A stretch of 64,000 nt of DNA. Source: Gemmatimonadota bacterium. Lineage in GTDB: Bacteria > Gemmatimonadota > Gemmatimonadetes > Gemmatimonadales > GWC2-71-9. The notes under the pieces were generated by a model, which worked only from the letters and a program-made list of their open reading frames with translations, was not told where the DNA came from and did no database searches. The stretch is taken from the NCBI GenBank assembly GCA_009692115.1, contig SHZU01000008.1:62001-126000 (forward strand), in the 5' to 3' direction. A program made the position numbers and the translations under genes. Below are positions 1 to 64,000 of the stretch, in pieces (position 1 is the stretch's first letter; the number at the start of each line of letters is the position of its first letter).

Positions 1-1
1 G

Positions 2-1540
2 CGGGTCGATGCCAAGCCCAAAAGCACGGGCACGGCTACCTACACCCAAGATGTCAAACTACCCGGCATGTTGACGGCGGTCGTGGCCCATCCGCCCCTG
101 TTCGGTGCCACGGTCAAGTCATTCGACGCCACCAAGGCCAAAGCGGTCCCCGGCGTGGTCGACGTGGTGCAGATTCCGACTGGTGTGGCGGTGCTCGGCG
201 AGCACTTCTGGGCCGCCCGGCAAGGGCGTGCCGCTCTCACGGTCGAGTGGGATACCTCGGCGGCCAACAAGCGGGGCACCACCGAAGTGATGGCCGAGTT
301 CCGTGAGTTGGCGGGCCAGCCCGGCATCGAGATCCGCAAGGACGGCGATGCCGAGGCTGCCATTGGCACGGCGGCCAAGACCATCGAGGCTACCTACGAG
401 TTTCCGTTCCTGGCCCATGCGTCGATGGAGCCGCTCAACTGCGTGGTCCACCTCCGGAAGGATGGCGCGGAAGTCTGGAACGGCGATCAGTTCCAAACCG
501 CCGACCAAGGCGCCGTCGCCGGGGTTTTCGGCATGAAGCCAGAGCAGGTCAGGATCAACACACTGTACTCCGGGGGCAGCTTTGGCCGGCGCGCCAACGC
601 CAAGTCCGACTACGTGGTTGAGGCGGCCACCATCGCCAAGGCCATCGAGGGCCGGGCCCCGGTCAAAATGATCTGGACCCGGGAGGACGACACCGGCGCC
701 GGGTACTTCCGCCCCGCGTTCCTGCATCGGATCAAGGGCGGCATTGACGCCTCCGGCAATCCGGTGGCCTGGTGGCACCGGATCGTCGGTCCGGCGCTGA
801 TGGATGGCACTCCGTTCATGCCGCCGGACGGCAAGGACCCGTCATCGTTCGAAGGCGCGGCGGATCATCCCTATGCCGTTGCCAATGTGTTCGTCGACAC
901 TCATTTCCCGAAGAGCGGGATTCCGGTTCAGTGGTGGCGGTCGGTCGGGCACACCCACACCGCCTTTGCCGTCGAAATGTTCATCGACGAGCTGGCCAAG
1001 GCGGCCGGCAAAGATCCGGTCGAATTCCGCCGCGGCCTCTTGGCCAAGGAGCCCCGGCGGTTGGGGGTTCTCAACCTGGCCGCCGAGAAGGCTGGCTGGG
1101 GCACGCCGCTTCCCGCCGGCCGGGCCCGCGGGATCGCGGTCCACAAATCGTTCAACACCTATGTGGCCGAGGTGGCTGAAGTGTCGCTCGAAGGGGGCAA
1201 GCCGCGGGTCCACCGGGTGGTGTGCGCGGTCGACTGCGGGATCGTGGTCAATCCGGATGTGGTGCGGGCCCAGATGGAGGGAGGCATTGCCTTTGGCTTA
1301 GGCGCTGCGCTTTATGGCCAGATTCAAATCGACAAGGGTCGGGTCGTGTCGACCAATTTCGACAAATACCGGGTCCTCCGGCAGCGGGAAATGCCGGTGG
1401 TCGAAGTTCACATGGTCGCCTCGACCGAAGCGCCGACCGGCGTCGGTGAACCCGGCACCCCACCGATTGGTCCGGCGGTGGCCAACGCCTTGTTTGCCCT
1501 GACCGGGAAACCGATCCGAAAAGCGCCGCTCGCCGTCTGA
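2..1540 (+). CDS. Molybdopterin-binding (large) subunit of a xanthine dehydrogenase/isoquinoline oxidoreductase-type hydroxylase, 5' end cut by the window
   Basis: The frame is open from base 2, so the N-terminus lies outside the window; 512 residues are visible. The sequence has the pattern of the IorB-like branch of molybdenum hydroxylases: a GGSFGRR-type segment followed by SDYVVEAA, a [13 protein letters not shown] segment, and near the C-terminus [12 protein letters not shown], where the glutamate matches the catalytic Glu of the family. Such subunits carry the molybdenum cofactor and hydroxylate aldehydes or N-heterocycles, working with a small [2Fe-2S] subunit that is usually encoded next door; it is not visible here and would have to lie upstream. 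The substrate cannot be read from sequence. The gene ends on TGA and is followed by a convergent gene. Confidence 0.88.
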
Positions 1541-1585
1541 ATCTTCCCGAGAATCCGAATGCCTGGGGCGGGCGCCAGCCCGCTC

Positions 1586-1987
1586 CTACATCCGGAGGGT
1601 CCAACCCCTTCGAATCAACCCGCCCCGAATTTCGTACATCCACGTCGCATGGTTCCGCTCGCCCGCTTTAGCGTCCCACTCCTCGTAATCCACCACGAAC
1701 GCGCCATCGACCACCCGCGTCGGTACCCGAACCGGGGGCATCGTGTTGGCCTTGAACATCGCGGCGTAGTGTTCCCGGATCGCTGTCTTGCCCGTCCGGA
1801 GGATCTTTCCGGACGGGAACTCGGCCACGACGGCATCCTCGGCGTACAATGCCATGAAGCCGTCGAGGTCGTGCTGGTTGAACGCGTCGATTTGTTTGGT
1901 GGCCACCCGGGCTGGCAGGGTGTCGGTTGTTTGGGCGGTCAGCGCAACGGGGGCCAGCAAGGCCCAGTAACAGCATAAGAATTTCAT
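1586..1987 (-). CDS. Secreted SnoaL/NTF2-like (DUF4440-type) protein
   Basis: 133 residues. The start is placed at ATG 1985-1987, preceded by GGAGAGG, because the protein then opens with a clean signal peptide (MKFLCCYWALLAPVALTAQ). The mature part has the NTF2-like cone-fold look: an IDAFNQHDLDGFMALYAEDA opening helix and strand, then FPSGKILRTGKTAIREHY and repeated beta strands. Family members are small-molecule-binding or isomerase-like scaffolds of varied function, so no reaction is assigned. It starts one base after the stop of the mechanosensitive-channel gene, so the two, and the dehydrogenase upstream, are probably one transcript. Confidence 0.75.
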   Translation of the reverse strand: MKFLCCYWALLAPVALTAQTTDTLPARVATKQIDAFNQHDLDGFMALYAEDAVVAEFPSGKILRTGKTAIREHYAAMFKANTMPPVRVPTRVVDGAFVVDYEEWDAKAGERNHATWMYEIRGGLIRRGWTLRM

Positions 1988-1988
1988 C

Positions 1989-2714
1989 TTAGGGCTGGTC
2001 CTCTCCATTGGCTTCGCGGGCCTCGATCTCGGCGCTGCGCCGTTCCTGCTCCCGGCGTTCGTCCCGCCGTTCCTCGTACCACCGTCGGGTAATCTCACCG
2101 GCCAGGCCGGTGTTTCCAAGCCCGAACGCCAAGCCAGCACCCAGGGCAATGGCGCCGAGAATCAGGGTAAACGCCGCGGTGACGATCTCGGCCGCCACGC
2201 CCATTTGCTGCATGGCCATGAACACCGCGATCAGGACCACCGCCGCCTTAGCGAGCTTGGCCAGGGTCGGCACCCCCTCCACTCCGCCGGCCGAAGCGAG
2301 TACGATAGCCCGAACGAACTCCCCGAGGATCATGCCGAGGATCACGATGATGACGGCGGCAAAGAGGGTGGGGATGTAGGACAGCATCGTCCCGAACATC
2401 TGGTTGATACTGCTGAGACCGAGCGCCGCACTCGCGAGCAGAATGACCACCAGCATCATCAGCCAGAACAGCAAGTTCCCGACCGCGTGAATCGGATCGA
2501 GACGGGTGCCGGTCCGGCCCACCGCCTCGGAAATCCCGCCCGCCTCCGCCATCTTGTTGAAGTTGAGCCGCTTGAGGAGCGAGTCCGTCCACCGCTCAAC
2601 CATCTTGGCGATGAAATACCCCGCCACCAAGATCAGCAGCGAGCCGAAGAACGCCGGCACGACCGCCGCCAATTGATCGAACCCGGCGCGGAGCCTTTCG
2701 ACGATTGGATTCAC
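1989..2714 (-). CDS. Small mechanosensitive-channel-like membrane protein (conserved TM helix/CmpX type)
   Basis: 241 residues with about five hydrophobic segments: residues 17-37, 78-100, 105-132, 146-166 and 172-200. The last ends in a glycine-rich stretch (GAIALGAGLAFGLGN) like the pore-lining region of MscS relatives. The C-terminus is a short highly charged tail of Arg/Glu, lacking the large cytoplasmic cage of true MscS. This is the layout of the conserved-TM-helix (CmpX-like) proteins of the inner membrane, thought to respond to membrane tension. The GTG start overlaps the stop of the upstream dehydrogenase (GTGA), which shows translational coupling. Channel activity is inferred from family only. 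Confidence 0.78.
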   Translation of the reverse strand: MNPIVERLRAGFDQLAAVVPAFFGSLLILVAGYFIAKMVERWTDSLLKRLNFNKMAEAGGISEAVGRTGTRLDPIHAVGNLLFWLMMLVVILLASAALGLSSINQMFGTMLSYIPTLFAAVIIVILGMILGEFVRAIVLASAGGVEGVPTLAKLAKAAVVLIAVFMAMQQMGVAAEIVTAAFTLILGAIALGAGLAFGLGNTGLAGEITRRWYEERRDERREQERRSAEIEAREANGEDQP

Positions 2715-3745
2715 GGGGAGACCTCGATGACGACCTTCCCCATCTGCTCGCCGCTTTCCATGCGTTGATAGGCCTTGAGACCCTGGTCCATTGGCACGAT
2801 CAGGTCCACCACCGGGACGATCGCTCCGCTGTTGGCCGACGCCATCATGGCTTCAAACTCCGGCACCGAGCCCATGGTGGACCCCATGATGGTCCACTGG
2901 AACCAGAACAGCTTCCGGATATCGATCTGGACGTGGGGGCCGGTCGTAGCGCCACAGGTAACCAAACGCCCGCCCGGACGGAGCGCCTTGAGGGACTTGT
3001 CCCAGGTTTTCTCGCCGACCGAATCGACGACCACATCGGCGCCCCGCTTGGTCCAGGCGCGAACCTCCTTGGCCACGTCCTGGGTTCCATGGTTGAGGGT
3101 CAGGTCGGCGCCTAACGCCTTGGCCGCGACAAGCTTGGCATCCGATGAGCTGGTGACCACCACCCGGGCGCCCTGGTGCTTCGCGATTTGGAGCGCGGCG
3201 AGCGACACGCCGCCGCCGATGCCCCAGATCAACACGGTTTCGCCCGTCTCGACCCGGGCTCGGGAGACGATCATCCGCCACGCCGTCAACGCGGCTAGCG
3301 GCAGCGCGGCCGCCTCGGCCCAATTCAGCCGGTCGCTCACCTTGACCACATTTCGCGCCGGCACCACCAAATACTCGGCCACCGTTCCGGCCCGGTGCTC
3401 GCCGAGAATCTGGAAATTCCGGCAAAAGGGGTCTTCACCCGATTGACACATCGGGCACACCCCGCAGGAAAGCCCCGGGTTGACGACGACCCGGTCGCCC
3501 GGGGCAAGGCCCGAAACGCCGGCCCCGACTTGGTCCACCACGCCCGCGGCGTCGGTGCCGACCACGTGGGGGAAGCCAAGGGTGATCCCGGGGAGGCCTC
3601 CTAAGATGAATAAATCCAATCGGTTAAGGGCAGCGGCCTTAACGGAAATTCGGATTTGGTCAGGACCATCGACCGAAGGAGTGGGGACGTCCTGGACCAG
3701 GAGACGGTCCATGCCGCCATGTTCGACTAGCGTCAGCGCTCTCAT
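2711..3745 (-). CDS. Zinc-type alcohol dehydrogenase / quinone oxidoreductase-like protein (MDR superfamily)
   Basis: 344 residues from the ATG at 3743-3745 (MRALTLVEHGGMDRLL). The structural-zinc lobe is present (CGVCPMCQSGEDPFC), and the Rossmann fold is visible as IWGIGGGVSLAALQIAK followed by VVVTSSSDAKL. The usual catalytic-zinc ligands are not obvious: the position of the first Cys reads NRLDLF and the GHE motif reads GTDAAG. The protein may therefore be a zinc-independent reductase that keeps the structural zinc site. It would use NAD(P)H on an unknown carbonyl or enone. It is first in a three-gene minus-strand transcript with the channel-like and NTF2-like genes, and it diverges from the histone-like gene. 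Confidence 0.85.
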   Translation of the reverse strand: MRALTLVEHGGMDRLLVQDVPTPSVDGPDQIRISVKAAALNRLDLFILGGLPGITLGFPHVVGTDAAGVVDQVGAGVSGLAPGDRVVVNPGLSCGVCPMCQSGEDPFCRNFQILGEHRAGTVAEYLVVPARNVVKVSDRLNWAEAAALPLAALTAWRMIVSRARVETGETVLIWGIGGGVSLAALQIAKHQGARVVVTSSSDAKLVAAKALGADLTLNHGTQDVAKEVRAWTKRGADVVVDSVGEKTWDKSLKALRPGGRLVTCGATTGPHVQIDIRKLFWFQWTIMGSTMGSVPEFEAMMASANSGAIVPVVDLIVPMDQGLKAYQRMESGEQMGKVVIEVSP

Positions 3746-3747
3746 AG

Positions 3748-3775
3748 CTTGCACAAGGTTGGGAAGTGGTGCAAG
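3748..3775. promoter_or_regulatory. Inverted repeat in a divergent intergenic region (possible operator)
   Basis: CTTGCAC (3748-3754) and GTGCAAG (3769-3775) are perfect inverted copies with centres 21 bases apart, about two helical turns. The element sits directly against the start codon of the minus-strand dehydrogenase and upstream of the plus-strand histone-like gene. TATAAG follows at 3777. A dimeric regulator binding here could control both genes; this is inference only. Confidence 0.4.
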
Positions 3776-3853
3776 ATATAAGGCGTCACCGTGCTGCGGG
3801 GAGTTCTCGTTCCGCAGAAATCCAGCAGGCATCCGTCGTTGGGGAGGAATCGC

Positions 3854-4309
3854 ATGGTTTTCCGTGACATGGAGATGGGTTGGACCGGCTCGGGTTGGAT
3901 GGAACCGATGCCGTCGTCACCACCGCCGGTTGCTCCCCGGCCAATGGCTGCGCCGACCCCACCCCCGGTGATGCCTCCGAGCGCTCCAAGTCCCAAGGCC
4001 CGAGCCCCCAAGGTGGCAGCGAAGCCGGCCGCCAAGGCCAAGCCTGCAAAACCCACCAAAACGGCTAAAAAAGCCAAAAAAGTCGCCAAAAAGACTAAAA
4101 AAGCCAACAAAGCTGTGAAAAAGGCCAAATCGGCCAAACCAGCCAAGAAGGCCAAGGCGGCGAAGAAGTCGAAGCCCAAGAAGGCCGCGAAGAAGGTTGC
4201 CAAGAAGGTCGCCAAGAAGGTCGCCAAGAAGGTCGCCAAGAAGGTCGCCAAGAAAGCCAAGGGCAAGAAAGCGACGAAGAAGGGCAAAAAAGGCGGCAAG
4301 AAGCGGTAG
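3854..4309 (+). CDS. Histone H1-like lysine/alanine/proline-rich protein (nucleoid-associated)
   Basis: 151 residues. ATG 3854 is chosen because GGGGAGGA lies just upstream. Residues 1-50 are proline-rich. From about residue 50 to the end the chain is almost entirely Lys, Ala, Pro and Val in AKKAKK and KKVA patterns, with no hydrophobic core. This is the composition of bacterial H1-like proteins (HctB/AlgP-type tails), which bind DNA non-specifically and compact the nucleoid; some homologues regulate transcription. The tail contains five exact or near-exact 12-base units, so its length may vary between strains. DNA binding is inferred from composition, not from a specific motif. Confidence 0.75.
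   Translation: MVFRDMEMGWTGSGWMEPMPSSPPPVAPRPMAAPTPPPVMPPSAPSPKARAPKVAAKPAAKAKPAKPTKTAKKAKKVAKKTKKANKAVKKAKSAKPAKKAKAAKKSKPKKAAKKVAKKVAKKVAKKVAKKVAKKAKGKKATKKGKKGGKKR
4190..4249 (+). repeat. Five tandem 12-base units encoding KKVA
   Basis: AAGAAGGTTGCC (4190-4201) is followed by four identical AAGAAGGTCGCC units to 4249, then a diverging AAGAAAGCC. The repeat is in frame, so copy-number change would alter tail length without breaking the histone-like gene. Confidence 0.9.
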
Positions 4310-4312
4310 ACC

Positions 4313-5217
4313 CTGGATCCGAATACTGCGCTCGCCCGGACTGTCGAGTACTTCGGCCGGCGAAGCTCCCGTCATGCCTTCGTCGCTCGCCGGGCGTTTG
4401 GCCGGGCGTTCCCGTCGGACACGGTGCTTCGCGATCAACTGATCGGATCGATCGCCGCCGGCATCCGCCCGGACGGGAAAGCCGCCGACTTTCCCGCCAC
4501 GGCCCTTGCCGTGCTCGATTTGGTCGATCTCGATGCGCCGCCGTCCCGGCTCGACCCCCCCTGACCTGGATCATGGCGCAGGCCAACCGCCCCGGTGGGT
4601 TTGGCGAAGGGTGCACGGCGGCTCGCCATGCCCATCGGGTGTGCGAGCATTTCGTGAGTGGATTCTTCAGTCCCGCCCCGCCGTCCGAGCGGGCCGCCCC
4701 CGCGTCGATGCCTAACGGCAAGGTGTACCAGGTTGAGTCACAAGCCCGGTTTGCGGTCAGTGGCTTGGCCTTGACCGCCGTGCTTCGGGGTGGGCGGGCG
4801 CACGAACCGGCCGCCCAGCGCCACCTCGACAGCTTCTCGAACCTCCAGCTTGAATGGGATACCTAGGGCGAGTTCTTGGTGCCTGATCTGGCCTTCAACG
4901 CGCTGGCGGCCCTGGCGGCGGCTCCGGAGCGATGGCGCCCGACCCTTGAGTCTATGGTGCGGTTAGTTGGGAATCAGCAACTCCGGGACGGGACCTGGCC
5001 CAAGGCCGATTTCTTCAACGCCCTCGACGGGCTCTGCCGGGTCGATCATCTCTTGGTCGGACCGATCCTCGATCAAGCCCTGCCCGGATTGTTGCAGCGC
5101 CAACGGGACGACGGATCGTTCGGCAACGTGGCGGCCGATGAGCGGTCCTTGATCGGGCTCCGGGTGTTGGAACGGGTGGTCAACCCCCCGGCCGCACCAG
5201 CCAAAACACTCCCGTAG
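4313..5217 (+). pseudogene. Decayed prenyltransferase/squalene-cyclase-repeat-like gene
   Basis: Three coding-like stretches follow one another. 4313-4564 (DPNTALARTVEYFGRR and onward) ends at a TGA just after a run of seven C at 4555-4561. The frame then shifts and continues from 4561 to an in-frame TAG at 4864-4866. The same frame resumes to 5217. The last part carries repeats such as LLQRQRDDGSFGN and NQQLRDGTWPK, which resemble the QxxDGSW repeats of the alpha/alpha-barrel prenyltransferase and squalene-cyclase superfamily. No convincing start codon or ribosome site is seen; the first stretch runs directly out of the histone-like gene's frame. One frameshift and one nonsense codon make it a pseudogene unless both are assembly errors. 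Its end overlaps the convergent transporter gene. Confidence 0.6.
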
Positions 5218-5881
5218 CGACCGACCCGAGTGCGATACCCGACGCGATCCGTCGTCCCCATTGCACCGATTGACCGGTGGCCTTCGTGATCGCCACGGCG
5301 AGCATCAACGCGAAGCTCGCCATCCCGACCATCACCCCGGCACAGAAAGCGATCAGGTAGGCCGCCCCAACCCGCCAGTCGTTCATCAGGGTGACGGGAA
5401 TCAGAGCCATCGCGCCGCTGGTGCCCGCGAGTCCATGGAGAAGGCCCACGGCGGTGACGCCCCGGGGGCGATGTTGGTGGGGTCCCGGTGCCGGTCGGTC
5501 GTGGTGGTGCTCGTGCGGCGGCGGCCCGTCCCGGTGGAGGTGAATATGGGCGTGGTCGCCGTGGGATCCGGGTTGATGTTCGTGTAAGTTTCGGCGGCTC
5601 CAAAGCGCCCAGCCGCCGATCCCGATCAGCATCACGCCGACGAGGCGCTCGGCCCAATGATCGAAGGCCGCGGGGACCTTGAGCCCGGACCCGAGCAGCA
5701 CCAGGCCGACGGCCAACACCGCGATCGAATGGCCGATGCCCCACCGGAGTCCGAACCGGACCGCCAGCGGCCACGACGGCCGGCCGCTGACGAAAGTGGA
5801 AACCGCCATGGCGTGATCCGCGTCGACCGCGTGGGCCAGCCCCAGCACGAAGGCCGTAGCAATCGGAAGGAGATCTACCAT
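5180..5881 (-). CDS. Nickel/cobalt transporter-like membrane protein (NiCoT/NicO/UreH relatives)
   Basis: 233 residues, about six membrane segments. The first contains HAVDADH at residues 17-23, which fits the HX4DH metal-recognition signature of nickel/cobalt permeases. A second transmembrane block has RWGIGHS, also typical of the family. A histidine-rich loop at roughly residues 99-142 (clusters such as HEHHHD and HAHIHLH) separates the two halves and probably sequesters metal. The likely role is uptake or export of Ni2+ or Co2+ across the inner membrane. Its ATG shares two bases with the divergent selD ATG. No ribosome site is visible on its own strand, so its start is less certain than that of selD. 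Confidence 0.75.
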   Translation of the reverse strand: MVDLLPIATAFVLGLAHAVDADHAMAVSTFVSGRPSWPLAVRFGLRWGIGHSIAVLAVGLVLLGSGLKVPAAFDHWAERLVGVMLIGIGGWALWSRRNLHEHQPGSHGDHAHIHLHRDGPPPHEHHHDRPAPGPHQHRPRGVTAVGLLHGLAGTSGAMALIPVTLMNDWRVGAAYLIAFCAGVMVGMASFALMLAVAITKATGQSVQWGRRIASGIALGSVATGVFWLVRPGG

Positions 5882-6950
5882 GAGTGATGCATCACGCGAT
5901 CAGCGCCCGAGGATCCGACTCACGTCGTTATCGCACGGCGCGGGTTGAGCCAGTAAACTCGGACCGTCCGAGTTGGCGCAGGTGCTGCGCCACGTTCCCG
6001 GGATCACCGATCCCAACGTATTGGTCGACGCCGCCTCCAAGGACGACGCCGCGGTCTATCGCATTGCCGATGATCGGGCTCTCGTGGTGACGGTCGATTT
6101 CTTCCCGCCCATCGTCGACAATCCGGCCACCTGGGGCGCCATTGCCGCCGCCAACGCCTTGAGCGACATCTACGCGATGGGGGCCACCCCGATTTTCGCC
6201 CTCAATCTAGTGGGATGGCCCCGAGACATCGTGCCCTTCAGCATGTTGGGCGAGGTCCTGGACGGCGCTGCCCGGATCGCCAAGCAGGCCGGCTGCCTGA
6301 TTCTCGGCGGGCACTCGATCGATGATCCCGAGCCCAAGTTCGGGATGGTCGTCGTCGGCGACGTCCACCCCGACCGGATGCTGACCAACGCCGGCGCCCG
6401 GCCCGGCGATCTGATCGTCCTCACCAAGCCCCTTGGCACCGGCATTCTCACCACCGCGCTCAAACGCGGCATCATCGAGGAATCAGAACTTGCCGAAGCC
6501 ATCGGAGTCATGACCACCCTGAACGACAGCGCGGCCAAAGCGGCCGTGGCCCATGGCGCCACCGCCGCCACCGACGTCACCGGCTTTGGACTGCTGGGCC
6601 ATCTCCGGAATATCCTCGGAGCCAGTCAGGTCGGCGCTCAACTGGACGTGGCTCGGCTTCCGCTTTTGGCCGGGGCTGTCGAACTGGCCGCTCAGGGCGC
6701 GGTGCCCGGGGGCACCCGTCGGAACCTCGAGACCGTCGCGGTCGAGTGGGGCGACGACGTGTCCCCGATGGAACAGCTCCTCATGGCCGACGCCCAAACG
6801 TCGGGAGGTCTCCTAATCACGATTCCCGAGGACCGGATTCGAGGGCTGATAGAGGCACTCCGGGCCGCTCGGACCCCGACCCACCGGGTCATCGGGCATA
6901 TCACCGCCCGGTCCGGAGTCATCAAGGTGGGCAGGGGCAGCGGTCTGTAG
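5880..6950 (+). CDS. selD: Selenide, water dikinase with an in-frame TGA (selenocysteine) at the catalytic position
   Basis: SelD makes selenophosphate from selenide and ATP for selenocysteine and selenouridine synthesis. I place the start at ATG 5880, seven bases after a perfect AAGGAG (5867-5872), giving 356 residues including one TGA at codon 23 (5946-5948). Across it the protein reads LTSLSHGAG-U-ASKLGP, matching the E. coli SelD segment HGAG-C-GCK, so TGA stands exactly at the catalytic Cys17 position and Lys26 matches the essential Lys20. The AIRS fold follows: DDAAVY, VTVDFFPPIVD, GGHSIDDPEPKFG, TDVTGFGLLGH. An annotation that reads TGA as stop would begin at the TTG at 5973 and lose the active site. 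A hairpin just after the TGA supports recoding. Selenocysteine-type SelD is known in other bacteria. Confidence 0.93.
5949..5977 (+). promoter_or_regulatory. Candidate bacterial SECIS hairpin in selD
   Basis: Immediately after the TGA at 5946-5948, AACTCGGA (5956-5963) pairs perfectly with TCCGAGTT (5967-5974) around CCG, and the flanking GCC/GGC (5949-5951/5975-5977) extend it past a four-base bulge. If the closing A-U opens, the loop reads ACCGU and includes G-U, as expected for SelB-bound elements. The apical loop lies about 15-20 bases after the TGA, in the range known for bacterial SECIS elements. Confidence 0.72.
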
Positions 6951-6973
6951 CCAAAACCTCTTATTATTCCAGG

Positions 6974-7195
6974 GTGGCCTTTCACTGGACTCCCGCCCGG
7001 ATGGATCAACTCGAACGCGCCGCCCGTGAAGGTCGGCGCGTTGCCTTGTCACGCCGGGGCACCGAATTCGTGGTGGTGGCCCGCCGGCTCGAACTGTCCG
7101 GCAAAGGCGAAAAATTCGTCGGGTTCCTCTCGATGACCGGCCGGGAAATCGTCTTCGAGCTCCGCCACATCGAATCCTTCGAGGTGCTCGGATGA
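6974..7195 (+). CDS. Small conserved-looking protein of unknown function between selD and RNase HI
   Basis: About 73 residues from a GTG at 6974; an internal ATG at 7001 is an alternative, and neither has a strong ribosome site. The chain is basic in its first half (RMDQLERAAREGRRVALSRR) and then shows beta-strand-like segments (TEFVVVARRLEL, KFVGFLSMTGREIVFELRHI). I do not recognise the family. Its stop overlaps the ATG of the RNase HI gene (ATGA at 7192-7195), so it is translationally coupled and probably transcribed with selD. Confidence 0.6.
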   Translation: MAFHWTPARMDQLERAAREGRRVALSRRGTEFVVVARRLELSGKGEKFVGFLSMTGREIVFELRHIESFEVLG

Positions 7196-7812
7196 TCGTC
7201 GTGGCACATCTGGACGAGAGCTGCCTTGGCAACGGCCGGGAGGGAGACAACCCGGGGGGCACCGGCGGCCTGATCGAGATCCGGACCCCGAAAGGCATTG
7301 AGCGGCGCGAGTTCTACCAACACTCCCCGGCCACCACCAACAACCGGATGGCGCTCGCCGGTGCCATCGCCCTGCTCCAACTGCTGTCGGCCAAGGGCAA
7401 GCGGCTCCGGGTCCTGATCGTGTCGGACTCGGAGTATCTGGTTCGCGGGGCCCGCGAATGGCTGCCCGGCTGGGTCAGCCGGGGCTGGAAGCGAAAAAGC
7501 GGCGCCATCGAGAATCTCGAATTGTGGCGAGCCCTCCACGCCTCCCTGGCCCGTCATGCCACCCAATTGGTCTGGGTTCGGGGCCACGCGGGCCAAGTGA
7601 AGAACGAATTTGCCAACGACCTGGCGGTTCGGGCCGCCAAGGAGCAGATCACGTCGGAAGGGATCGCCGCCGCCACCTTCGACCCGTGGCTCGGAGCCCA
7701 GCGGGCCAAGGGCCGCTACCTTGGTTACGACCCCGACGCCACCTTCACCGCCCTCGAAAGCCGGGTGGCCGGGGGTGAATCACTCCCGCTCGGACTCGAA
7801 GAGAAGCGATGA
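7192..7812 (+). CDS. Ribonuclease HI-like protein with a substituted catalytic glutamate
   Basis: 206 residues. RNase HI cuts the RNA strand of RNA-DNA hybrids using a D-E-D-D metal site. Seen here: LDESCLGNG (first Asp, residue 8), VSDSEYLV (third position Asp), and WVRGHAGQVKNEFANDLA (active-site His loop and last Asp). The second position, which reads NNRMEL in E. coli (Glu48), reads NNRMAL here, so the catalytic Glu is Ala; the DNA at 7348-7353 (ATG GCG) confirms it. A roughly 50-residue C-terminal extension after the RNase fold has no motif I recognise. It may be a divergent active subfamily, a hybrid-binding protein or an inactive paralogue. Overlaps by ATGA at both ends tie it to its neighbours. 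Confidence 0.82.
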   Translation: MIVVAHLDESCLGNGREGDNPGGTGGLIEIRTPKGIERREFYQHSPATTNNRMALAGAIALLQLLSAKGKRLRVLIVSDSEYLVRGAREWLPGWVSRGWKRKSGAIENLELWRALHASLARHATQLVWVRGHAGQVKNEFANDLAVRAAKEQITSEGIAAATFDPWLGAQRAKGRYLGYDPDATFTALESRVAGGESLPLGLEEKR

Positions 7813-8426
7813 TGACCGACCTGGAACGATTCGTCAAACGCCTGGTCGAGCGGCTCGAAGCTCGCGATCCAACCGGCCTCTATCGCCCCGTCAACGTCGG
7901 CGATCTCCGCGCCTCCATCATGCCCTACCGTCTGAACCGGTCGGCCCTGGAGCTGTCGAGTCACGAGGAGTACGAACTTCTGGTCCTCCGCCTCGTGGCC
8001 GAGGAGGGCGGCTTTGCCCGGACCAACCCAGCCGAATCCGCCGCCCGGTGCCGCGAAGAGGTCAACTCCCCGAACCCCGACCTGGACATCGTCGAGGATC
8101 TCAACGACACGACGATCCAGTTCGGGGCAGCAACGCTCTCGGCACTCGGCACGCGGCACGCGGCACTCGCCCCCGAGCCCCCGCCCCCCGAGCCCGAGCC
8201 ACCTCCACCCCCGCCGAGTGCCGAGCGCCGAGTGCCGAGTGCCGAGTCCGTCGAGTCCGTCGAGTGCGCCACCTGCCACCGCCCGCTGCCCACTCATCGG
8301 GAAGTCACCTTCTGCCCGTATTGCGGGACCCGGCTTGGGCGGCTTCAGTGCGGGCGCTGCGGTGACGACATCGAACCCGATTGGAGTCACTGTATCCGCT
8401 GCGGCGCCACCGCGGGTGGCGGATGA
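7809..8426 (+). CDS. Zinc-ribbon protein with a proline-rich linker expanded by heptamer repeats
   Basis: 205 residues (or one fewer if the second ATG at 7812 is used). The N-terminal 110 residues form an unrecognised helical domain. Residues about 110-150 are a Pro/Glu-rich linker (PPPPEPEPPPPPP) bracketed by inverted copies of the GCCGAGY repeat. The C-terminus holds a double zinc ribbon: CATC, CPYC, CGRC and CIRC pairs. Such ribbons usually mediate protein or nucleic-acid contacts. The start overlaps the RNase HI stop, and the stop overlaps the next start by ATGA, so it belongs to the selD-led gene chain. Function unknown. Confidence 0.72.
   Translation: MMTDLERFVKRLVERLEARDPTGLYRPVNVGDLRASIMPYRLNRSALELSSHEEYELLVLRLVAEEGGFARTNPAESAARCREEVNSPNPDLDIVEDLNDTTIQFGAATLSALGTRHAALAPEPPPPEPEPPPPPPSAERRVPSAESVESVECATCHRPLPTHREVTFCPYCGTRLGRLQCGRCGDDIEPDWSHCIRCGATAGGG
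8138..8247. repeat. Inverted pair of GCCGAGY heptamer arrays inside the zinc-ribbon gene
   Basis: The left arm (8138-8169) is built of CGGCACT/CGGCACG units. The right arm (8213-8247) holds five direct heptamers, GCCGAGT, GCCGAGC and three more GCCGAGT. The arms are largely inverse-complementary and could form a long hairpin around the proline-coding segment. The right arm encodes [11 protein letters not shown]-like residues. Confidence 0.85.
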
Positions 8427-9253
8427 CCTCGCCTGAGGCTCCCAAGATCGATCGAGCGGCGCTCGACCGGATCATTCAGCGCGCGGCCGAACTCCAAACC
8501 GGCGAACGCGATGTCGGCGACAGCCTGACCCCGGACGAAGTGCTGGCGCTCGGCAAAGATGTCGGGATTCCCGGCCGCTACCTCCAACAGGCCATGCTTG
8601 AGCACCAGACTGCGGTGGCCGCCACACCCGATCAGACCTTGGTCGGTCGCATCGTTGGTCCGGCCGAGGTTCGGGCCCAACGCGTCGTGCAAGGGGCCGC
8701 GGAGGATGTGATCCGGTCGCTGGTGGGGTGGATGGACAAGAACGAGTTGATGGTGGTGCAGCGCCAACAGGCTGGCTGGATCAGCTGGGAGCCGCTGCGG
8801 GGGATGCAGGCCGCCATCCGGCGGGGCACCGCCTCGCTCGATACCTCGAAGCCCAAGTTCATGCTGTCACGGGCGGAACTGGTGGTGGCGACCGTGACCC
8901 AGCTCGAAAGCGGGTACAGCCATGTCACGCTGATCGGCACGTTACGCCGGACCCGGGGCGAGCATCTGATCGGGGCCGCAGTGTTCGGAGGTCTCGGAGT
9001 TGGGAGTGCCGCCGTCTTGGCTGGATTTGGCCTCTTCGCTGTGGCGATCGCTCCGGTGGCGCTGGGCGCCCTGATCTCGGCGATCTGGCTCCGCGGGGTT
9101 CGGCCCATTGCCGATCGGGTCCAACTCGGCCTCGAGCGGGCCCTCGATTTCCTCGAGCGGGGCGGGGTCAAGCCGGGGCATGAACTTCCGAACCGCGGCC
9201 CCGGTCTGATCGACCTCTTGGCCAACGAAGTTCGGCGAGTCTTGAAACCATGA
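8423..9253 (+). CDS. Membrane protein of unknown function with an N-terminal helical domain
   Basis: 276 residues from the ATG at 8423, which overlaps the previous stop (ATGA). The first 70 residues (LDRIIQRAAELQTGERDVGD, then TPDEVLALGKDVGIPGRYLQ) look like a small helical domain seen at the N-terminus of other uncharacterised membrane proteins. The middle is a mixed alpha/beta region, and about residues 195-237 form two adjacent glycine/alanine-rich membrane spans. I do not recognise a function. It is followed by a lipoprotein gene with another ATGA overlap, so the two products may act together at the cell envelope. Confidence 0.68.
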   Translation: MTSPEAPKIDRAALDRIIQRAAELQTGERDVGDSLTPDEVLALGKDVGIPGRYLQQAMLEHQTAVAATPDQTLVGRIVGPAEVRAQRVVQGAAEDVIRSLVGWMDKNELMVVQRQQAGWISWEPLRGMQAAIRRGTASLDTSKPKFMLSRAELVVATVTQLESGYSHVTLIGTLRRTRGEHLIGAAVFGGLGVGSAAVLAGFGLFAVAIAPVALGALISAIWLRGVRPIADRVQLGLERALDFLERGGVKPGHELPNRGPGLIDLLANEVRRVLKP

Positions 9254-9867
9254 CAGCCGGGTACCCCCGTCGGGCCCTCACGGCCCTCGCGCTGCTGGCC
9301 GGCTGCCGGGCCACGACCAAGCGGCCGTGGTTCGTTCCGCTGCCGGAGGCCGAGCATGCCGAAATCGGGTTCGGCCTGCTCAATAAAGACTCGAGCATCG
9401 CGGGGATCACCGATTCGGTCGTGGCCTACCTCGAGGCGGACAGCATTCCGGTAAGCCTGGTGCATCGGGTTGCCGGCTACCTCGAGACTCCCTGGTTTGA
9501 CGCCAAGTCGCTCCGGCCCACCACCGCCAGGCCGCTCGGCGAGGACGTGGTTCGAGTCCGCGCCTGGGTCGATGCCAGCAAACCAGGGTTTGCCCGGGTC
9601 GAGATCGAAACCGTCTATGTGCCGGCGGCCGATCCCTCCCTCCGCGAACGGGACACCGAGGTGGCGGTGCCGCTGACCCATCCGGTGAACCGCCGGGTGG
9701 CGGAGTCGCTGAAGCGTCTCAATGAAAAATACGGTGTCCCGGACGAGGAAAAAGAGAAAGCCGCCCGGAAGGCCGCGCCCGGCGGACCCCCAATCCAGGC
9801 GGTACCGGTTAAGCCCGACTCCGCCGTCATCGAACCAAGCAAGCCCGACACGACCTCTCGCCGCTGA
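9250..9867 (+). CDS. Putative lipoprotein of unknown function
   Basis: 205 residues. The first 18 residues carry a basic N-terminus, a hydrophobic stretch and a lipobox (LLAGC), so it is probably lipidated and anchored in the envelope. The mature part shows alternating strands (EDVVRVRAWVDASKPGFARV and EIETVYVP) and ends in a charged Lys/Glu/Pro tail. No family recognised. It ends the ATGA-coupled chain that begins at selD. Confidence 0.65.
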   Translation: MTAGYPRRALTALALLAGCRATTKRPWFVPLPEAEHAEIGFGLLNKDSSIAGITDSVVAYLEADSIPVSLVHRVAGYLETPWFDAKSLRPTTARPLGEDVVRVRAWVDASKPGFARVEIETVYVPAADPSLRERDTEVAVPLTHPVNRRVAESLKRLNEKYGVPDEEKEKAARKAAPGGPPIQAVPVKPDSAVIEPSKPDTTSRR

Positions 9868-9869
9868 CC

Positions 9870-10630
9870 ATGCGGGCTCCGGTATTCCGAGGGATCTGGC
9901 GCGACGATCCGCGAGCCCGGGCGGCCTATTCGGAAGGGGCGGGGATCTACCGCATCGTGCTCCGGTCCGTGGCGGTTCCTCCCACCACCCAGGCGCTGGT
10001 CGACCTGGTTCGATGGGCCGGGGAACATCAGGTACCCCTCGTCCCGCGTGGCGCGGGCAGCGGAATGCCCGGGGGCAACGTGGGTGACGGTGTGGTGGTC
10101 GACTTGACGGCGCTCGACGGGGCCCCGGTCGCCGTCGACCAAGTCGCTCTGCTCGCCACGACGGGGGCGGCGGTCTCGCTCGGCGTCTTGGCCGAGGCGG
10201 CGGGACGGGTTGGGCTTCGGATGCCGGTCGATCCGTCGAGTGCGCGATGGGCCACCGTGGGCGGGGTCGTCGGGACGAACGCCGCGCCGGTGCCCGGACG
10301 GTGAAATACGGATCAGTTCGTCGCTGGGTCGAGGGCCTGACCATGGTCACCGCCGATGCCGAAGTCGTCCGGCTCGATCGGGGCGTCAAACCAGCCGACT
10401 CCGCCATGGCCCAGGTCTTCCGGCAGATCAAGCGGGCCTTCGATCCGAGCGGGGTTTTGAATCCGGGTGTCAAGTTCGATTTCGGCGCCGGCGAACCCCC
10501 GATCCGCTCCCTCAAAGTGGGCAGCCGCGCCGCGCCGATACCAGCCGACATCGCGGCTGGTCTCCGGCGCCTGGAACAGGGGGCCGGGTATGATTCGTCC
10601 CGCCTTGACCTGGCGGACGATCCGCTTTGA
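9870..10630 (+). pseudogene. Truncated and frameshifted FAD-linked oxidase (GlcD/FAD_binding_4 type)
   Basis: The first frame (9870-10304) encodes the start of an FAD-binding PCMH domain: a PPTTQALVDLVRWAGEH segment, PRGAGSGMPGGNVGDGVVVD and PSSARWATVGGVVGTNAA. The reading frame then breaks at about 10287; the matching continuation ARTVKYGSVRRWVEGLTMVT appears in another frame, which runs to 10630. That part jumps from the FAD domain straight to a C-terminal segment (VFRQIKRAFDPSGVLNPG). Normal family members have about 450 residues; the whole centre is absent. A frameshift plus a large internal deletion points to a real pseudogene rather than a single sequencing error. Confidence 0.75.
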
Positions 10631-10687
10631 ACTGATCTTTCGTCCCGATCCCTGTTCCTCCCCTTACCGTCCCACCGGGAGTTGCCG

Positions 10688-11125
10688 ATGCGCCGTCTCG
10701 CCCTGCTATTGCCGTTGGTGATTGGCTGTGCCAAAGCTGAGGTCCCGAAGGACGAAGCCGCCACTGTGGCCCCTGCCGCCACGACCGAGGCGGATATCGC
10801 GGGGACGTGGTCGGGGGAGCTCCACTCGCTCAGCGATTCACTGCTGGGTCAGTTCACCCAGGCCTGCGGGGGAGGGACGTGCCGCGCTACCGTCGTTGGT
10901 CAGCCCGACACGGTGCTGTCGACCTATGTCCTGTCTGCCGACAGCGCCGTCGGCTCCGTCGGGGCCAGGAGCAACCCGAGTTTTCCGGGAATCAAAGTGA
11001 CCGAGCAATGGGTGTCCCGGATTACGGGCCCCGGCACGGTTATGGGAACGGGTCGGTTCATGCTGGCTGAAAACCCCGACTCCGTGTTGCTTCGATACCG
11101 CTTCACCGGCACCAAGGCCCCCTGA
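10688..11125 (+). CDS. Putative lipoprotein of unknown function
   Basis: 145 residues from ATG 10688, with GGGAG a few bases upstream. Signal peptide with lipobox (LVIGC, Cys at about residue 14), then an acidic/alanine linker and a domain beginning DIAGTWSGELHSL with repeated strands, resembling small lipocalin-like or DUF beta-barrels. It contains a short disulfide-capable pair in ACGGGTC. Placed just ahead of thyA, but no functional link is apparent. Confidence 0.62.
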   Translation: MRRLALLLPLVIGCAKAEVPKDEAATVAPAATTEADIAGTWSGELHSLSDSLLGQFTQACGGGTCRATVVGQPDTVLSTYVLSADSAVGSVGARSNPSFPGIKVTEQWVSRITGPGTVMGTGRFMLAENPDSVLLRYRFTGTKAP

Positions 11126-11133
11126 TCTGAGTT

Positions 11134-11928
11134 ATGCGGGCTTACCTTGATCTCCTGACGCTACTGCTTGAGCGCGGTCGGCCCAAAACCGACCGCACTG
11201 GCACCGGTACGCTGAGCGTGTTCGGCCACCAGATGCGGTTTGACCTGGCGGCCGGGTTTCCGCTGCTGACCACGAAGAAGGTCCACACCAAGTCGATCAT
11301 CCATGAGCTGTTGTGGTTCCTGCGCGGGGGCACCAATACCAAGTATCTGAAGGACCATGGCGTGTCGATTTGGGACGAGTGGGCCGATCCCGATGGCAAT
11401 TTGGGTCCTATATATGGTTATCAGTGGCGCTCCTGGCCGGCGGCCGGCGGCGGCACCATCGACCAGATTGCCGAGGCCGTTCGCCAAATTCGGGAGACCC
11501 CCGATTCCCGCCGGATCATCGTGAGCGCCTGGAATCCGGCCGACATTCCGAAGATGGCGCTCGCCCCCTGCCACGCGTTGTTCCAATTCTATGTGGTCGA
11601 TGACCGGCTTAGTTGCCAACTCTACCAGCGGAGCGCCGACGTCTTCCTGGGCGTTCCCTTCAACATCGCCTCCTATGCCCTGCTCACCGCCATGATGGCC
11701 CAAGTCACCGGCCTCGTGCCCGGGGAGTTCATCCATACCTTCGGCGACGCCCACCTCTACAGCAACCACGTCGACCAAGCGAGGCTCCAACTCACCCGCG
11801 ACCCTCGTCCGCTCCCCACCCTCCGGCTCAACCCAAACATCACCTCGATCTTCGACTTCTCCTTCGAAGACATCGCCATCGAAGCCTACACCCCCCACCC
11901 CGCCATCCTCGCCCCGATCGCCATATGA
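11134..11928 (+). CDS. thyA: Thymidylate synthase (folate-dependent)
   Basis: 264 residues, the normal length. ThyA methylates dUMP to dTMP with methylene-tetrahydrofolate, releasing dihydrofolate. Seen: [18 protein letters not shown] at the N-terminus, the catalytic cysteine in [14 protein letters not shown] (Cys146, the same number as in E. coli), [20 protein letters not shown], and [15 protein letters not shown]. Its stop overlaps the folA start (ATGA), the standard pairing in which DHFR recycles the dihydrofolate that ThyA makes. Confidence 0.97.
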
Positions 11929-12461
11929 CCACCCGCCGAGCGCCGAGCGCCGAGCGCCGAGTGCCGAGCCTCTCCCTCGTCGCGGCCGTCGCCGAAAACC
12001 GAGTCATCGGCCGGGCCGGCGGACTACCCTGGCGCCTGCCCGATGATCTCAAATTCTTCAAGCAGCTCACGACCGGCCACACGGTCATCATGGGGCGAAA
12101 GACCTTTGATGAGGTGAGGCGGCCGCTGCCGAACCGGCGGAATGTGGTGATCTCTCGGGACCCCTCGTTTCGCCCGGATGGCGTGACGGTGGTGCCGAGT
12201 CTCGAGCAGGCGCTGGCGTTGGGGGCAACCGAGGACGAGGTCTTCGTGATCGGCGGAGGCGAGATCTATCGGTTAGCGCTGCCGGGAGCCGACCGGCTCT
12301 ATCTCACGGTCGTTCACGCCTCGGTCGAAGGTGATACGTACTTCCCGGACTTCGATCGGACGGCTTGGACGCTCGACGATGAGGTCTTCCACCCCGCCGA
12401 TGAGCGCCACTCGATGAGTTTTTCCTTCCAAACCTACTCCCGCGTCGGTTCGGCTACTTGA
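11925..12461 (+). CDS. folA: Dihydrofolate reductase with a repeat-encoded N-terminal extension
   Basis: 178 residues if the coupled ATG at 11925 is used. DHFR reduces dihydrofolate to tetrahydrofolate with NADPH. Seen: [29 protein letters not shown] (folate-site Asp and substrate loop), VIMGRKTFD, and [13 protein letters not shown]. The true DHFR domain begins only at about residue 15; residues 4-15 are encoded by five GCCGAGY heptamers. An in-frame GTG at 11961 within the repeat would give an ordinary N-terminus, so either start is possible. It is translationally coupled to thyA. Confidence 0.95.
11935..11969 (+). repeat. GCCGAGY heptamer array at the folA start
   Basis: Five exact heptamers in direct orientation: three GCCGAGC, then GCCGAGT and GCCGAGC. 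It lies within the first codons of folA and is preceded by CCACC, exactly as in the array before the M16 peptidase domain at 62361. No inverted arm is seen here. Confidence 0.9.
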
Positions 12462-13518
12462 TGCGAAGGGGTGCCGCTGCACCCGGTCTTGCACTTTGCC
12501 ATGATTCGCCGACCAGCATCGCGATGGTTGCCGCAAACTGACTTTGGGTTCCGCTCTGACGTCTGAGGTCGTCGTTCGGAAGAATCTTCGGCCCCATCAC
12601 CGCCATCCAGATCCGATCCGCGGGCAGCACGTCCACGCCGTGATCGGTCCAATCCCGCCCCGGACCCCGACCGTGATCGGCTGAGATCAACAAACTCGTC
12701 CGCCCTCGAGCGTCGGGCAGCGCCTGAGCCGCTTCCCAGAGTTGTCGAATGAAATGATCGGCTCGCAGGGCAGCATCGAGGCACCGATCGTACCGCCGTT
12801 GATGGGCCCACTCGTCGGTTTCACCAAGGAGAACCACCAGGACCCGGGGCTGTCGCGTGACGAGGGCCGCCGCCATGGTCGGGGCGTCGAGCCGGACCCC
12901 GCCCTAGAAATTCGGCAGCCACTCGGCGAACCGGTTCGTGGCCCGTTGGTGGTCGGTGGTCGGAGTCTTGAACGGCGGGCCGTCTCCATTGACGGGCAGC
13001 CGGCTTCGCGCGGTGTTGAAGATGAACGGGAACACATCCCACGAGCCGTAGGCCTCGACCGATCCGCGAAACCCGGGGTGCCCCGCCAGCCACTCGAGCA
13101 CCGTGACGTTGGGGTTTGGGGTCTTGTCGTTGCTGGTGATTCGCGGGTCCGGTGCTCCGGTGCAGAGCTCGTTGTATCCGGGGTACGAGAACCGCTGGTC
13201 GTTGGCCACCCGGAAATCGCTCCCGCTGGCCGAGTCACCGAGGAGGAGGCCCCGTTCGGCAACCATCGAGCTGAGGAACGGCATCACGGCTCGTCGCCGG
13301 CCGGCGGGATCGTCGCGCCAGAACCGCCGGAGGGTCAACCCGCTGTCGGCCACGTCGCCGTCGGCGCCTGTCATCAGACGTCGATCGGCTCCGCCGAAGA
13401 TCTCTTGCCACCTCATGTCATCGAGTGTGACGACGATCACTCGATCCGCTGATCGCTGCGCCGCCGCCGGTGTGGCGGCGCTCAAAATCGAAAAGAGTGC
13501 CGCGATCAGTCCTCTCAC
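12454..13518 (-). pseudogene. Alkaline phosphatase-superfamily gene interrupted by an in-frame TAG
   Basis: Starting from GTG 13518 there is a signal peptide ending in AAAQ, then VIVVTLDDMRWQEIFGG (metal-binding Asp region of type I phosphodiesterases/sulfatases), PFLSSMVAERG, the SYPGYNELCTG region and FNTARS. The frame stops at TAG 12904-12906 after NRFAEWLPNF and reopens immediately in the same frame: GGVRLDAPT, VLVVLLGETDEWAH (metal ligands), ISADHGRG. The two halves together match a full-length secreted phosphatase/phosphodiesterase. Either the TAG is a recent nonsense mutation, an assembly error or read through. It converges on and slightly overlaps the end of folA. Confidence 0.8.
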
Positions 13519-13687
13519 CGTGTTACTCTGGCGTTTTGCAGGTATCCAATCCTCCGCAACTCGATGTTGAATCTCGACTTTGGTCAACGAATCTTGGAAA
13601 AATGTATTGTGCGATGAGATGATGTTTCTTACTTTAGTGGTGCGTAGTCGCTTGCCACACCACGAAAGCCCTTTGCAAGGAGAACCT

Positions 13688-14803
13688 TTGGCGGTCCGAA
13701 TTGGGTTCGCGTTCAATCTCAAGCCTTCCACCCCGAGCGTCGAAGCTCCTGCTTCTCCGTCTCCGGCAGTTCCACCAGCGCCGGCCAAGTTCTCGGCCCG
13801 GTCGCTCCGCTCCGATCTCCCGCAGCCCGATCTTTACGCTGAGTGGGACGAGCCCGAGACCATCGATGCGGTCGAAAAGGCCCTGTCAGGCCTGGGGAAG
13901 GTCATTCGGCTCGAGGCCGACGCTGATTTCCCTCGGAAGGTCATGGCGGCTCGCCCAGACTTCGTCTTCAACATAGCCGAAGGCCTCTACGGGGTGAATC
14001 GCGAGGCGCACGTCCCGTCGATCTGCGAGTTCCTCGGGATTCCCTACCACGCCTCCGATCCGCTGACCTTGAGCCTGTCGTTGCATAAGGGCCGGGCCAA
14101 GGAGGTGCTGGCGTATCATGGCGTGCCGACGGCTCCGTTCATCGTGGCCAACTCCCGGGCTGACGCCCGGAACGTCACCCTCCCGTTCCCGCTCTTCGCC
14201 AAGCCGGCGCTGGAGGGGTCGAGTAAGGGGATCACCACCCGGAGCCTCTGTGCCAATCGGGCCAAGCTGGTCTCGGTGGTCGGCGACCTCCTCGAGGTCT
14301 ATGAGGAACCGGTCCTGATCGAGACCTACTTGCCGGGGCAAGAGTTCACGGTGGCGATCATCGGGAACGGCCGCGAAGCCCGCTGCCTCCCGATCGTCGG
14401 GATGAAGTTCGATGAACTGCCGCTCAACGCCCCGCCGATCTATGGCTACGAAGCGAAGTGGCTCTGGGATACCCCGGATCGGCCGCTTGAGTTGTTCGAG
14501 TGCCCGGCCCAGGTCGACAAAGAACTGGCCCGGGACATCCGGAGCGTGGCGCTCTCGACCTACCGGATCTTGGGCTGCCGTGATTGGGCCCGGGTCGACG
14601 TCCGGTGCGATGCCGCCGGGCGCCCGATGGTCGTCGAGGTGAATCCGCTGCCCGGGATTCTGCCGAACCCGGCCGATAACTCGTGCTTCCCGAAGGCCGC
14701 CCGGGCCGCCGGGATGTCCTATGATACGCTGATCCAGACCGTGGCCGACATCGCCTGGCGCCGGATCAGCGGCAAGTCCCTCTTGGCCAAGGTGGCTGCT
14801 TGA
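13688..14803 (+). CDS. ATP-grasp ligase of the D-alanine-D-alanine ligase family (first of two)
   Basis: 371 residues from TTG 13688, chosen because AAGGAG (13676-13681 area) lies six bases upstream and a short basic start follows. The fold is that of D-Ala-D-Ala ligases: DFVFNIAEGLYGVNREAHVP, GIPYHASDPLTLSLSLHKG, LFAKPALEGSSKGI (ATP-binding Lys and Ser loop), EEPVLIETYLPGQEFTV, WARVDVRCD and MVVEVNPLPG (metal ligands). Such enzymes join two amino acids or an amino acid to a peptide through an acyl phosphate. It is translationally coupled (TTGA) to a second ATP-grasp enzyme, so it probably does not make cell-wall D-Ala-D-Ala, for which one enzyme suffices. Substrates unknown. Confidence 0.85.
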   Translation: MAVRIGFAFNLKPSTPSVEAPASPSPAVPPAPAKFSARSLRSDLPQPDLYAEWDEPETIDAVEKALSGLGKVIRLEADADFPRKVMAARPDFVFNIAEGLYGVNREAHVPSICEFLGIPYHASDPLTLSLSLHKGRAKEVLAYHGVPTAPFIVANSRADARNVTLPFPLFAKPALEGSSKGITTRSLCANRAKLVSVVGDLLEVYEEPVLIETYLPGQEFTVAIIGNGREARCLPIVGMKFDELPLNAPPIYGYEAKWLWDTPDRPLELFECPAQVDKELARDIRSVALSTYRILGCRDWARVDVRCDAAGRPMVVEVNPLPGILPNPADNSCFPKAARAAGMSYDTLIQTVADIAWRRISGKSLLAKVAA

Positions 14804-15807
14804 GGATTGGGGTTGTCTACGACGCCGGCAGCGGCGACTGGGATCCGAAAGATGTCGCCGCGGTGCTTCTTAACGTCCGGACCGTGCAGAAAGCGCTCCG
14901 GGCCGGCGGCCATGTCACCACCCTGATCCCGGTTACCCTCGGCGACGTGCGCTGGCTCCAGAAGGTCCAACGCTGCGATGCCGTCTTCAATCTCTGCGAA
15001 GGGGTCAACGGGATCGCCCGGTATGAGGACTATGCCGTTGCCGCGCTCGATCTGACCCGGGTCCCGTTCACCGGTTGTAACTCGTGGACCGTCACGATCG
15101 CCCACCGAAAACACATTGCGAACACCCTGTTCGCCGCGTCCGGGGTGCCGGTACCGCCGTTCGTGCTGGCCAAGCGGGGCACCGTGCCGGACGGGCTGAT
15201 GTTCCCGGTCATCGTCAAGCCGTCGGGTGAGGATGCGAGCGTCGGGATCGACTCCGGGTCGGTCTGCACTACCAAGAAGGCTCTCAAGGAGCGGTTGGCC
15301 AAGGTGGCGGGCCTTTGGGAGGACACCCTGATCCAGGAGTATGTGCCGGGCCGGGAGGTCAATGTTGGTTTCGTCGGGTCCGAAATGCTGCCGATTTCGG
15401 AGATCAACTTTCAGAAGATGCCGCCGGGGAGTTGGCCGATCGTGACCTACGCGGCCAAGTGGGATGACGGGAGCCCAGAAGATCTCGGGACCATCCCGAT
15501 GTGTCCGGCGCCCTTAGGCCCCGTGTTAGCCGAGAAGGTCGCGTCGGTGGCCCGGTTGGCCTGGCAGGTTATCGGTTCGGAAATGGGTTATGGCCGGGTC
15601 GACATTCGGATTGCGCCGAACGGCGAGCCTTATGTGCTCGAGGTCAATCCCAATCCTGACATCTCGGTGGATGCCGGCCTGGCCCGGATGGCCCGGGTTC
15701 GCGGCTGGGACTACACCACGCTGATTCAAAAAGTCGTCGACGAAGCCCTCGATCGTGCCGAGCGCCGGCGGGTTGCCGAAGCGCAGTACCTCAAAGTCTC
15801 AGTCTGA
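14800..15807 (+). CDS. ATP-grasp ligase of the D-alanine-D-alanine ligase family (second of two)
   Basis: 335 residues from TTG 14800, overlapping the stop of the first ligase. Family features: DAVFNLCEGVNGIARYEDYA, VPFTGCNSWTVTIAHRKH, FPVIVKPSGEDASVGID (ATP-grasp loop), EDTLIQEYVPGREVNVG, YGRVDIRIA and YVLEVNPNPDIS. It is clearly related to, but not a recent copy of, its neighbour. A pair of tandem ATP-grasp ligases followed by a GNAT enzyme is the architecture of small peptide-synthesis clusters, in which successive amide bonds are made and the product acylated. The pathway here is unassigned. Confidence 0.85.
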   Translation: MRIGVVYDAGSGDWDPKDVAAVLLNVRTVQKALRAGGHVTTLIPVTLGDVRWLQKVQRCDAVFNLCEGVNGIARYEDYAVAALDLTRVPFTGCNSWTVTIAHRKHIANTLFAASGVPVPPFVLAKRGTVPDGLMFPVIVKPSGEDASVGIDSGSVCTTKKALKERLAKVAGLWEDTLIQEYVPGREVNVGFVGSEMLPISEINFQKMPPGSWPIVTYAAKWDDGSPEDLGTIPMCPAPLGPVLAEKVASVARLAWQVIGSEMGYGRVDIRIAPNGEPYVLEVNPNPDISVDAGLARMARVRGWDYTTLIQKVVDEALDRAERRRVAEAQYLKVSV

Positions 15808-15815
15808 GTCGTTCC

Positions 15816-16289
15816 GTGGCTCGGCCACGCCTTCGCGCCTTGACCCCCGCTGATCGGACCCGGGTCGAGGCGATGACGCGGGCCGTCGGCCTGTTCTACG
15901 ACCATGAGATCCCGGTAGCGCTTGAGGTCTTCGACGATTCGTTCGGCGACCCCGACTACGAGTCGGCCGGAGTGGAGGTCGATGGGGTGCTTGTGGGCTG
16001 GGCTTGTTGGGGCCCGACGCCGGCCAGTGAGGGCACCTTCGATCTCTATTGGATCGTCGTGGATCGGGGGCAACAGGGTTCGGGGCTTGGGTCTTTGCTT
16101 CTTGAAGAGATGGAACGACGGACCACCGGCCGGGCCCGGACATTCCGGGTGGAGACCTCCGGCCGGCCGGACTACGCGCCCACCCGCGCCTTCTACGAAC
16201 GTCACGGTTTCGGGCAGGTGGCGGTGGAAGCGGGGCACTACGGCCCGGGGGATGACCTGGTGAGGTTCTCGAAAACCTATTCAAACTGA
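15816..16289 (+). CDS. GNAT-family N-acetyltransferase
   Basis: 157 residues from GTG 15816. GNAT fold visible as the strand VGWACWGPTPASEGTFDLYWIVVD, the acetyl-CoA loop RGQQGSGLGSLLLEEM (the QxxGxG/A pattern) and the C-terminal TRAFYERHGF motif. It would transfer an acyl group from CoA to an amine. It follows the two ATP-grasp ligases after eight bases, so it probably modifies their product or supplies one of the substrates. Confidence 0.82.
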   Translation: MARPRLRALTPADRTRVEAMTRAVGLFYDHEIPVALEVFDDSFGDPDYESAGVEVDGVLVGWACWGPTPASEGTFDLYWIVVDRGQQGSGLGSLLLEEMERRTTGRARTFRVETSGRPDYAPTRAFYERHGFGQVAVEAGHYGPGDDLVRFSKTYSN

Positions 16290-16330
16290 CCCGGGGAGCG
16301 GCCAGGCAGGGGTCAAAGTACATTTATCCC

Positions 16331-16666
16331 ATGAACCGGGTATCGGCGCTCTGGATTCGCCTGATCGCACTGAGCCTGCTGGTGGCGATGGTGCTACCGG
16401 TGTCGTTCGAATTGCGCCTCCACCGCCAGGATCAGGGCCAGCGCGGCGTTGCCCACGTCGAAGCCAAGGATCTCCAGCACCACTCCGATCAGTGCCTCGA
16501 AACTGCCGCCGTCAGCGACCAGACCCCGTTGCGGGTTCCGCCGCCGCCGCTCTACACGGTTGGTCCCGAATCCGCGCCGCATCCGACCGGCGTTGACCAG
16601 CCGTTCGATGCCCGGCCGTTGCTCCTCCCTTCGTGCCGAGCCCCCCCTGCTCGGGTCGCCATCTAG
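16331..16666 (+). CDS. Small secreted or membrane-anchored protein of unknown function
   Basis: 111 residues. Residues 7-25 form a signal peptide or anchor (LWIRLIALSLLVAMVLPV). The rest is Pro-rich with a HHSDQC segment and no recognised domain. It lies upstream of the porin and metal-ABC genes on the same strand; a metal-related periplasmic role is only a guess from position and the His/Cys cluster. Confidence 0.45.
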   Translation: MNRVSALWIRLIALSLLVAMVLPVSFELRLHRQDQGQRGVAHVEAKDLQHHSDQCLETAAVSDQTPLRVPPPPLYTVGPESAPHPTGVDQPFDARPLLLPSCRAPPARVAI

Positions 16667-16679
16667 CGATTGATCCAAG

Positions 16680-16697
16680 CCCAGCCGTCCGGCTGGG
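16680..16697. other. Perfect hairpin between a small gene and the porin gene
   Basis: CCCAGCC (16680-16686) pairs with GGCTGGG (16691-16697) across GTCC. No T-run follows in either direction, so it is not a classical intrinsic terminator; it may mark the processing or attenuation point before the metal-uptake operon. Confidence 0.4.
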
Positions 16698-16730
16698 TCG
16701 CTATCCTCGAGATCACAGGAAGGAGCCCCC

Positions 16731-17897
16731 ATGGACGTGCGGGCCTACAGTCTATTGATACTGGCCACCGTCGTGACCCCGGCGTACGGCCAAGACACGA
16801 CCAAGACCGCTCCCCCGCCGATTCCGGCGCGGAGTGCCACCAATCCCCGGTTGTTGCCTGACGTCAGCATGGTCGGCGACTTGATTGGAGACTTTTCCCG
16901 CCGGGGCTCGACTCAGGAGGGCGGCCAGCGGTTTGCGGTGCGAGAGGTGGAACTCGCCATCCAATCCGCCATTGATCCCTATTTCCGTGGCGATGTGTTC
17001 CTCGGCCTCAACGACGAGGAAAAGATTTCGATCGAGCAGGCGTACCTCACGGCCACTGCACTTCCGGGCGGCCTCGAAGCTCGGTTCGGCCGGTTCCTGA
17101 TGCCGTTTGGCAAGCAGAATATGACCCACCGGCACGACCTCCACACCATTGAGTATCCCTGGGTCCTCCAGCGGTTCCTCGGGCCCGAGGGTCTCAAGGG
17201 TACCGGGATCTACCTCAGCAAGGTGTTCTCGCCACTTGGCTTCTATCAGGAACTCCAGGTGACGGCAACCGACCGGTTCGGGGAATTCGACGAGTCACTC
17301 CAAACCACGGAGCCGGTCAACACCAAACTCGCCAACCTCGGTTTTTCGGCCCGGCTCCGGAACTATGTCGATCTGACCAACCACGCCAACCTCGAGATTT
17401 CCGCCAGTGCGATCACCGGCAAGCGGCCCGGTGAAGCGGTCGGTGTTCCCGGGGTCAACGCCGTGACCGCCCGCCAAAGCCTCATCGGCATCGATGCCAC
17501 CTATCGTTGGCGCCCGCTGAAACAAGGCCTCTACCGGTCGTTCATCCTTCAAGCGGAGATCCTCCGCCAGCTGAACGGCGGGGGCGACATCCCGGCGGGG
17601 TTGCCGGCGGCCCGTTACCTGGGCCCGACCGCAAACTCCACCGGCGGCTATGTGTACAGCCGCTATCAACTGACTCGCCGGACGTTCCTCGGGGCTCGTT
17701 ACGACTGGGTAGCCGATCCGGATGCCGCCGGTGAGCGGCTTCGGGCGGCATCCGGGTATTGGCAATTTTTCCCCAGTGAATTCTCGAAAATCCTGATCGG
17801 CTATGAGCGGGTGACCCCTCCCGGTGAATCGGCCTACGGACGCATCATGGTCCAGGCCACGTTCGCCATGGGTCCCCACAAGCCGCACCCGTTCTGA
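16731..17897 (+). CDS. Outer-membrane beta-barrel (porin-like) protein of the metal-uptake operon
   Basis: 388 residues with a signal peptide cleaved near AYGQ. The chain is alternating amphipathic strands (FAVREVELAIQSAIDPYFRGDVF, EARFGRFLMPFGKQNMTHRH, FLGARYDWV) and ends in a short strand ATFAMGPHKPHPF. The FGRFLMPFGK segment is the pattern of phosphate-selective-porin-like barrels. It is followed after 11 bases by the substrate-binding gene of a metal ABC importer, so an outer-membrane route for zinc or manganese is the simplest reading. Ribosome site AGGAAGGAG is upstream of the ATG. Confidence 0.72.
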   Translation: MDVRAYSLLILATVVTPAYGQDTTKTAPPPIPARSATNPRLLPDVSMVGDLIGDFSRRGSTQEGGQRFAVREVELAIQSAIDPYFRGDVFLGLNDEEKISIEQAYLTATALPGGLEARFGRFLMPFGKQNMTHRHDLHTIEYPWVLQRFLGPEGLKGTGIYLSKVFSPLGFYQELQVTATDRFGEFDESLQTTEPVNTKLANLGFSARLRNYVDLTNHANLEISASAITGKRPGEAVGVPGVNAVTARQSLIGIDATYRWRPLKQGLYRSFILQAEILRQLNGGGDIPAGLPAARYLGPTANSTGGYVYSRYQLTRRTFLGARYDWVADPDAAGERLRAASGYWQFFPSEFSKILIGYERVTPPGESAYGRIMVQATFAMGPHKPHPF

Positions 17898-17908
17898 GGA
17901 CCCTGGCC

Positions 17909-18814
17909 ATGCGACGACTCCTGCTGACTGTTCCGCTGCTGCTGCTGGAGCTGACCGTTCCCGCGGCAGCGCAACTCAAAGTGGTGACCAGTACGTCCGA
18001 CCTGTACGATATCGCCCGCCAGATTGGCGGCGCTCGAATCAAGATCAAACACATCAGCGAAGGCTACCAAGACCCCCACTTCGTCGAAGCCAAGCCGAGT
18101 TTTGTGCTCGACCTGCAAAAAGCCGATGTGTGGGCCTTTGTTGGCCTGGATTTGGAAATCGGGTGGATGCCCATCCTGCTCGATGGAGCCCGCAACCCGA
18201 AAATTCGTTTGGGCGGGACTGGTTACCTCGACGTGTCCAAGGCCATTGCCGTGCTGGACCTGCCGAGCGGGTCGGTCGATCGAAGCCAGGGGGACGTCCA
18301 TGCGTTGGGGAACCCCCACTACTGGCTCGACCCCGTCAACGGACGGCGGATCGCCGGGCTGTTCCGGGATAAGTTCTCGGAACTCGACCCCGCGGGGGCG
18401 GCCGATTACGCCGCCAATCTTTTCAGATTCGAGGGCGCGATTGACGCGGCGGCCAAGGGATGGGCCGCCGATCTCGCGAGCCTCAAGGCCCGGCCGATCG
18501 TCGCCTGGCACACCAGCTGGCGCTATTTTGCCGAGTATACCGGCGTCAACATCGTCGGGTTTGTCGAACCGAAACCGGGCGTTCCGCCCTCGCCGTCGCA
18601 TCTGACCGGCCTGATTCAGACCATCAAGCGGACCGGGGCCAAGGCCATCGTCTTGGAGCCGTACTACGATCGGAAAACGGCCGATTTCCTGGCCTCCAAA
18701 ACCGGTGCAACGGTCGTCGTTCTGCCGCCATCGGTCGGCGGACAGAAGGGTCTCGACGACTACCTGGCTGTCATGACGTACAACATCCGGACGCTGGCGA
18801 AAGTGGTGCAATGA
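17909..18814 (+). CDS. znuA: Metal ABC transporter substrate-binding protein (ZnuA/cluster A-I type)
   Basis: 301 residues with a signal peptide ending PAAAQ. It matches cluster 9 (Zn/Mn) binding proteins: TSTSDLYDIARQIGG, DPHFVEAKPS (first His), GNPHYWLDPVNG (second His), VAWHTSWRYFAEYTG (third His) and EPYYDRKTADFLA near the fourth ligand. A His-His-His-acid site favours zinc over manganese; this is inference. There is no His-rich flexible loop. It captures metal in the periplasm and delivers it to the permease encoded two genes on. Stop overlaps the ATPase start (ATGA). Confidence 0.87.
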   Translation: MRRLLLTVPLLLLELTVPAAAQLKVVTSTSDLYDIARQIGGARIKIKHISEGYQDPHFVEAKPSFVLDLQKADVWAFVGLDLEIGWMPILLDGARNPKIRLGGTGYLDVSKAIAVLDLPSGSVDRSQGDVHALGNPHYWLDPVNGRRIAGLFRDKFSELDPAGAADYAANLFRFEGAIDAAAKGWAADLASLKARPIVAWHTSWRYFAEYTGVNIVGFVEPKPGVPPSPSHLTGLIQTIKRTGAKAIVLEPYYDRKTADFLASKTGATVVVLPPSVGGQKGLDDYLAVMTYNIRTLAKVVQ

Positions 18815-19578
18815 GCGACCTGGTTCGGTTCGACGGCGTCAGTCTCGGTTACGGGCGGAGTCCGGTGCTGACCGGCGTGACCTTCGCGGTGCCCGAGGGG
18901 GATTTTCTAGGTGTCGTCGGGCCGAATGGGTCCGGGAAGACCACGATCATTCGGGCGATGTTGGGTACTCTCCTGCCACTGGCGGGCACGGTTACCAAGA
19001 CCGCAGGCCTCCGGTTCGGCTACGTCCCCCAGCGCGACCAGGTCGACTCGCTCTTCCCGCTGTCGGTCAGCGACGTCGTCATCATGGGCCGGTACGATCG
19101 GATCCGGCTTGGGCACCGCCCCGGCCCCGACGATCGTCGCGCGGCGCGCCAGGCCCTTGAGCAGGTCGGGGTTCCGCACTTGGCCGACCGAAACCTGTCC
19201 CGGCTTTCGGGAGGGCAGAAGCAACGGGTCCTCATTGCGCGGGCCCTGGTCGGCGATCCCAACGTGCTGGTCTTGGATGAGCCGACCAACGGGATGGATC
19301 TCGTCTCCACGACCCAGATTCTCGGATTGGTGCGGGATCTGCACGACCAACGCGGCTTGACCGTCGTGATGGTGAGCCATGCCTTGAACGAGGTGGCCAA
19401 CTACGTCCACCGGATCGGATTGGTGTTCGAGGAGAAACTTCGGCTCGGAATGGTCCCCGAGATCATCAATGAGGAGGTCCTGAGCCAAGTCTACGGACTC
19501 CCCGTCGAGGTCAACACGTTCGACGGTCACCGGGTCGTCGTCACCCGCCGGCCCGCCAGGTCACCCGGGCATGTTTGA
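18811..19578 (+). CDS. znuC: Metal ABC transporter ATP-binding protein
   Basis: 255 residues. Complete ABC ATPase: Walker A GPNGSGKTT, Q-loop FGYVPQRDQVD, signature LSGGQKQR, Walker B VLVLDEPTNGMD and the switch His in MVSHAL. The FGYVPQR Q-loop is typical of the Zn/Mn (ZnuC/MntB) subfamily. It powers the importer with its neighbours; the start overlaps znuA by ATGA and the end overlaps the permease by eight bases. Confidence 0.92.
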   Translation: MSDLVRFDGVSLGYGRSPVLTGVTFAVPEGDFLGVVGPNGSGKTTIIRAMLGTLLPLAGTVTKTAGLRFGYVPQRDQVDSLFPLSVSDVVIMGRYDRIRLGHRPGPDDRRAARQALEQVGVPHLADRNLSRLSGGQKQRVLIARALVGDPNVLVLDEPTNGMDLVSTTQILGLVRDLHDQRGLTVVMVSHALNEVANYVHRIGLVFEEKLRLGMVPEIINEEVLSQVYGLPVEVNTFDGHRVVVTRRPARSPGHV

Positions 19579-20395
19579 GACCATCTCGCTGTTTCGGGAG
19601 GCCTTGTACGGTGCACTGATTATCGGGGTGGGGTGCGCCGTCCTGGGCGTCTACGTGGTGCTCCGTCGCATCGTGTTCGTCGGTGCGGCGCTCGCCCAGT
19701 TGTCTTCCGCCGGCATTGCGTTGGCCATCTGGCTCGGCGGCCTCGGTCTGTTCGGTACCAACCACGCCTATACCATTGGGATGTCGCTGGTGGTGACACT
19801 GGCGGGCGCCCTCTTCTTCGGTGCCGGGGGCGGCCGGCGGTTCTTGCACCATGACGCTGGGATCGGGGTGACCTACGCGGTGGCGGCCGCCTTGGGCATT
19901 CTCCTGATCGCCAAAGCCGCGAGCGGCGAAGCCCACGACATCTTTCTCCAGGGCAATATTCTCGGCATCACCCGCCACGAAACGCTCGAACTGCTCGCGG
20001 TCATCGGTCCGGTCCTGGTGCTGCACTTCGCGCTCGCCAAAGAATTCACCTTCGTTTCCTTCGATCCGGAAACGGCCCAGACCATGGGCTATCGGGTCAC
20101 CCGGTGGAATCTGTTGCTTTATCTGACGATCGGCGTGGTGATTGCGTTCGCGATGCAGTCGGCGGGCGTCCTGCTGGTGTTCAACTTTCTGGTCCTGCCG
20201 GCGGTGACCGGGCTGCTGCTGGCCCGGTCGATGCACGGGGCATTCGGCTATTCGATCGCGTCGGCGGTCCTCGCGTCGGTGGTCGGATTTTCGCTCTCGA
20301 TTCCCTTGGACCTCCCAACCGGTCCGACGATCATCGCGATATCGGGACTGGTTGCCCTCGTCGCTTGGTGGGTTCGGCGGACCAGGGGCGAGTAG
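19571..20395 (+). CDS. znuB: Metal ABC transporter permease
   Basis: 274 residues, about eight membrane segments, the ABC-3 permease fold. Seen: GVGCAVLGVYVVLRRIVFVGAALAQLSSAG (typical second helix), FTFVSFDPETAQTMGY and the C-terminal FSLSIPLDLPTGPTIIAISG. It forms the inner-membrane channel for the imported metal, probably zinc. It is the last gene of the cluster; no Zur gene is seen nearby. Confidence 0.9.
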   Translation: MFETISLFREALYGALIIGVGCAVLGVYVVLRRIVFVGAALAQLSSAGIALAIWLGGLGLFGTNHAYTIGMSLVVTLAGALFFGAGGGRRFLHHDAGIGVTYAVAAALGILLIAKAASGEAHDIFLQGNILGITRHETLELLAVIGPVLVLHFALAKEFTFVSFDPETAQTMGYRVTRWNLLLYLTIGVVIAFAMQSAGVLLVFNFLVLPAVTGLLLARSMHGAFGYSIASAVLASVVGFSLSIPLDLPTGPTIIAISGLVALVAWWVRRTRGE

Positions 20396-20824
20396 CGCCG
20401 TGCTCGACGTGGACGCCGCCCCGGCCAAGCGCCAGTTCGAGAATCCACTCCCAACCGATCGTAGCGCGGAACGTCTTCATCGTCATCCCGAGGTAGCGGG
20501 CCACCCAACTGCGAAGCGTCCGCGCCTCCGTTCCCATCATATGGGCCATCTGCTCCACGGTCAACGCCGCGGTTTCGGTCTTGGCCCGTAACAGGCCATG
20601 GATCCGAATCCAGTCGTGTCGGCTGTAGTTGCCTTGGCGTCGCAGCCGGTACCGGACGGTCCGCTCCGCGTTCCCGCCGGTTTGACCGTGGCGCGGGCTC
20701 CAAATCTGGTCGAGAGTCTGGCCCAGGTGGCGATCGACGCCGGATCAGGGGCCCCGGCCGTGAGGTCGAGGACCGGGACCAAGAGGTCGCCCATCGGCGG
20801 GGTGGGTGCGGTTGTGGCGGTCAT
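20331..20824 (-). pseudogene. AraC-type helix-turn-helix regulator, apparently frameshifted
   Basis: One frame (from about 20741 to 20331) encodes an AraC-like DNA-binding region: LTVEQMAHMMGTEARTLRSW followed by YLGMTMKTFRATIGWEWILE. The upstream part RTVRYRLRRQGNYSRHDW is in this frame but lacks ATG or GTG; the frame is closed by TGA at 20745-20747. A plausible N-terminus starting at ATG 20824 (MTATTAPTPPMGDLLVPVLD) is in another frame and would join near 20695. I read this as one regulator broken by a frameshift. A short protein starting at the TTG at 20564 is the alternative. It overlaps the end of the metal permease on the other strand. Confidence 0.5.
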
Positions 20825-20969
20825 CAGGGGCCTGAAATGCAGAACCTGTGTCTCTTTTCAGTCATCTAAACGTTGGTGCCATAACGAGTTGCCCAAGTGG
20901 CTGCCGGGAAGCCCGGCCTCCGGGCGGCGCGGGTTGCCAGAAACGGGGGGATTCCGCTTTCTTGCTGCC

Positions 20970-21176
20970 ATGACTGAAATCAAGCTGGCCATCGAAGGCA
21001 TGTCGTGCAACCACTGCCTCAACGCGGTGAATCGGGGGCTCGCCAAGCTTCCTGGCGTTCGGATCAAGTCGGTGGCCATTGGCCGGGCCGAGCTCGAGTT
21101 CGACCCCGGGCAGGGGAGCCCCGCGTTGATCGTCGCGGCCATCGACGACGCGGGTTTCAAAGCAACGCCGATGTAA
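20970..21176 (+). CDS. Heavy-metal-associated (HMA) domain protein, copper-chaperone-like
   Basis: 68 residues, a single HMA domain. The metal-binding motif is MSCNHC (residues 11-16), followed by the expected pattern NRGLAKLPGVRIKSVAIGRA and FDPGQGSPALIVAAIDDAGF. CxxC HMA proteins carry Cu(I) or a related soft metal in the cytoplasm or form the N-terminus of metal ATPases. No ATPase is encoded nearby; proximity to the zinc importer hints at a metal-homeostasis neighbourhood. Confidence 0.85.
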   Translation: MTEIKLAIEGMSCNHCLNAVNRGLAKLPGVRIKSVAIGRAELEFDPGQGSPALIVAAIDDAGFKATPM

Positions 21177-21194
21177 TGGTGCTATCGTATTCGG

Positions 21195-24100
21195 ATGCCC
21201 AACATCCGGTTCGCTCTTCTCCTCGGACCCGTCGTGCTCGGGTGCGGGACTCAACCCAGTCAATCGATCGACCCCTCCGTAAGCTTGGATCCGCCAGGCG
21301 GTGAGACCCGGGTCATTGATTTCACGACCGATGAAGGCACTGGGATGTCGGTCGATGTGGCCCCCGACGCCAGTTGGCTCGCCTTCGATCTGTTGGGGCA
21401 TGTCTACCGAATGCCGCAAAGCGGCGGCACCGCGGTGGCCCTGACCCAGAACAGCGGCCCCGCCCTCAACTTTCACCCGGCGATTTCGCCGGACGGAAAG
21501 CGAATCGCCTTCACCTCGGACCGGAACGGCCAGCTGGCCATTTGGACCATGGCCGCCGACGGCACCGACCCGAAACTCGTGTTCGGCGATCCGGACACCC
21601 GGTTCATTCAGCCCGCCTGGGCGCCCGACGGCAAGAGTCTGGTTGCGGTCCGGTTGTACCGGACGCCGGGGCGCGGTTGGCACCGTCAGAACCGGACGCT
21701 GTTTCGGTTGCCGCTCGATGGTGGCCCGCCGGAACCACTGGTCAACGAACGGCTGACCCAACCGGACTCGCCCCATTTTTCTCCCGACGGCCGGGATCTC
21801 TTCTACCACGTGTCCTACTCGATCGGCGAAGGGCTCGGCATGCTCACCGCCGGGTACCGGATCATCCGGCGCGAGTTGGCCACCGGCCGGTCGGAGACGG
21901 TCCGGGTCCCGGGGCCGGCCGAGCCATCGCCCGAGTTCCGCGCGGCCCTCAAAGCCGGCGGCTACGCGGCCGACGTCGGGAACGAGCCCTCGGCCACGAC
22001 GCCCAAAGTGTCGCCGGATGGGAAGTGGCTGACCTTTTCCAGGGAAATGCCGGACCAGACGTTCGAGTGGCGGGGCCACACCATGCGGCCGAGCACCGGG
22101 CTCTGGATTCGAAACCTGGCGAGCGGGGAGGAACGGGCCCTCCTGCCCGTCGCTACCAAGGACCTCACTGAAATCAACGCGCAGTACGCCTATCGGCCGT
22201 TTCCAGGGTACGCCTGGATGCCCGATGGCCGATCGATCGTGTTGTCGGTTGGCGGCAAGATCCAGCGACTCGATGTGGCGACCGGAACCCTGACGCCGAT
22301 TCCGTTCGAGGCTCGGGTGCTCCGGACCGTGGCGGAGCCGGTTCGAGGCCGGATCCAAATTGACGATGACTCGCTCGAGGTTCGGTTCATTCAGTGGCCG
22401 GCGGCGTCGCCGGACGGGAAGCGGCTGGCGTTCGTGGCGGCGGGTCGGATCTGGGTCATGGACCTTCCCGGCGGCACTCCGACGCCGCTGACCGAGCCGA
22501 TGCTACCGGCATTTCAGTTTGCCCCGGTGTGGTCACCGGATGGGCAGTCGGTGGCGTTTACCAGCTGGGACGAAACGTCGCGCGGTCACCTCTGGGTCGT
22601 TGGGGGAGCGGGCGGCGTGGTGCGGCGGGTATCGAACGCACCCGGGGAGTATCTCGGGCCGGTCTTCAGCCCCGATGGCCGGTGGCTCGCGGCGAGCCGG
22701 GGCCCCGGTCCGAAGCCGGGGCAGGGCTGGAACCCCTGGGCAAACCCGGCTGGTTGGGATCTGGTTCGGTTCTCGGCGGCGGGCGGCCCGGCCACCGTCC
22801 TGGCGTCGATCGGCGGTTGGCAGCGGGCCGGCCTTGGGCCCGACGGTCGCCTAACGTTTCCGGCCCAGAAGCTCGCGCAACCCGCCTCGCCGCTTTTGTA
22901 CAAACCGTTTCCCGACTCGGCCGATCTGGCCAACACCGTCCAGGTCAATACGGTGAGTTGGGAAGGCGGCGGCGTGCGGACGCATCTCGAGTTTCCGGCC
23001 CGGCGCGGGCAGGGGAACACCCCGGTGTGGTCGCCGGACGGTCGGTGGGTGGCATTCGATGCGGCTCACCAGGTCTTCGTGGCCCCCACCACACCCGATG
23101 GCGGCGTCCAACCCATCGAGCCGAATCCGAACGTCACGGCGGCGGGTCGGGTCCGAGTCGGCGAATGGGGCGGGATCTTCCCCCGATGGCGGAACGCCAC
23201 CACGCTCGAGTTTGCATCCGGGCCCCGGTATGTGACCTATGACGTCGCCTCGGCCAAGGCCGAGGCGATTGAGATCCGGTTGCGGTTGCCGCGGATGAAG
23301 CCGGCCGGATCGATCGCGTTGGTCGGCGCCAAGATCGTCACCATCGACAGCGGTGGGGTGATCGACCGAGGTACCGTCGTGGTGCGCGGCTCGCGGATTG
23401 CCTGCGTCGGGGTCTGCGACACCACCGGCGTCGACCGGGTCGTTGACGTGTCGGGCAAGACGATCATGCCCGGGCTGATCGATCTCCACGCCCATCATAC
23501 CGAGAGTGACGCCGGCGCCACCGTTACCCAGCATCACTCACCCTTCGCCCTCGATCTGGCCTACGGGGTCACCACCATCGTCGACCCGGCCACCCAATCG
23601 GCGAGCGCGTTCGCGCTGACCGAACTGGTCGAGGCCGGCGTGATGCCCGGCCCTCGGGTGTACAGCTCCGCCGAAACCGTCATCGCCTGGGGCAGCGCCT
23701 GGGGCGATTTCCCCGAGATCGATTCGATCGGGGTGGCCCGGTCGGAGATCAACCGCCGGAAGGCCTGGGGAGCGGTGACCATCAAGAACTACCGCCAGCC
23801 CGGCCGCCGCCAGCATCAACTGCTGGTCCAAGCCGCCCGGGAGGCGGAGATCAGCCTCACCAGCGAGGGCGGGCCGCTCTTTCTCGATGTGGGCTATGCT
23901 ATCGACGGACAAACCGGTTGGGAGCACATGATCGCCGATCTGCCGCTCTATCGCGATGCCACCACGTTTTTCGGCAAGGCCGGTCTGGTCTACTCGCCGA
24001 CGCTGATGGTGGCCGGGGTGCCCCACGGGGCGATGGAATACTACCGGCCCTCGGCCGACCTGCTGAACGAAGCCCGAACTCGGCGGTTCATGCCCTACCC

Positions 24101-24545
24101 GGTCCTGGCTGCGAAGGTCGCGAGCGCCGCGCCGAAACTCCTCGAACAGGTGGCGTTCCCGATCATGGCTGAGGGCGTGGCCGATATCGTCAAGGCGGGC
24201 GGGTTTGCCGCCATCGGCGAGCACGGGGAGCAAACCGGGATTGGTTCGCACTGGGAACTCTGGACCTATGCGACCGCGCTCACGCCGGTCGAGGCGATCA
24301 AGGTGGCGACCTGGAACGGCGCGTATTTCATCGGGGCCCACCACGAAACCGGGTCGATCCGAGCCGGCAAGCTCGCCGACCTCGCGATTCTGGACGCCGA
24401 CCCGACCATCGACATTCGAAACTCCTCGAAGGTTGCCATGGTCATGAAAGCAGGCCGCCTGTACGAGGCCGCCACCCTCAACGAACTCTGGCCCGGCACG
24501 AAACCCTACGGCCGGATTCCGTGGCCGACCGGCCCGCGCCCTTAG
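21195..24545 (+). CDS. Giant lipoprotein: PD40/TolB-like beta-propeller fused to an amidohydrolase
   Basis: 1116 residues. A lipobox-like signal (LLGPVVLGC) anchors it outside the inner membrane. Residues about 40-680 are beta-propeller blades with repeated SPDGK or SPDGRW signatures (FHPAISPDGKRIAFTSDRNG, FAPVWSPDGQSVAFTS). From about residue 710 an amidohydrolase barrel follows, with the metal-site motif MPGLIDLHAHHTES and the late AAIGEHGEQTG and NGAYFIGAHHETGSIRAGKLADLAIL segments. Such fusions are found in Gemmatimonadota and Bacteroidota and probably hydrolyse cyclic amides, peptides or related bonds in the periplasm; the substrate is unknown. No operon partner. Confidence 0.88.
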   Translation: MPNIRFALLLGPVVLGCGTQPSQSIDPSVSLDPPGGETRVIDFTTDEGTGMSVDVAPDASWLAFDLLGHVYRMPQSGGTAVALTQNSGPALNFHPAISPDGKRIAFTSDRNGQLAIWTMAADGTDPKLVFGDPDTRFIQPAWAPDGKSLVAVRLYRTPGRGWHRQNRTLFRLPLDGGPPEPLVNERLTQPDSPHFSPDGRDLFYHVSYSIGEGLGMLTAGYRIIRRELATGRSETVRVPGPAEPSPEFRAALKAGGYAADVGNEPSATTPKVSPDGKWLTFSREMPDQTFEWRGHTMRPSTGLWIRNLASGEERALLPVATKDLTEINAQYAYRPFPGYAWMPDGRSIVLSVGGKIQRLDVATGTLTPIPFEARVLRTVAEPVRGRIQIDDDSLEVRFIQWPAASPDGKRLAFVAAGRIWVMDLPGGTPTPLTEPMLPAFQFAPVWSPDGQSVAFTSWDETSRGHLWVVGGAGGVVRRVSNAPGEYLGPVFSPDGRWLAASRGPGPKPGQGWNPWANPAGWDLVRFSAAGGPATVLASIGGWQRAGLGPDGRLTFPAQKLAQPASPLLYKPFPDSADLANTVQVNTVSWEGGGVRTHLEFPARRGQGNTPVWSPDGRWVAFDAAHQVFVAPTTPDGGVQPIEPNPNVTAAGRVRVGEWGGIFPRWRNATTLEFASGPRYVTYDVASAKAEAIEIRLRLPRMKPAGSIALVGAKIVTIDSGGVIDRGTVVVRGSRIACVGVCDTTGVDRVVDVSGKTIMPGLIDLHAHHTESDAGATVTQHHSPFALDLAYGVTTIVDPATQSASAFALTELVEAGVMPGPRVYSSAETVIAWGSAWGDFPEIDSIGVARSEINRRKAWGAVTIKNYRQPGRRQHQLLVQAAREAEISLTSEGGPLFLDVGYAIDGQTGWEHMIADLPLYRDATTFFGKAGLVYSPTLMVAGVPHGAMEYYRPSADLLNEARTRRFMPYPVLAAKVASAAPKLLEQVAFPIMAEGVADIVKAGGFAAIGEHGEQTGIGSHWELWTYATALTPVEAIKVATWNGAYFIGAHHETGSIRAGKLADLAILDADPTIDIRNSSKVAMVMKAGRLYEAATLNELWPGTKPYGRIPWPTGPRP

Positions 24546-24567
24546 GGGGTTGGCGTGTTTTGAAGCA

Positions 24568-24605
24568 TTGACAGTATACATGTAAAGCTGTACATTGTAC
24601 ATGTA
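24568..24605 (+). promoter_or_regulatory. Sigma-70-like promoter with palindromic operators for the toxin-antitoxin pair
   Basis: TTGACA (24568-24573) and TACATT (24591-24596) are separated by 17 bases. TACATGTA palindromes lie at 24577-24584 and 24598-24605, 21 bases apart, with a TGTACA at 24589-24594 between them. Operators within and after the core promoter are what an autoregulating ribbon-helix-helix antitoxin would use. Confidence 0.75.
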
Positions 24606-24617
24606 AATGGGGGCCTG

Positions 24618-24914
24618 ATGTCTGATTCGAAAAACATCCCGCGGGTTCGGGAGCCGGTCCAGGTCTACCTCGACGGGCCTGACCTCTATCTCCTCGACGA
24701 CTTGGTCGTGGCCACCGGCCTGACCAAGGCCGAACTGCTCCGTCGCGGTCTGCGGCGGCTGTCCGATGAGGCCCTCGGTGATCGGGCGGCCGGCTGGTCG
24801 CTCGACCGGTTGATTGGGGCGGCGGATGGGCCGGCGCCAGCACCGGACTTGGCGGTCAATCACGACGAGTACCTCTACGGCAAGGCGTCGGGTGGCCGGT
24901 CGCGTTCTCGCTGA
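24618..24914 (+). CDS. Ribbon-helix-helix antitoxin of a type II toxin-antitoxin system
   Basis: 98 residues from ATG 24618 behind GGGGG. The first 50 residues fit a ribbon-helix-helix DNA-binding domain: the strand EPVQVYLDGPDLYLLDDLVV, then ATGLTKAELLRRGLRRLSDE. The C-terminal half is acidic/flexible and ends in DEYLYGKASGGRSRSR, a short toxin-neutralising tail of the kind seen in VapB proteins. Its end overlaps the start of the PIN toxin gene by 23 bases. It should repress its own promoter through the TACATGTA sites. Confidence 0.82.
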   Translation: MSDSKNIPRVREPVQVYLDGPDLYLLDDLVVATGLTKAELLRRGLRRLSDEALGDRAAGWSLDRLIGAADGPAPAPDLAVNHDEYLYGKASGGRSRSR

Positions 24915-25308
24915 TACCAGCGCGCTCCTGGCGCTGGCCCATCGGCAGGACCAGTATCACGTCCGGGCGGTCACGATCGCTCGCCGGTTCCTGGCGTCGG
25001 GCGGCCGGTTCGTGGCCACGCCGTTGATTTTGGCGGAACTTCAGGGATTGTTGCTGTATCGTCGCGGCCCGGAGGTAGCCCGCGGCGTCACCACCGCGTT
25101 GCTCGAGGACCCCGCCTACCAGTGGCTCGCGGTCGACGCCGAGGTGCTGGAGGCCGCGGCCAGCGGCTGGTTGGAGCGGTTCCGGGACCAGCGCCTGACG
25201 CTCTGCGACGCGGTCAGCTTCGAGTCGATGCGCCGGGAGCGAATCAAGTCGGCCTTTGCGTTCGACCAGCATTTCGAACTGGCGGGGTTCAAGGTCCTCG
25301 CCGCCTAG
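24892..25308 (+). CDS. vapC: VapC-like PIN-domain ribonuclease toxin
   Basis: 138 residues from GTG 24892, chosen because the PIN domain then starts correctly (VLADTSALLALAHRQDQYH). Acidic active-site residues: Asp in ADTSALL, Glu in ILAELQG, and the Asp pair in LTLCDAVSF and FAFDQHFELAGF. PIN toxins cleave tRNA or rRNA when their antitoxin is lost. It is encoded downstream of the ribbon-helix-helix gene with overlapping frames. It converges with the TPR gene of the succinate dehydrogenase operon with a four-base overlap. Confidence 0.87.
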   Translation: MAGRVLADTSALLALAHRQDQYHVRAVTIARRFLASGGRFVATPLILAELQGLLLYRRGPEVARGVTTALLEDPAYQWLAVDAEVLEAAASGWLERFRDQRLTLCDAVSFESMRRERIKSAFAFDQHFELAGFKVLAA

Positions 25309-25808
25309 TCGTCCAAGACGACTTCGGCGCGGTCATCGTGCCGAGGCGCGATTTCCGGATGGGCATTGAGAACCCGGGCGCAGCTATTCCACCGGAGTAC
25401 CGCATCGTCGTTGCCGGCCGGCCGGATGGCAACGGCCCGTTCGAAGCACTCCATCGCTTCGTGGAACCAGTCGTACGCCAATGCCGACGCGCCGATGCTC
25501 GGGCTCAGCAGTTGGGCATGCCCCCGCCGCTCGTTGATGATGCCGGCGTAGTACTCCCGATCGTACGGCTCTCGAAGCCGGGGCAGCACCTCCCGGGCCC
25601 GCCCAACCGATCCACCCACCCCCCGGGAAATCAAATCGGTCCTGGCCAGGAGCAGCGCGATCAACGCCTCCTGGTTCTCGGGCAGCAGCAGCAAGACGTC
25701 GAGGCAAATACTCTCGGCCCCCTCCGGCTCGTTCAGCAACCGATACCGCTCGGCTCGGGCGAGCGCCGAGGCTACGCCATCCTTGGTGATCGGCTTGAGC
25801 TCGAACAT
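25305..25808 (-). CDS. TPR-like protein at the end of the succinate dehydrogenase operon
   Basis: 167 residues. The pattern of paired helices ARAERYRLLNEPEGAESICLD, LPENQEALIALLLARTDL and YDWFHEAMECFERAVAIRPA resembles tetratricopeptide repeats, ending in an acidic tail. It starts ten bases after sdhB on the same strand. Position suggests an assembly or accessory role for the dehydrogenase, but nothing in the sequence proves it. Confidence 0.7.
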   Translation of the reverse strand: MFELKPITKDGVASALARAERYRLLNEPEGAESICLDVLLLLPENQEALIALLLARTDLISRGVGGSVGRAREVLPRLREPYDREYYAGIINERRGHAQLLSPSIGASALAYDWFHEAMECFERAVAIRPAGNDDAVLRWNSCARVLNAHPEIAPRHDDRAEVVLDD

Positions 25809-25817
25809 GAGGCCTCC

Positions 25818-26573
25818 TTACGGGCCGGGAATCTTGCCGGTGACGATCGTCAGCAACTTGGCCAAGGGATCGAACGCCGCGTCGACCACCCGTTCCTTGA
25901 GCGGAATGATGGCGTTGTCGGTGATCTGAATGCCCTCGGGACAGACCTTGGTGCAGCACTTGGTGATGTTGCAGTAGCCGATGCCGTGGAGCTCCCGCAA
26001 CTCATCGAGGCGGTCTTCGGTATCGAGCGGGTTCATCTCGAGGTTGGCGGTGTAGACGAAGAAACGCGGGCCGATGAACTCGTCGTGGAGGTGGTGATCC
26101 CGGAGGACGTGACAGACGTCCTGGCACAGGAAACACTCGATGCACTTCCGGAACTCTTGGACCCGGTCGACGTCGTCCTGCTGCATCCGCCAGGTGCCGT
26201 CGTCGGCGTCCGGTTTCCGGGGCGCGAACTTCTTGATGCCTTTCTTGACCTGGTAGTTCCAACTGACGTCGGTCACCAAGTCTTTGAGGTGCGGAAACGC
26301 CCGCATCGGCTCGATGGTGACCGGTTCGGTCAGGTCGAGCTGATTGAGCCTCGTCATGCACATCAGGCGGGGCTGGCCGTTGATTTCGGCCGAGCAGGAG
26401 CCGCACTTACCGGCCTTGCAGTTCCATCGGCACGCCAGATCGGTGGCATCCTCCATCTGGATCTGATGGACCGCGTCGAGGACGACCATGCCCTCGGTAA
26501 CCTCGGTGGTATAGTCGGTCAGCTGGCCGGTACCGGCCTCGCCCCGCCAAATCGAAAAGGTCGCCTGTGCCAT
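25818..26573 (-). CDS. sdhB: Succinate dehydrogenase iron-sulfur subunit
   Basis: 251 residues. It carries electrons from FAD to the membrane anchor. Cysteine clusters: CRWNCKAGKCGSC with a later LMC ([2Fe-2S]), CIECFLCQDVC ([4Fe-4S]) and CNITKCCTKVCPEG ([3Fe-4S]). The sdhA stop and this start overlap as TAATG. The sequence pattern fits the actinobacterial-type enzyme, as does the anchor subunit. Confidence 0.95.
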   Translation of the reverse strand: MAQATFSIWRGEAGTGQLTDYTTEVTEGMVVLDAVHQIQMEDATDLACRWNCKAGKCGSCSAEINGQPRLMCMTRLNQLDLTEPVTIEPMRAFPHLKDLVTDVSWNYQVKKGIKKFAPRKPDADDGTWRMQQDDVDRVQEFRKCIECFLCQDVCHVLRDHHLHDEFIGPRFFVYTANLEMNPLDTEDRLDELRELHGIGYCNITKCCTKVCPEGIQITDNAIIPLKERVVDAAFDPLAKLLTIVTGKIPGP

Positions 26574-28384
26574 TACTTCAGCTCCTCGACAATTTTCTTC
26601 AGTTCGTCCCGCATCGGAGGGATAGGGTGCCGGCGGAGTTGCATGGTGCCGTCGGCGCCTTGCTCGATGAGATGGTTGAAGGCCCCGAATTCCGCCTTTT
26701 TGTCTTCGAAATCTTCCCGGAAGTGACCGCCCCGGCTTTCCTGCCTGGCAATAGCCGAGTGGACGATCGCCTCGGACACGATCAAGAGGTTCTTGAGGTC
26801 GATGGCGGTGTGCCAACCCGGATTGTACTCCCGGTTGCCGGGAACCCGCACCGTGGCGGCCCGGGTCTTGAGCTTCTGGAGCCCCTCGAGCGCCTCCACC
26901 ATCTCGCTCTCGCACCGGACGATGCCCACGAGCTTTTGCATCATGATCTGAAGGTCCTGCTGGACCTTATACGGGCTCTCGCCGGTGGGCCGCTCGAACG
27001 GGGCCAGCGCCAGCTTGACCTGCTCGGTGACCTCGCCCTGGTCCGGCGCCATGGCGCTCTGTTCCTTGGCAAAGGCGGCGGCATATTCGCCGGCCCGTTT
27101 TCCGAACACCAGCAAATCCGAAAGTGAGTTGCCGCCGAGCCGGTTGGCGCCATGGAGGCCGGCGGCCGATTCGCCGGCGGCGAAAAGCCCTGGTACGGTG
27201 GACATCTGGGAATCGCCGTCGACCTGGATCCCGCCCATGATGTAATGGGTGGTCGGCCCGATTTCCATCGGTTCCTTGGTGATGTCGATGTCCGCCAGTT
27301 GTTTGAACTGGTGGTACATGCTCGGAAGCTTCTTCTTGATTCGTTCCGGCGCGCCCGGGAGCTTCTCTTTGATCCACTGGATGTCGAGGAACACGCCGCC
27401 GTGCGGGCTGCCCCGGCCGTCTCGCACTTCGCGCATGATACAACGGGCCACGTGGTCGCGGGTCAGCAGTTCCGGCGGGCGCCGGGCGTCCTTGTCTCCC
27501 ATCACGTAGCGCCAGCCCTCTTCGGGCGTGTCGGCGGTCTGGGCTTTGTAGTTGTCGGGGATGTCGTTGAACATGAAGCGCTCGCCCCGGTTGTTGAGCA
27601 AAACGCCGCCTTCGCCGCGAACCCCTTCGGTCACCAAAATCCCTTTGACGCTCGGCGGCCACACCATGCCGGTCGGGTGGAACTGGACGAACTCCATGTC
27701 CATCAGCGCGGCGCCCATTTCGTACGCCAGCGCTTGGCCGTCGCCGGAGTACTCCCAACTGTTGCTCGTGACCTCGTAGGCCCGGCCCACCCCGCCGGTG
27801 GCGAGCACGATGGCCTTAGCCCGGAACAGCCGGAATTCGCCGTGCTGGCGGTCGTACGCCAGCGCGCCACAAACCCGGCCCGCCTGCTTGAAGAGGGTGA
27901 CGATCGTCACCTCCATGTGGACGTCGATCCCTTGGTGGATCCCGTGGTCCTGGAGGGTCCGGATCATTTCGAGGCCGGTTCGGTCGCCGACGTGCGCCAG
28001 CCGGGGATACCGGTGGCCGCCGAAATTCCGCTGGAGGATCTTGCCGTCTTTGGTCCGGTCGAAGACTGCGCCCCAGGCCTCGAGCTCGCGGGCCCGGTCC
28101 GGTGCCTCCTTGGCGTGGAGTTCGGCCATCCGCCAGTTGTTGAGATACTGGCCGCCTCGAAGCGTATCGGTGAAGTGCACCATCCAGTTGTCGCGGTCGT
28201 CGACGTTGCCCATCGCCGCCGCCATGCCCCCCTCGGCCATGACGGTGTGGGCTTTACCGAGGAGCGACTTGCACACCAGGCCGACGGAGACCCCGCGGCC
28301 CGCGGCTTCGATGGCCGCGCGAAGACCGGCGCCGCCGGCGCCGATGACGAGCACGTCGTGATCGAAGGTCTTGACGTCGGTCAT
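26573..28384 (-). CDS. sdhA: Succinate dehydrogenase flavoprotein subunit
   Basis: 603 residues from ATG 28382-28384. It oxidises succinate to fumarate with covalently bound FAD. Seen: the dinucleotide fold DVLVIGAGGAGLRAAIEAA, the flavin-linked His in GKAHTVMAEGG, the active-site region FVQFHPTGM and GVRGEGGVLLNNRGERFM, HYIMGGIQVD and the late GLFAAGESAAGLHGANRLGG. The order sdhC-sdhA-sdhB-TPR on the minus strand is a single operon. Confidence 0.96.
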   Translation of the reverse strand: MTDVKTFDHDVLVIGAGGAGLRAAIEAAGRGVSVGLVCKSLLGKAHTVMAEGGMAAAMGNVDDRDNWMVHFTDTLRGGQYLNNWRMAELHAKEAPDRARELEAWGAVFDRTKDGKILQRNFGGHRYPRLAHVGDRTGLEMIRTLQDHGIHQGIDVHMEVTIVTLFKQAGRVCGALAYDRQHGEFRLFRAKAIVLATGGVGRAYEVTSNSWEYSGDGQALAYEMGAALMDMEFVQFHPTGMVWPPSVKGILVTEGVRGEGGVLLNNRGERFMFNDIPDNYKAQTADTPEEGWRYVMGDKDARRPPELLTRDHVARCIMREVRDGRGSPHGGVFLDIQWIKEKLPGAPERIKKKLPSMYHQFKQLADIDITKEPMEIGPTTHYIMGGIQVDGDSQMSTVPGLFAAGESAAGLHGANRLGGNSLSDLLVFGKRAGEYAAAFAKEQSAMAPDQGEVTEQVKLALAPFERPTGESPYKVQQDLQIMMQKLVGIVRCESEMVEALEGLQKLKTRAATVRVPGNREYNPGWHTAIDLKNLLIVSEAIVHSAIARQESRGGHFREDFEDKKAEFGAFNHLIEQGADGTMQLRRHPIPPMRDELKKIVEELK

Positions 28385-28385
28385 T

Positions 28386-29186
28386 CTAGAAGATCCGGAA
28401 GTCGGTCCAGATCCCCATCGAGCAGAGCCGGACGTAAATGTCACTGAAGGCAACCGTGAAGAGACTGACCCAGGCCCACCGGTGATGACCCCGGTTGAGG
28501 CATGAAGTGCAATCGTAGGGGACCTTGAACGCCGGCTTTTTGGAGAACTGGTCGCGCCACCCGCCGGCGATATGGCGCATCGAATGGCAGCCGAAGGTGT
28601 AGCCGGCGAGACAGATCGTATTCAACGCCAGCAGCAAACTGCCGATGCCGACGCCGAATGAGGTGGTGCCTTCGGCATTGGCAAACCAAAACGCTTTCCA
28701 GGCGTCGTATCCCAACAGAAACACGAAGACCACCGCAATAGCCATGAAATAGCGGTGGATGTTTTGGAGGATCAGCGGGAAATAGCGTTCGCCAAGATAG
28801 GTGTTGCGCGGTTCGCCGACCGAGCAGCCCGGCGGATCGGCCCAGAACGCCTTATAGTACGAGCCGCGGTAGTAGTAGCAGGTGAAGCGGAACAAGCCCG
28901 GAAACGGGAGGATGATCAGCGCCGGCGAGAACGGGAGCCATCCCGGCCACCAGCCCGGCTTCGGCCCGAACCACGCGTGGGGCGAGTCGCCGAAGATTTC
29001 GGGGCTGTAGAACGGTGACAGGTATGGCCCATGGGTGTAGTGGTTGCCTTGGAAGGCGGCCCAGGTGGCATAGACCACGAACGACGACAGGATCACGAAG
29101 ATCACCGCGGGCTCGACCCACCATGCGTCTTTGCGCATGGTTTGCCCGGCACGGCGCCTGGTGAGGGGGACCGTCACATGGCTCAT
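28386..29186 (-). CDS. sdhC: Succinate dehydrogenase cytochrome b/membrane anchor, actinobacterial type
   Basis: 266 residues from ATG 29184-29186, with about five membrane segments. The diagnostic stretch HGPYLSPFYSP, WFGPKPGWWPGWLPFSPA and FRFTCYYYRGSYYKAFWADP is that of the large single-subunit anchors of actinobacterial succinate dehydrogenases, quite unlike the small SdhC/SdhD of E. coli. Conserved His in QNIHRYF and HSMRHIAGG may bind haem. It docks SdhAB to the membrane and passes electrons to menaquinone (family knowledge). First gene of the operon, followed by sdhA after one base. Confidence 0.9.
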   Translation of the reverse strand: MSHVTVPLTRRRAGQTMRKDAWWVEPAVIFVILSSFVVYATWAAFQGNHYTHGPYLSPFYSPEIFGDSPHAWFGPKPGWWPGWLPFSPALIILPFPGLFRFTCYYYRGSYYKAFWADPPGCSVGEPRNTYLGERYFPLILQNIHRYFMAIAVVFVFLLGYDAWKAFWFANAEGTTSFGVGIGSLLLALNTICLAGYTFGCHSMRHIAGGWRDQFSKKPAFKVPYDCTSCLNRGHHRWAWVSLFTVAFSDIYVRLCSMGIWTDFRIF

Positions 29187-29223
29187 TCGCCAGAGACTCC
29201 GGTACGATTGTGGAGGTTGTGCT

Positions 29224-29667
29224 ATGGAAAAACGGACCCGCAAAGGGAGGATACTCGGACAAGGGGCTTCGAGCCAGTGGGCAATCATGGCAGTGGTGGC
29301 CCTGGGCTTCCTCCTGGCCCAACCGGCCCGGGCCCAAGCTCGGGTTCCTCTGCCGGTGGCGGCGGATTCCTCCGGGGTGTTGAGTGCCATCCGGGCGATC
29401 GATCTCCGGCAATGATGCCGCTGTCCGACGTTGGTACTGGATTCGATGGTCCGCCGGGCGCCCAAGGTTCGGATGTTCGACGTGCTGGAGGAGCGGCCGG
29501 CCTTCGTCCTCTCGGCGGCAGGCGTGGCGCTGGTGCCGCCCGGTCAGGACGCCCGGCAAGTGCTGATCTTGGTCGGCCCGCCGAACGGGGTGGCGGCCGG
29601 CCATTTGGTCGGGCTCGAGATTCATCGCGCGGCGTGGCGGGTTCTCCAGGTCCGGAATGTCTACTAG
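29224..29667 (+). pseudogene. Small secreted protein gene interrupted by an in-frame TGA
   Basis: ATG 29224 opens a basic N-terminus and a signal peptide (AIMAVVALGFLLAQPARAQA), then the frame stops at TGA 29413-29415 after IRAIDLRQ. The same frame continues without a break, CRCPTLVLDSMVRRAPKVR, to TAG 29665-29667. With the TGA read as an amino acid the product is 147 residues. I take it as one gene carrying a nonsense codon (TGG to TGA is the simplest cause) or, less likely, a selenocysteine codon; CxC lies right after it. Function unknown. The end overlaps the chrA start. Confidence 0.55.
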
Positions 29668-30949
29668 TGCCGGCCCCACCCTTCGCGAGGCCACCCGGGT
29701 GTGGCTCCGGGTTGGGCTGATTGGATTTGGCGGCCCCGCCGGTCAGATCGCGATCCTCCATCAGGAAGTCGTGACCGAGCGCCGGTGGGTTTCGGAAGAC
29801 CGATTTCTTCATGCGTTGAACTTCTGCACCCTGCTGCCCGGGCCCGAGGCTCAGCAGCTGGCGACCTATCTGGGCTGGCTGCTCCACGGGGCCCGCGGCG
29901 CCCTGATTGCAGGGACGCTGTTCGTGCTGCCGGGAGTCGTGATCCTGCTCGGGCTCTCCGCCCTCTATGCGACCGTCGGCACCGTGGGGCCGGTGGCGGC
30001 GGTGTTTGCGGGGATCAAGCCGGCCGTCCTCGCGATCGTCGTGGACGCCCTCCGGAGGATCGGTGGGCGGGCCCTCAAGCGCCGGGGTCATTGGGCCATC
30101 GCCGGGGCCGCGTTTGTCGCCCTATTTGCGTTGGCGGTTCCGTTTCCGATCGTGGTGCTGGTGGCGGGCCTCATCGGCTGGTGGATGCCAGGGGGTTCAG
30201 AGGTTTCCGTACCGGCGCCGACCGAACCACCCTCCTTTGCCCGGACCATCGGCGTGCTCGGGACTGGGCTGATCGTGTGGTGGCTCCCGATCGCTTTCGT
30301 CGCGACGGCCCTCGGTCCCCACCATCTCTTCGTTGATCTCGGCGTGTTCTTCAGCAAAGCGGCGGTGGTCACGTTCGGGGGAGCGTACTCCGTCCTTGTC
30401 TATGTCAGCCAGGAGGCGGTGAGCGGGTACGGCTGGCTTTCGGCATCGGAGATGCTCGATGGGTTGGCCCTCGCCGAGACGACGCCGGGCCCGTTGATCC
30501 TGGTGCTCCAGTTTGTCGGGTTCCTGGCGGGCTATCGACTTGGCGCTCCGGTGGCCGGCTTGATGGGCGGACTGGCCGGCTCACTGATCACGATGTGGGC
30601 CACGTTCGTGCCGAGTATGCTGCTGGTGTTGGTCGGGGCGCCCTATGTGGAGCGGCTCCGTCGACACCGCCCGTTGAGTGGTGCGTTGTCCGCCATCACG
30701 GCGGCGGTCGTCGGGGTGATTGCGAACTTGGCGGTCTGGTTCGCGCTTCACGTCGTATTCGGGCGGGTGGACCGGATCGAGGTTGGGCCGCTCAATGTCA
30801 CGGTACCGGTATGGTCGACGGCCGATCCATTTGGCCTGGCGCTTGCGGTGGTCGCGATGGTTGCCATGCTTCGGTATCGGGTCGGGATGCTGACGGTGTT
30901 GGCGGGGGCGGCTCTGGCCGGGTTGTTACGATGGTTCCTCGTTAGCTGA
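29657..30949 (+). CDS. chrA: Chromate transporter (ChrA family, long form)
   Basis: 430 residues, two homologous halves of about six helices each. First-half signature GLIGFGGPAGQIAILHQEVV, then FLHALNFCTLLPGPEAQQLA; second-half signature VFFSKAAVVTFGGAYSVLVYV, then LDGLALAETTPGPLILVLQFVG. ChrA exports chromate (and possibly sulfate-like anions) from the cytoplasm; in many genomes the true substrate is unproven. The start overlaps the preceding TGA-interrupted gene, and it converges with the MFS gene by eight bases. Confidence 0.9.
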   Translation: MSTSAGPTLREATRVWLRVGLIGFGGPAGQIAILHQEVVTERRWVSEDRFLHALNFCTLLPGPEAQQLATYLGWLLHGARGALIAGTLFVLPGVVILLGLSALYATVGTVGPVAAVFAGIKPAVLAIVVDALRRIGGRALKRRGHWAIAGAAFVALFALAVPFPIVVLVAGLIGWWMPGGSEVSVPAPTEPPSFARTIGVLGTGLIVWWLPIAFVATALGPHHLFVDLGVFFSKAAVVTFGGAYSVLVYVSQEAVSGYGWLSASEMLDGLALAETTPGPLILVLQFVGFLAGYRLGAPVAGLMGGLAGSLITMWATFVPSMLLVLVGAPYVERLRRHRPLSGALSAITAAVVGVIANLAVWFALHVVFGRVDRIEVGPLNVTVPVWSTADPFGLALAVVAMVAMLRYRVGMLTVLAGAALAGLLRWFLVS

Positions 30950-32456
30950 GTCGGCTGACCGCAACGATTCCGGAAGCCGGTTCGCTTGCCCGGCGGACGT
31001 CACCGACCAACCACCGGCTGGCGCCGAGCACCACGATTCCACCGATCAACGCCGCGACCGGCAAGACATAGATCGCCCGGTCGAGGCCGAACCGGTCCGA
31101 CAGCATGCCGACCAGCGGAAACGCAATCGAGTCACCCGCAATATGGATGAAGAGGAGGTACGCCCCGACCACCGTCGTGCCGATCCGGGGCGGGACGACG
31201 TCGAAGATCGTCGCCGTCAGCGGACCGTTGTACATCGTGAGCAGAATGAACGCGACATAGAACACCGGGATGAAGACCGCCGGATCCCGGAGCGACAGCA
31301 GCAAGATTGCGAGCGGGGCGCCCAGGATCAGACTCACGCCGGTGACCAGGACCCGGGCGCTCGGGTAGCGTTTCCGCAACCCGTCGGCCAGCCACCCTCC
31401 GGCCAGCGTGCCGATCGTGCCCGCGATCAAGCCCGCCCCGCCGAGCAGCCGGCTGGCTTCGGCGTTGGTCATGCCTAGCGCCCTGGTGATGAACGTCGGC
31501 GACCACGCCACGATCCCGTTCATGCCGAATGAAATCAACGCCCCGCCCACGAACACATAGACGAGCGTCGGGGTGCCCAGCACCACCCGAAACGCTTGCT
31601 TCAGGTCGGTGACCGCCGCATCGAGGACCTCTTCGCCGGGATCGCCGAGGACCGGGGCGGCCCGGCTCCGCCTGATCCAACTCCGGATGTTCCACGCCAG
31701 CCCGATCCCGGCAAACCCGAGCATGGCGGCTGCGTCGAGGCTCGAGGTGGCGCCGTAGTAGTGGTCGAGGACGTACGCCGCAAACCCGCCAAGCCCGAGG
31801 CCGATCAGCATCGGGGCGCAGGCCATGATCATCGACCCGACGCCGATCCCGATCGACTCGAGTTCCTGTGTCAGGGTTCCGGTTGGCAACGGCCGGGTGG
31901 GATCTTTGAGCCGGACGATGATCGCGGCCAACCCGAAGCCGGGAAGCCCGAGGGCCAGGAACGCCACCCGCCACCCGTAGAGGGCTTCGAGTTGCCCGGC
32001 AATCAGGATCCCGAGCACCCCGCCCACAGCCAGTCCGGACATGAAGATGCCCATGGCCAGGGCCCGGCGGTGGCCCGAGAAATAGTCGGCCACCATCGAG
32101 GCTGAGGCCGCCGCCGCCGCCGCGCCGCCGAACCCGACCAGCGCTCGGGCAACGAACAAGGAGGTGAAGCCCATGGCCAGACCGGACAGAGCGGTGCCGA
32201 GACTCCAAAGGGCAATCCCGCCGGCGATGACCCCGCGGCGGGACCGGAGGTCTCCCAGAAGGCCTAACGGAAGGGCGGCCAGCGAGAACACCAGGACGTA
32301 CGCCGTGCCCAGCCAACCCAGCTGGCCGTCGGTCAGGCCCAGGTCGCGTTTGACCGGTTCGAACAACGCGAAGATCGCGTTCCGCTCGAGATAGTTGAGC
32401 AGATTGGTTGCCGTCAGGACGGCAAGCGCATACCCGCCATACCGCCGATCGTTCAC
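30942..32456 (-). CDS. Major facilitator superfamily transporter
   Basis: 504 residues, twelve predicted helices with a longer central loop at roughly residues 260-290. MFS motif A is seen as [19 protein letters not shown] followed by GDLRSRRGV, with a second-half counterpart [14 protein letters not shown]. The substrate cannot be inferred. The GTG start overlaps the stop of the deoxyhypusine-synthase homologue (GTGA), so it may move a product or precursor of that enzyme. Confidence 0.85.
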
Positions 32457-33601
32457 GTCCGGACTTTTTTGGCTTTCTGGGCCCGGTCGTTTCGGAATTT
32501 AAGCGCCGACTGATACTCGCGAACCAGCCGGGTCATCATGGCGTCCCGTTTGTGATAGAGCCGTTTGAGCCGCCGCTTGCCGACCCGGGCCTTGGCGTAG
32601 GCCGTCAGCAGTGGCAGTGACACGGTGTTGTCGAGGTAGCACACCACGGTGCCCGGCAGCATGTCAGGGTCGATCTTGCCCCAACTCACCGCCTCACCCG
32701 GGGTGGCCCCGGACAGGCCCCCGGTGTCGGGCCGGGCATCGGTGAGCTGGAGGAAGAAGTCGTGGCCCCGCTCGTCGATCCCCAGCACTTCCTGAATCTG
32801 GGGCTCGGTCTGAAGGAGGAAATTCTTGGGACTGCCGCCGCCGACAATCAGGGCGCCGCTCTTACCGCCGGCCCGTTTGGCCTCGAGCACGATGGCCGCG
32901 GTTTCGTTGACGTCCGCGCTGACGTCGAACCGGAGCTTGCTGCCCGACAGCGCCTGCTCGGCGACGTTCATGCCGATCGAGCTGTCACCCGGCGAGCTGG
33001 TGTAGATCGGAACTCCAAGCTCATGGGCTACGCTCAGCACCGACCGTTTGCGGAGTCCCAGGGCCTTTTCCCGGGCCCGAATGTAGCCGCCCAGCAGGTA
33101 GTGATATTCGGCGCTGCTCATTGGCTTCTGGAATTCTGGCCGGGCGGAGACTTCCCGGATGAACGCATCGGTCGACAACAACACCGAATAGTCGAAGAAG
33201 ATGTCGTAGATCCGGACCACGCCTTGGTTGCGGAGCACCACATCGTCCGCGAACGGGGTGCCCTGATGGAGTGCGAGGCCGAGCGCGAAATGGGCGTCAT
33301 GGTAGAGGTTGGCGCCGGTCGAGATCATCCAGTCGACGAACCCGGCTTCGAGGAGCGGAATGAGGGTGCTCATCCCGATGCCGGCCGGCGTCATTGCCCC
33401 CGTCAGGCTCATCCCGATCGTCACCTTCGGCTTCAGCATCTGCTGCGTAAAGAGCTGACACGCCTCCTTGAGCCGGCCGGCGTTGTAGGCCAGGAAGGCG
33501 TTGTCGATCAAGTCGGCCACCCGCTCCTTGCCGGTGATGGCTTTCGGGTTGATCCGGGGTCCCTTGAGGAACCTGCCGGAGGGAAGCTTGGTCTTGGCCA
33601 T
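32453..33601 (-). CDS. Deoxyhypusine synthase-family protein (bacterial homologue)
   Basis: 382 residues from ATG 33599-33601. The family transfers the aminobutyl group of spermidine: in eukaryotes to eIF5A, in some bacteria to putrescine to make homospermidine. Seen: [50 protein letters not shown] and [17 protein letters not shown], where the Lys of VSWGK matches the catalytic lysine. Bacteria lack the eIF5A target, so a polyamine role is the best guess. It forms a coupled group with the LOG-type gene and the MFS transporter. Confidence 0.85.
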
Positions 33602-33614
33602 AGATTCTGACTCG

Positions 33615-34313
33615 TTATTTCGTCGGGCGGCGGTGGGAAATGATCGCATTGGCGGCGACCGTCGGGTCGTCGGCCATCGTGAACATGTCGAGGTCGGCGG
33701 GATGTACTTTGCCCTCGGCGGCCATGGTGTCCTTGATCCAGGCAACCATCGGGCCCCAGTAGTGCGATCCGTAGAGCACTACGGGCATCGAGGCCATCTT
33801 GCCGGTCTGCATCAAGGTCAGAAACTCGAATAACTCGTCCAGGGTGCCGTAGCCCCCGGGAAACGCGATGACCGCTTTGGAGTATTTGGCCAGCATCGTT
33901 TTCCGGACGAAGAAGAACCGGAAAAACATCTTCAAGCGAACGTACGGGTTGGTGTCCTGCTCGTGCGGCAACTCGATGCTGCAGCCGATCGAAAGCCCGT
34001 TGCCTTCGACCGCGCCCTTGTTGGCCGCTTCCATGATGCCCGGTCCGCCCCCGGTAATGATCGGGTACCCCGCTTCCGCCAGCAGCCGGGCGGTGTCGCA
34101 AGCCGCTTGGTAGTAAGGATCGGTGGCGGCCGTCCGGGCCGAGCCGATGATGGTCACCCCGTCGGTCACGTCGGCGAGGCGCTCGAATCCTTCGACGAAC
34201 TCGCCCATGATCCGAAGCACCCGCCACGGGTCGGTCTTCCGGATGTCGAGCAGCTGCTCGTCGGCGGTCGTGCCGGCGGGCGGATTAGGATGTTCGAGCC
34301 GGTTGGTTTTCAA
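33615..34313 (-). CDS. LOG-family (lysine-decarboxylase-like) nucleoside monophosphate phosphoribohydrolase
   Basis: 232 residues from TTG 34313; the start is uncertain because the ribosome site is weak. The motifs [14 protein letters not shown] and [13 protein letters not shown] are the signature of the TIGR00730/LOG family, whose members cleave cytokinin-type or ordinary nucleotide 5'-monophosphates into base and ribose phosphate. Despite the old name they do not decarboxylate lysine. The gene is 13 bases upstream of the deoxyhypusine-synthase homologue. Whether the two share a pathway is unknown. Confidence 0.85.
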
Positions 34314-34375
34314 CGTGGTCCCATGAGAATGTGCCGCGGGAATATAGCCGGAGCCGCTATATTGTCCCGGAAGCT

Positions 34376-34666
34376 ATGGACTCTCCACCTCGCATCGAAC
34401 CTGCAGCCGCCCGATCGTGGGGTTCCCTGGCTACCGCCCTGGTTGGCCCGGCGCTCGTCAACCCTCGGCTGGCTCTCGACCTGATCAAGACCGGCTGGGC
34501 CTTCCGCCGCCGAAATTGGTGGGGCCGGGCCCCGTTCCTGCCGCTGCCCGATCCGACCTACCTCCGGTGGCGAATGTACACCGCCTACGGCGATGAGGCG
34601 GCCGTGCCGCCGGTCGAAGATGTGGTCCGGTTTGCCCGCTGGCGCCGGGAGACCATGCGGCTTTGA
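34376..34666 (+). CDS. Small protein of unknown function upstream of queG
   Basis: 96 residues from ATG 34376 after CCCGGAAG. A central segment ALVGPALVNPRLALDLIKTGW is weakly hydrophobic; the rest is Trp/Arg-rich (AFRRRNWWGRAPFLPLPDPT, FARWRRETMRL). No family recognised. The composition and in-operon position before queG, 13 bases away, support a real gene. Confidence 0.6.
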   Translation: MDSPPRIEPAAARSWGSLATALVGPALVNPRLALDLIKTGWAFRRRNWWGRAPFLPLPDPTYLRWRMYTAYGDEAAVPPVEDVVRFARWRRETMRL

Positions 34667-34679
34667 CCACCCGGCAGTC

Positions 34680-35630
34680 GTGACCCTCCGCGAGGAGATC
34701 CTGGCCGAAGCGTCCCGCCTCGGCTTCTTGGCGTGCGGCGTCGCGAGTCTCGATCCCAGCCGGTTCGGCGATGCCCTCGATACCTGGCTGGCCCGCGGGT
34801 TCGGCGGCACGATGCGCTACCTCCACCGCCAAGCCAAGAAACGGAAGAACCCCGCCCTGATCGTGGAGGGCGCCGTTCGCGCCGTGGTCGTCCTCGATAG
34901 TTACTTGCCTCGGCACTCGGCTGACGGGGCCGGCCGAGTGCCGAGCGCCGAGCGCCGAGTGCCGAGGATCGCCAAATATGCTCGGGGGCGGGATTACCAT
35001 CTCGAGTTGGGGGAGCGGCTTGGTGAGTTGAGCCGGTTTCTGATCGAGCGAGGGGCGACGGTGGCGCGGGCGTTTGCGGACGCGGGGCCGGTGCCGGAGC
35101 GGGAGTTGGCCGCGCGGGCGGGGCTTGGGTGGATCGGAAAGAACACCATGCTGATTCGGCCGGGGACCGGGTCGTTCTTCTTCATTGGGAGCGTGTTGAC
35201 GGACCTGCCTCTCGAGGTCGACCGGCCGTTCGAGACCGATCATTGCGGCACCTGTACCCGGTGCCTGGACGCCTGCCCGACGGATGCCCTGGTCGAACCG
35301 CGAACCCTCGACGCGACCCGGTGCATTTCATATCTCACCATCGAGCACAAACCGGACCCCGATCCCGAACTCGCCCGGCAGTTCCAAGGGTGGGCCTTCG
35401 GCTGCGACATCTGCAACGATGTCTGCCCGTGGAATGAACGATTTGCCGCGGCCACCGATCGGTCCGCCTATCAGGACCGGGGCGACATCCCCTTGGACGA
35501 CCCCGACTTCTTCGAACGACTCGACGCGGCCGGTTTTGCGGCCCGGTTTGCCGATACGCCACTCGAGCGGCCCGGCCTCGTCCGGATGCGCCGCAACTTC
35601 GCCACTGCCTACCAATCTCTCGAGCCATGA
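34680..35630 (+). CDS. queG: Epoxyqueuosine reductase with a repeat insertion
   Basis: 316 residues from GTG 34680. QueG performs the last step of queuosine synthesis in tRNA, reducing epoxyqueuosine with cobalamin and two [4Fe-4S] clusters. Seen: FGGTMRYLHRQAKKRKNP, RAGLGWIGKNTMLI, CGTCTRCLDACPTDAL and CDICNDVCPWN (cluster ligands). Between DSYLP and RIAKYARGRDYH about 20 residues at positions 77-96 are encoded by a palindromic GCCGAGY repeat; ordinary QueG proteins have a much shorter loop there. The insertion keeps the frame. The stop overlaps the VOC gene by ATGA. Confidence 0.92.
   Translation: MTLREEILAEASRLGFLACGVASLDPSRFGDALDTWLARGFGGTMRYLHRQAKKRKNPALIVEGAVRAVVVLDSYLPRHSADGAGRVPSAERRVPRIAKYARGRDYHLELGERLGELSRFLIERGATVARAFADAGPVPERELAARAGLGWIGKNTMLIRPGTGSFFFIGSVLTDLPLEVDRPFETDHCGTCTRCLDACPTDALVEPRTLDATRCISYLTIEHKPDPDPELARQFQGWAFGCDICNDVCPWNERFAAATDRSAYQDRGDIPLDDPDFFERLDAAGFAARFADTPLERPGLVRMRRNFATAYQSLEP
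34908..34967. repeat. Palindromic GCCGAGY heptamer element inside queG
   Basis: The left arm CCTCGGCACTCGGC (34908-34921) is the inverse complement of part of the right arm, which holds five heptamers (34933-34967): GCCGAGT, GCCGAGC, GCCGAGC, GCCGAGT, GCCGAGG. It could fold into a stable hairpin with an 11-base loop. Compare 8138-8247, 11935-11969 and 62361-62394. Confidence 0.9.
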
Positions 35631-36001
35631 TCAATCAAATGCACTCGGTCGCGGTGTTCGTGAATGACCTCGACCGTGCCATCGCTTTCTATCGGGACAC
35701 GTTGGGCCTCGCCGTCAACAAGCAGGGCTCGTTCGGCGCCGAGTTCCTCGAAGCCCCGCCGCACTTGGGCGTCCACCCCGCCGGGCATCCCGACGCGAAG
35801 GCCATGGTGGGCCGGCATACCGGCATCACGTTTTTCGTGCCGGGGTTGTTGCACCTCTGCGGTGAGCTGCACGCCAAAGGGGTCACCTTCGTGAGCGAAC
35901 CCACCCAGATGGCCTGGGGTGTCATGGCGATGATCGCCGATCCCGACGGGAATATCTTCGCGCTCTGGGAGGACCAGCTTCCGGGCCAGGAACCTGCCTA
36001 A
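35627..36001 (+). CDS. Glyoxalase/VOC-superfamily protein
   Basis: 124 residues. The VOC pattern is clear: HSVAVFVNDLDRAIAFYRDT, then LGLAVNKQGSFGAEF and a C-terminal MAMIADPDGNIFALWE with the usual acidic metal ligand. VOC proteins include glyoxalases, dioxygenases and resistance proteins, so no reaction is assigned. It is translationally coupled to queG (ATGA). Confidence 0.87.
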   Translation: MINQMHSVAVFVNDLDRAIAFYRDTLGLAVNKQGSFGAEFLEAPPHLGVHPAGHPDAKAMVGRHTGITFFVPGLLHLCGELHAKGVTFVSEPTQMAWGVMAMIADPDGNIFALWEDQLPGQEPA

Positions 36002-36390
36002 CGAGGCGCCCGGCGGAGGACAAACCGTCCCGTGCGGCGGGGGTCGGCCGATTGATACCGGCCGTGGTGGGCCGGTAGGATTGAGGGCGAGCCGCACCGA
36101 GTCGCCGGGCCCGGCGCCGGCCACGACCCGGGCCGCGGGAGGACCGAGGCCGCCCGAGGCCAGTCCGATCTGATAGCGGCCGGTATACGCCCGGGGGTTC
36201 CGCGAGCCGGCGCCAATGCGAGAGAACCGGTCAGCCCTTGGGTCTCCGTGAGGGTCGTGCTCGAGTCGGGCCACAAGATGAGGATCCAGCGGCCGGTCAG
36301 TGACGGGGGGTCCCGGGTGATCTGGGCGGCAAGCGGGGCGGCGGCGAGGAGGAGCAGCGCCAGCGCCGGTTTACGGAGGTCCGTCGCCAC
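35998..36390 (-). pseudogene. Small secreted lipocalin-like gene with two compensating frameshifts
   Basis: From GTG 36390 there is a signal peptide (ALALLLLAAAPLAAQ) and RDPPSLTGRWILILWPDSS. The middle of the open frame reads as nonsense, whereas another frame gives YTGRYQIGLASGGLGPPAAR and then GDSVRLALNPT between about 36200 and 36075; the first frame regains sense with HHGRYQSADPRRTGRFVLRR to the stop at 35998. Two nearby frameshifts that cancel suggest either a decayed gene or two base errors. Function unknown. It overlaps the end of the PBP4 gene by 20 bases. Confidence 0.5.
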
Positions 36391-37864
36391 CCAGTCGGCC
36401 GTCGACGTCCAGGGAATCCGCCGGAATGACGATGCCTTCGGCGCCCAGCGTCCGGAACAGCCGCCACTGGGCCTGTCGGGCCGCCGCCACCCGCCCGCCG
36501 TTGTACATCAGCGAAATCAAGAGGACCCCATCAGGCCGGCCCAGATAGCCGACCAGCGTGGAGACATTGCCGAGGGTCCCGGTCTTGGCCCGGACCACGC
36601 CGCGCTGTGGAAGCCCGCTGGCGAGCCGGTAGAGCGTTCCTGAACCGTTCGGAGGCAGCAGCATCGGGAAGTTCCGGCCGCCGGGCGCCAACGGAAACCG
36701 AGCCAGATAGGACACAAACGTGTACGGGGAAACCCGGTTCAGGTCGGACAAGCCGCTGCCGTCGACCAGTCGAACTCCGCTGTATTCACCGGTGATTTGC
36801 TGGACGTGGGCGGTGAGGCGATCAGCCGGGGTCGGGTCGCCGCCGCCGGCCCACTTGAGCAGGAGCTCGGCCCCCAAGTTGAGGCTCCGCCGGTTGATCT
36901 CACTGGCGATCGAGTCCAACACTGGCGAGTGGACTTCGGCCATAACGCCGGTTGCGGGGACGGTGCGGCCGATCAGGCCCGGGGTGGTGGTCCATTCGAT
37001 CCCGGCATCGGTAAGCGCCGCGGACCACACGGCCTCCAGCAGGGTCCGGGTATCGGAGGCCACCCGGGTAATCGAACGGGGCCGGGCACTGATTCCTAAC
37101 GTTCCCGCCACGAGATACCGCCCGTTGGCCTGCGGTTCGATGCGAAGCCGGGAGCGGCGTCCCTTGGTGGTCTTGGCGGTGATCGTGAACAGCTGGCCGA
37201 CTCCGGCCGGCGCGGTGCCGACCAACTGAACCGGCCGGCCCACCCGGCTTCCGGGCGCGAGGGACGCGACGACGACATTGTCGTGGATGGTCAGATTGCC
37301 GACCAGCGGTGCGAAGAGCCGCCCTCGGTGCCGGACCGACCAGGTGGATGGGAATGCTGCTTCGGCGCGCCCGAGGGCGCTCGTCACTGTGAGTGGCCCG
37401 GTCAACCGCCGAATGCCCCGGGCGGCGAGTTGGGTGGCGAGATCGGTCAAACTGGTGACTTCCGGCCCTCGATGCTCGAGGGTTGGATCGCCGTTGAGCT
37501 CCAGCGCCCAGCTGCCGTTCCACACTCCCGTGGCTGGATCGACCGCGCCGGTGCCGACCACGCGGGTCGTTTTGCGGGCGTCACTGCCGAGGACACTACG
37601 GGCAAATCCAGTTGTGAACAGCTTGACGGTCGAGGCGGGAATCAGCGTCCGGGTGGGTTGAACGCCCCACAGCAAACGACCTTGATTGTCGGCAATTGCG
37701 ATGCCCCAGGTGCCTGGAGCCCTCCGGGAAGCATCGCGGAACCAGGTCTCTAGCTGCTGCTGGAGACTCAGGGTGCTGTCGATCGACATTTGGGCCGCCG
37801 CGTTCGATGCGGCGGCCCCAATCAGTGTCAGAGACAGCAGAGCCCGCGACATACCTCGTGCCAT
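36371..37864 (-). CDS. dacB: D-alanyl-D-alanine carboxypeptidase/endopeptidase, PBP4 (peptidase S13) type
   Basis: 497 residues with a signal peptide ending AAAQ. Penicillin-binding motifs: SxxK as PASTVKLFT (Ser78, Lys81), the second motif in VDGSGLSDLN, and KTG in RAKTGTLGN. A large insertion between the first two motifs is typical of PBP4. It trims peptidoglycan stem peptides or cuts cross-links in the periplasm. It is transcribed divergently from nothing obvious, after the acyl-CoA dehydrogenase gene on the same strand (11 bases apart). Confidence 0.92.
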   Translation of the reverse strand: MARGMSRALLSLTLIGAAASNAAAQMSIDSTLSLQQQLETWFRDASRRAPGTWGIAIADNQGRLLWGVQPTRTLIPASTVKLFTTGFARSVLGSDARKTTRVVGTGAVDPATGVWNGSWALELNGDPTLEHRGPEVTSLTDLATQLAARGIRRLTGPLTVTSALGRAEAAFPSTWSVRHRGRLFAPLVGNLTIHDNVVVASLAPGSRVGRPVQLVGTAPAGVGQLFTITAKTTKGRRSRLRIEPQANGRYLVAGTLGISARPRSITRVASDTRTLLEAVWSAALTDAGIEWTTTPGLIGRTVPATGVMAEVHSPVLDSIASEINRRSLNLGAELLLKWAGGGDPTPADRLTAHVQQITGEYSGVRLVDGSGLSDLNRVSPYTFVSYLARFPLAPGGRNFPMLLPPNGSGTLYRLASGLPQRGVVRAKTGTLGNVSTLVGYLGRPDGVLLISLMYNGGRVAAARQAQWRLFRTLGAEGIVIPADSLDVDGRLGGDGPP

Positions 37865-37875
37865 CGAACTCCTCG

Positions 37876-39039
37876 TTACTTCAGCATGGCCTTGGCGATG
37901 GTCTGCAACTGCATGTTGCTGGTACCCTCGTAAATCGTGCCAATTTTGGCGTCTCGGTAGAACTTCTCCGCGGGGTACTCCTTCGAGTAGCCATATCCGC
38001 CAAACAAGTCGAGCACTTGGCCGGCCAACCGGTTGGTGGCCTGAGCGCTGAAGAGCTTGGCCATCGCGGCCTCTTCAATGAACGGCTGTCCGGCATCTTT
38101 GAGACGGGCGGCGTTATACACCATCAGCCGGCTGGCTTCGAGTTCAACTTTCATCTGGGCAATCTGAAACTGCACGCCCTGGAAATCGGCAATGGCCCGG
38201 CCAAACTGCTTCCGCTCCCTGATGTAGGCAACGCAACAATCGAGGGCGCCTTGTCCGATCCCGATCATCTGGGCTCCGATCCCGATCCGGCCCTCGTTGA
38301 GCGTCTCGATCGCCACCTTATATCCGAGCCCGACTGGTCCGAGCACGTTGGTGAGCGGCACCCGGCAGTTCTCGAGGATCAGTTCGGTGGTGCTCGAGGC
38401 CCGAATGCCGAGCTTCTTCTCCTTCTTGCCAACGGAGAACCCAGGGAAATCGCGTTCGATCAGGAAGGCGGTGATGCCCTTGTACCCCTTCGAAAAGTCG
38501 GCGTTGGCGAACACGATGAAGATCCCCGCCTCATCCCCGTTCGTGATCCAGAACTTTCGGCCGGTGAGCTCCCAGTGATCGCCCTTCAACTCCGCCTTGC
38601 ATTGGAGCGCGAAGGCGTCGCTGCCGCTGGCCGGCTCCGACAAGGCATAGGCGCCCAGCAGGCTGGTGGTCATGCGGGGAAACAGTCGCTGCTTTTGCTC
38701 GTCGGTGCCCCATCGCGCCAGGGCGTTGTTGACGAGCGTGTTTTGCACGTCGACGTAGATGGCGGCGGAGGCGTCGACCCGGGCGAGTTCCTCGATCGCC
38801 AGGGTGGCCAGAAAGATCGAGCCGCCCGCGCCGCCCAACGACTCGGGCACCTCGATGCCCATCAGGCCGAGGTCAAAGAACCTCGTGATCAAGTCGGGAT
38901 TGAACTTGGCGGCCTCGTCCATCTCCATCACGTGCGGCTTCACTTCGGTTTCGGCGAAATCGCGGACGGTTTGGCGGAAGAGCTGCTCTTCCTCGGACAG
39001 GACTGAGAGCGGCGCGGCGGTCGTTAGGGTCTCGGACAT
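37876..39039 (-). CDS. Acyl-CoA dehydrogenase
   Basis: 387 residues, full length. Seen: ALSEPASGSDAFALQCKAEL and KFWITNGDEAGIFIVFA (FAD and substrate binding), QFGRAIADFQGVQFQIAQMK and the C-terminal GGYGYSKEYPAEKFYRDAKI followed by IYEGTSNMQ, whose Glu matches the catalytic base. It oxidises acyl-CoA to enoyl-CoA in fatty-acid or amino-acid breakdown, passing electrons to ETF. Chain-length preference is not readable. Confidence 0.93.
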   Translation of the reverse strand: MSETLTTAAPLSVLSEEEQLFRQTVRDFAETEVKPHVMEMDEAAKFNPDLITRFFDLGLMGIEVPESLGGAGGSIFLATLAIEELARVDASAAIYVDVQNTLVNNALARWGTDEQKQRLFPRMTTSLLGAYALSEPASGSDAFALQCKAELKGDHWELTGRKFWITNGDEAGIFIVFANADFSKGYKGITAFLIERDFPGFSVGKKEKKLGIRASSTTELILENCRVPLTNVLGPVGLGYKVAIETLNEGRIGIGAQMIGIGQGALDCCVAYIRERKQFGRAIADFQGVQFQIAQMKVELEASRLMVYNAARLKDAGQPFIEEAAMAKLFSAQATNRLAGQVLDLFGGYGYSKEYPAEKFYRDAKIGTIYEGTSNMQLQTIAKAMLK

Positions 39040-39175
39040 GGTGTCCCCAGGCGTAGAGGTTCGTCGTTGGCCTCAAGATATCCAGACGCCGCCGGTTTTG
39101 AAGGGCATCCGGGTGACCGTGTGCATGGGTATCGGGGCGGCGCATCTCCCGGACCCAATGACACAGGAGTATTCG

Positions 39176-41031
39176 ATGCGAAACCCCACCCTGGCCATGC
39201 TGGCCGGACTGATCCTAGGTTTTCCGAAAGACATCCTCATAACGGCGCAAACCGGCACGGTTCAAGGGACCGTGCGGGAGACCGGCATCGGCGGCGGAGC
39301 GCTCACCGGCGCCATCGTGACGGTCGATGGGACCGCACTCCGGACCCTGACTGATCGGAACGGCCGGTACACCGTCACCGCCGTACCGGCCGGCCCGGTC
39401 CGGGTGAGGGTCGCCTATGTCGGATTTGTACCAGCGGACCGAGAGATTGTCGTCCGAGCCGGCCAGACCGTGACCGCCGATTTTATCCTGACCCTGGTTG
39501 GGAGCCCGGGTCCGGAAGCGAAGGACGAACGGGCGGTGGGCGCGATGCCGACCCAGGAAGCGCTCCGCAAGGTCAACGTTGCCTCCGGCCAGCCATCGTT
39601 GATCATGTACCGATCCGCCCAGTTCAATGCCGAAGAATACGGTCACCGGGACGAGAATCAGTGGCAATCCCCCAGCCGCCAGCCTCTCTCGACCTTTTCG
39701 ATCGACGTCGATGCCGTGAGCTACGGCAACGTCCGCCGGTTCCTCCGGGAGGGGACCCTGCCCCCAGGGATGCCGTCCGGGTCGAAGAGATGATCCACTA
39801 CTTCCACTATGACTATCCCAACCCCCGCGGCGACCACCTGCTCTCCGTCACAGCGGAGCTGGGCCGGGCGCCGTGGAACCCCGCCCACCGGTTGGCGCTG
39901 ATCGGCCTCCAGGGCCAGCGGATGTCGTTAGGCGAGCTGCCCCCCAACAATCTAGTGTCCTTGATCGAGGTGAGCGGGTCGATGAGCTCGCCCGACAAGT
40001 TGCCGCTGCTCAAGTCGGCCTTCCGGCTCTTGGTCAATGGACTCCGGGATGAAGACCGGGTGGCGATCGTGGTCTACGTCGGCGCCGCGGGCCTGGTCCT
40101 TCCACCCACCCTGGGCAATCAAAAGACCCGGATTCTCGAGGCCCTCGACCGGCTCGAAGCCGGCGGCTCCACCGCGGGTGGGGCCGGGATCCAGTTGGCC
40201 TACCAGGTGGCCCGGGACCACTTCCAGTCCGAGGGCAACAACCGGATCATCCTCGCCACCGACGGTGATTTCAACGTCGGCGTCTCGAGCGATGGCGGAC
40301 TGATCCGGATGATCGAGGAGCGGCGCCAGGACGGCGTATTCCTCGCCGTCCTCGGTTTCGGCACCGGCAATCTCAAGGCTTCGAAAATGGAGCAACTCGC
40401 CGACAAGGGAAACGGCCACTACGCCTACGTCGATGACCTGCTCGAGGCCAAGAAGGTGTTCGTCCAGGAACTCGGTGCGACGCTCTTCACCATAGCCAAG
40501 GACGTGAAGTTCCAGGTCGAGTTCAATCCGGCGCGGGTCAAGTCCTACCGGCTGGTGGGCTACGAGAATCGGTTGCTGGCCGATCGCGATTTCAACGACG
40601 ATACCAAGGACGCCGGCGAGATGGGGGCCGGCCATTCGGTGACCGCGTTGTATGAGATCGTGCCGGTTGACGGCGCCGAGGGCGGGGACGCTGGCACCGT
40701 GGATCCGCTCCGCTATCAGGAACGGCCCCGGACCACCGGCTCGGGCGACTGGTTTACGGTCAAGCTCCGGTACCAGCCGCCCCAAGGGCGCACCAGCCGG
40801 CTGTTCGAACGGGTCGTGCGGGCCGAAACCGGGGCACCCTCAATCGACTTCCGGTTTGTCTCGGCCGTGGCCTCGTTCGGGATGTTGTTCCGGGACTCGG
40901 AGCACACGGGCCGGGCGACGTTCCCGAGTGTGTTGGCGGCGGCCCGAGGCGCCCGGGGGCCCGATGAGGAAGGGTATCGGGCCGAGTTTATCCGGCTGGT
41001 GGAAACGGCATCGTCGTTGGCCGGCAAATAG
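39176..41031 (+). pseudogene. VWA-domain secreted protein with a carboxypeptidase-regulatory-like N-terminus, broken by one frameshift
   Basis: ATG 39176 follows AGGAG. The first frame encodes a signal region, a regulatory-like repeat (LTDRNGRYTVTAVPAGPVRV) and LSTFSIDVDAVSYGNVRRFL, then runs into TGA at 39791-39793. The other frame carries on seamlessly from DAVRVEEMIHYFHYDYP to 41031, with the VWA domain (NLVSLIEVSGSMSSPDKLPL, STAGGAGIQLAYQVA, ILATDGDFNVGVSSDGG) and the conserved tail. One base is missing in a run of five C near 39761. The MIDAS motif reads EVSGS instead of DxSxS. If the frameshift is an assembly error the gene is intact (about 618 residues). The family (YfbK-like) has no settled function. 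Confidence 0.8.
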
Positions 41032-41041
41032 CCGGCCCCGG

Positions 41042-41470
41042 TTACTTCACCACCACCGTTTTGTGGAGTTCGATGGTCGCGGAATCAGCGCGAAGGCGCT
41101 TGCCCCGGACCCGGAGTTCGACCGTGTCGGGTTCGAGCGAAACCAAGACATCGCGGAGAAACACCCCGAAGTCGTCGGTGCAGGCGATGGTGGGGGACAC
41201 GAACTTGTCGTATGCGACGATCGTCACCACGGCTCCGGCGGTGGTGACGTCTTCGCCGTCGGGGCGGTTGCAACTGGAGCTTCCGTAACTGTGGTACCGC
41301 ACCGTGACCAGGCCGGCGGCCACGGTGTCCGGGACCACGATCCCCGACGGAAACCCGGCCCCTGAGCCGGCGTCGATGATACTGAGTTGCTTGCCGTTGG
41401 GTACCGGATCGAAGGCGTCCTGGCAGGCCGCCGCGGCCGTCAGGGTCACCAGGATTCCGAAATAGCGCAT
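41042..41470 (-). CDS. Putative lipoprotein of unknown function
   Basis: 142 residues from ATG 41468-41470, preceded by GGAGG. Lipobox-like end of the signal (TAAAAC). The mature protein is a small beta-rich domain (VTVRYHSYGSSSCNRPDGED, VVTIVAYDKFVSPTIACTDD, RDVLVSLEPDTVELRVRGKR) with a Cys pair that could form a disulfide. No family recognised. Confidence 0.65.
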   Translation of the reverse strand: MRYFGILVTLTAAAACQDAFDPVPNGKQLSIIDAGSGAGFPSGIVVPDTVAAGLVTVRYHSYGSSSCNRPDGEDVTTAGAVVTIVAYDKFVSPTIACTDDFGVFLRDVLVSLEPDTVELRVRGKRLRADSATIELHKTVVVK

Positions 41471-41526
41471 CGCTGCCCTCCTCTCGACCCAGCCGACACG
41501 GGAACGGGGTTCAGGCCCTGATACCA

Positions 41527-43368
41527 TTACCCGACCCGGCTTCCGGCCAGGACATCGAGCACCACCGGCACCCGCCCGAGCGGTGCCGACACCTGGGCCC
41601 CTTGGACCCGATCGCGCACGGCCGCCAGCATTTCCCGGCCAATCAACACCCCCTCCGCCAGCGCCGCTTCCTTCCCCTTATCGCTCGCGATCCGCATCCG
41701 TGTCAGGACCGACTCCGGGACGGTGACGCCGGGGACTTCGTTGGCCAGGAACTCGGCATTCCGGAGTGACACCAACGGCCAGATCCCGGCGATGATCGGG
41801 ATCTTGAATGACTCAACCTGCTTCAGGAACCGGTCCAGTTGGGCCACATCGAACACCGGCTGGGTAATCGCGAATTCGGCTCCCGCCTCGACCTTCCAGG
41901 CCAGGCGGCGGAGTTCCCGTTCCGGATCGACGGTGGCCGGATTGCAGCCGACGCCAATGACGAAGCTGGTCGGTTTGCCCAACGGATTCCGGCCGGGATC
42001 GAGGCCCCGATTGAGCTGCGCCACCAAGTTGGTGAGCCCGATGCTGTCGATGTCGAACACCGCCGTCGCGTCGGGGTAGGGCCCCATCTTGGGCGGATCA
42101 CCGGTGACCAAGAGCAGATTCCGGAGTCCGGCCGCCGCGGCGCCTAACAGGTCGGACAGCATGCCTAACAGATTGCGGTCGCGGCAGGCGTAGTGAACGA
42201 CCGTTTCGATCCCGACTTCCCGTTCGATCATCAAACCCGAGAGGAGTGCCCCCATCCGGCTTTGGGCCCGGGGCCCGTCTGGTACGTTGACCGCGTCGAC
42301 CCCGGCTGCTTTGAGGGCTCGGCACTGGTCGAACATCGGGGCCGGGTCGGTGCCCCGGGGCGGGACGATCTCCACGGTCGTAATGAACTCGCCCCGGGCC
42401 AACTTGCCGCCGTACCGGGACCGCTGGCCGAGCGGAATCGGGTCGGCGCCGGCCGGGGTGTTCTCCGTGGGGGACACCACGTTGACATGCCGCGGCGCCA
42501 CCGACCTCACGTACGACTTCATGGCTTTGGTGTGATCAGGCGTGGTGCCGCAGCACCCGCCGACGAACCGGGCGCCGGCCTCGACCATCCGCCGGGCGTA
42601 TTCCGCGACGTACTCCGGGCTCGCCATGTAGATCTTCCGGTCGGCCACTTCCCGGGGCAGGCCGGCGTTAGGCTGGGCGCTGACCGGCACCTGGACCACG
42701 GCGGCCAGCCGCTCGACGACTTCGAGGATCGTCTGGGGGCCGACCGAGCAGTTGACTCCCACCACGTCGGCGCCCGCCGCCACCAACGCGGGTCCAAAGG
42801 TCTCCGGCGCCGTGCCATAGGCCGTCAACCCGTCCTCGCCCACCGTCATCTGGGCGATGATCGGCAGGTCGCTGACGCCCCGAACCGCTTCGAGGGCGGC
42901 CCTGATTTCGTTCAGGTCCGCGAAGGTCTCCAGGATGAACCCGTCGACCCCGCCCTCGACCAACCCGCGGGCTTGGCGCCCAAAGGCCGCTCGGGCATCG
43001 GCCAGCGACAACTCGCCGAACGGTTCGAGCCGGACGCCGAGCGGGCCGATGGCGCCGACCACGGCAGCTTGGGTCCCGGCGGCTTCCTTGGCGATCCGGG
43101 CGGCCGCCGTGTTGATCCGCTCGGTCTCGTCGCCCAACCCATAGTGCGCCAGCTTGAACTGGTTGGCGCCGAAGGTGTTGGTCTCGATCACTTCGGCGCC
43201 GGCCCGAACGTATTCCCGGTGGATATCGCGGACCAGATCCGGCCGCCGGATGGCGAGCTCGTCGAAGCAGACGTTCACGAAGACGCCGCGGCCATAAAGC
43301 ATCGTGCCCATGGCGCCGTCGAAGACGTGGACTTTGCCGTCGGCGATCAACTCGTGCAGGGTCGGCAT
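41527..43368 (-). CDS. Bifunctional homocysteine S-methyltransferase / 5,10-methylenetetrahydrofolate reductase
   Basis: 613 residues. The N-terminal 290 residues are a homocysteine methyltransferase domain with its zinc ligands (VVGVNCSVGP and FVGGCCGTTPDH), starting VFDGAMGTMLY. Residues about 330-600 are an MTHFR domain (FITTVEIVPPRGTDPAP, NLLLVTGDPPKMG, AEFAITQPVFD). Together they make methyl-tetrahydrofolate and methylate homocysteine or supply the methyl group. This fusion is known from several phyla. Upstream lies a candidate attenuator shared with metH, so methionine or S-adenosylmethionine status probably controls it. Confidence 0.94.
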   Translation of the reverse strand: MPTLHELIADGKVHVFDGAMGTMLYGRGVFVNVCFDELAIRRPDLVRDIHREYVRAGAEVIETNTFGANQFKLAHYGLGDETERINTAAARIAKEAAGTQAAVVGAIGPLGVRLEPFGELSLADARAAFGRQARGLVEGGVDGFILETFADLNEIRAALEAVRGVSDLPIIAQMTVGEDGLTAYGTAPETFGPALVAAGADVVGVNCSVGPQTILEVVERLAAVVQVPVSAQPNAGLPREVADRKIYMASPEYVAEYARRMVEAGARFVGGCCGTTPDHTKAMKSYVRSVAPRHVNVVSPTENTPAGADPIPLGQRSRYGGKLARGEFITTVEIVPPRGTDPAPMFDQCRALKAAGVDAVNVPDGPRAQSRMGALLSGLMIEREVGIETVVHYACRDRNLLGMLSDLLGAAAAGLRNLLLVTGDPPKMGPYPDATAVFDIDSIGLTNLVAQLNRGLDPGRNPLGKPTSFVIGVGCNPATVDPERELRRLAWKVEAGAEFAITQPVFDVAQLDRFLKQVESFKIPIIAGIWPLVSLRNAEFLANEVPGVTVPESVLTRMRIASDKGKEAALAEGVLIGREMLAAVRDRVQGAQVSAPLGRVPVVLDVLAGSRVG

Positions 43369-43389
43369 GACGATGGTCCTTTCCCCAAC

Positions 43390-43431
43390 AAAAAATCCCG
43401 AGGCTAAAACGGCCCCGGGCGACGTTTTAGC
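43390..43431 (-). promoter_or_regulatory. Candidate leader attenuator/riboswitch expression platform of the HMT-MTHFR gene
   Basis: On the minus strand GCTAAAACG and CGTTTTAGC (43423-43431 and 43403-43411) pair perfectly around TCGCCCGGGGC. The loop's CCCGGGGC can instead pair with GCCTCGGG (43397-43404) to make an eight-base stem followed by A and six T (43390-43395): an intrinsic terminator. The two structures exclude each other, the logic of a transcription attenuator, 22 bases before the start codon. The same TCGCCCGGGGC and T-run occur before metH. Confidence 0.65.
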
Positions 43432-43507
43432 GTTTGTTTAACGTGGCCGCAATCAGCGCAAATCACCACGAACCGCTATGCAACCAAGCTAATCCGCAGC
43501 CGCGGGG

Positions 43508-43879
43508 TTGCCAAATCCAGCCTGGCGCTCATTATGTAACCATACGGTTACTAAAGAACATCCGGTCTTCGGTGCCATCGCCGATCCGACTCGTCGGGCC
43601 ATTCTCGATTCCCTCCGAATCAAGGAGCGTCCGGCCGGCGAAATCGTGGCCCTCTTTCCGGTCAGCCGGCCGGCGGTCTCGAAGCACCTCCGGATCCTCC
43701 GGCCGGCCGGGTTGGTCCGCGAGCGGCGGGTGGGGCGGTCGCGGATGTATTCGCTGGCGCCCGAACCACTGCGGGAGGTGGAACAGTGGCTCGAACACTA
43801 CCGGGTCTTCTGGGCGTTCGGGTGGGTCTACTTCCTCGGCGAGCTGGTGAAGGTGGTCGAACAGACGGGGACCACGTGA
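43508..43879 (+). CDS. ArsR-family winged-helix repressor
   Basis: The DNA-binding domain is clear: FGAIADPTRRAILDSLRIKE, then AGEIVALFPVSRPAVSKHLR (recognition helix) and GLVRERRVGRSRMYSLAPEP. About 110 residues are certain, from around 43553 on. The start is uncertain: the only standard in-frame codon upstream is TTG 43508, yet homologues begin just where this protein has GTT (43553). The operator-like palindrome at 43536-43551 lies between. No typical metal-binding Cys pair is visible, and the closing FGWVYFLGELVKVVEQ helix resembles ArsR proteins paired with SRPBCC partners, though no partner is here. Divergent from the HMT-MTHFR gene, which it might also control. Confidence 0.8.
   Translation: MPNPAWRSLCNHTVTKEHPVFGAIADPTRRAILDSLRIKERPAGEIVALFPVSRPAVSKHLRILRPAGLVRERRVGRSRMYSLAPEPLREVEQWLEHYRVFWAFGWVYFLGELVKVVEQTGTT
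43536..43551. promoter_or_regulatory. ArsR-type operator palindrome
   Basis: GTAACC (43536-43541) and GGTTAC (43546-43551) flank ATAC. This AACC-N4-GGTT dyad is the kind of site bound by small ArsR repressors, and it overlaps the 5' end of the repressor gene. On the minus strand CATAAT (43529-43534) could be a -10 for the HMT-MTHFR transcript, so the site could control both directions. Confidence 0.6.
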
Positions 43880-44344
43880 CGCCGGCGGCGGGGTTCCGAG
43901 TCGCTTGCTACGACACCTCTGGGCGGGGCTATTCCGATCGTCTCGATGCGCCGGTCACTTGCCTCATATGGAACGGGTGCCGGTAATCGACTCGCTTTTG
44001 GTGAAATTCCTTCGGCCGACGATTCCTCCGCGGTAGTCGGGCGTGTCACCCCGACACGCGATCTGAAGTGGTGGTTGTGTCGTCTCGTCATGAAGTTGGA
44101 CCGGAAGCCCTCATTTGAGGGGGTTAAAAGGCATTTTCTGGCCCGTCGAAGACGGCACAGGCCATGCAAAGCAGGACGGTCGGACGGTGGCCCGATTTGC
44201 TACTTTGGTGTTTCGACCTTAGCATTCAATTTGAGATCCAAAGCCCAATAGATCGATAGAATTTGTTCCCAGCCGTCGCGGCGTTTTCGAGCCTCGGTGT
44301 CAGTGTCAGAGTTCCTGTCCCAAGTACCGTAAAATGAGGACGTC
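43880..44344. other. 465-base region without a convincing gene, upstream of the SusC gene
   Basis: No open frame here has a start, codon pattern or recognisable protein. The half nearest the SusC gene is AT-richer than its surroundings (for example around 44195-44270) and probably holds its promoter, but I cannot place -35/-10 boxes with confidence. GAGGA at 44335-44339 is the SusC ribosome site. Confidence 0.6.
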
Positions 44345-47300
44345 ATGAGCATCTGGATGTTGAAGCAGTGGAAGGGCCTGGCCCTTTCGGCGCTGGCGGT
44401 CTTCGCCGTGGCATCGACGGCGGCGGCGCAGGCCGGGACCATCACAGGCAAGGTGACCGACGACGCGACTGGTGCCGGGCTTGCCGGCGCCCGGATCCAA
44501 GTCATCGGACGTCAGCAGTTCGCGATTTCGAACCCCCAGGGCATCTACCAGATCCGGAGCGTGTCGGCTGGTGGGTACACCCTCCGGATCGTGATGCTTG
44601 GGTACGGCGCCCAGCAGAAGGCGGTCACGGTCGCGGCCGGGCAGCCGACGGCGGTCGACTGGTCGCTCAAGCCGGTTCCCTTCCAGCTCGAGCAAATCGT
44701 CGTCACGGCCACCGGGGAACAGTTCAAGCGTGAGTTGGGCAACACGGTGGCCACCATCGAGGCCACTCAGTTGGTGAACCAGGCCCAGACCCCGGACTTG
44801 AGCACGGTGCTGAACGGCCGAATTGCCGGCGTCACGGTCATCCAGAACGACGGCGTGGCCGGCAGCGGCTCCCGAATCCGGATACGAGGCATCAGCTCCG
44901 CGTCGCTCAGCAACGATCCGCTCCTCTATGTCGACGGGATTCGGGTTACCGAGCGGGGCGTACCGTTGAGCAGCTACGCCGGCGGGGGCTCGCCCTCGTT
45001 CTTGAACGACATCAACCCCGAGGACATCGAGACCATCGAAGTCGTCAAGGGTCCGTCGGCGTCCACCCTCTATGGGACCCAAGCGGCCAACGGGGTCATC
45101 CGGATCACGACCAAACGGGGCAAGGCCGGGCCGGCGAAGTGGAATGTCTATACCGAACACGGGCTGGTCGAGGACAAGAACAACTACCTCTCGGTCTGGT
45201 ACTCCAAGAGGCAGGGCGCGCCGGGGCAGTGCTTCCCCTTCCAGCAGGCGCTCCGTCAGTGTACCATCGCCGGGCTCTTCAGCAAGGATATTCTGCGGGA
45301 TCCCGAGACCTCCCCGCTCAAGGCGGCCTATCGGTCCCAGTACGGCGTCCAGATCAACGGCGGGACCGACGCGGCCCGGTATTTCGTCGGCGCGGAATTC
45401 GAGGACCAGCGGGGCATGTTCAAGATGCCGACCTCGGAAATCGCCTTCCTCAAGACGTTGCGCGGGGCCGACGCGGTCTTTCCGGCCAATCAGCTCGAAC
45501 CCAATAGCCTTCGGAAGATCAACCTCCGCGGCAACCTGTTGGTTGCGCTGTCGAGCAAGGCTGATGTGGCGGTGAATACTGGGTTCGTCAACAACGACAA
45601 CTTGATCCCGCAAACCGGCGACAACTTGGAAGGCGTCTTCGCCACCGCCACCTACGGCACCGCCGATCCGGCGGCCGCGAGCCCGTTCGGCTTTGCCCGG
45701 CCGGCGTACGGTTTTTCCAACAGTACTTATCGGAAGTCCAACCACTTCATTCAGAGCGCCAACCTCAACTTCAGGCCGCTCAACTGGCTGGCGACCCGCG
45801 CCACTGTTGGGCTCGACTATATCGGTTATGAGGACCAGGAGTTGGCCCGGAACGGCGAATCCTGCCCCTTCTGCGGCAACGGCGACGGCGTTCGGACCCT
45901 GAACCGGTTCCAGAGCTACAAGTATTCAGCCGACTTGGGCGGCACGGCGACCTTCAAGCTGACCAAACGGATCGGTTCGAAGACCTCGGTCGGCGGCCAG
46001 TACGGGAAGGACAACCTGACCGCGTCGCTCAACCTCGGCCAAGTGTTGGCGCCCGGCGCCGAAACCTTTACCGGCGCGGCGAACAAGACGGCGAGTGAAT
46101 TGACCGTCAGGAGCGTGACCTTCGGGACCTACGTCGAACAGCAGTTCAGCTTGGATGACCGGCTCTTCTTGACCGGGGCGGTTCGGGTCGACCAGAACAG
46201 TTCGTTCGGCCGGAATAGTCGCTCGGCGACCTATCCGAAGATCGGCGGGTCCTTCGTCGTGATGGAACCCCGTGACGCCGGGCTGGTGAGTTCGTTCCGG
46301 ATGCGGGCGGCGTATGGCGCGTCGGGCCAGCAGCCCGGCGCGCTCGATGCCATCCAGTACTACACCGGCACCACGAATGCCGTATTCGGTGGGTCGGCTC
46401 CAGGCGTGAGCCTCGGCAACCTGGCGAGTTTCCTGGCCGGGCTGGGCAATAATAACCTGCGACCGGAACGGTCGAAGGAGATCGAGGCCGGCTTTGACGC
46501 CGGGTTCTTCCGGAATCGGATTACTCTCGAAGCCACGGTGTACCGGAAGAACACTACTGACGCGCTGGTCCAGCGGCTGCTGCCGGGATCGTTGGGTTCG
46601 GTCGGGGCGCGGACCGACAACGTCGGCGAGGTGAAGAACGAGGGGATCGAAGTTTCGATCTCGGCTCGGGTCCTCGACAAGTCGAGCCTGCAGTGGGACG
46701 TGCAGCTCGAGTTGGCGGGTAACCGCAACCGGCTCGTGGCCCTCGGTGAAGGGGTGCCCCCGATCACCGGGTTTGGATACCAGCAGCGGCCCGGCTATCC
46801 GCTTTTCGGCGGTTGGTGGCCGAAGATCGACTCGTATTCCGATGCGAACGGCGACGGCTTCATCGATCCGAGCGAAGTCACTGTCACGGACACGGCGGCG
46901 TTCCTGGGCGCGACGATCCCGGCTCGGACCGCCAGTTTGAACACCAACTTGTCGCTCTTCAGGGGCAAGCTCCGGATCGGCGGGCAGGTCGAATACAAGG
47001 GCGGCTTCAAGTCACTCGAAGTGAGCACGATGTTCCAGTGCCTCTTCGTCCAGAACTGCCAGTACCTGACCGATCCGAAAACTTCCCTGTTCAATCAGGC
47101 CCGGTCGGTCGGCGGGGTCTTCGGAGACTGGGCCGAGGATGCCTCCTTCGTCCGGCTCAAGGAGGCGAACGTTGCCTTCACCCTGCCGTCGAAGTGGGCC
47201 CGGGCCGTGGGATCGTCCAACGTGGTGGCGACCCTTACCGGCCGGAATCTGCTCCACTATCTGCCGAACTTCGGCGGCTGGGACTCGGAGATCAACACCC

Positions 47301-47392
47301 AGGCTGGCGGTTCGGGCGACGGGCCGAACTACAACTTTGTCCAGCCCGGCCAGCCCCGGTTCATCACGTTCCGTCTCCAACTCACCTACTAG
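44345..47392 (+). CDS. SusC/RagA-type TonB-linked outer-membrane transporter
   Basis: 1015 residues. Signal peptide ending STAAAQA; then a carboxypeptidase-regulatory-like domain (ITGKVTDDATGAGLAGARIQ), a plug domain (IRIRGISSASLSNDPLLYVD, VVKGPSASTLYGTQAANGVI) and a 22-strand-type barrel ending RFITFRLQLTY, with a C-terminal aromatic residue. It imports a large nutrient (glycan, peptide or chelate) through the outer membrane with TonB energy and the SusD lipoprotein encoded 13 bases on. No carbohydrase or regulator is adjacent, so the ligand is unknown. Confidence 0.93.
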   Translation: MSIWMLKQWKGLALSALAVFAVASTAAAQAGTITGKVTDDATGAGLAGARIQVIGRQQFAISNPQGIYQIRSVSAGGYTLRIVMLGYGAQQKAVTVAAGQPTAVDWSLKPVPFQLEQIVVTATGEQFKRELGNTVATIEATQLVNQAQTPDLSTVLNGRIAGVTVIQNDGVAGSGSRIRIRGISSASLSNDPLLYVDGIRVTERGVPLSSYAGGGSPSFLNDINPEDIETIEVVKGPSASTLYGTQAANGVIRITTKRGKAGPAKWNVYTEHGLVEDKNNYLSVWYSKRQGAPGQCFPFQQALRQCTIAGLFSKDILRDPETSPLKAAYRSQYGVQINGGTDAARYFVGAEFEDQRGMFKMPTSEIAFLKTLRGADAVFPANQLEPNSLRKINLRGNLLVALSSKADVAVNTGFVNNDNLIPQTGDNLEGVFATATYGTADPAAASPFGFARPAYGFSNSTYRKSNHFIQSANLNFRPLNWLATRATVGLDYIGYEDQELARNGESCPFCGNGDGVRTLNRFQSYKYSADLGGTATFKLTKRIGSKTSVGGQYGKDNLTASLNLGQVLAPGAETFTGAANKTASELTVRSVTFGTYVEQQFSLDDRLFLTGAVRVDQNSSFGRNSRSATYPKIGGSFVVMEPRDAGLVSSFRMRAAYGASGQQPGALDAIQYYTGTTNAVFGGSAPGVSLGNLASFLAGLGNNNLRPERSKEIEAGFDAGFFRNRITLEATVYRKNTTDALVQRLLPGSLGSVGARTDNVGEVKNEGIEVSISARVLDKSSLQWDVQLELAGNRNRLVALGEGVPPITGFGYQQRPGYPLFGGWWPKIDSYSDANGDGFIDPSEVTVTDTAAFLGATIPARTASLNTNLSLFRGKLRIGGQVEYKGGFKSLEVSTMFQCLFVQNCQYLTDPKTSLFNQARSVGGVFGDWAEDASFVRLKEANVAFTLPSKWARAVGSSNVVATLTGRNLLHYLPNFGGWDSEINTQAGGSGDGPNYNFVQPGQPRFITFRLQLTY

Positions 47393-47405
47393 GAGCCGGC
47401 TACCC

Positions 47406-48740
47406 ATGACTCAGTCGACTACGACTCACCCGATGACGACGATGATGATCCGACTTCGTAGTGCCCTGACGGTGGCGGCGGTTGCCGTCAGCGCCACCGC
47501 CTGTTCAACCGACACCCTGCTCCAGGTCGATCGGCCCGACATCATCGATCCCAGCAAGTTGACCGGGGCCCTTGGTGCGACGGCCCTCTATAACGGTGCC
47601 ATCGGCGACATGGCATACGCTCAAGGCACCTTCGGGGGGGTGATGCTGGCTTCGAGCCTCTTCAGTGATGAGTTCCGCTTCGGCGGTACCCCCCCGGAAG
47701 TCCGGCAGTTCGACCTTGGGGCCCTCAAGGTCGAGAATTCGTTCTCCCAGGTTATCTACCTCAACCTCCATCGCGGCCGGATCGCCCCCCAAAAGGCTGC
47801 AGCCGCATTGACATCGGCGAACCCAGCCGACAAGCGAATTGGCGAGATGAAGGCCCTGTCGGCACTGGCGACCATCTGGGTTGGGGAACACTATTGTTCC
47901 GGCGCTCCTCTCAGCGACTTCGGACCGCCGGAGGTCTTCGGTAATCCGTCAAGCACCACCCAGCTCTTCCAGGCGGCCGTCGATCTCCTGACCAGCGCGG
48001 CGACGACCACGGGCAATGATCCCAAGATCGTCAATCTGATTGCGGTACTCCGGGGTCGCGCCTTGTTGAACAACGCCCAATTCGCGACCGCGGCCGCGGC
48101 AGTCGCGGCGGTTCCGACCGGTTACACGTATCAGGCTTTGTTCTCCACCGCGGATCTTCGAACCAACAACAACATGAAGGCGTTCATATTCGACTTCGAC
48201 TACCTGTCGGTGTCGGATCGGGAGGGCGGCAACGGGCTCAATTTTGCCACGGCCGATGATCCCCGCGTGCAGGTGCACTTCGCCGGCCCGTCGCGGTTCG
48301 ACAGCAAGACCCCGCACTTTCAGTTCTTGCCGTATGATTCGTTTGGCAGTCCAATCGTCAACGCGAGCGGCCGGGAGGCGCGGCTGATCGAGGCCGAAGC
48401 TGCCCTGCAAGCCAGCAACATCGGCACTTGGCTGTCGAAGATGAATGAAGTCCGGGCCACCTATCAGATGGCGCCTCTTGCCGATCCGGTTACGCCGGCG
48501 GCCCGGGTCGATCTGATGTTCCGGGAGCGGGCGTTCACCCTCTTCGCGACGGCCCATCGGGTCGGCGATCTGCGCCGGCTGGTCCGCCAGTATGGGCGGG
48601 CCATCACGGCGACGTTCCCGACCGGGGTGTACCACAAGGACAACTTGACCCGCGGCAACCAGGGCAGCCTCATCGTGCCCCAGACCGAGGATAACAACCC
48701 GAACTACAAAGCGACCGACTGCGACGCGACCAAGTCCTGA
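47406..48740 (+). CDS. SusD/RagB-type outer-membrane lipoprotein
   Basis: 444 residues from ATG 47406 with AGGAG about ten bases upstream. Signal with lipobox (SATACS). The body is the helical SusD fold, with SGREARLIEAEAALQASNIG (the family's TPR-like helices) and ARVDLMFRERAFTLFATAHR preceding a RVGDLRRLVRQYGR helix. It forms the lid over the SusC channel and binds ligand. It is shorter than many SusD proteins, as is common outside the Bacteroidota. Confidence 0.9.
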   Translation: MTQSTTTHPMTTMMIRLRSALTVAAVAVSATACSTDTLLQVDRPDIIDPSKLTGALGATALYNGAIGDMAYAQGTFGGVMLASSLFSDEFRFGGTPPEVRQFDLGALKVENSFSQVIYLNLHRGRIAPQKAAAALTSANPADKRIGEMKALSALATIWVGEHYCSGAPLSDFGPPEVFGNPSSTTQLFQAAVDLLTSAATTTGNDPKIVNLIAVLRGRALLNNAQFATAAAAVAAVPTGYTYQALFSTADLRTNNNMKAFIFDFDYLSVSDREGGNGLNFATADDPRVQVHFAGPSRFDSKTPHFQFLPYDSFGSPIVNASGREARLIEAEAALQASNIGTWLSKMNEVRATYQMAPLADPVTPAARVDLMFRERAFTLFATAHRVGDLRRLVRQYGRAITATFPTGVYHKDNLTRGNQGSLIVPQTEDNNPNYKATDCDATKS

Positions 48741-48825
48741 TCGCGACGTCGTTGGGCGGGTAACCGAGCGTTGGCGGCCAGTGGCCGCCCCCGCTTGCGT
48801 TGGCGGCGTTCGAGTGACGAACAGC

Positions 48826-48919
48826 GACAGGATGGACAGGATGAACAGGAGAGCACGGCCAAGGGAGACTCGCAGGGAGCGGAGGCGGGTATCCTGTCCA
48901 TCCCTTTCATCCTGTCCGG
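48826..48919. repeat. Imperfect inverted repeat built of GACAGGAT-type units
   Basis: The left arm (48826-48850) has GACAGGATGGACAGG and GATGAACAGG in tandem. The right arm (48890-48919) has ATCCTGTCCATCCC and TTTCATCCTGTCC, close to its inverse complement. It fills the intergenic region between the SusD gene and a small secreted protein and could fold after transcription. Similar CATCCTGTCC strings occur as intergenic repeats in other bacteria (general knowledge). Confidence 0.7.
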
Positions 48920-48995
48920 CAGGTCTTTTCAAAGGGCGGCGGCAAACCGGCGCCGGACGGAGTAAATTTCACCGGCACTCGAACCGGGATCATTC

Positions 48996-49310
48996 ATGTA
49001 CAGCCTGATGGTCGTTCTTTCGGCCCTGACCGCGCCGGCCCTCGGCGAGATCTCGGGTGATGTCCGTTTGGGGGACAAGTACCTGGGCGCAGCCAAGATC
49101 GACCTTAAGTGCGGTGACCAGAGCGCCGCCGGAGTGACCGACTCGTTGGGGAGGTTCCGGCTGACCGTCAAGGGAAGCGGTAAGTGCACGGTGACGGTGG
49201 CTCACGACAAACAGACAGCGTCCGTTTACATCGTCGTCTTCGACAAGCCGTCCCGCTATCGCCTCGTGTTGGAATTGAAGGACGGCAAGTACATCCTGAA
49301 GCGGGTCTGA
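48996..49310 (+). CDS. Small secreted carboxypeptidase-regulatory-like protein
   Basis: 104 residues. A short signal peptide (LMVVLSALTAPALG) precedes a single beta-sandwich: ISGDVRLGDKYLGAAKIDLK, VTDSLGRFRLTVKGSGKCTV, SRYRLVLELKDGKYILKRV. The GVTDSLGRF pattern is typical of regulatory-like (Peg/CnaB-type) domains that often bind other proteins. It is three bases from the next gene, and the two probably work together. Function unknown. Confidence 0.72.
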   Translation: MYSLMVVLSALTAPALGEISGDVRLGDKYLGAAKIDLKCGDQSAAGVTDSLGRFRLTVKGSGKCTVTVAHDKQTASVYIVVFDKPSRYRLVLELKDGKYILKRV

Positions 49311-49313
49311 TCG

Positions 49314-50219
49314 ATGGCCGAGCCGGAGATTCGGGATCACAAAGACTTTTGGGATAAGCTCCAGATCGTGCTGTCACCGCTCGGCGGTCTCTTTACCGCG
49401 CTCGCGGTCGCGAGTTTGGGCCTGATCGGTTCCCGGGCCCTCGACCGGCAGCAAAGCAGTGAGGCCAAGCTCCGGCTCTATTCGGAGCTGATGACCCGCC
49501 GGGAGGAATCCGAGGCCACCCTCCGGAAGGAGATGTTCCAGTCGATCATCGGATCCTTTTTTGACAGCCACTCGACCTCCTTCGAGTCGAAGCTCCTGAA
49601 GATGGAACTTCTGGCTCAGAACTTTCATGAAGCCTTGAACCTCCAGCCGCTCTTCAAGCACCTCCGGCGCGAGATCGCGGCCGCCCCGTTGGCGGCCATC
49701 GACCGGAGGCACTATGAAAGCCGGGTCAGCGAGTTGGCCCGGGAAGTGGCCCGGAAGCAAATCGTCGTGCTGGAGGCGGGTGGCAGGCGGTTCGACTGGA
49801 CCGTGATTCTGAGTGATAGTCTGATCGACGGTCTTCGGACCGAACAGTTGGAGGACGTCAAGCTCGGTCTCGACGGGATCGAGCGCCGATTCCGGCTGAC
49901 CCTGTTCCGGGCCGATACCGCGCAACGGGAACTCCACATCGGACTCGAAGTCGAGACAGTGGCGCAACCCGGGGTGCTGGCCTCCGCGGTGGGCCGGTAC
50001 AACGTCGAGTTCGACGTGGGCTTCTTCACCACGCCGATGATCGACAACATCCGGCTCTCGAACGATCAGCGAGTTGCGGTCGTGCTGACCGATATGAATC
50101 AGGCGGGGGCCAGCCTCAGCCTGATGTATTTCCCGGGCTCCCGGGCGAGCCTCCGAGAAAAGCCCTACTACGAAGAAATCCTTCGCAAGTTGGCCGATAC
50201 CTCCCAAGCCAGGGAGTAA
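49314..50219 (+). CDS. Membrane-anchored protein of unknown function
   Basis: 301 residues. One membrane helix at about residues 19-39 (IVLSPLGGLFTALAVASLGL), then a long Glu/Arg-rich helical region (LRLYSELMTRREESEATLRK) that may be a coiled coil, then a beta-rich C-terminal half (ERRFRLTLFRADTAQRELHI, YNVEFDVGFFTTPMIDNIRL). No family recognised. It follows the small secreted protein by three bases, as a two-gene unit, and converges on metH. Confidence 0.7.
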   Translation: MAEPEIRDHKDFWDKLQIVLSPLGGLFTALAVASLGLIGSRALDRQQSSEAKLRLYSELMTRREESEATLRKEMFQSIIGSFFDSHSTSFESKLLKMELLAQNFHEALNLQPLFKHLRREIAAAPLAAIDRRHYESRVSELAREVARKQIVVLEAGGRRFDWTVILSDSLIDGLRTEQLEDVKLGLDGIERRFRLTLFRADTAQRELHIGLEVETVAQPGVLASAVGRYNVEFDVGFFTTPMIDNIRLSNDQRVAVVLTDMNQAGASLSLMYFPGSRASLREKPYYEEILRKLADTSQARE

Positions 50220-50222
50220 CGC

Positions 50223-53927
<3,705 letters not shown>

Positions 53928-53945
53928 CGTGGCGTCGTTCCCATC

Positions 53946-53989
53946 AAAAAATGAGCCCGGAGGCAGACCTGACGCCCCGGGCGAGCGTC
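53946..53989 (-). terminator. Intrinsic terminator / candidate attenuator between yggU and metH
   Basis: On the minus strand GCCCGGGG (53975-53982) pairs with CTCCGGGC (53955-53962), including one G-U, and is followed by TCA and six T (53946-53951). GACGC/GCGTC (53985-53989/53971-53975) would form an alternative hairpin with TCGCCCGGG in its loop. It could simply end the yggT-yggU transcript, but it matches the element before the HMT-MTHFR gene, so regulated read-through into metH is possible. Confidence 0.65.
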
Positions 53990-54292
53990 TTAGCGAGTTG
54001 TTGTCTCAACTCCGAGCGCGGCCGTGGCATTGGCCACCGAGATTCCGAGGGCCTCGACGGTCTTCCGTCGGCTCGTATCTCCATGTATTAAATGGACTTG
54101 CCGGCTCGGGATCCGGAGCGCGTCGGCTAAGAACCGGACCACTGCGGCATTGGCTGCCCGATCGACGGGTGGGGCCGAGATCCGGAGCTTGATGGCGTCT
54201 CCGTGCCGTCCAACCACCTCGGTTTTGGAGGCGCGAGGCTGGACATGGATGACCAGCCGAACCCCGTGAGCCGTCGCGGTAATCGGGTTCAT
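53990..54292 (-). CDS. yggU: YggU/DUF167-family protein
   Basis: 100 residues from ATG 54290-54292. The DUF167 pattern is clear: [35 protein letters not shown]-like [20 protein letters not shown] and [18 protein letters not shown]. Small alpha/beta protein found in bacteria and archaea; function unknown. It is coupled to yggT by ATGA, the usual pairing. Its TAA stop is the first part of the metH leader. Confidence 0.88.
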
Positions 54293-54861
54293 GCCCGGAA
54301 GAGGACCGACATAACTAACCCTCGGAGCAGGTGGAGGGCAAAGTAGGCCGCGATCGGACTGGCGTCGATGATGCCGAACGGGGGCAGGACCCGGCGGATC
54401 GGCACGAGGATCCAGTCGGTGAGCCAGACCAGCGGGCGGAGCCACCGGACCGTGGGCGGCACCCCGAACCAACTGATGAGATACCGGACGAAGATGGCCA
54501 TCATGACCAGGCCGAACGCCGAGCTCACCGCGACCCCTGCCCAGACCCGGGGAGGAGCTTGGCTCAGCGCGATGGCCCCGAGCACGAAGCCGAGGATCCA
54601 GCGAACCAAGGACACCAAGACCAAGCCGACCAGGACCGACAGGCCCAGGAGCCAGAGGCTGGCGTCCTGCGGGTTGGCCCCCCGCCAGACCAATTGCTTC
54701 TCCAGCGGACGAAGCACGGGGTCCGAGAGGTGGCGAACGGTTTTTGACCAGGGCGTGAACGGGCCGATTCGCCGCTGCCGGACCCCCCAGTGGGTCAGCC
54801 AGACCACCCCCGACAGGGCGACGATACCCAACGCCACCGACCGCGCTACCAGGTCGGTCAT
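54289..54861 (-). CDS. yggT: YggT-family membrane protein
   Basis: 190 residues from ATG 54859-54861, with about four to five hydrophobic helices. The repeated YggT signature is in MMAIFVRYLISWFGVPPTVR followed by LVWLTDWILVPIRRVLPPFG and SPIAAYFALHLL. Members are inner-membrane proteins of poorly known role (osmotic or division-related in some bacteria). Next to yggU as in most genomes. Confidence 0.85.
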   Translation of the reverse strand: MTDLVARSVALGIVALSGVVWLTHWGVRQRRIGPFTPWSKTVRHLSDPVLRPLEKQLVWRGANPQDASLWLLGLSVLVGLVLVSLVRWILGFVLGAIALSQAPPRVWAGVAVSSAFGLVMMAIFVRYLISWFGVPPTVRWLRPLVWLTDWILVPIRRVLPPFGIIDASPIAAYFALHLLRGLVMSVLFRA

Positions 54862-54889
54862 GGCGGCCACCGCGGTGAAGGTCACCGGG

Positions 54890-55162
54890 TCAGCCGCCGC
54901 TGCAGGTAACCGACCGGGGCGGGGTCCGGCCGCAGGCAATCGTGCCGTCCATGCCACGGGCCAGGACGCCACAGGCCGTGGTCGTCGCGGTTTCCGTGGC
55001 GGCCGCCGGCGTCGGGCCCGAGGCTTTGGCGCACCGGTCGCCGCCGTCGAAGGTCATGCAGACCTCGCAGGTCAACTGCTGGGGCTTGACGCTCGTGTAG
55101 GCCAAAAGCGCCACGAAGGCCACCGCTATGATCCAGAACACTGTTGTACGACTGAGCCGCAT
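54890..55162 (-). CDS. Small cysteine-rich, membrane-anchored protein
   Basis: 90 residues from ATG 55160-55162. Residues 8-24 form one membrane anchor or signal (VFWIIAVAFVALLAYTSV). The outer part has six Cys, in LTCEVCMTF, RCAK, TTACGV, IACGR and VTCSGG, suggesting disulfides or metal binding. No family recognised. Same strand as yggT, 28 bases upstream, so possibly co-transcribed. Confidence 0.65.
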   Translation of the reverse strand: MRLSRTTVFWIIAVAFVALLAYTSVKPQQLTCEVCMTFDGGDRCAKASGPTPAAATETATTTACGVLARGMDGTIACGRTPPRSVTCSGG

Positions 55163-55223
55163 CGGAACCTCTCCGGAGAAATCGGCGTTTGCCAGGTAGC
55201 AACTGGATGGTTACGCTTCGGGT

Positions 55224-55574
55224 ATGGGTTCAGTCATTGGACGGCTCGGTTTCGCGATGGCGGTTCTTGGGGTGGCGCTCGGTGCGTTGCCCAAGAAAGC
55301 CATGGCGCATTGCCGTCCCGAACCGACCCAATCGGCCCCGGGGCACCACGACCACGGATCGGAAAATACCGACTCGGCCCCGGAATGTCCTCATTGCCCG
55401 CCGGTCGAGTGCCGCCGCCATGTGGAATGCGCCACCGCGCTCGACACGATGGTCGTGACCCGTTCCCCAATTCCGGTGCCGGCCTCCGATGCCCAGGCCA
55501 TCGCGACACCCGGGAATTCCGGCGCCACCGGTCACCCGTCACCCCCAACACCCCCTCCCCAGCTGACCCTCTGA
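55224..55574 (+). CDS. Small secreted Cys/His-rich protein (first gene of an unrecognised cassette)
   Basis: 116 residues. Signal peptide cleaved near KAMAHC, leaving a mature chain starting with HCRPEPTQ. HHDHGSENTD and CPHCPPVECRRHVEC form a compact His/Cys cluster that could bind metal. The C-terminal third is Pro/Ser/Thr-rich linker. No family recognised. It lies 49 bases before the barrel-like gene on the same strand. Composition alone suggests a metal-binding exported peptide. Confidence 0.55.
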   Translation: MGSVIGRLGFAMAVLGVALGALPKKAMAHCRPEPTQSAPGHHDHGSENTDSAPECPHCPPVECRRHVECATALDTMVVTRSPIPVPASDAQAIATPGNSGATGHPSPPTPPPQLTL

Positions 55575-55623
55575 TCCGGCATCCGTAGTCAGCCGTTACC
55601 GATCACTCGAGGGGACCGACATC

Positions 55624-56340
55624 ATGGGAACATCGCGATCGCGGCTCGTTGCCGCGGCACTGGTACTTGGCATGGCGGGCGCTCCGGCGCTCCCGGCCCA
55701 AGTGGATTACCGCAATCTGGACGACGCGCGCCCGAGCCGGGTCACCGATGCCTATCCGGTGGAGCGGTTTGCGTTTGAGCTGTCGATGGGGGGCCGGCTC
55801 CGCACCGGGAACGGGGTGACCGAGGGCCGGGCGTCGCCCCACCTCGAGTATGGGATCTTCCGAAACCTGATGGTTGGGGTCGGGGCCGAGCTGATGGATC
55901 AGGGCAGTCACTTCGAGGCCTCGGCGTTCTGGAATGCTCGCCGGGAGACGCCGGGGTTCCCGGCGGTGTCACTGGCCGCCTCGGTGGGCGAGGACCCGTT
56001 GGTCCGGTTTCTCGCGACCCGTTCGTTCGGCCTCTCGCGGCTCCATCTCAACACCGGGCTCGACCTGTCCGGGCCCACCGACTGGTGGGGCGGTCTGGCC
56101 TGGGATCGGACTCTGTTCCGAACCAGTACTCTGGTAGTGGGCGAGCTGGTTGCCGAGCGGGTGGGGCTCGGGCAGGGCGTAGAATGGAGCGCCGGGGTGG
56201 GGCTCCGCCGGCAGCTGACCCCGACGGTGGTCATTCACGGCGGGGTAAGTCAGGGATTGGGGGGCTTGGGCACCGAATTCAGCTTGGGCTTGAGCCATGC
56301 CTTTGCCATTGCCGGTTTGATGCGAGGAGCGCGCCGATGA
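55624..56340 (+). CDS. Exported beta-rich protein, possibly an outer-membrane barrel
   Basis: 238 residues with a signal peptide ending PALPAQ. The rest is a series of amphipathic strands (AFELSMGGRLRTGNGVTEGR, SPHLEYGIFRNLMVGVGAEL, LHLNTGLDLSGPTDWWGGLA, GVEWSAGVGLRRQLTPTVVI) ending in a short turn and ARR tail. This looks like an 8-12-strand barrel of the transporter-like or MetA-pathway phenol-degradation type. The stop overlaps the next start by ATGA, so both are made together. Confidence 0.62.
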   Translation: MGTSRSRLVAAALVLGMAGAPALPAQVDYRNLDDARPSRVTDAYPVERFAFELSMGGRLRTGNGVTEGRASPHLEYGIFRNLMVGVGAELMDQGSHFEASAFWNARRETPGFPAVSLAASVGEDPLVRFLATRSFGLSRLHLNTGLDLSGPTDWWGGLAWDRTLFRTSTLVVGELVAERVGLGQGVEWSAGVGLRRQLTPTVVIHGGVSQGLGGLGTEFSLGLSHAFAIAGLMRGARR

Positions 56341-57326
56341 CCCGCCTTCACGGATGGCTCCTGTTCGTGCTAGTGCCCGGTGTGGTCGCGGCCCAAGGCG
56401 GCCGGGACGAAGAGTTCTACCGGCCGGGTCGGTTCAACTGGATGTTCCAAAAGGCCTACCCGGAGGCGGCGCGGCTGTTCAACGCCTTCGACTATGGCCA
56501 CGCGATCTTGTCCGAACGGCTGACGATCGCCCCGGACGAACCGGTCGACCGGCTCGAGGTCCGGGAATTCGATTTCCTGGTGGGCGATCTCTTGAAGCGG
56601 CCGCCTCGGTTTGCGGTGGCCGAAGAATCGATCATGCCGAACTACGCCCGGATGGCTTGGCGGGCCAAGTCAATGTTCGAGCGGGCCCACGTGCTCCACC
56701 GTCAGATCTACGACGTCTACGCCGATGAACGGCTCTCGGTCGATGCGCAGCGGGCCATGGTGGAGCAATTGACGGACTACTACTTGGCCGACACCCGCTA
56801 CGCCTTTACCGATCAGCCGAAGGCGATGGAACTGATGGACGGGCAGTCTTACAGCCAAGTGTTCCGGCAGCGGTACCCCAAGTTCAACGGGCTGATCTGG
56901 GCCTATCACTGGCTTCAGGTTGGTCTTTACGAGTCACTCCTGACCGAAACCAGCCCGGACCGGAAGCGGGCCAGTATCAAGGAGAGTCTGGACCGGTTTT
57001 GGGCCATGACCGTCCAGGCGCCGGCGAATCTTCCATCGGTGATGCCGATGACCTCGGCGGTGGCACCGGTGTTCAGCGAGCGCCATCAGCGAGCGGCGAT
57101 CATCTTCGACAACCTGCACATGTTGCACGACATCATGTCGGATGTGCTCGCCTCGCCGAAGGTGATGAAGGCGGACAAGGCCCGAGTGATCAACGAGGTG
57201 TTGGATGAGTTCCAGAATCCCAAGACGAATCTGGTCGACTTGGTGCACTGGCGGATGATGGCCGATCACATGGGCGGGGTGGAGAAGATGGGCGGAGTGG
57301 CCGGCCGACGGCCCACCCCGCCCTGA
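56337..57326 (+). CDS. Secreted protein of unknown function (third gene of the cassette)
   Basis: 329 residues with signal peptide ending VVAAQ. Largely helical. Conserved-looking segments: FYRPGRFNWMFQKAYPEAAR, LFNAFDYGHAILSERL, WAYHWLQVGLYESLLTE and NLHMLHDIMSDVLASPKVMK; His residues in YGH, WAYHW and HMLHD could bind a metal or haem. No family recognised. It is coupled to the barrel-like gene by ATGA. The three secreted products may form one envelope system. Confidence 0.65.
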   Translation: MTRLHGWLLFVLVPGVVAAQGGRDEEFYRPGRFNWMFQKAYPEAARLFNAFDYGHAILSERLTIAPDEPVDRLEVREFDFLVGDLLKRPPRFAVAEESIMPNYARMAWRAKSMFERAHVLHRQIYDVYADERLSVDAQRAMVEQLTDYYLADTRYAFTDQPKAMELMDGQSYSQVFRQRYPKFNGLIWAYHWLQVGLYESLLTETSPDRKRASIKESLDRFWAMTVQAPANLPSVMPMTSAVAPVFSERHQRAAIIFDNLHMLHDIMSDVLASPKVMKADKARVINEVLDEFQNPKTNLVDLVHWRMMADHMGGVEKMGGVAGRRPTPP

Positions 57327-57335
57327 GGGCGCTCG

Positions 57336-57713
57336 CTACTTGGCAGCGACGCCCGGGGTGGCTTCGGGCGCGATGCCGTCGTCGATCGGGAGGGCAGCCG
57401 CCCGCCATCCGCTAGCGAAGGTGACCGTCAGCCGGTAGCCCAAGGTGTCGGGCACCACGGTGACGACCCCCGGGATGGTCTTGGCGTACTCCATCGCCTT
57501 GGTCACCTGGGTGGCGCGGGCCTCCGCGGTGGTGCCGCCGTCCCACTGGGCCAGGGACCGGCCAATGGCCACCAACTTGGCCTGTTCAGTGCCGTAGCGG
57601 GCAAACTGTTCAGCGGGAATCAACCCGTCCTGGCCGGCCGTGGTGGACTGGAGGTTGTAGGGGCGGCAGGCCGCGATGGCGCCCAATGCGGAGGCGGCGA
57701 GGAGGTAGCGCAT
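57336..57713 (-). CDS. Putative lipoprotein of unknown function
   Basis: 125 residues from ATG 57711-57713. Signal with lipobox (AIAAC, Cys at about residue 16). The mature domain is alpha then beta: IPAEQFARYGTEQAKLVAIG, ATQVTKAMEYAKTIPGVVTV, RLTVTFASGWRAAALPIDDG. No family recognised. It is divergent from pruA with 79 bases between the starts. Confidence 0.65.
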   Translation of the reverse strand: MRYLLAASALGAIAACRPYNLQSTTAGQDGLIPAEQFARYGTEQAKLVAIGRSLAQWDGGTTAEARATQVTKAMEYAKTIPGVVTVVPDTLGYRLTVTFASGWRAAALPIDDGIAPEATPGVAAK

Positions 57714-57792
57714 GGTGGTTCCTTGGGGGTGGTGTCGTCCAGCGGCCTGAATATAAGTAGATTCCGGCAACCTCAAGCCTCGACGAACCCAC

Positions 57793-59415
57793 ATGGCCTC
57801 GATTCCGAATACCCCTGCTCCGATCAATGAGCCGATTCTCACCTACGCCCCGGGCACGCCAGAACGGGTCGCCATCAAGGCCGCGCTCAAGGAAATGAGC
57901 GGCGAGGTCGTCGACATTCCCTGTATCGTCGGCGGCAAAGAGATCCGAACCGGCAAGACTCATTCGGTGGTCTCGCCCCACCGGCACGGTCATGTCCTGG
58001 CCAACGTCCACGAGGCCGATGCCCGGACCATGAACCAGGCCGTCCAGGCCGCCGAGCGGGGCTACCGGGAATGGTCGAACTCGAAATTCGAGGACCGGGC
58101 GGCGGTGTTCCTCCGGGCGGCTGAGTTGCTGGCCGGTCCGTGGCGCCAGGTGCTCAACGGTTCCACCATGCTCGGGCAAAGCAAGACGATCTATCAGGCT
58201 GAAATCGACGCCGCCTGCGAGTTGATCGATTTTTGGCGCTTCAACGTAGGCTTTGCCGACCAGATGTACACCCAGCAGCCGAAGTCCTCGCCGGGGGCGT
58301 GGAACCGGATGGAGTACCGGCCGCTCGAGGGGTTCATCTACGCCATTTCACCGTTCAACTTCACTGCCATCGGCGGCAACTTGGCCGGCACCCCCGCCCT
58401 GATGGGCAACACGGTGGTCTGGAAGCCGGCCGGCACCGCGGCGCTCAGCAGCTACTACACGATGAAGCTCTTCGAAGCGGCCGGAATGCCGCCCGGCGTC
58501 ATCAACTTCCTGCCCGGCAACGCGGCCCTGATTACCGAACGGATGTTATCCGACCGGAAGCTGGCCGGGGTCAATTTTACCGGCTCGACCGGGGTGTTCC
58601 AGTCGATCTGGAAGCGGGTCGGCGAGCGGATTGCCGACTACGCCACCTACCCTCGGCTGGTTGGCGAAACCGGCGGCAAGGATTTCGTGCTGGCCCATCC
58701 GAGCGCCGATCCGGAGGCGCTGGCGGTGGCGCTGGTTCGGGGGGCCTTCGAGTATCAGGGGCAGAAGTGCAGTGCGGCGTCGCGGGCCTATGTGCCGGCC
58801 AGTCTCTGGCCCGAAGTCCGGGACCGGATGGTGGCCATGATGGCCGAGATCAAGATCGGCGACGTGGCCGATTTCAAGAACTTTATGGGCGCGGTGATCG
58901 ACGCGAAGGCGTTCGGCAGGCTCAAGGGATACCTGGATCAGGCCAAGAAGGACCGGAGTGTGACCTTGGTGTCCGGCGGCGGCGCCGACGACAGCAAGGG
59001 CTACTTCATCGAGCCGACGCTTCTCCAGGTCAAAGACCCGGCCTACCGGACGATGTGCGAGGAGCTCTTTGGCCCGATCTTGACCGCCTACGTATACAAA
59101 GACAAAGACTGGAAACAGACCGTGAAGTTGGTGGATAGCACCAGTCCGTACGCCCTGACCGGATCGATCTTTGCCCGGGATCGCGACATCATCGACCAGG
59201 TGAAGACCACGCTCCGGCACGCAGCCGGTAACTTCTATATCAACGACAAGCCGACCGGTGCGGTAGTGGGCCAGCAGCCGTTCGGCGGCGCCCGGGCCAG
59301 CGGCACCAACGACAAGGCCGGGTCGTACCTCAACTTGGTCCGGTGGGTGTCGCCGCGGTCGATCAAGGAAACCCTGGTCCCGGTAACCGACTACCGGTAC
59401 CCCTTCATGGCCTAG
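57793..59415 (+). CDS. pruA: L-glutamate gamma-semialdehyde (1-pyrroline-5-carboxylate) dehydrogenase
   Basis: 540 residues. It oxidises glutamate semialdehyde to glutamate with NAD+, the second step of proline breakdown. Seen: YAISPFNFTAIGGNLAGTPA, the NAD motif VNFTGSTGVFQSIW, the general-base Glu in LVGETGGKDF and the catalytic Cys in EYQGQKCSAASRAYV. The long N-terminus and FGGARASGTNDKAG are typical of the stand-alone eukaryote-like form rather than the PutA fusion. No proline dehydrogenase gene is next to it. Confidence 0.94.
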   Translation: MASIPNTPAPINEPILTYAPGTPERVAIKAALKEMSGEVVDIPCIVGGKEIRTGKTHSVVSPHRHGHVLANVHEADARTMNQAVQAAERGYREWSNSKFEDRAAVFLRAAELLAGPWRQVLNGSTMLGQSKTIYQAEIDAACELIDFWRFNVGFADQMYTQQPKSSPGAWNRMEYRPLEGFIYAISPFNFTAIGGNLAGTPALMGNTVVWKPAGTAALSSYYTMKLFEAAGMPPGVINFLPGNAALITERMLSDRKLAGVNFTGSTGVFQSIWKRVGERIADYATYPRLVGETGGKDFVLAHPSADPEALAVALVRGAFEYQGQKCSAASRAYVPASLWPEVRDRMVAMMAEIKIGDVADFKNFMGAVIDAKAFGRLKGYLDQAKKDRSVTLVSGGGADDSKGYFIEPTLLQVKDPAYRTMCEELFGPILTAYVYKDKDWKQTVKLVDSTSPYALTGSIFARDRDIIDQVKTTLRHAAGNFYINDKPTGAVVGQQPFGGARASGTNDKAGSYLNLVRWVSPRSIKETLVPVTDYRYPFMA

Positions 59416-59417
59416 TC

Positions 59418-60188
59418 TTGAGTTTGCGCTGCCTCGGCCTGGCGCTGGTGGGATGGGTCTCGAGCGCGGCGGCGCAAACCTACCGGCCGTCCGCGTTTGC
59501 CTGTGCGGTGTTTCAGGAGTCGGTTGCGACCTCGATTCGCGGCACCAACGGGTCGGCGGAGGTCGCCGACCGGGCCGGCCGGTTTGGGTTGCTGGTACTC
59601 AATGGCCGCGACTCGAGCGGCGTGGTCGTGTTGGAGGCTTGGTACGACTCCCTCGAGGTCTGGCGCGAAACCGCCGCCGGGCGGGAGGCGCCCGAAACCG
59701 ACGGGGTCGTGGGGGGCCGGTTTCGGGGCGTCCTCCACGCCGCCGGGAAGTACCGGCCGCTCAAGGCCCCGTTCATACCCGACGAGCTCGCGGACGTGGC
59801 CGACCTGGCCGCCGTCCTGGATGACTTCCTCCCGTGGTTGCCGCCGGCCCCGTTGGCGGCCGGCCAACAGTGGTCGGACACCACCGGACTTACGATTCGG
59901 CGGCTGCCCGACCGGGCCCGGACTCACCACTATCGATGGACCGCCAGCCGGCGCCGAGGTGACCGGTATGCTGCCTCGGACAGCTTGTCGGTGACGCTCG
60001 ACCAAGTGATCAAGGAAACCGGCGAACTCGAATGGTCGCCGGAGGGCGGCCCGCTCGGCTGGACTCGTCAGATCAACGTGTCGGCCCGGATCCCGGCCAC
60101 CGGCGGGGTCAAGCGGCCGGTCCGGTCCACGGTCGATCAGACCGTGACCGTGACCCGCCGGCCGGACCTCACTTCACATTGTGGTTAG
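59418..60188 (+). CDS. Secreted protein of unknown function
   Basis: 256 residues if the TTG at 59418 is used (59424 is also possible); either gives a signal peptide (LGLALVGWVSSAAAQ). The body alternates strands and short helices (FGLLVLNGRDSSGVVVLEAW, RFRGVLHAAGKYRPLKAPFI, LEWSPEGGPLGWTRQINVSA) with few Cys. No family recognised. It lies two bases after pruA and 12 bases before the nitrilase gene, so it is likely in their operon. Confidence 0.62.
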   Translation: MSLRCLGLALVGWVSSAAAQTYRPSAFACAVFQESVATSIRGTNGSAEVADRAGRFGLLVLNGRDSSGVVVLEAWYDSLEVWRETAAGREAPETDGVVGGRFRGVLHAAGKYRPLKAPFIPDELADVADLAAVLDDFLPWLPPAPLAAGQQWSDTTGLTIRRLPDRARTHHYRWTASRRRGDRYAASDSLSVTLDQVIKETGELEWSPEGGPLGWTRQINVSARIPATGGVKRPVRSTVDQTVTVTRRPDLTSHCG

Positions 60189-60200
60189 GCGGGAGGCCTC

Positions 60201-61133
60201 ATGACCTGGGTTCGGGCGGCGGTAGTGCAGGACGGATCGGTGGCCTTCGACCCCTTGGCCACCCTCGACCGGGTGGCGGCCCGGATGGCGGAGGCCGCGC
60301 GCGAGCAGGCGCAGGTGGTGGTCTTTCCGGAAGCGATGATCGGCGGCTATCCGAAGGGCGTGGACTTCGGCGCCCGAGTCGGCTTGCGGAGTGACGAGGG
60401 CCGGGAGGAATTCGAGCGGTATTGGAACGGCGCGATCGAGGTGCCCGGCCCGGTTACCGACCGGCTTGGCGAAATGGCCGGCGAGTTCGGCGCCTATCTG
60501 GTCATCGGGGTGATCGAACGGAGCGGGGGCACGCTCTACTGCACGGCGCTCTATTTCTCGTCGGAAGGCGCGCTGTTGGGCCGGCATCGGAAAGTGATGC
60601 CGACCGCCATGGAGCGGATCATCTGGGGTTACGGCGACGGCTCCACGCTCGCCGTGTTTGATACGCCGTTAGGCAAACTTGGCGCGGTGATTTGTTGGGA
60701 GAACTACATGCCGTTGCTTCGGACCGCCATGTACGCGCAAGGTATTGAGCTGTACTGTGCCCCGACCGTGGACGACCGGGAAGTCTGGGGGGCCACTATG
60801 CGGCACATTGCGCGGGAGGGCCGGTGCTTCGTGTTGTCGGCCTGCCAGCACGCCCGGCGCCGTGACTACCCGGCCGACTACGCGCCGATCCAAGGCAATG
60901 ATCCGGAGACCGCGCTGATTCGAGGGGGGAGTCTGATCGTCGATCCCTTGGGGACCGTGCTGGCGGGGCCGGTCTATGATCAGTCCTGCGTACTCGTCGC
61001 CGACCTCGACATGGGGCTGATTGCGCGCGGGAAGTATGATTTCGATCCGGTGGGGCACTACGCCCGGCCCGACCTTTTCAACTTGACCGTCAATACGTCC
61101 CCGCAGCTGCCGGTGCGGTTCACGGGTTCGTAG
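60201..61133 (+). CDS. Nitrilase-superfamily carbon-nitrogen hydrolase
   Basis: 310 residues from ATG 60201 behind GGGAGG. Catalytic triad: Glu in VVVFPEAMIGGYPKG, Lys in LLGRHRKVMPT and Cys in GAVICWENYMPLL. The ICWENYMPL sequence and the length match true nitrilases or cyanide hydratases more than ureidopropionases. It would hydrolyse a nitrile or amide to the acid plus ammonia. Its substrate is unknown; amide metabolism could link it loosely with proline catabolism by pruA. Confidence 0.9.
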   Translation: MTWVRAAVVQDGSVAFDPLATLDRVAARMAEAAREQAQVVVFPEAMIGGYPKGVDFGARVGLRSDEGREEFERYWNGAIEVPGPVTDRLGEMAGEFGAYLVIGVIERSGGTLYCTALYFSSEGALLGRHRKVMPTAMERIIWGYGDGSTLAVFDTPLGKLGAVICWENYMPLLRTAMYAQGIELYCAPTVDDREVWGATMRHIAREGRCFVLSACQHARRRDYPADYAPIQGNDPETALIRGGSLIVDPLGTVLAGPVYDQSCVLVADLDMGLIARGKYDFDPVGHYARPDLFNLTVNTSPQLPVRFTGS

Positions 61134-61225
61134 CGCTCGGCAAGCGTTTCGAGCCCAATAAACCCCTTGTGTGGGCGGCTCGCGTTCTCCTATGTTTCGG
61201 GAACTTTCACGGGGAGACCCACCGG

Positions 61226-62347
61226 ATGTCGGAAGTATTCCGGAGCTCCGACGAGTTCGATGAGCAAGCCCACCAGCTCTACAATCAAGGCCGCTACGAC
61301 GAAGCGCTCGACGTGTTGAAGGACGGGCTCTCGATCTATCCGTCGTCGGTCGAATTGTACGTCGGGGCCGGGTACGCCTATCTGGCCCGTGAAGAATACG
61401 CCTGGTCCCGCGAAGCGTTTACCCAGGCCCTCTTGCTCGAACCCGACCATGAAGACGCCTTGGCCGGATCGGGCGAAACCCTGCTCCGGATCGGCGACCA
61501 GGCGGCCGCCCTCCAATCGTTCGACCGGGTGTTGGGCCTCGGGTTCCAAGAAGATCACGACCTCATGCTCCAGATTGGGAAGGCCCTGTTCCGCCAAGGC
61601 CTCCTGGCCCACGCCCATCGGTTCTTCGAACTGGCCGCCAACGCCGAGCCCGAGTGCGAAGAGGCCGCGGCCTGCATGGGCTACGTGTCGCACCGAGTGG
61701 GCCGGGACGGCTCGGCGGTGTTCTGGCTCCGCCGGGCGCTGGCCATCGACCCCACCTTTGCCGAACCCCGGGTGTACCTGGCCAACATGCTCTACGACCG
61801 GGGTGAAACGGCCGCGGCGCTGATCCACTTCGAGCGGACTGAACCGGAAGAGCACTTCGACGAACTCGGCCTGTTCCGGACCATCGAACTCAAGAAGATG
61901 TTCTTCCGCCTGGCCGACGACGACGAAACCCTCGAGCCTTGGTACCAGCGGGTGGCCGAGCTGACGGTCGAGCCCGACCCGATCGACGAACTGCTGGCCG
62001 AAATCGAGGCCATCCAGAACAACGGATCGGTCCGCGACCCCACCCAGCTCGAACTGTTCGGCACCATGCAGACCGAATTGCAGCAGATGCTCCGGAAATC
62101 GGGGCATCGGCCCGAGGTCCACCAGGTCGGCACGCTGGCCGGCCAGATGGTGCGGGGCACCTGGGACGAGATCTTGACCCAGATCAAGGCATCGGACCGG
62201 CTCGCCGCGGCCCAGTCGGTGCCCGAATTCATGGCGGGTCAAGCCGAGCGAGGCAAACAGGAAACCGGCGTAGTCATCCCCACCACCGACGCCGAGGCGT
62301 TCATCCGAGGCTCTGCCGAAGCGGGAGTGCTCCGGATCGTTCACTGA
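61226..62347 (+). CDS. Tetratricopeptide-repeat protein
   Basis: 373 residues from ATG 61226 with GGGGAG upstream. About six TPR-like helix pairs: DEQAHQLYNQGRYDEALDVL, AYLAREEYAWSREAFTQALL, TLLRIGDQAAALQSFDRVLG, ALFRQGLLAHAHRFFELAAN, MLYDRGETAAALIHFERTEP. The last third (about 250-373) is a mixed helical region with no motif I recognise. No signal peptide, so probably cytoplasmic scaffold. It precedes the M16 gene by four bases, and the two may be co-expressed. Confidence 0.85.
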   Translation: MSEVFRSSDEFDEQAHQLYNQGRYDEALDVLKDGLSIYPSSVELYVGAGYAYLAREEYAWSREAFTQALLLEPDHEDALAGSGETLLRIGDQAAALQSFDRVLGLGFQEDHDLMLQIGKALFRQGLLAHAHRFFELAANAEPECEEAAACMGYVSHRVGRDGSAVFWLRRALAIDPTFAEPRVYLANMLYDRGETAAALIHFERTEPEEHFDELGLFRTIELKKMFFRLADDDETLEPWYQRVAELTVEPDPIDELLAEIEAIQNNGSVRDPTQLELFGTMQTELQQMLRKSGHRPEVHQVGTLAGQMVRGTWDEILTQIKASDRLAAAQSVPEFMAGQAERGKQETGVVIPTTDAEAFIRGSAEAGVLRIVH

Positions 62348-62351
62348 CCGA

Positions 62352-64000
62352 ATGCCACCCGCCGAGCGCCGAGTGCCGAGTGCCGAGCGCCGAGATTGGT
62401 CCTCCGGGGTCGTTCGGTCGGTCCTGCCGAACGGCCTGACCGTTCTCATCCATCCTGATCCGACCGCTCCGGCTGTCAGCGTCGTGATCCACGTCCGGGC
62501 CGGTTTCTTCGACGAGCCGGACCGGTGGCAGGGGATCAGTCATGTGCTCGAGCACATGTTCTTCAAGGGCACCCCGACCCGGGGCGTCGGCCAGATTGCC
62601 TCGGAAACCAAGGCGCTCGGCGGCTACCTCAACGCCTACACCAGCTACGACGCCACGACCTATTACGTGGTCCTTCCCGAGGCCGGCTTCCGCCAGGCGC
62701 TCGAAATCCAGGCCGACGCCCTTCGGAATGCCGCCATCGATGCCGGTGAGCTGAAGCGCGAGCTCCAGGTCATCATCGAGGAGGCCAAACGAAAATTCGA
62801 TAGCTCCTCGGCCCGGGCCCATGAGGTGCTACACGAAGTGCTGTTCGACCACCACCGGATCCGGCGCTGGCGGATCGGGGTCGAAGGTCAGTTGGCCGGC
62901 TTTACCCGCGAGGATGTGGCCGGGTACTACGCATCCCGCTATCTGCCGGGGCGGGTCATCGTGTCGGTGGCCGGCGCCGTCGAGGTCGGGCCGGCTCTCC
63001 AGGCGGTCGAGGACCTGTTTGGCGATTGGGCGGCCGGGCCCGCGGCGGTCGATCTCTCGCCGGAGGAGCCCTGGCGCTCCGACAACCGGGTCCGGACCCT
63101 TCGCGGCGATGTGAAGCAAGCGGATCTGGTCGTGGGGTGGCGCGCGGTTCCCTACGGGCACCCGGACGCTCCGGCGCTCGACCTAGCCGCGTCGGTGTTG
63201 TCCGCGGGCCGGGGCGGCTGGCTGTATCGTCACCTCCGCCAGCCCGGGATCGTGACATCGGCCGGCGCGTACCACTACACGCCGACCGAGGTCGGGGTGT
63301 TCTCGATTTCCGCCGACCTCGAGCCGGGCCGGATCGATGAGACCCTGACGGTGGTCGGGGGCTTGATGGCCCGCCTCGGGACGACCGGTCCATCAGACCA
63401 AGACTTGAGCCGGGTCAAGACCCTGATCGCCGCCCAATGGGCCCGGCGGTTCGAGTCGGTTGATGGCCGGGCCACGACGGTGGCGGCCGCGGAAGCGTTA
63501 GGCGGCGTGGCCGGTCTCGACGAAGAATACCGCCGGATGATGGCCGTCACCGCCGCCGAGGTCCGGGACGCGGTGCGCTGCTATCTCCGCCCCGATGCGG
63601 TCTCCGCCGTGGTGTATCTGCCCGATGGAAGCGGCCCGGACCTCACCGTGGAGGGCCTTCGGCGGAGTTTCGAGGGGCCGGCCCGGTCGGCCGATCCGCC
63701 CTCGAATGCCCCGACGCTCCCGGTGTCTTCACGGGTTCGCGCGGTCGGCGTGACTCGGACGGCCGGGGTGGCTCATCTGGCGTTCCCGGGCGCCGATCTG
63801 TTGGTCAAGGCCAAACCCAGCGTCCCCTTGGTGACCCTGGGATGGTATCGGCGCCGGAGCGAGCCGGAGGCACCGGGGGTGGCCGGCGTCGGGGCCTTGG
63901 CGGTGCGGGCGGCGGCGCGGGGGGCCGGTCCGTTCGATCTGGCCGCCCTGGCGGACGCCTTCGAGGTCCTCGGCGGCACGTTAGGCACCAGTGTCGCCGC
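62352..64000 (+). CDS. M16-family zinc peptidase, 3' end cut by the window, with a repeat-encoded N-terminus
   Basis: The frame is open from ATG 62352 to the window end (549 residues visible). The zinc motif is ISHVLEHMFFKGT (HxxEH), with a downstream Glu in QVIIEEAKRKFDS; ALGGYLNAYTSYDATTYYVV follows as expected. The first 15 residues before WSSGVVRSVLPNGL are encoded by GCCGAGY heptamers. A second, inactive-looking M16 half begins near residue 475. These proteins degrade or process peptides in the envelope or cytoplasm; no signal peptide is visible because of the repeat. An internal GTG at about 62373 is an alternative start. Confidence 0.9.
   Translation, partial: MPPAERRVPSAERRDWSSGVVRSVLPNGLTVLIHPDPTAPAVSVVIHVRAGFFDEPDRWQGISHVLEHMFFKGTPTRGVGQIASETKALGGYLNAYTSYDATTYYVVLPEAGFRQALEIQADALRNAAIDAGELKRELQVIIEEAKRKFDSSSARAHEVLHEVLFDHHRIRRWRIGVEGQLAGFTREDVAGYYASRYLPGRVIVSVAGAVEVGPALQAVEDLFGDWAAGPAAVDLSPEEPWRSDNRVRTLRGDVKQADLVVGWRAVPYGHPDAPALDLAASVLSAGRGGWLYRHLRQPGIVTSAGAYHYTPTEVGVFSISADLEPGRIDETLTVVGGLMARLGTTGPSDQDLSRVKTLIAAQWARRFESVDGRATTVAAAEALGGVAGLDEEYRRMMAVTAAEVRDAVRCYLRPDAVSAVVYLPDGSGPDLTVEGLRRSFEGPARSADPPSNAPTLPVSSRVRAVGVTRTAGVAHLAFPGADLLVKAKPSVPLVTLGWYRRRSEPEAPGVAGVGALAVRAAARGAGPFDLAALADAFEVLGGTLGTSVA
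62361..62394 (+). repeat. GCCGAGY heptamer array at the start of the M16 gene
   Basis: GCCGAGC, GCCGAGT, GCCGAGT, GCCGAGC and a partial GCCGAG, in direct orientation, preceded by CCACCC as in the folA array. It encodes AERRVPSAERR and lies in the first codons of the gene. Confidence 0.9.

Follow-up and report, generated by a model that had tools for sequence, protein, structure and literature searches.

Selenophosphate synthetases that are themselves selenoproteins (Sec-SelD/SPS2) are described from bacteria, archaea, and eukaryotes (PMC4561486; PMC13188914), and they make up 19% of the SelD genes in one reference set, with selenocysteine (Sec) always at the same position (PMC4561486). The window analyzed here, a 64,000-nucleotide stretch of DNA from a Gemmatimonadota bacterium, carries a selD gene that shares with these systems the enzyme, the Sec position, the accompanying set of selA, selB, and selC, and a hairpin following the UGA, but differs from them in its UASK motif and in having two consecutive hairpins after the UGA. 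Escherichia coli SelD (PDB 3u0o) belongs to the same family and has the same catalytic layout, but it uses Cys and needs no recoding, whereas the window gene has a Sec codon. As Sec-SelD has long been known and is widespread, the window gene is ordinary in kind and not a new system. The literature that we searched neither discusses selenoproteins of Gemmatimonadota nor names the phylum; genome-scale surveys very probably included it, so we claim no priority. The less expected part of our results is comparative, namely, frequent switching between Sec and Cys and a different hairpin in a sister family, f2.

The selD gene (selenide water dikinase, or selenophosphate synthetase) occupies positions 5880 to 6950 of the forward strand and, with the TGA read through, would encode 356 amino acids with Sec as residue 23. 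Consistent with the original prediction, the ATG at 5880, preceded at a distance of 7 nt by a perfect AAGGAG ribosome-binding site (5867 to 5872, forward strand), opens a frame that closes at the TAG at 6948 to 6950 and is broken only by the TGA at 5946 to 5948, codon 23. The read-through protein scores 385 bits over residues 13 to 318 against the SelD equivalog model NCBIfam TIGR00476, whose cutoff is 125 bits, and it matches both Pfam AIRS and AIRS_C. In the alignment with E. coli SelD (E=2e-75), residue 23 falls on Cys17 and Lys26 on Lys20, placing both the catalytic Cys/Sec position and the catalytic Lys in the N-terminal loop. The predicted correspondence of these two residues therefore stands, with a small difference from the E. 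coli motif quoted in the prediction, HGAG-C-GCK: the protein here reads HGAG-U-A-S-K, with Ala24 and Ser25 in place of E. coli Gly18 and Cys19. Ser25 stands where most relatives have a second Cys (UACK), making the motif slightly atypical, and UASK is also found in other Sec-type relatives. With genetic code table 11, a plain open reading frame (ORF) finder opens the gene at the TTG at 5973 and lists an ORF of 325 amino acids, as had been foreseen; ordinary ORF calling thus removes the active site from SelD. The further claim that standard gene calling misses this gene is right for the plain ORF finder but not for selenoprotein-aware tools, which know the gene class (PMC4561486, PMC12013277).

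The SelD query matched 90 of the 101 genomes searched; of the 11 that gave no SelD match, 10 also yielded no SelA. Most same-family matches have one TGA, which in every case read stands at the same codon, and the remainder have TGC; across relatives, TGC and TGT are the only other codons seen at the Sec position. The in-frame UGA of the window gene thus lies where homologues have either Cys or UGA. This TGA also occurs in SelD genes of further phyla, including Chloroflexota and Actinomycetota. When the Sec/Cys residue is masked, a tree of 77 SelD proteins requires 10 Sec/Cys changes, and well-supported branches force at least 6 of these; exchange between the two residues is frequent in the SelD of this order. 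Cys-SelD genomes, among them G006, G018, G038, G047, and G048, retain SelA, and the Sec trait thus seems to outlast the turn of SelD to Cys. We also considered Sec coded by UAG in the relatives G006 and G007 and rejected it, since the TAG is the terminal stop and both genes have TGC at the Sec position.

A published model of the bacterial SECIS (bSECIS) calls for a G and then a U in the loop next to a G-C pair (N1-G-U-N-N2), with the loop 16 to 37 nt after the UGA and an energy threshold of -7.5 kcal/mol (PMC13188914). The distal of the two hairpins, GGCGCAG-GUG-CUGCGCC at 5975 to 5991 of the forward strand, agrees with this model in its 7-bp stem and loop pattern, and its loop distance of about 32 nt and energy of -11.3 kcal/mol are both within the limits. 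The proximal hairpin (5956 to 5974, forward strand; stem AACTCGGA / TCCGAGTT), recognized from its fold and pair counts, lacks in its apical loop the G expected early in a bacterial SECIS loop, and the SelD family of the window departs from the model in having this extra covarying hairpin between the UGA and the SECIS. Among HGAG-type relatives, at least six of the seven distal pairs are present in all 34 distinct Sec sequences and in none of the 10 Cys sequences, while the proximal hairpin gives no such separation. These counts include kin sequences; on the tree, all three independent pairs on well-supported branches agree in direction, a number with which a sign test alone cannot reach 0.05. 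A Gln codon, CAG, lies in the distal stem and is kept in 33 of 34 Sec versions, whereas 6 of 10 Cys versions have a Glu codon instead, so this amino acid seems to be maintained by constraint on the RNA. Covariation of both helices among 32 Sec sequences exceeds nearly all of 500 shuffles and every slid register. When the window gene was recoded synonymously, none of 2,000 trials reached the energy of the two hairpins together, and 0.3% reached that of the distal hairpin. Taken with the fold and the published model, the Sec/Cys contrast, the recoding, and the covariation point to the distal hairpin as the likely SECIS bound by SelB.

Family f2 differs from the window's family in the position that it seems to use. 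In all seven of its Sec sequences (loci L142 to L148), a proximal GGUC/GACC stem has 4 of 4 pairs, whereas the six Cys sequences (within L133 to L139) keep two to three, and the distal hairpin is intact in neither group. The geometry of the f2 proximal stem fits the bSECIS model, but the stem alone is weaker than the -7.5 kcal/mol limit in six of the seven sequences. We tentatively suggest, without holding it to be the likelier case, that the selD recoding signal has moved within the order, lying at a distal site about 32 nt from the UGA in one family and at the proximal GGUC-CGGGU-GACC in f2, with the interposed covarying hairpin perhaps acting as a spacer or pausing element, against a background of frequent Sec/Cys switching. 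Such switches in a single order, tied to a hairpin that is kept or lost, offer a natural data set for the gain, movement, and loss of the bacterial SECIS.

The host genome (3.12 Mb, 97% complete, 23 contigs) contains the machinery that a selenoprotein needs: one tRNA-Sec gene (selC) with anticodon TCA at 67.3 bits (cutoff, 47), SelB at 303.5 bits (cutoff, 242), and SelA at 525.5 bits (cutoff, 268), the latter two confirmed on the translated genes. Contig C2 carries selA and selB, contig C3 carries selC, and selD lies on contig C8. In the stretches L150:5714-7629 and L151:5807-8403, a heptose-phosphate-phosphatase-like gene directly adjoins selA, and the end of a recO-like gene overlaps with selB. 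The absence of selA, selB, and selC had been named as grounds for giving up the prediction, and all three are present; together with two further TGA-containing genes, they support its claim that the organism makes and uses Sec. Selenouridine synthesis, in which SelD would feed YbbB/MnmH, was considered as a purpose of SelD and rejected, since a search for ybbB/selU (TIGR03167) gave no match in this 97% complete genome, while the same search placed one control genome above the cutoff. Of the two known uses of selenophosphate that the search covered, Sec and selenouridine synthesis, only the former was therefore identified here.

These lines of evidence make it nearly certain that the selenophosphate synthetase encoded by selD is a selenoprotein in its own right, with the UGA at codon 23 read as Sec. 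A sequencing or assembly error hiding a true TGC or TGT, and hence a Cys-SelD, would have precedent in the Cys versions common in close families, but the original prediction's own caution about such a miscall is countered by conservation of the TGA at the same codon in relatives, found independently in three other same-genus genomes (L020, L021, and L022). Moreover, the distal hairpin, kept by Sec versions only, is intact here and the Sec machinery is present, so that we give an error a very slim chance. Equally improbable is that the TGA is a real stop, making selD a decaying pseudogene or, by restart at the TTG at 5973, the source of a truncated enzyme. The ORF that the plain finder opens at that TTG would suit a restart, but the truncated form would be without the catalytic residue and Lys26. 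Against decay or termination, the 356 codons contain one stop only, dozens of genomes share this single TGA in the same position, residues 5' of it are conserved in relatives, and a strong ribosome-binding site precedes the ATG at 5880. A conserved TGA followed by a hairpin that is intact in Sec versions but not in Cys versions makes a pseudogene, a sequencing error, and a plain stop all very unlikely.

General reassignment of TGA in the host genome, for example to Trp, with a residue other than Sec at codon 23, is less probable still. We found no point in its favor, and it is opposed by the presence of selA, selB, and a tRNA-Sec with a TCA anticodon, by normal table 11 frames of other genes in the stretches read, and by the location of TGA at the Cys/Sec sites of three unrelated proteins and not at Trp sites. 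Of the explanations considered, Sec insertion at codon 23 alone accounts for all of this sequence evidence.

If codon 23 is read as Sec, ribosomes would start at the ATG at 5880 and, upon reaching the UGA at 5946, would not terminate but insert Sec, delivered by a complex of SelB, GTP, and Sec-tRNA(Sec) presumably held by the distal hairpin at 5975 to 5991, which SelB would choose over the proximal one. Translation would then run on to the TAG at 6948. In the enzyme, Sec23, in place of E. coli Cys17, probably works with Lys26 to convert selenide and ATP to selenophosphate, which SelA would use to make Sec-tRNA(Sec). The original prediction also proposed a feedback of selenium supply on the synthesis of SelD, which is plausible.

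As that prediction had recommended, we looked for further selenoprotein genes; the listing of TGA genes covers part of the selenoproteome and includes two more with TGA at a Sec site. One encodes a formate dehydrogenase alpha subunit (L169, G000:C10:145052-146326, reverse strand) with the TGA in CNRT-U-HAPSVVGL, scoring 674 bits against TIGR01591 (cutoff, 666), and a hairpin with a GGUC-type loop follows the TGA. This gene seems to lack the N-terminal Fe-S domain. The other encodes a peroxiredoxin (L174/L178, G000:C2:43465-44034, forward strand) with TGA in a TxxU motif (TGG-U), the motif known for Sec-containing peroxiredoxins, followed by a GCGUACCGUGAUCAGUACGC-type hairpin. Among the 52 genomes that match this gene, 43 have the TGA, and the hairpin is near-invariant across the loci read. 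In G002, a genome of the same genus that lacks SelD and SelA, the gene has TGC and a broken hairpin. These two genes indicate, from sequence comparison, use of Sec in other parts of the proteome. A working Sec system is thus indicated for the little-cultured phylum Gemmatimonadota, with SelD, formate dehydrogenase, and peroxiredoxin as likely selenoproteins.

Divergent from selD, a NicO-type nickel/cobalt transporter gene (5180 to 5881, reverse strand) matches PF03824 at 27.9 bits (cutoff, 27.7), and its ATG overlaps that of selD by 2 bp (CATG), so there is no room for a promoter between the two genes. NicO was rejected as a conserved partner of selD, as it was not found upstream of selD in other loci, and, as far as shown, it lies outside the Sec system. 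A generic scan for further TGA codons close to a hairpin produced 20 matches in the window, which resemble chance; as the selD TGA did not pass its composition filter either, the scan is uninformative. Elsewhere in the window, a SAM-alpha riboswitch (43404 to 43479, reverse strand) matches Rfam RF00521 at 43.5 bits; the family is named for alphaproteobacteria, and the host of the window belongs to Gemmatimonadota.
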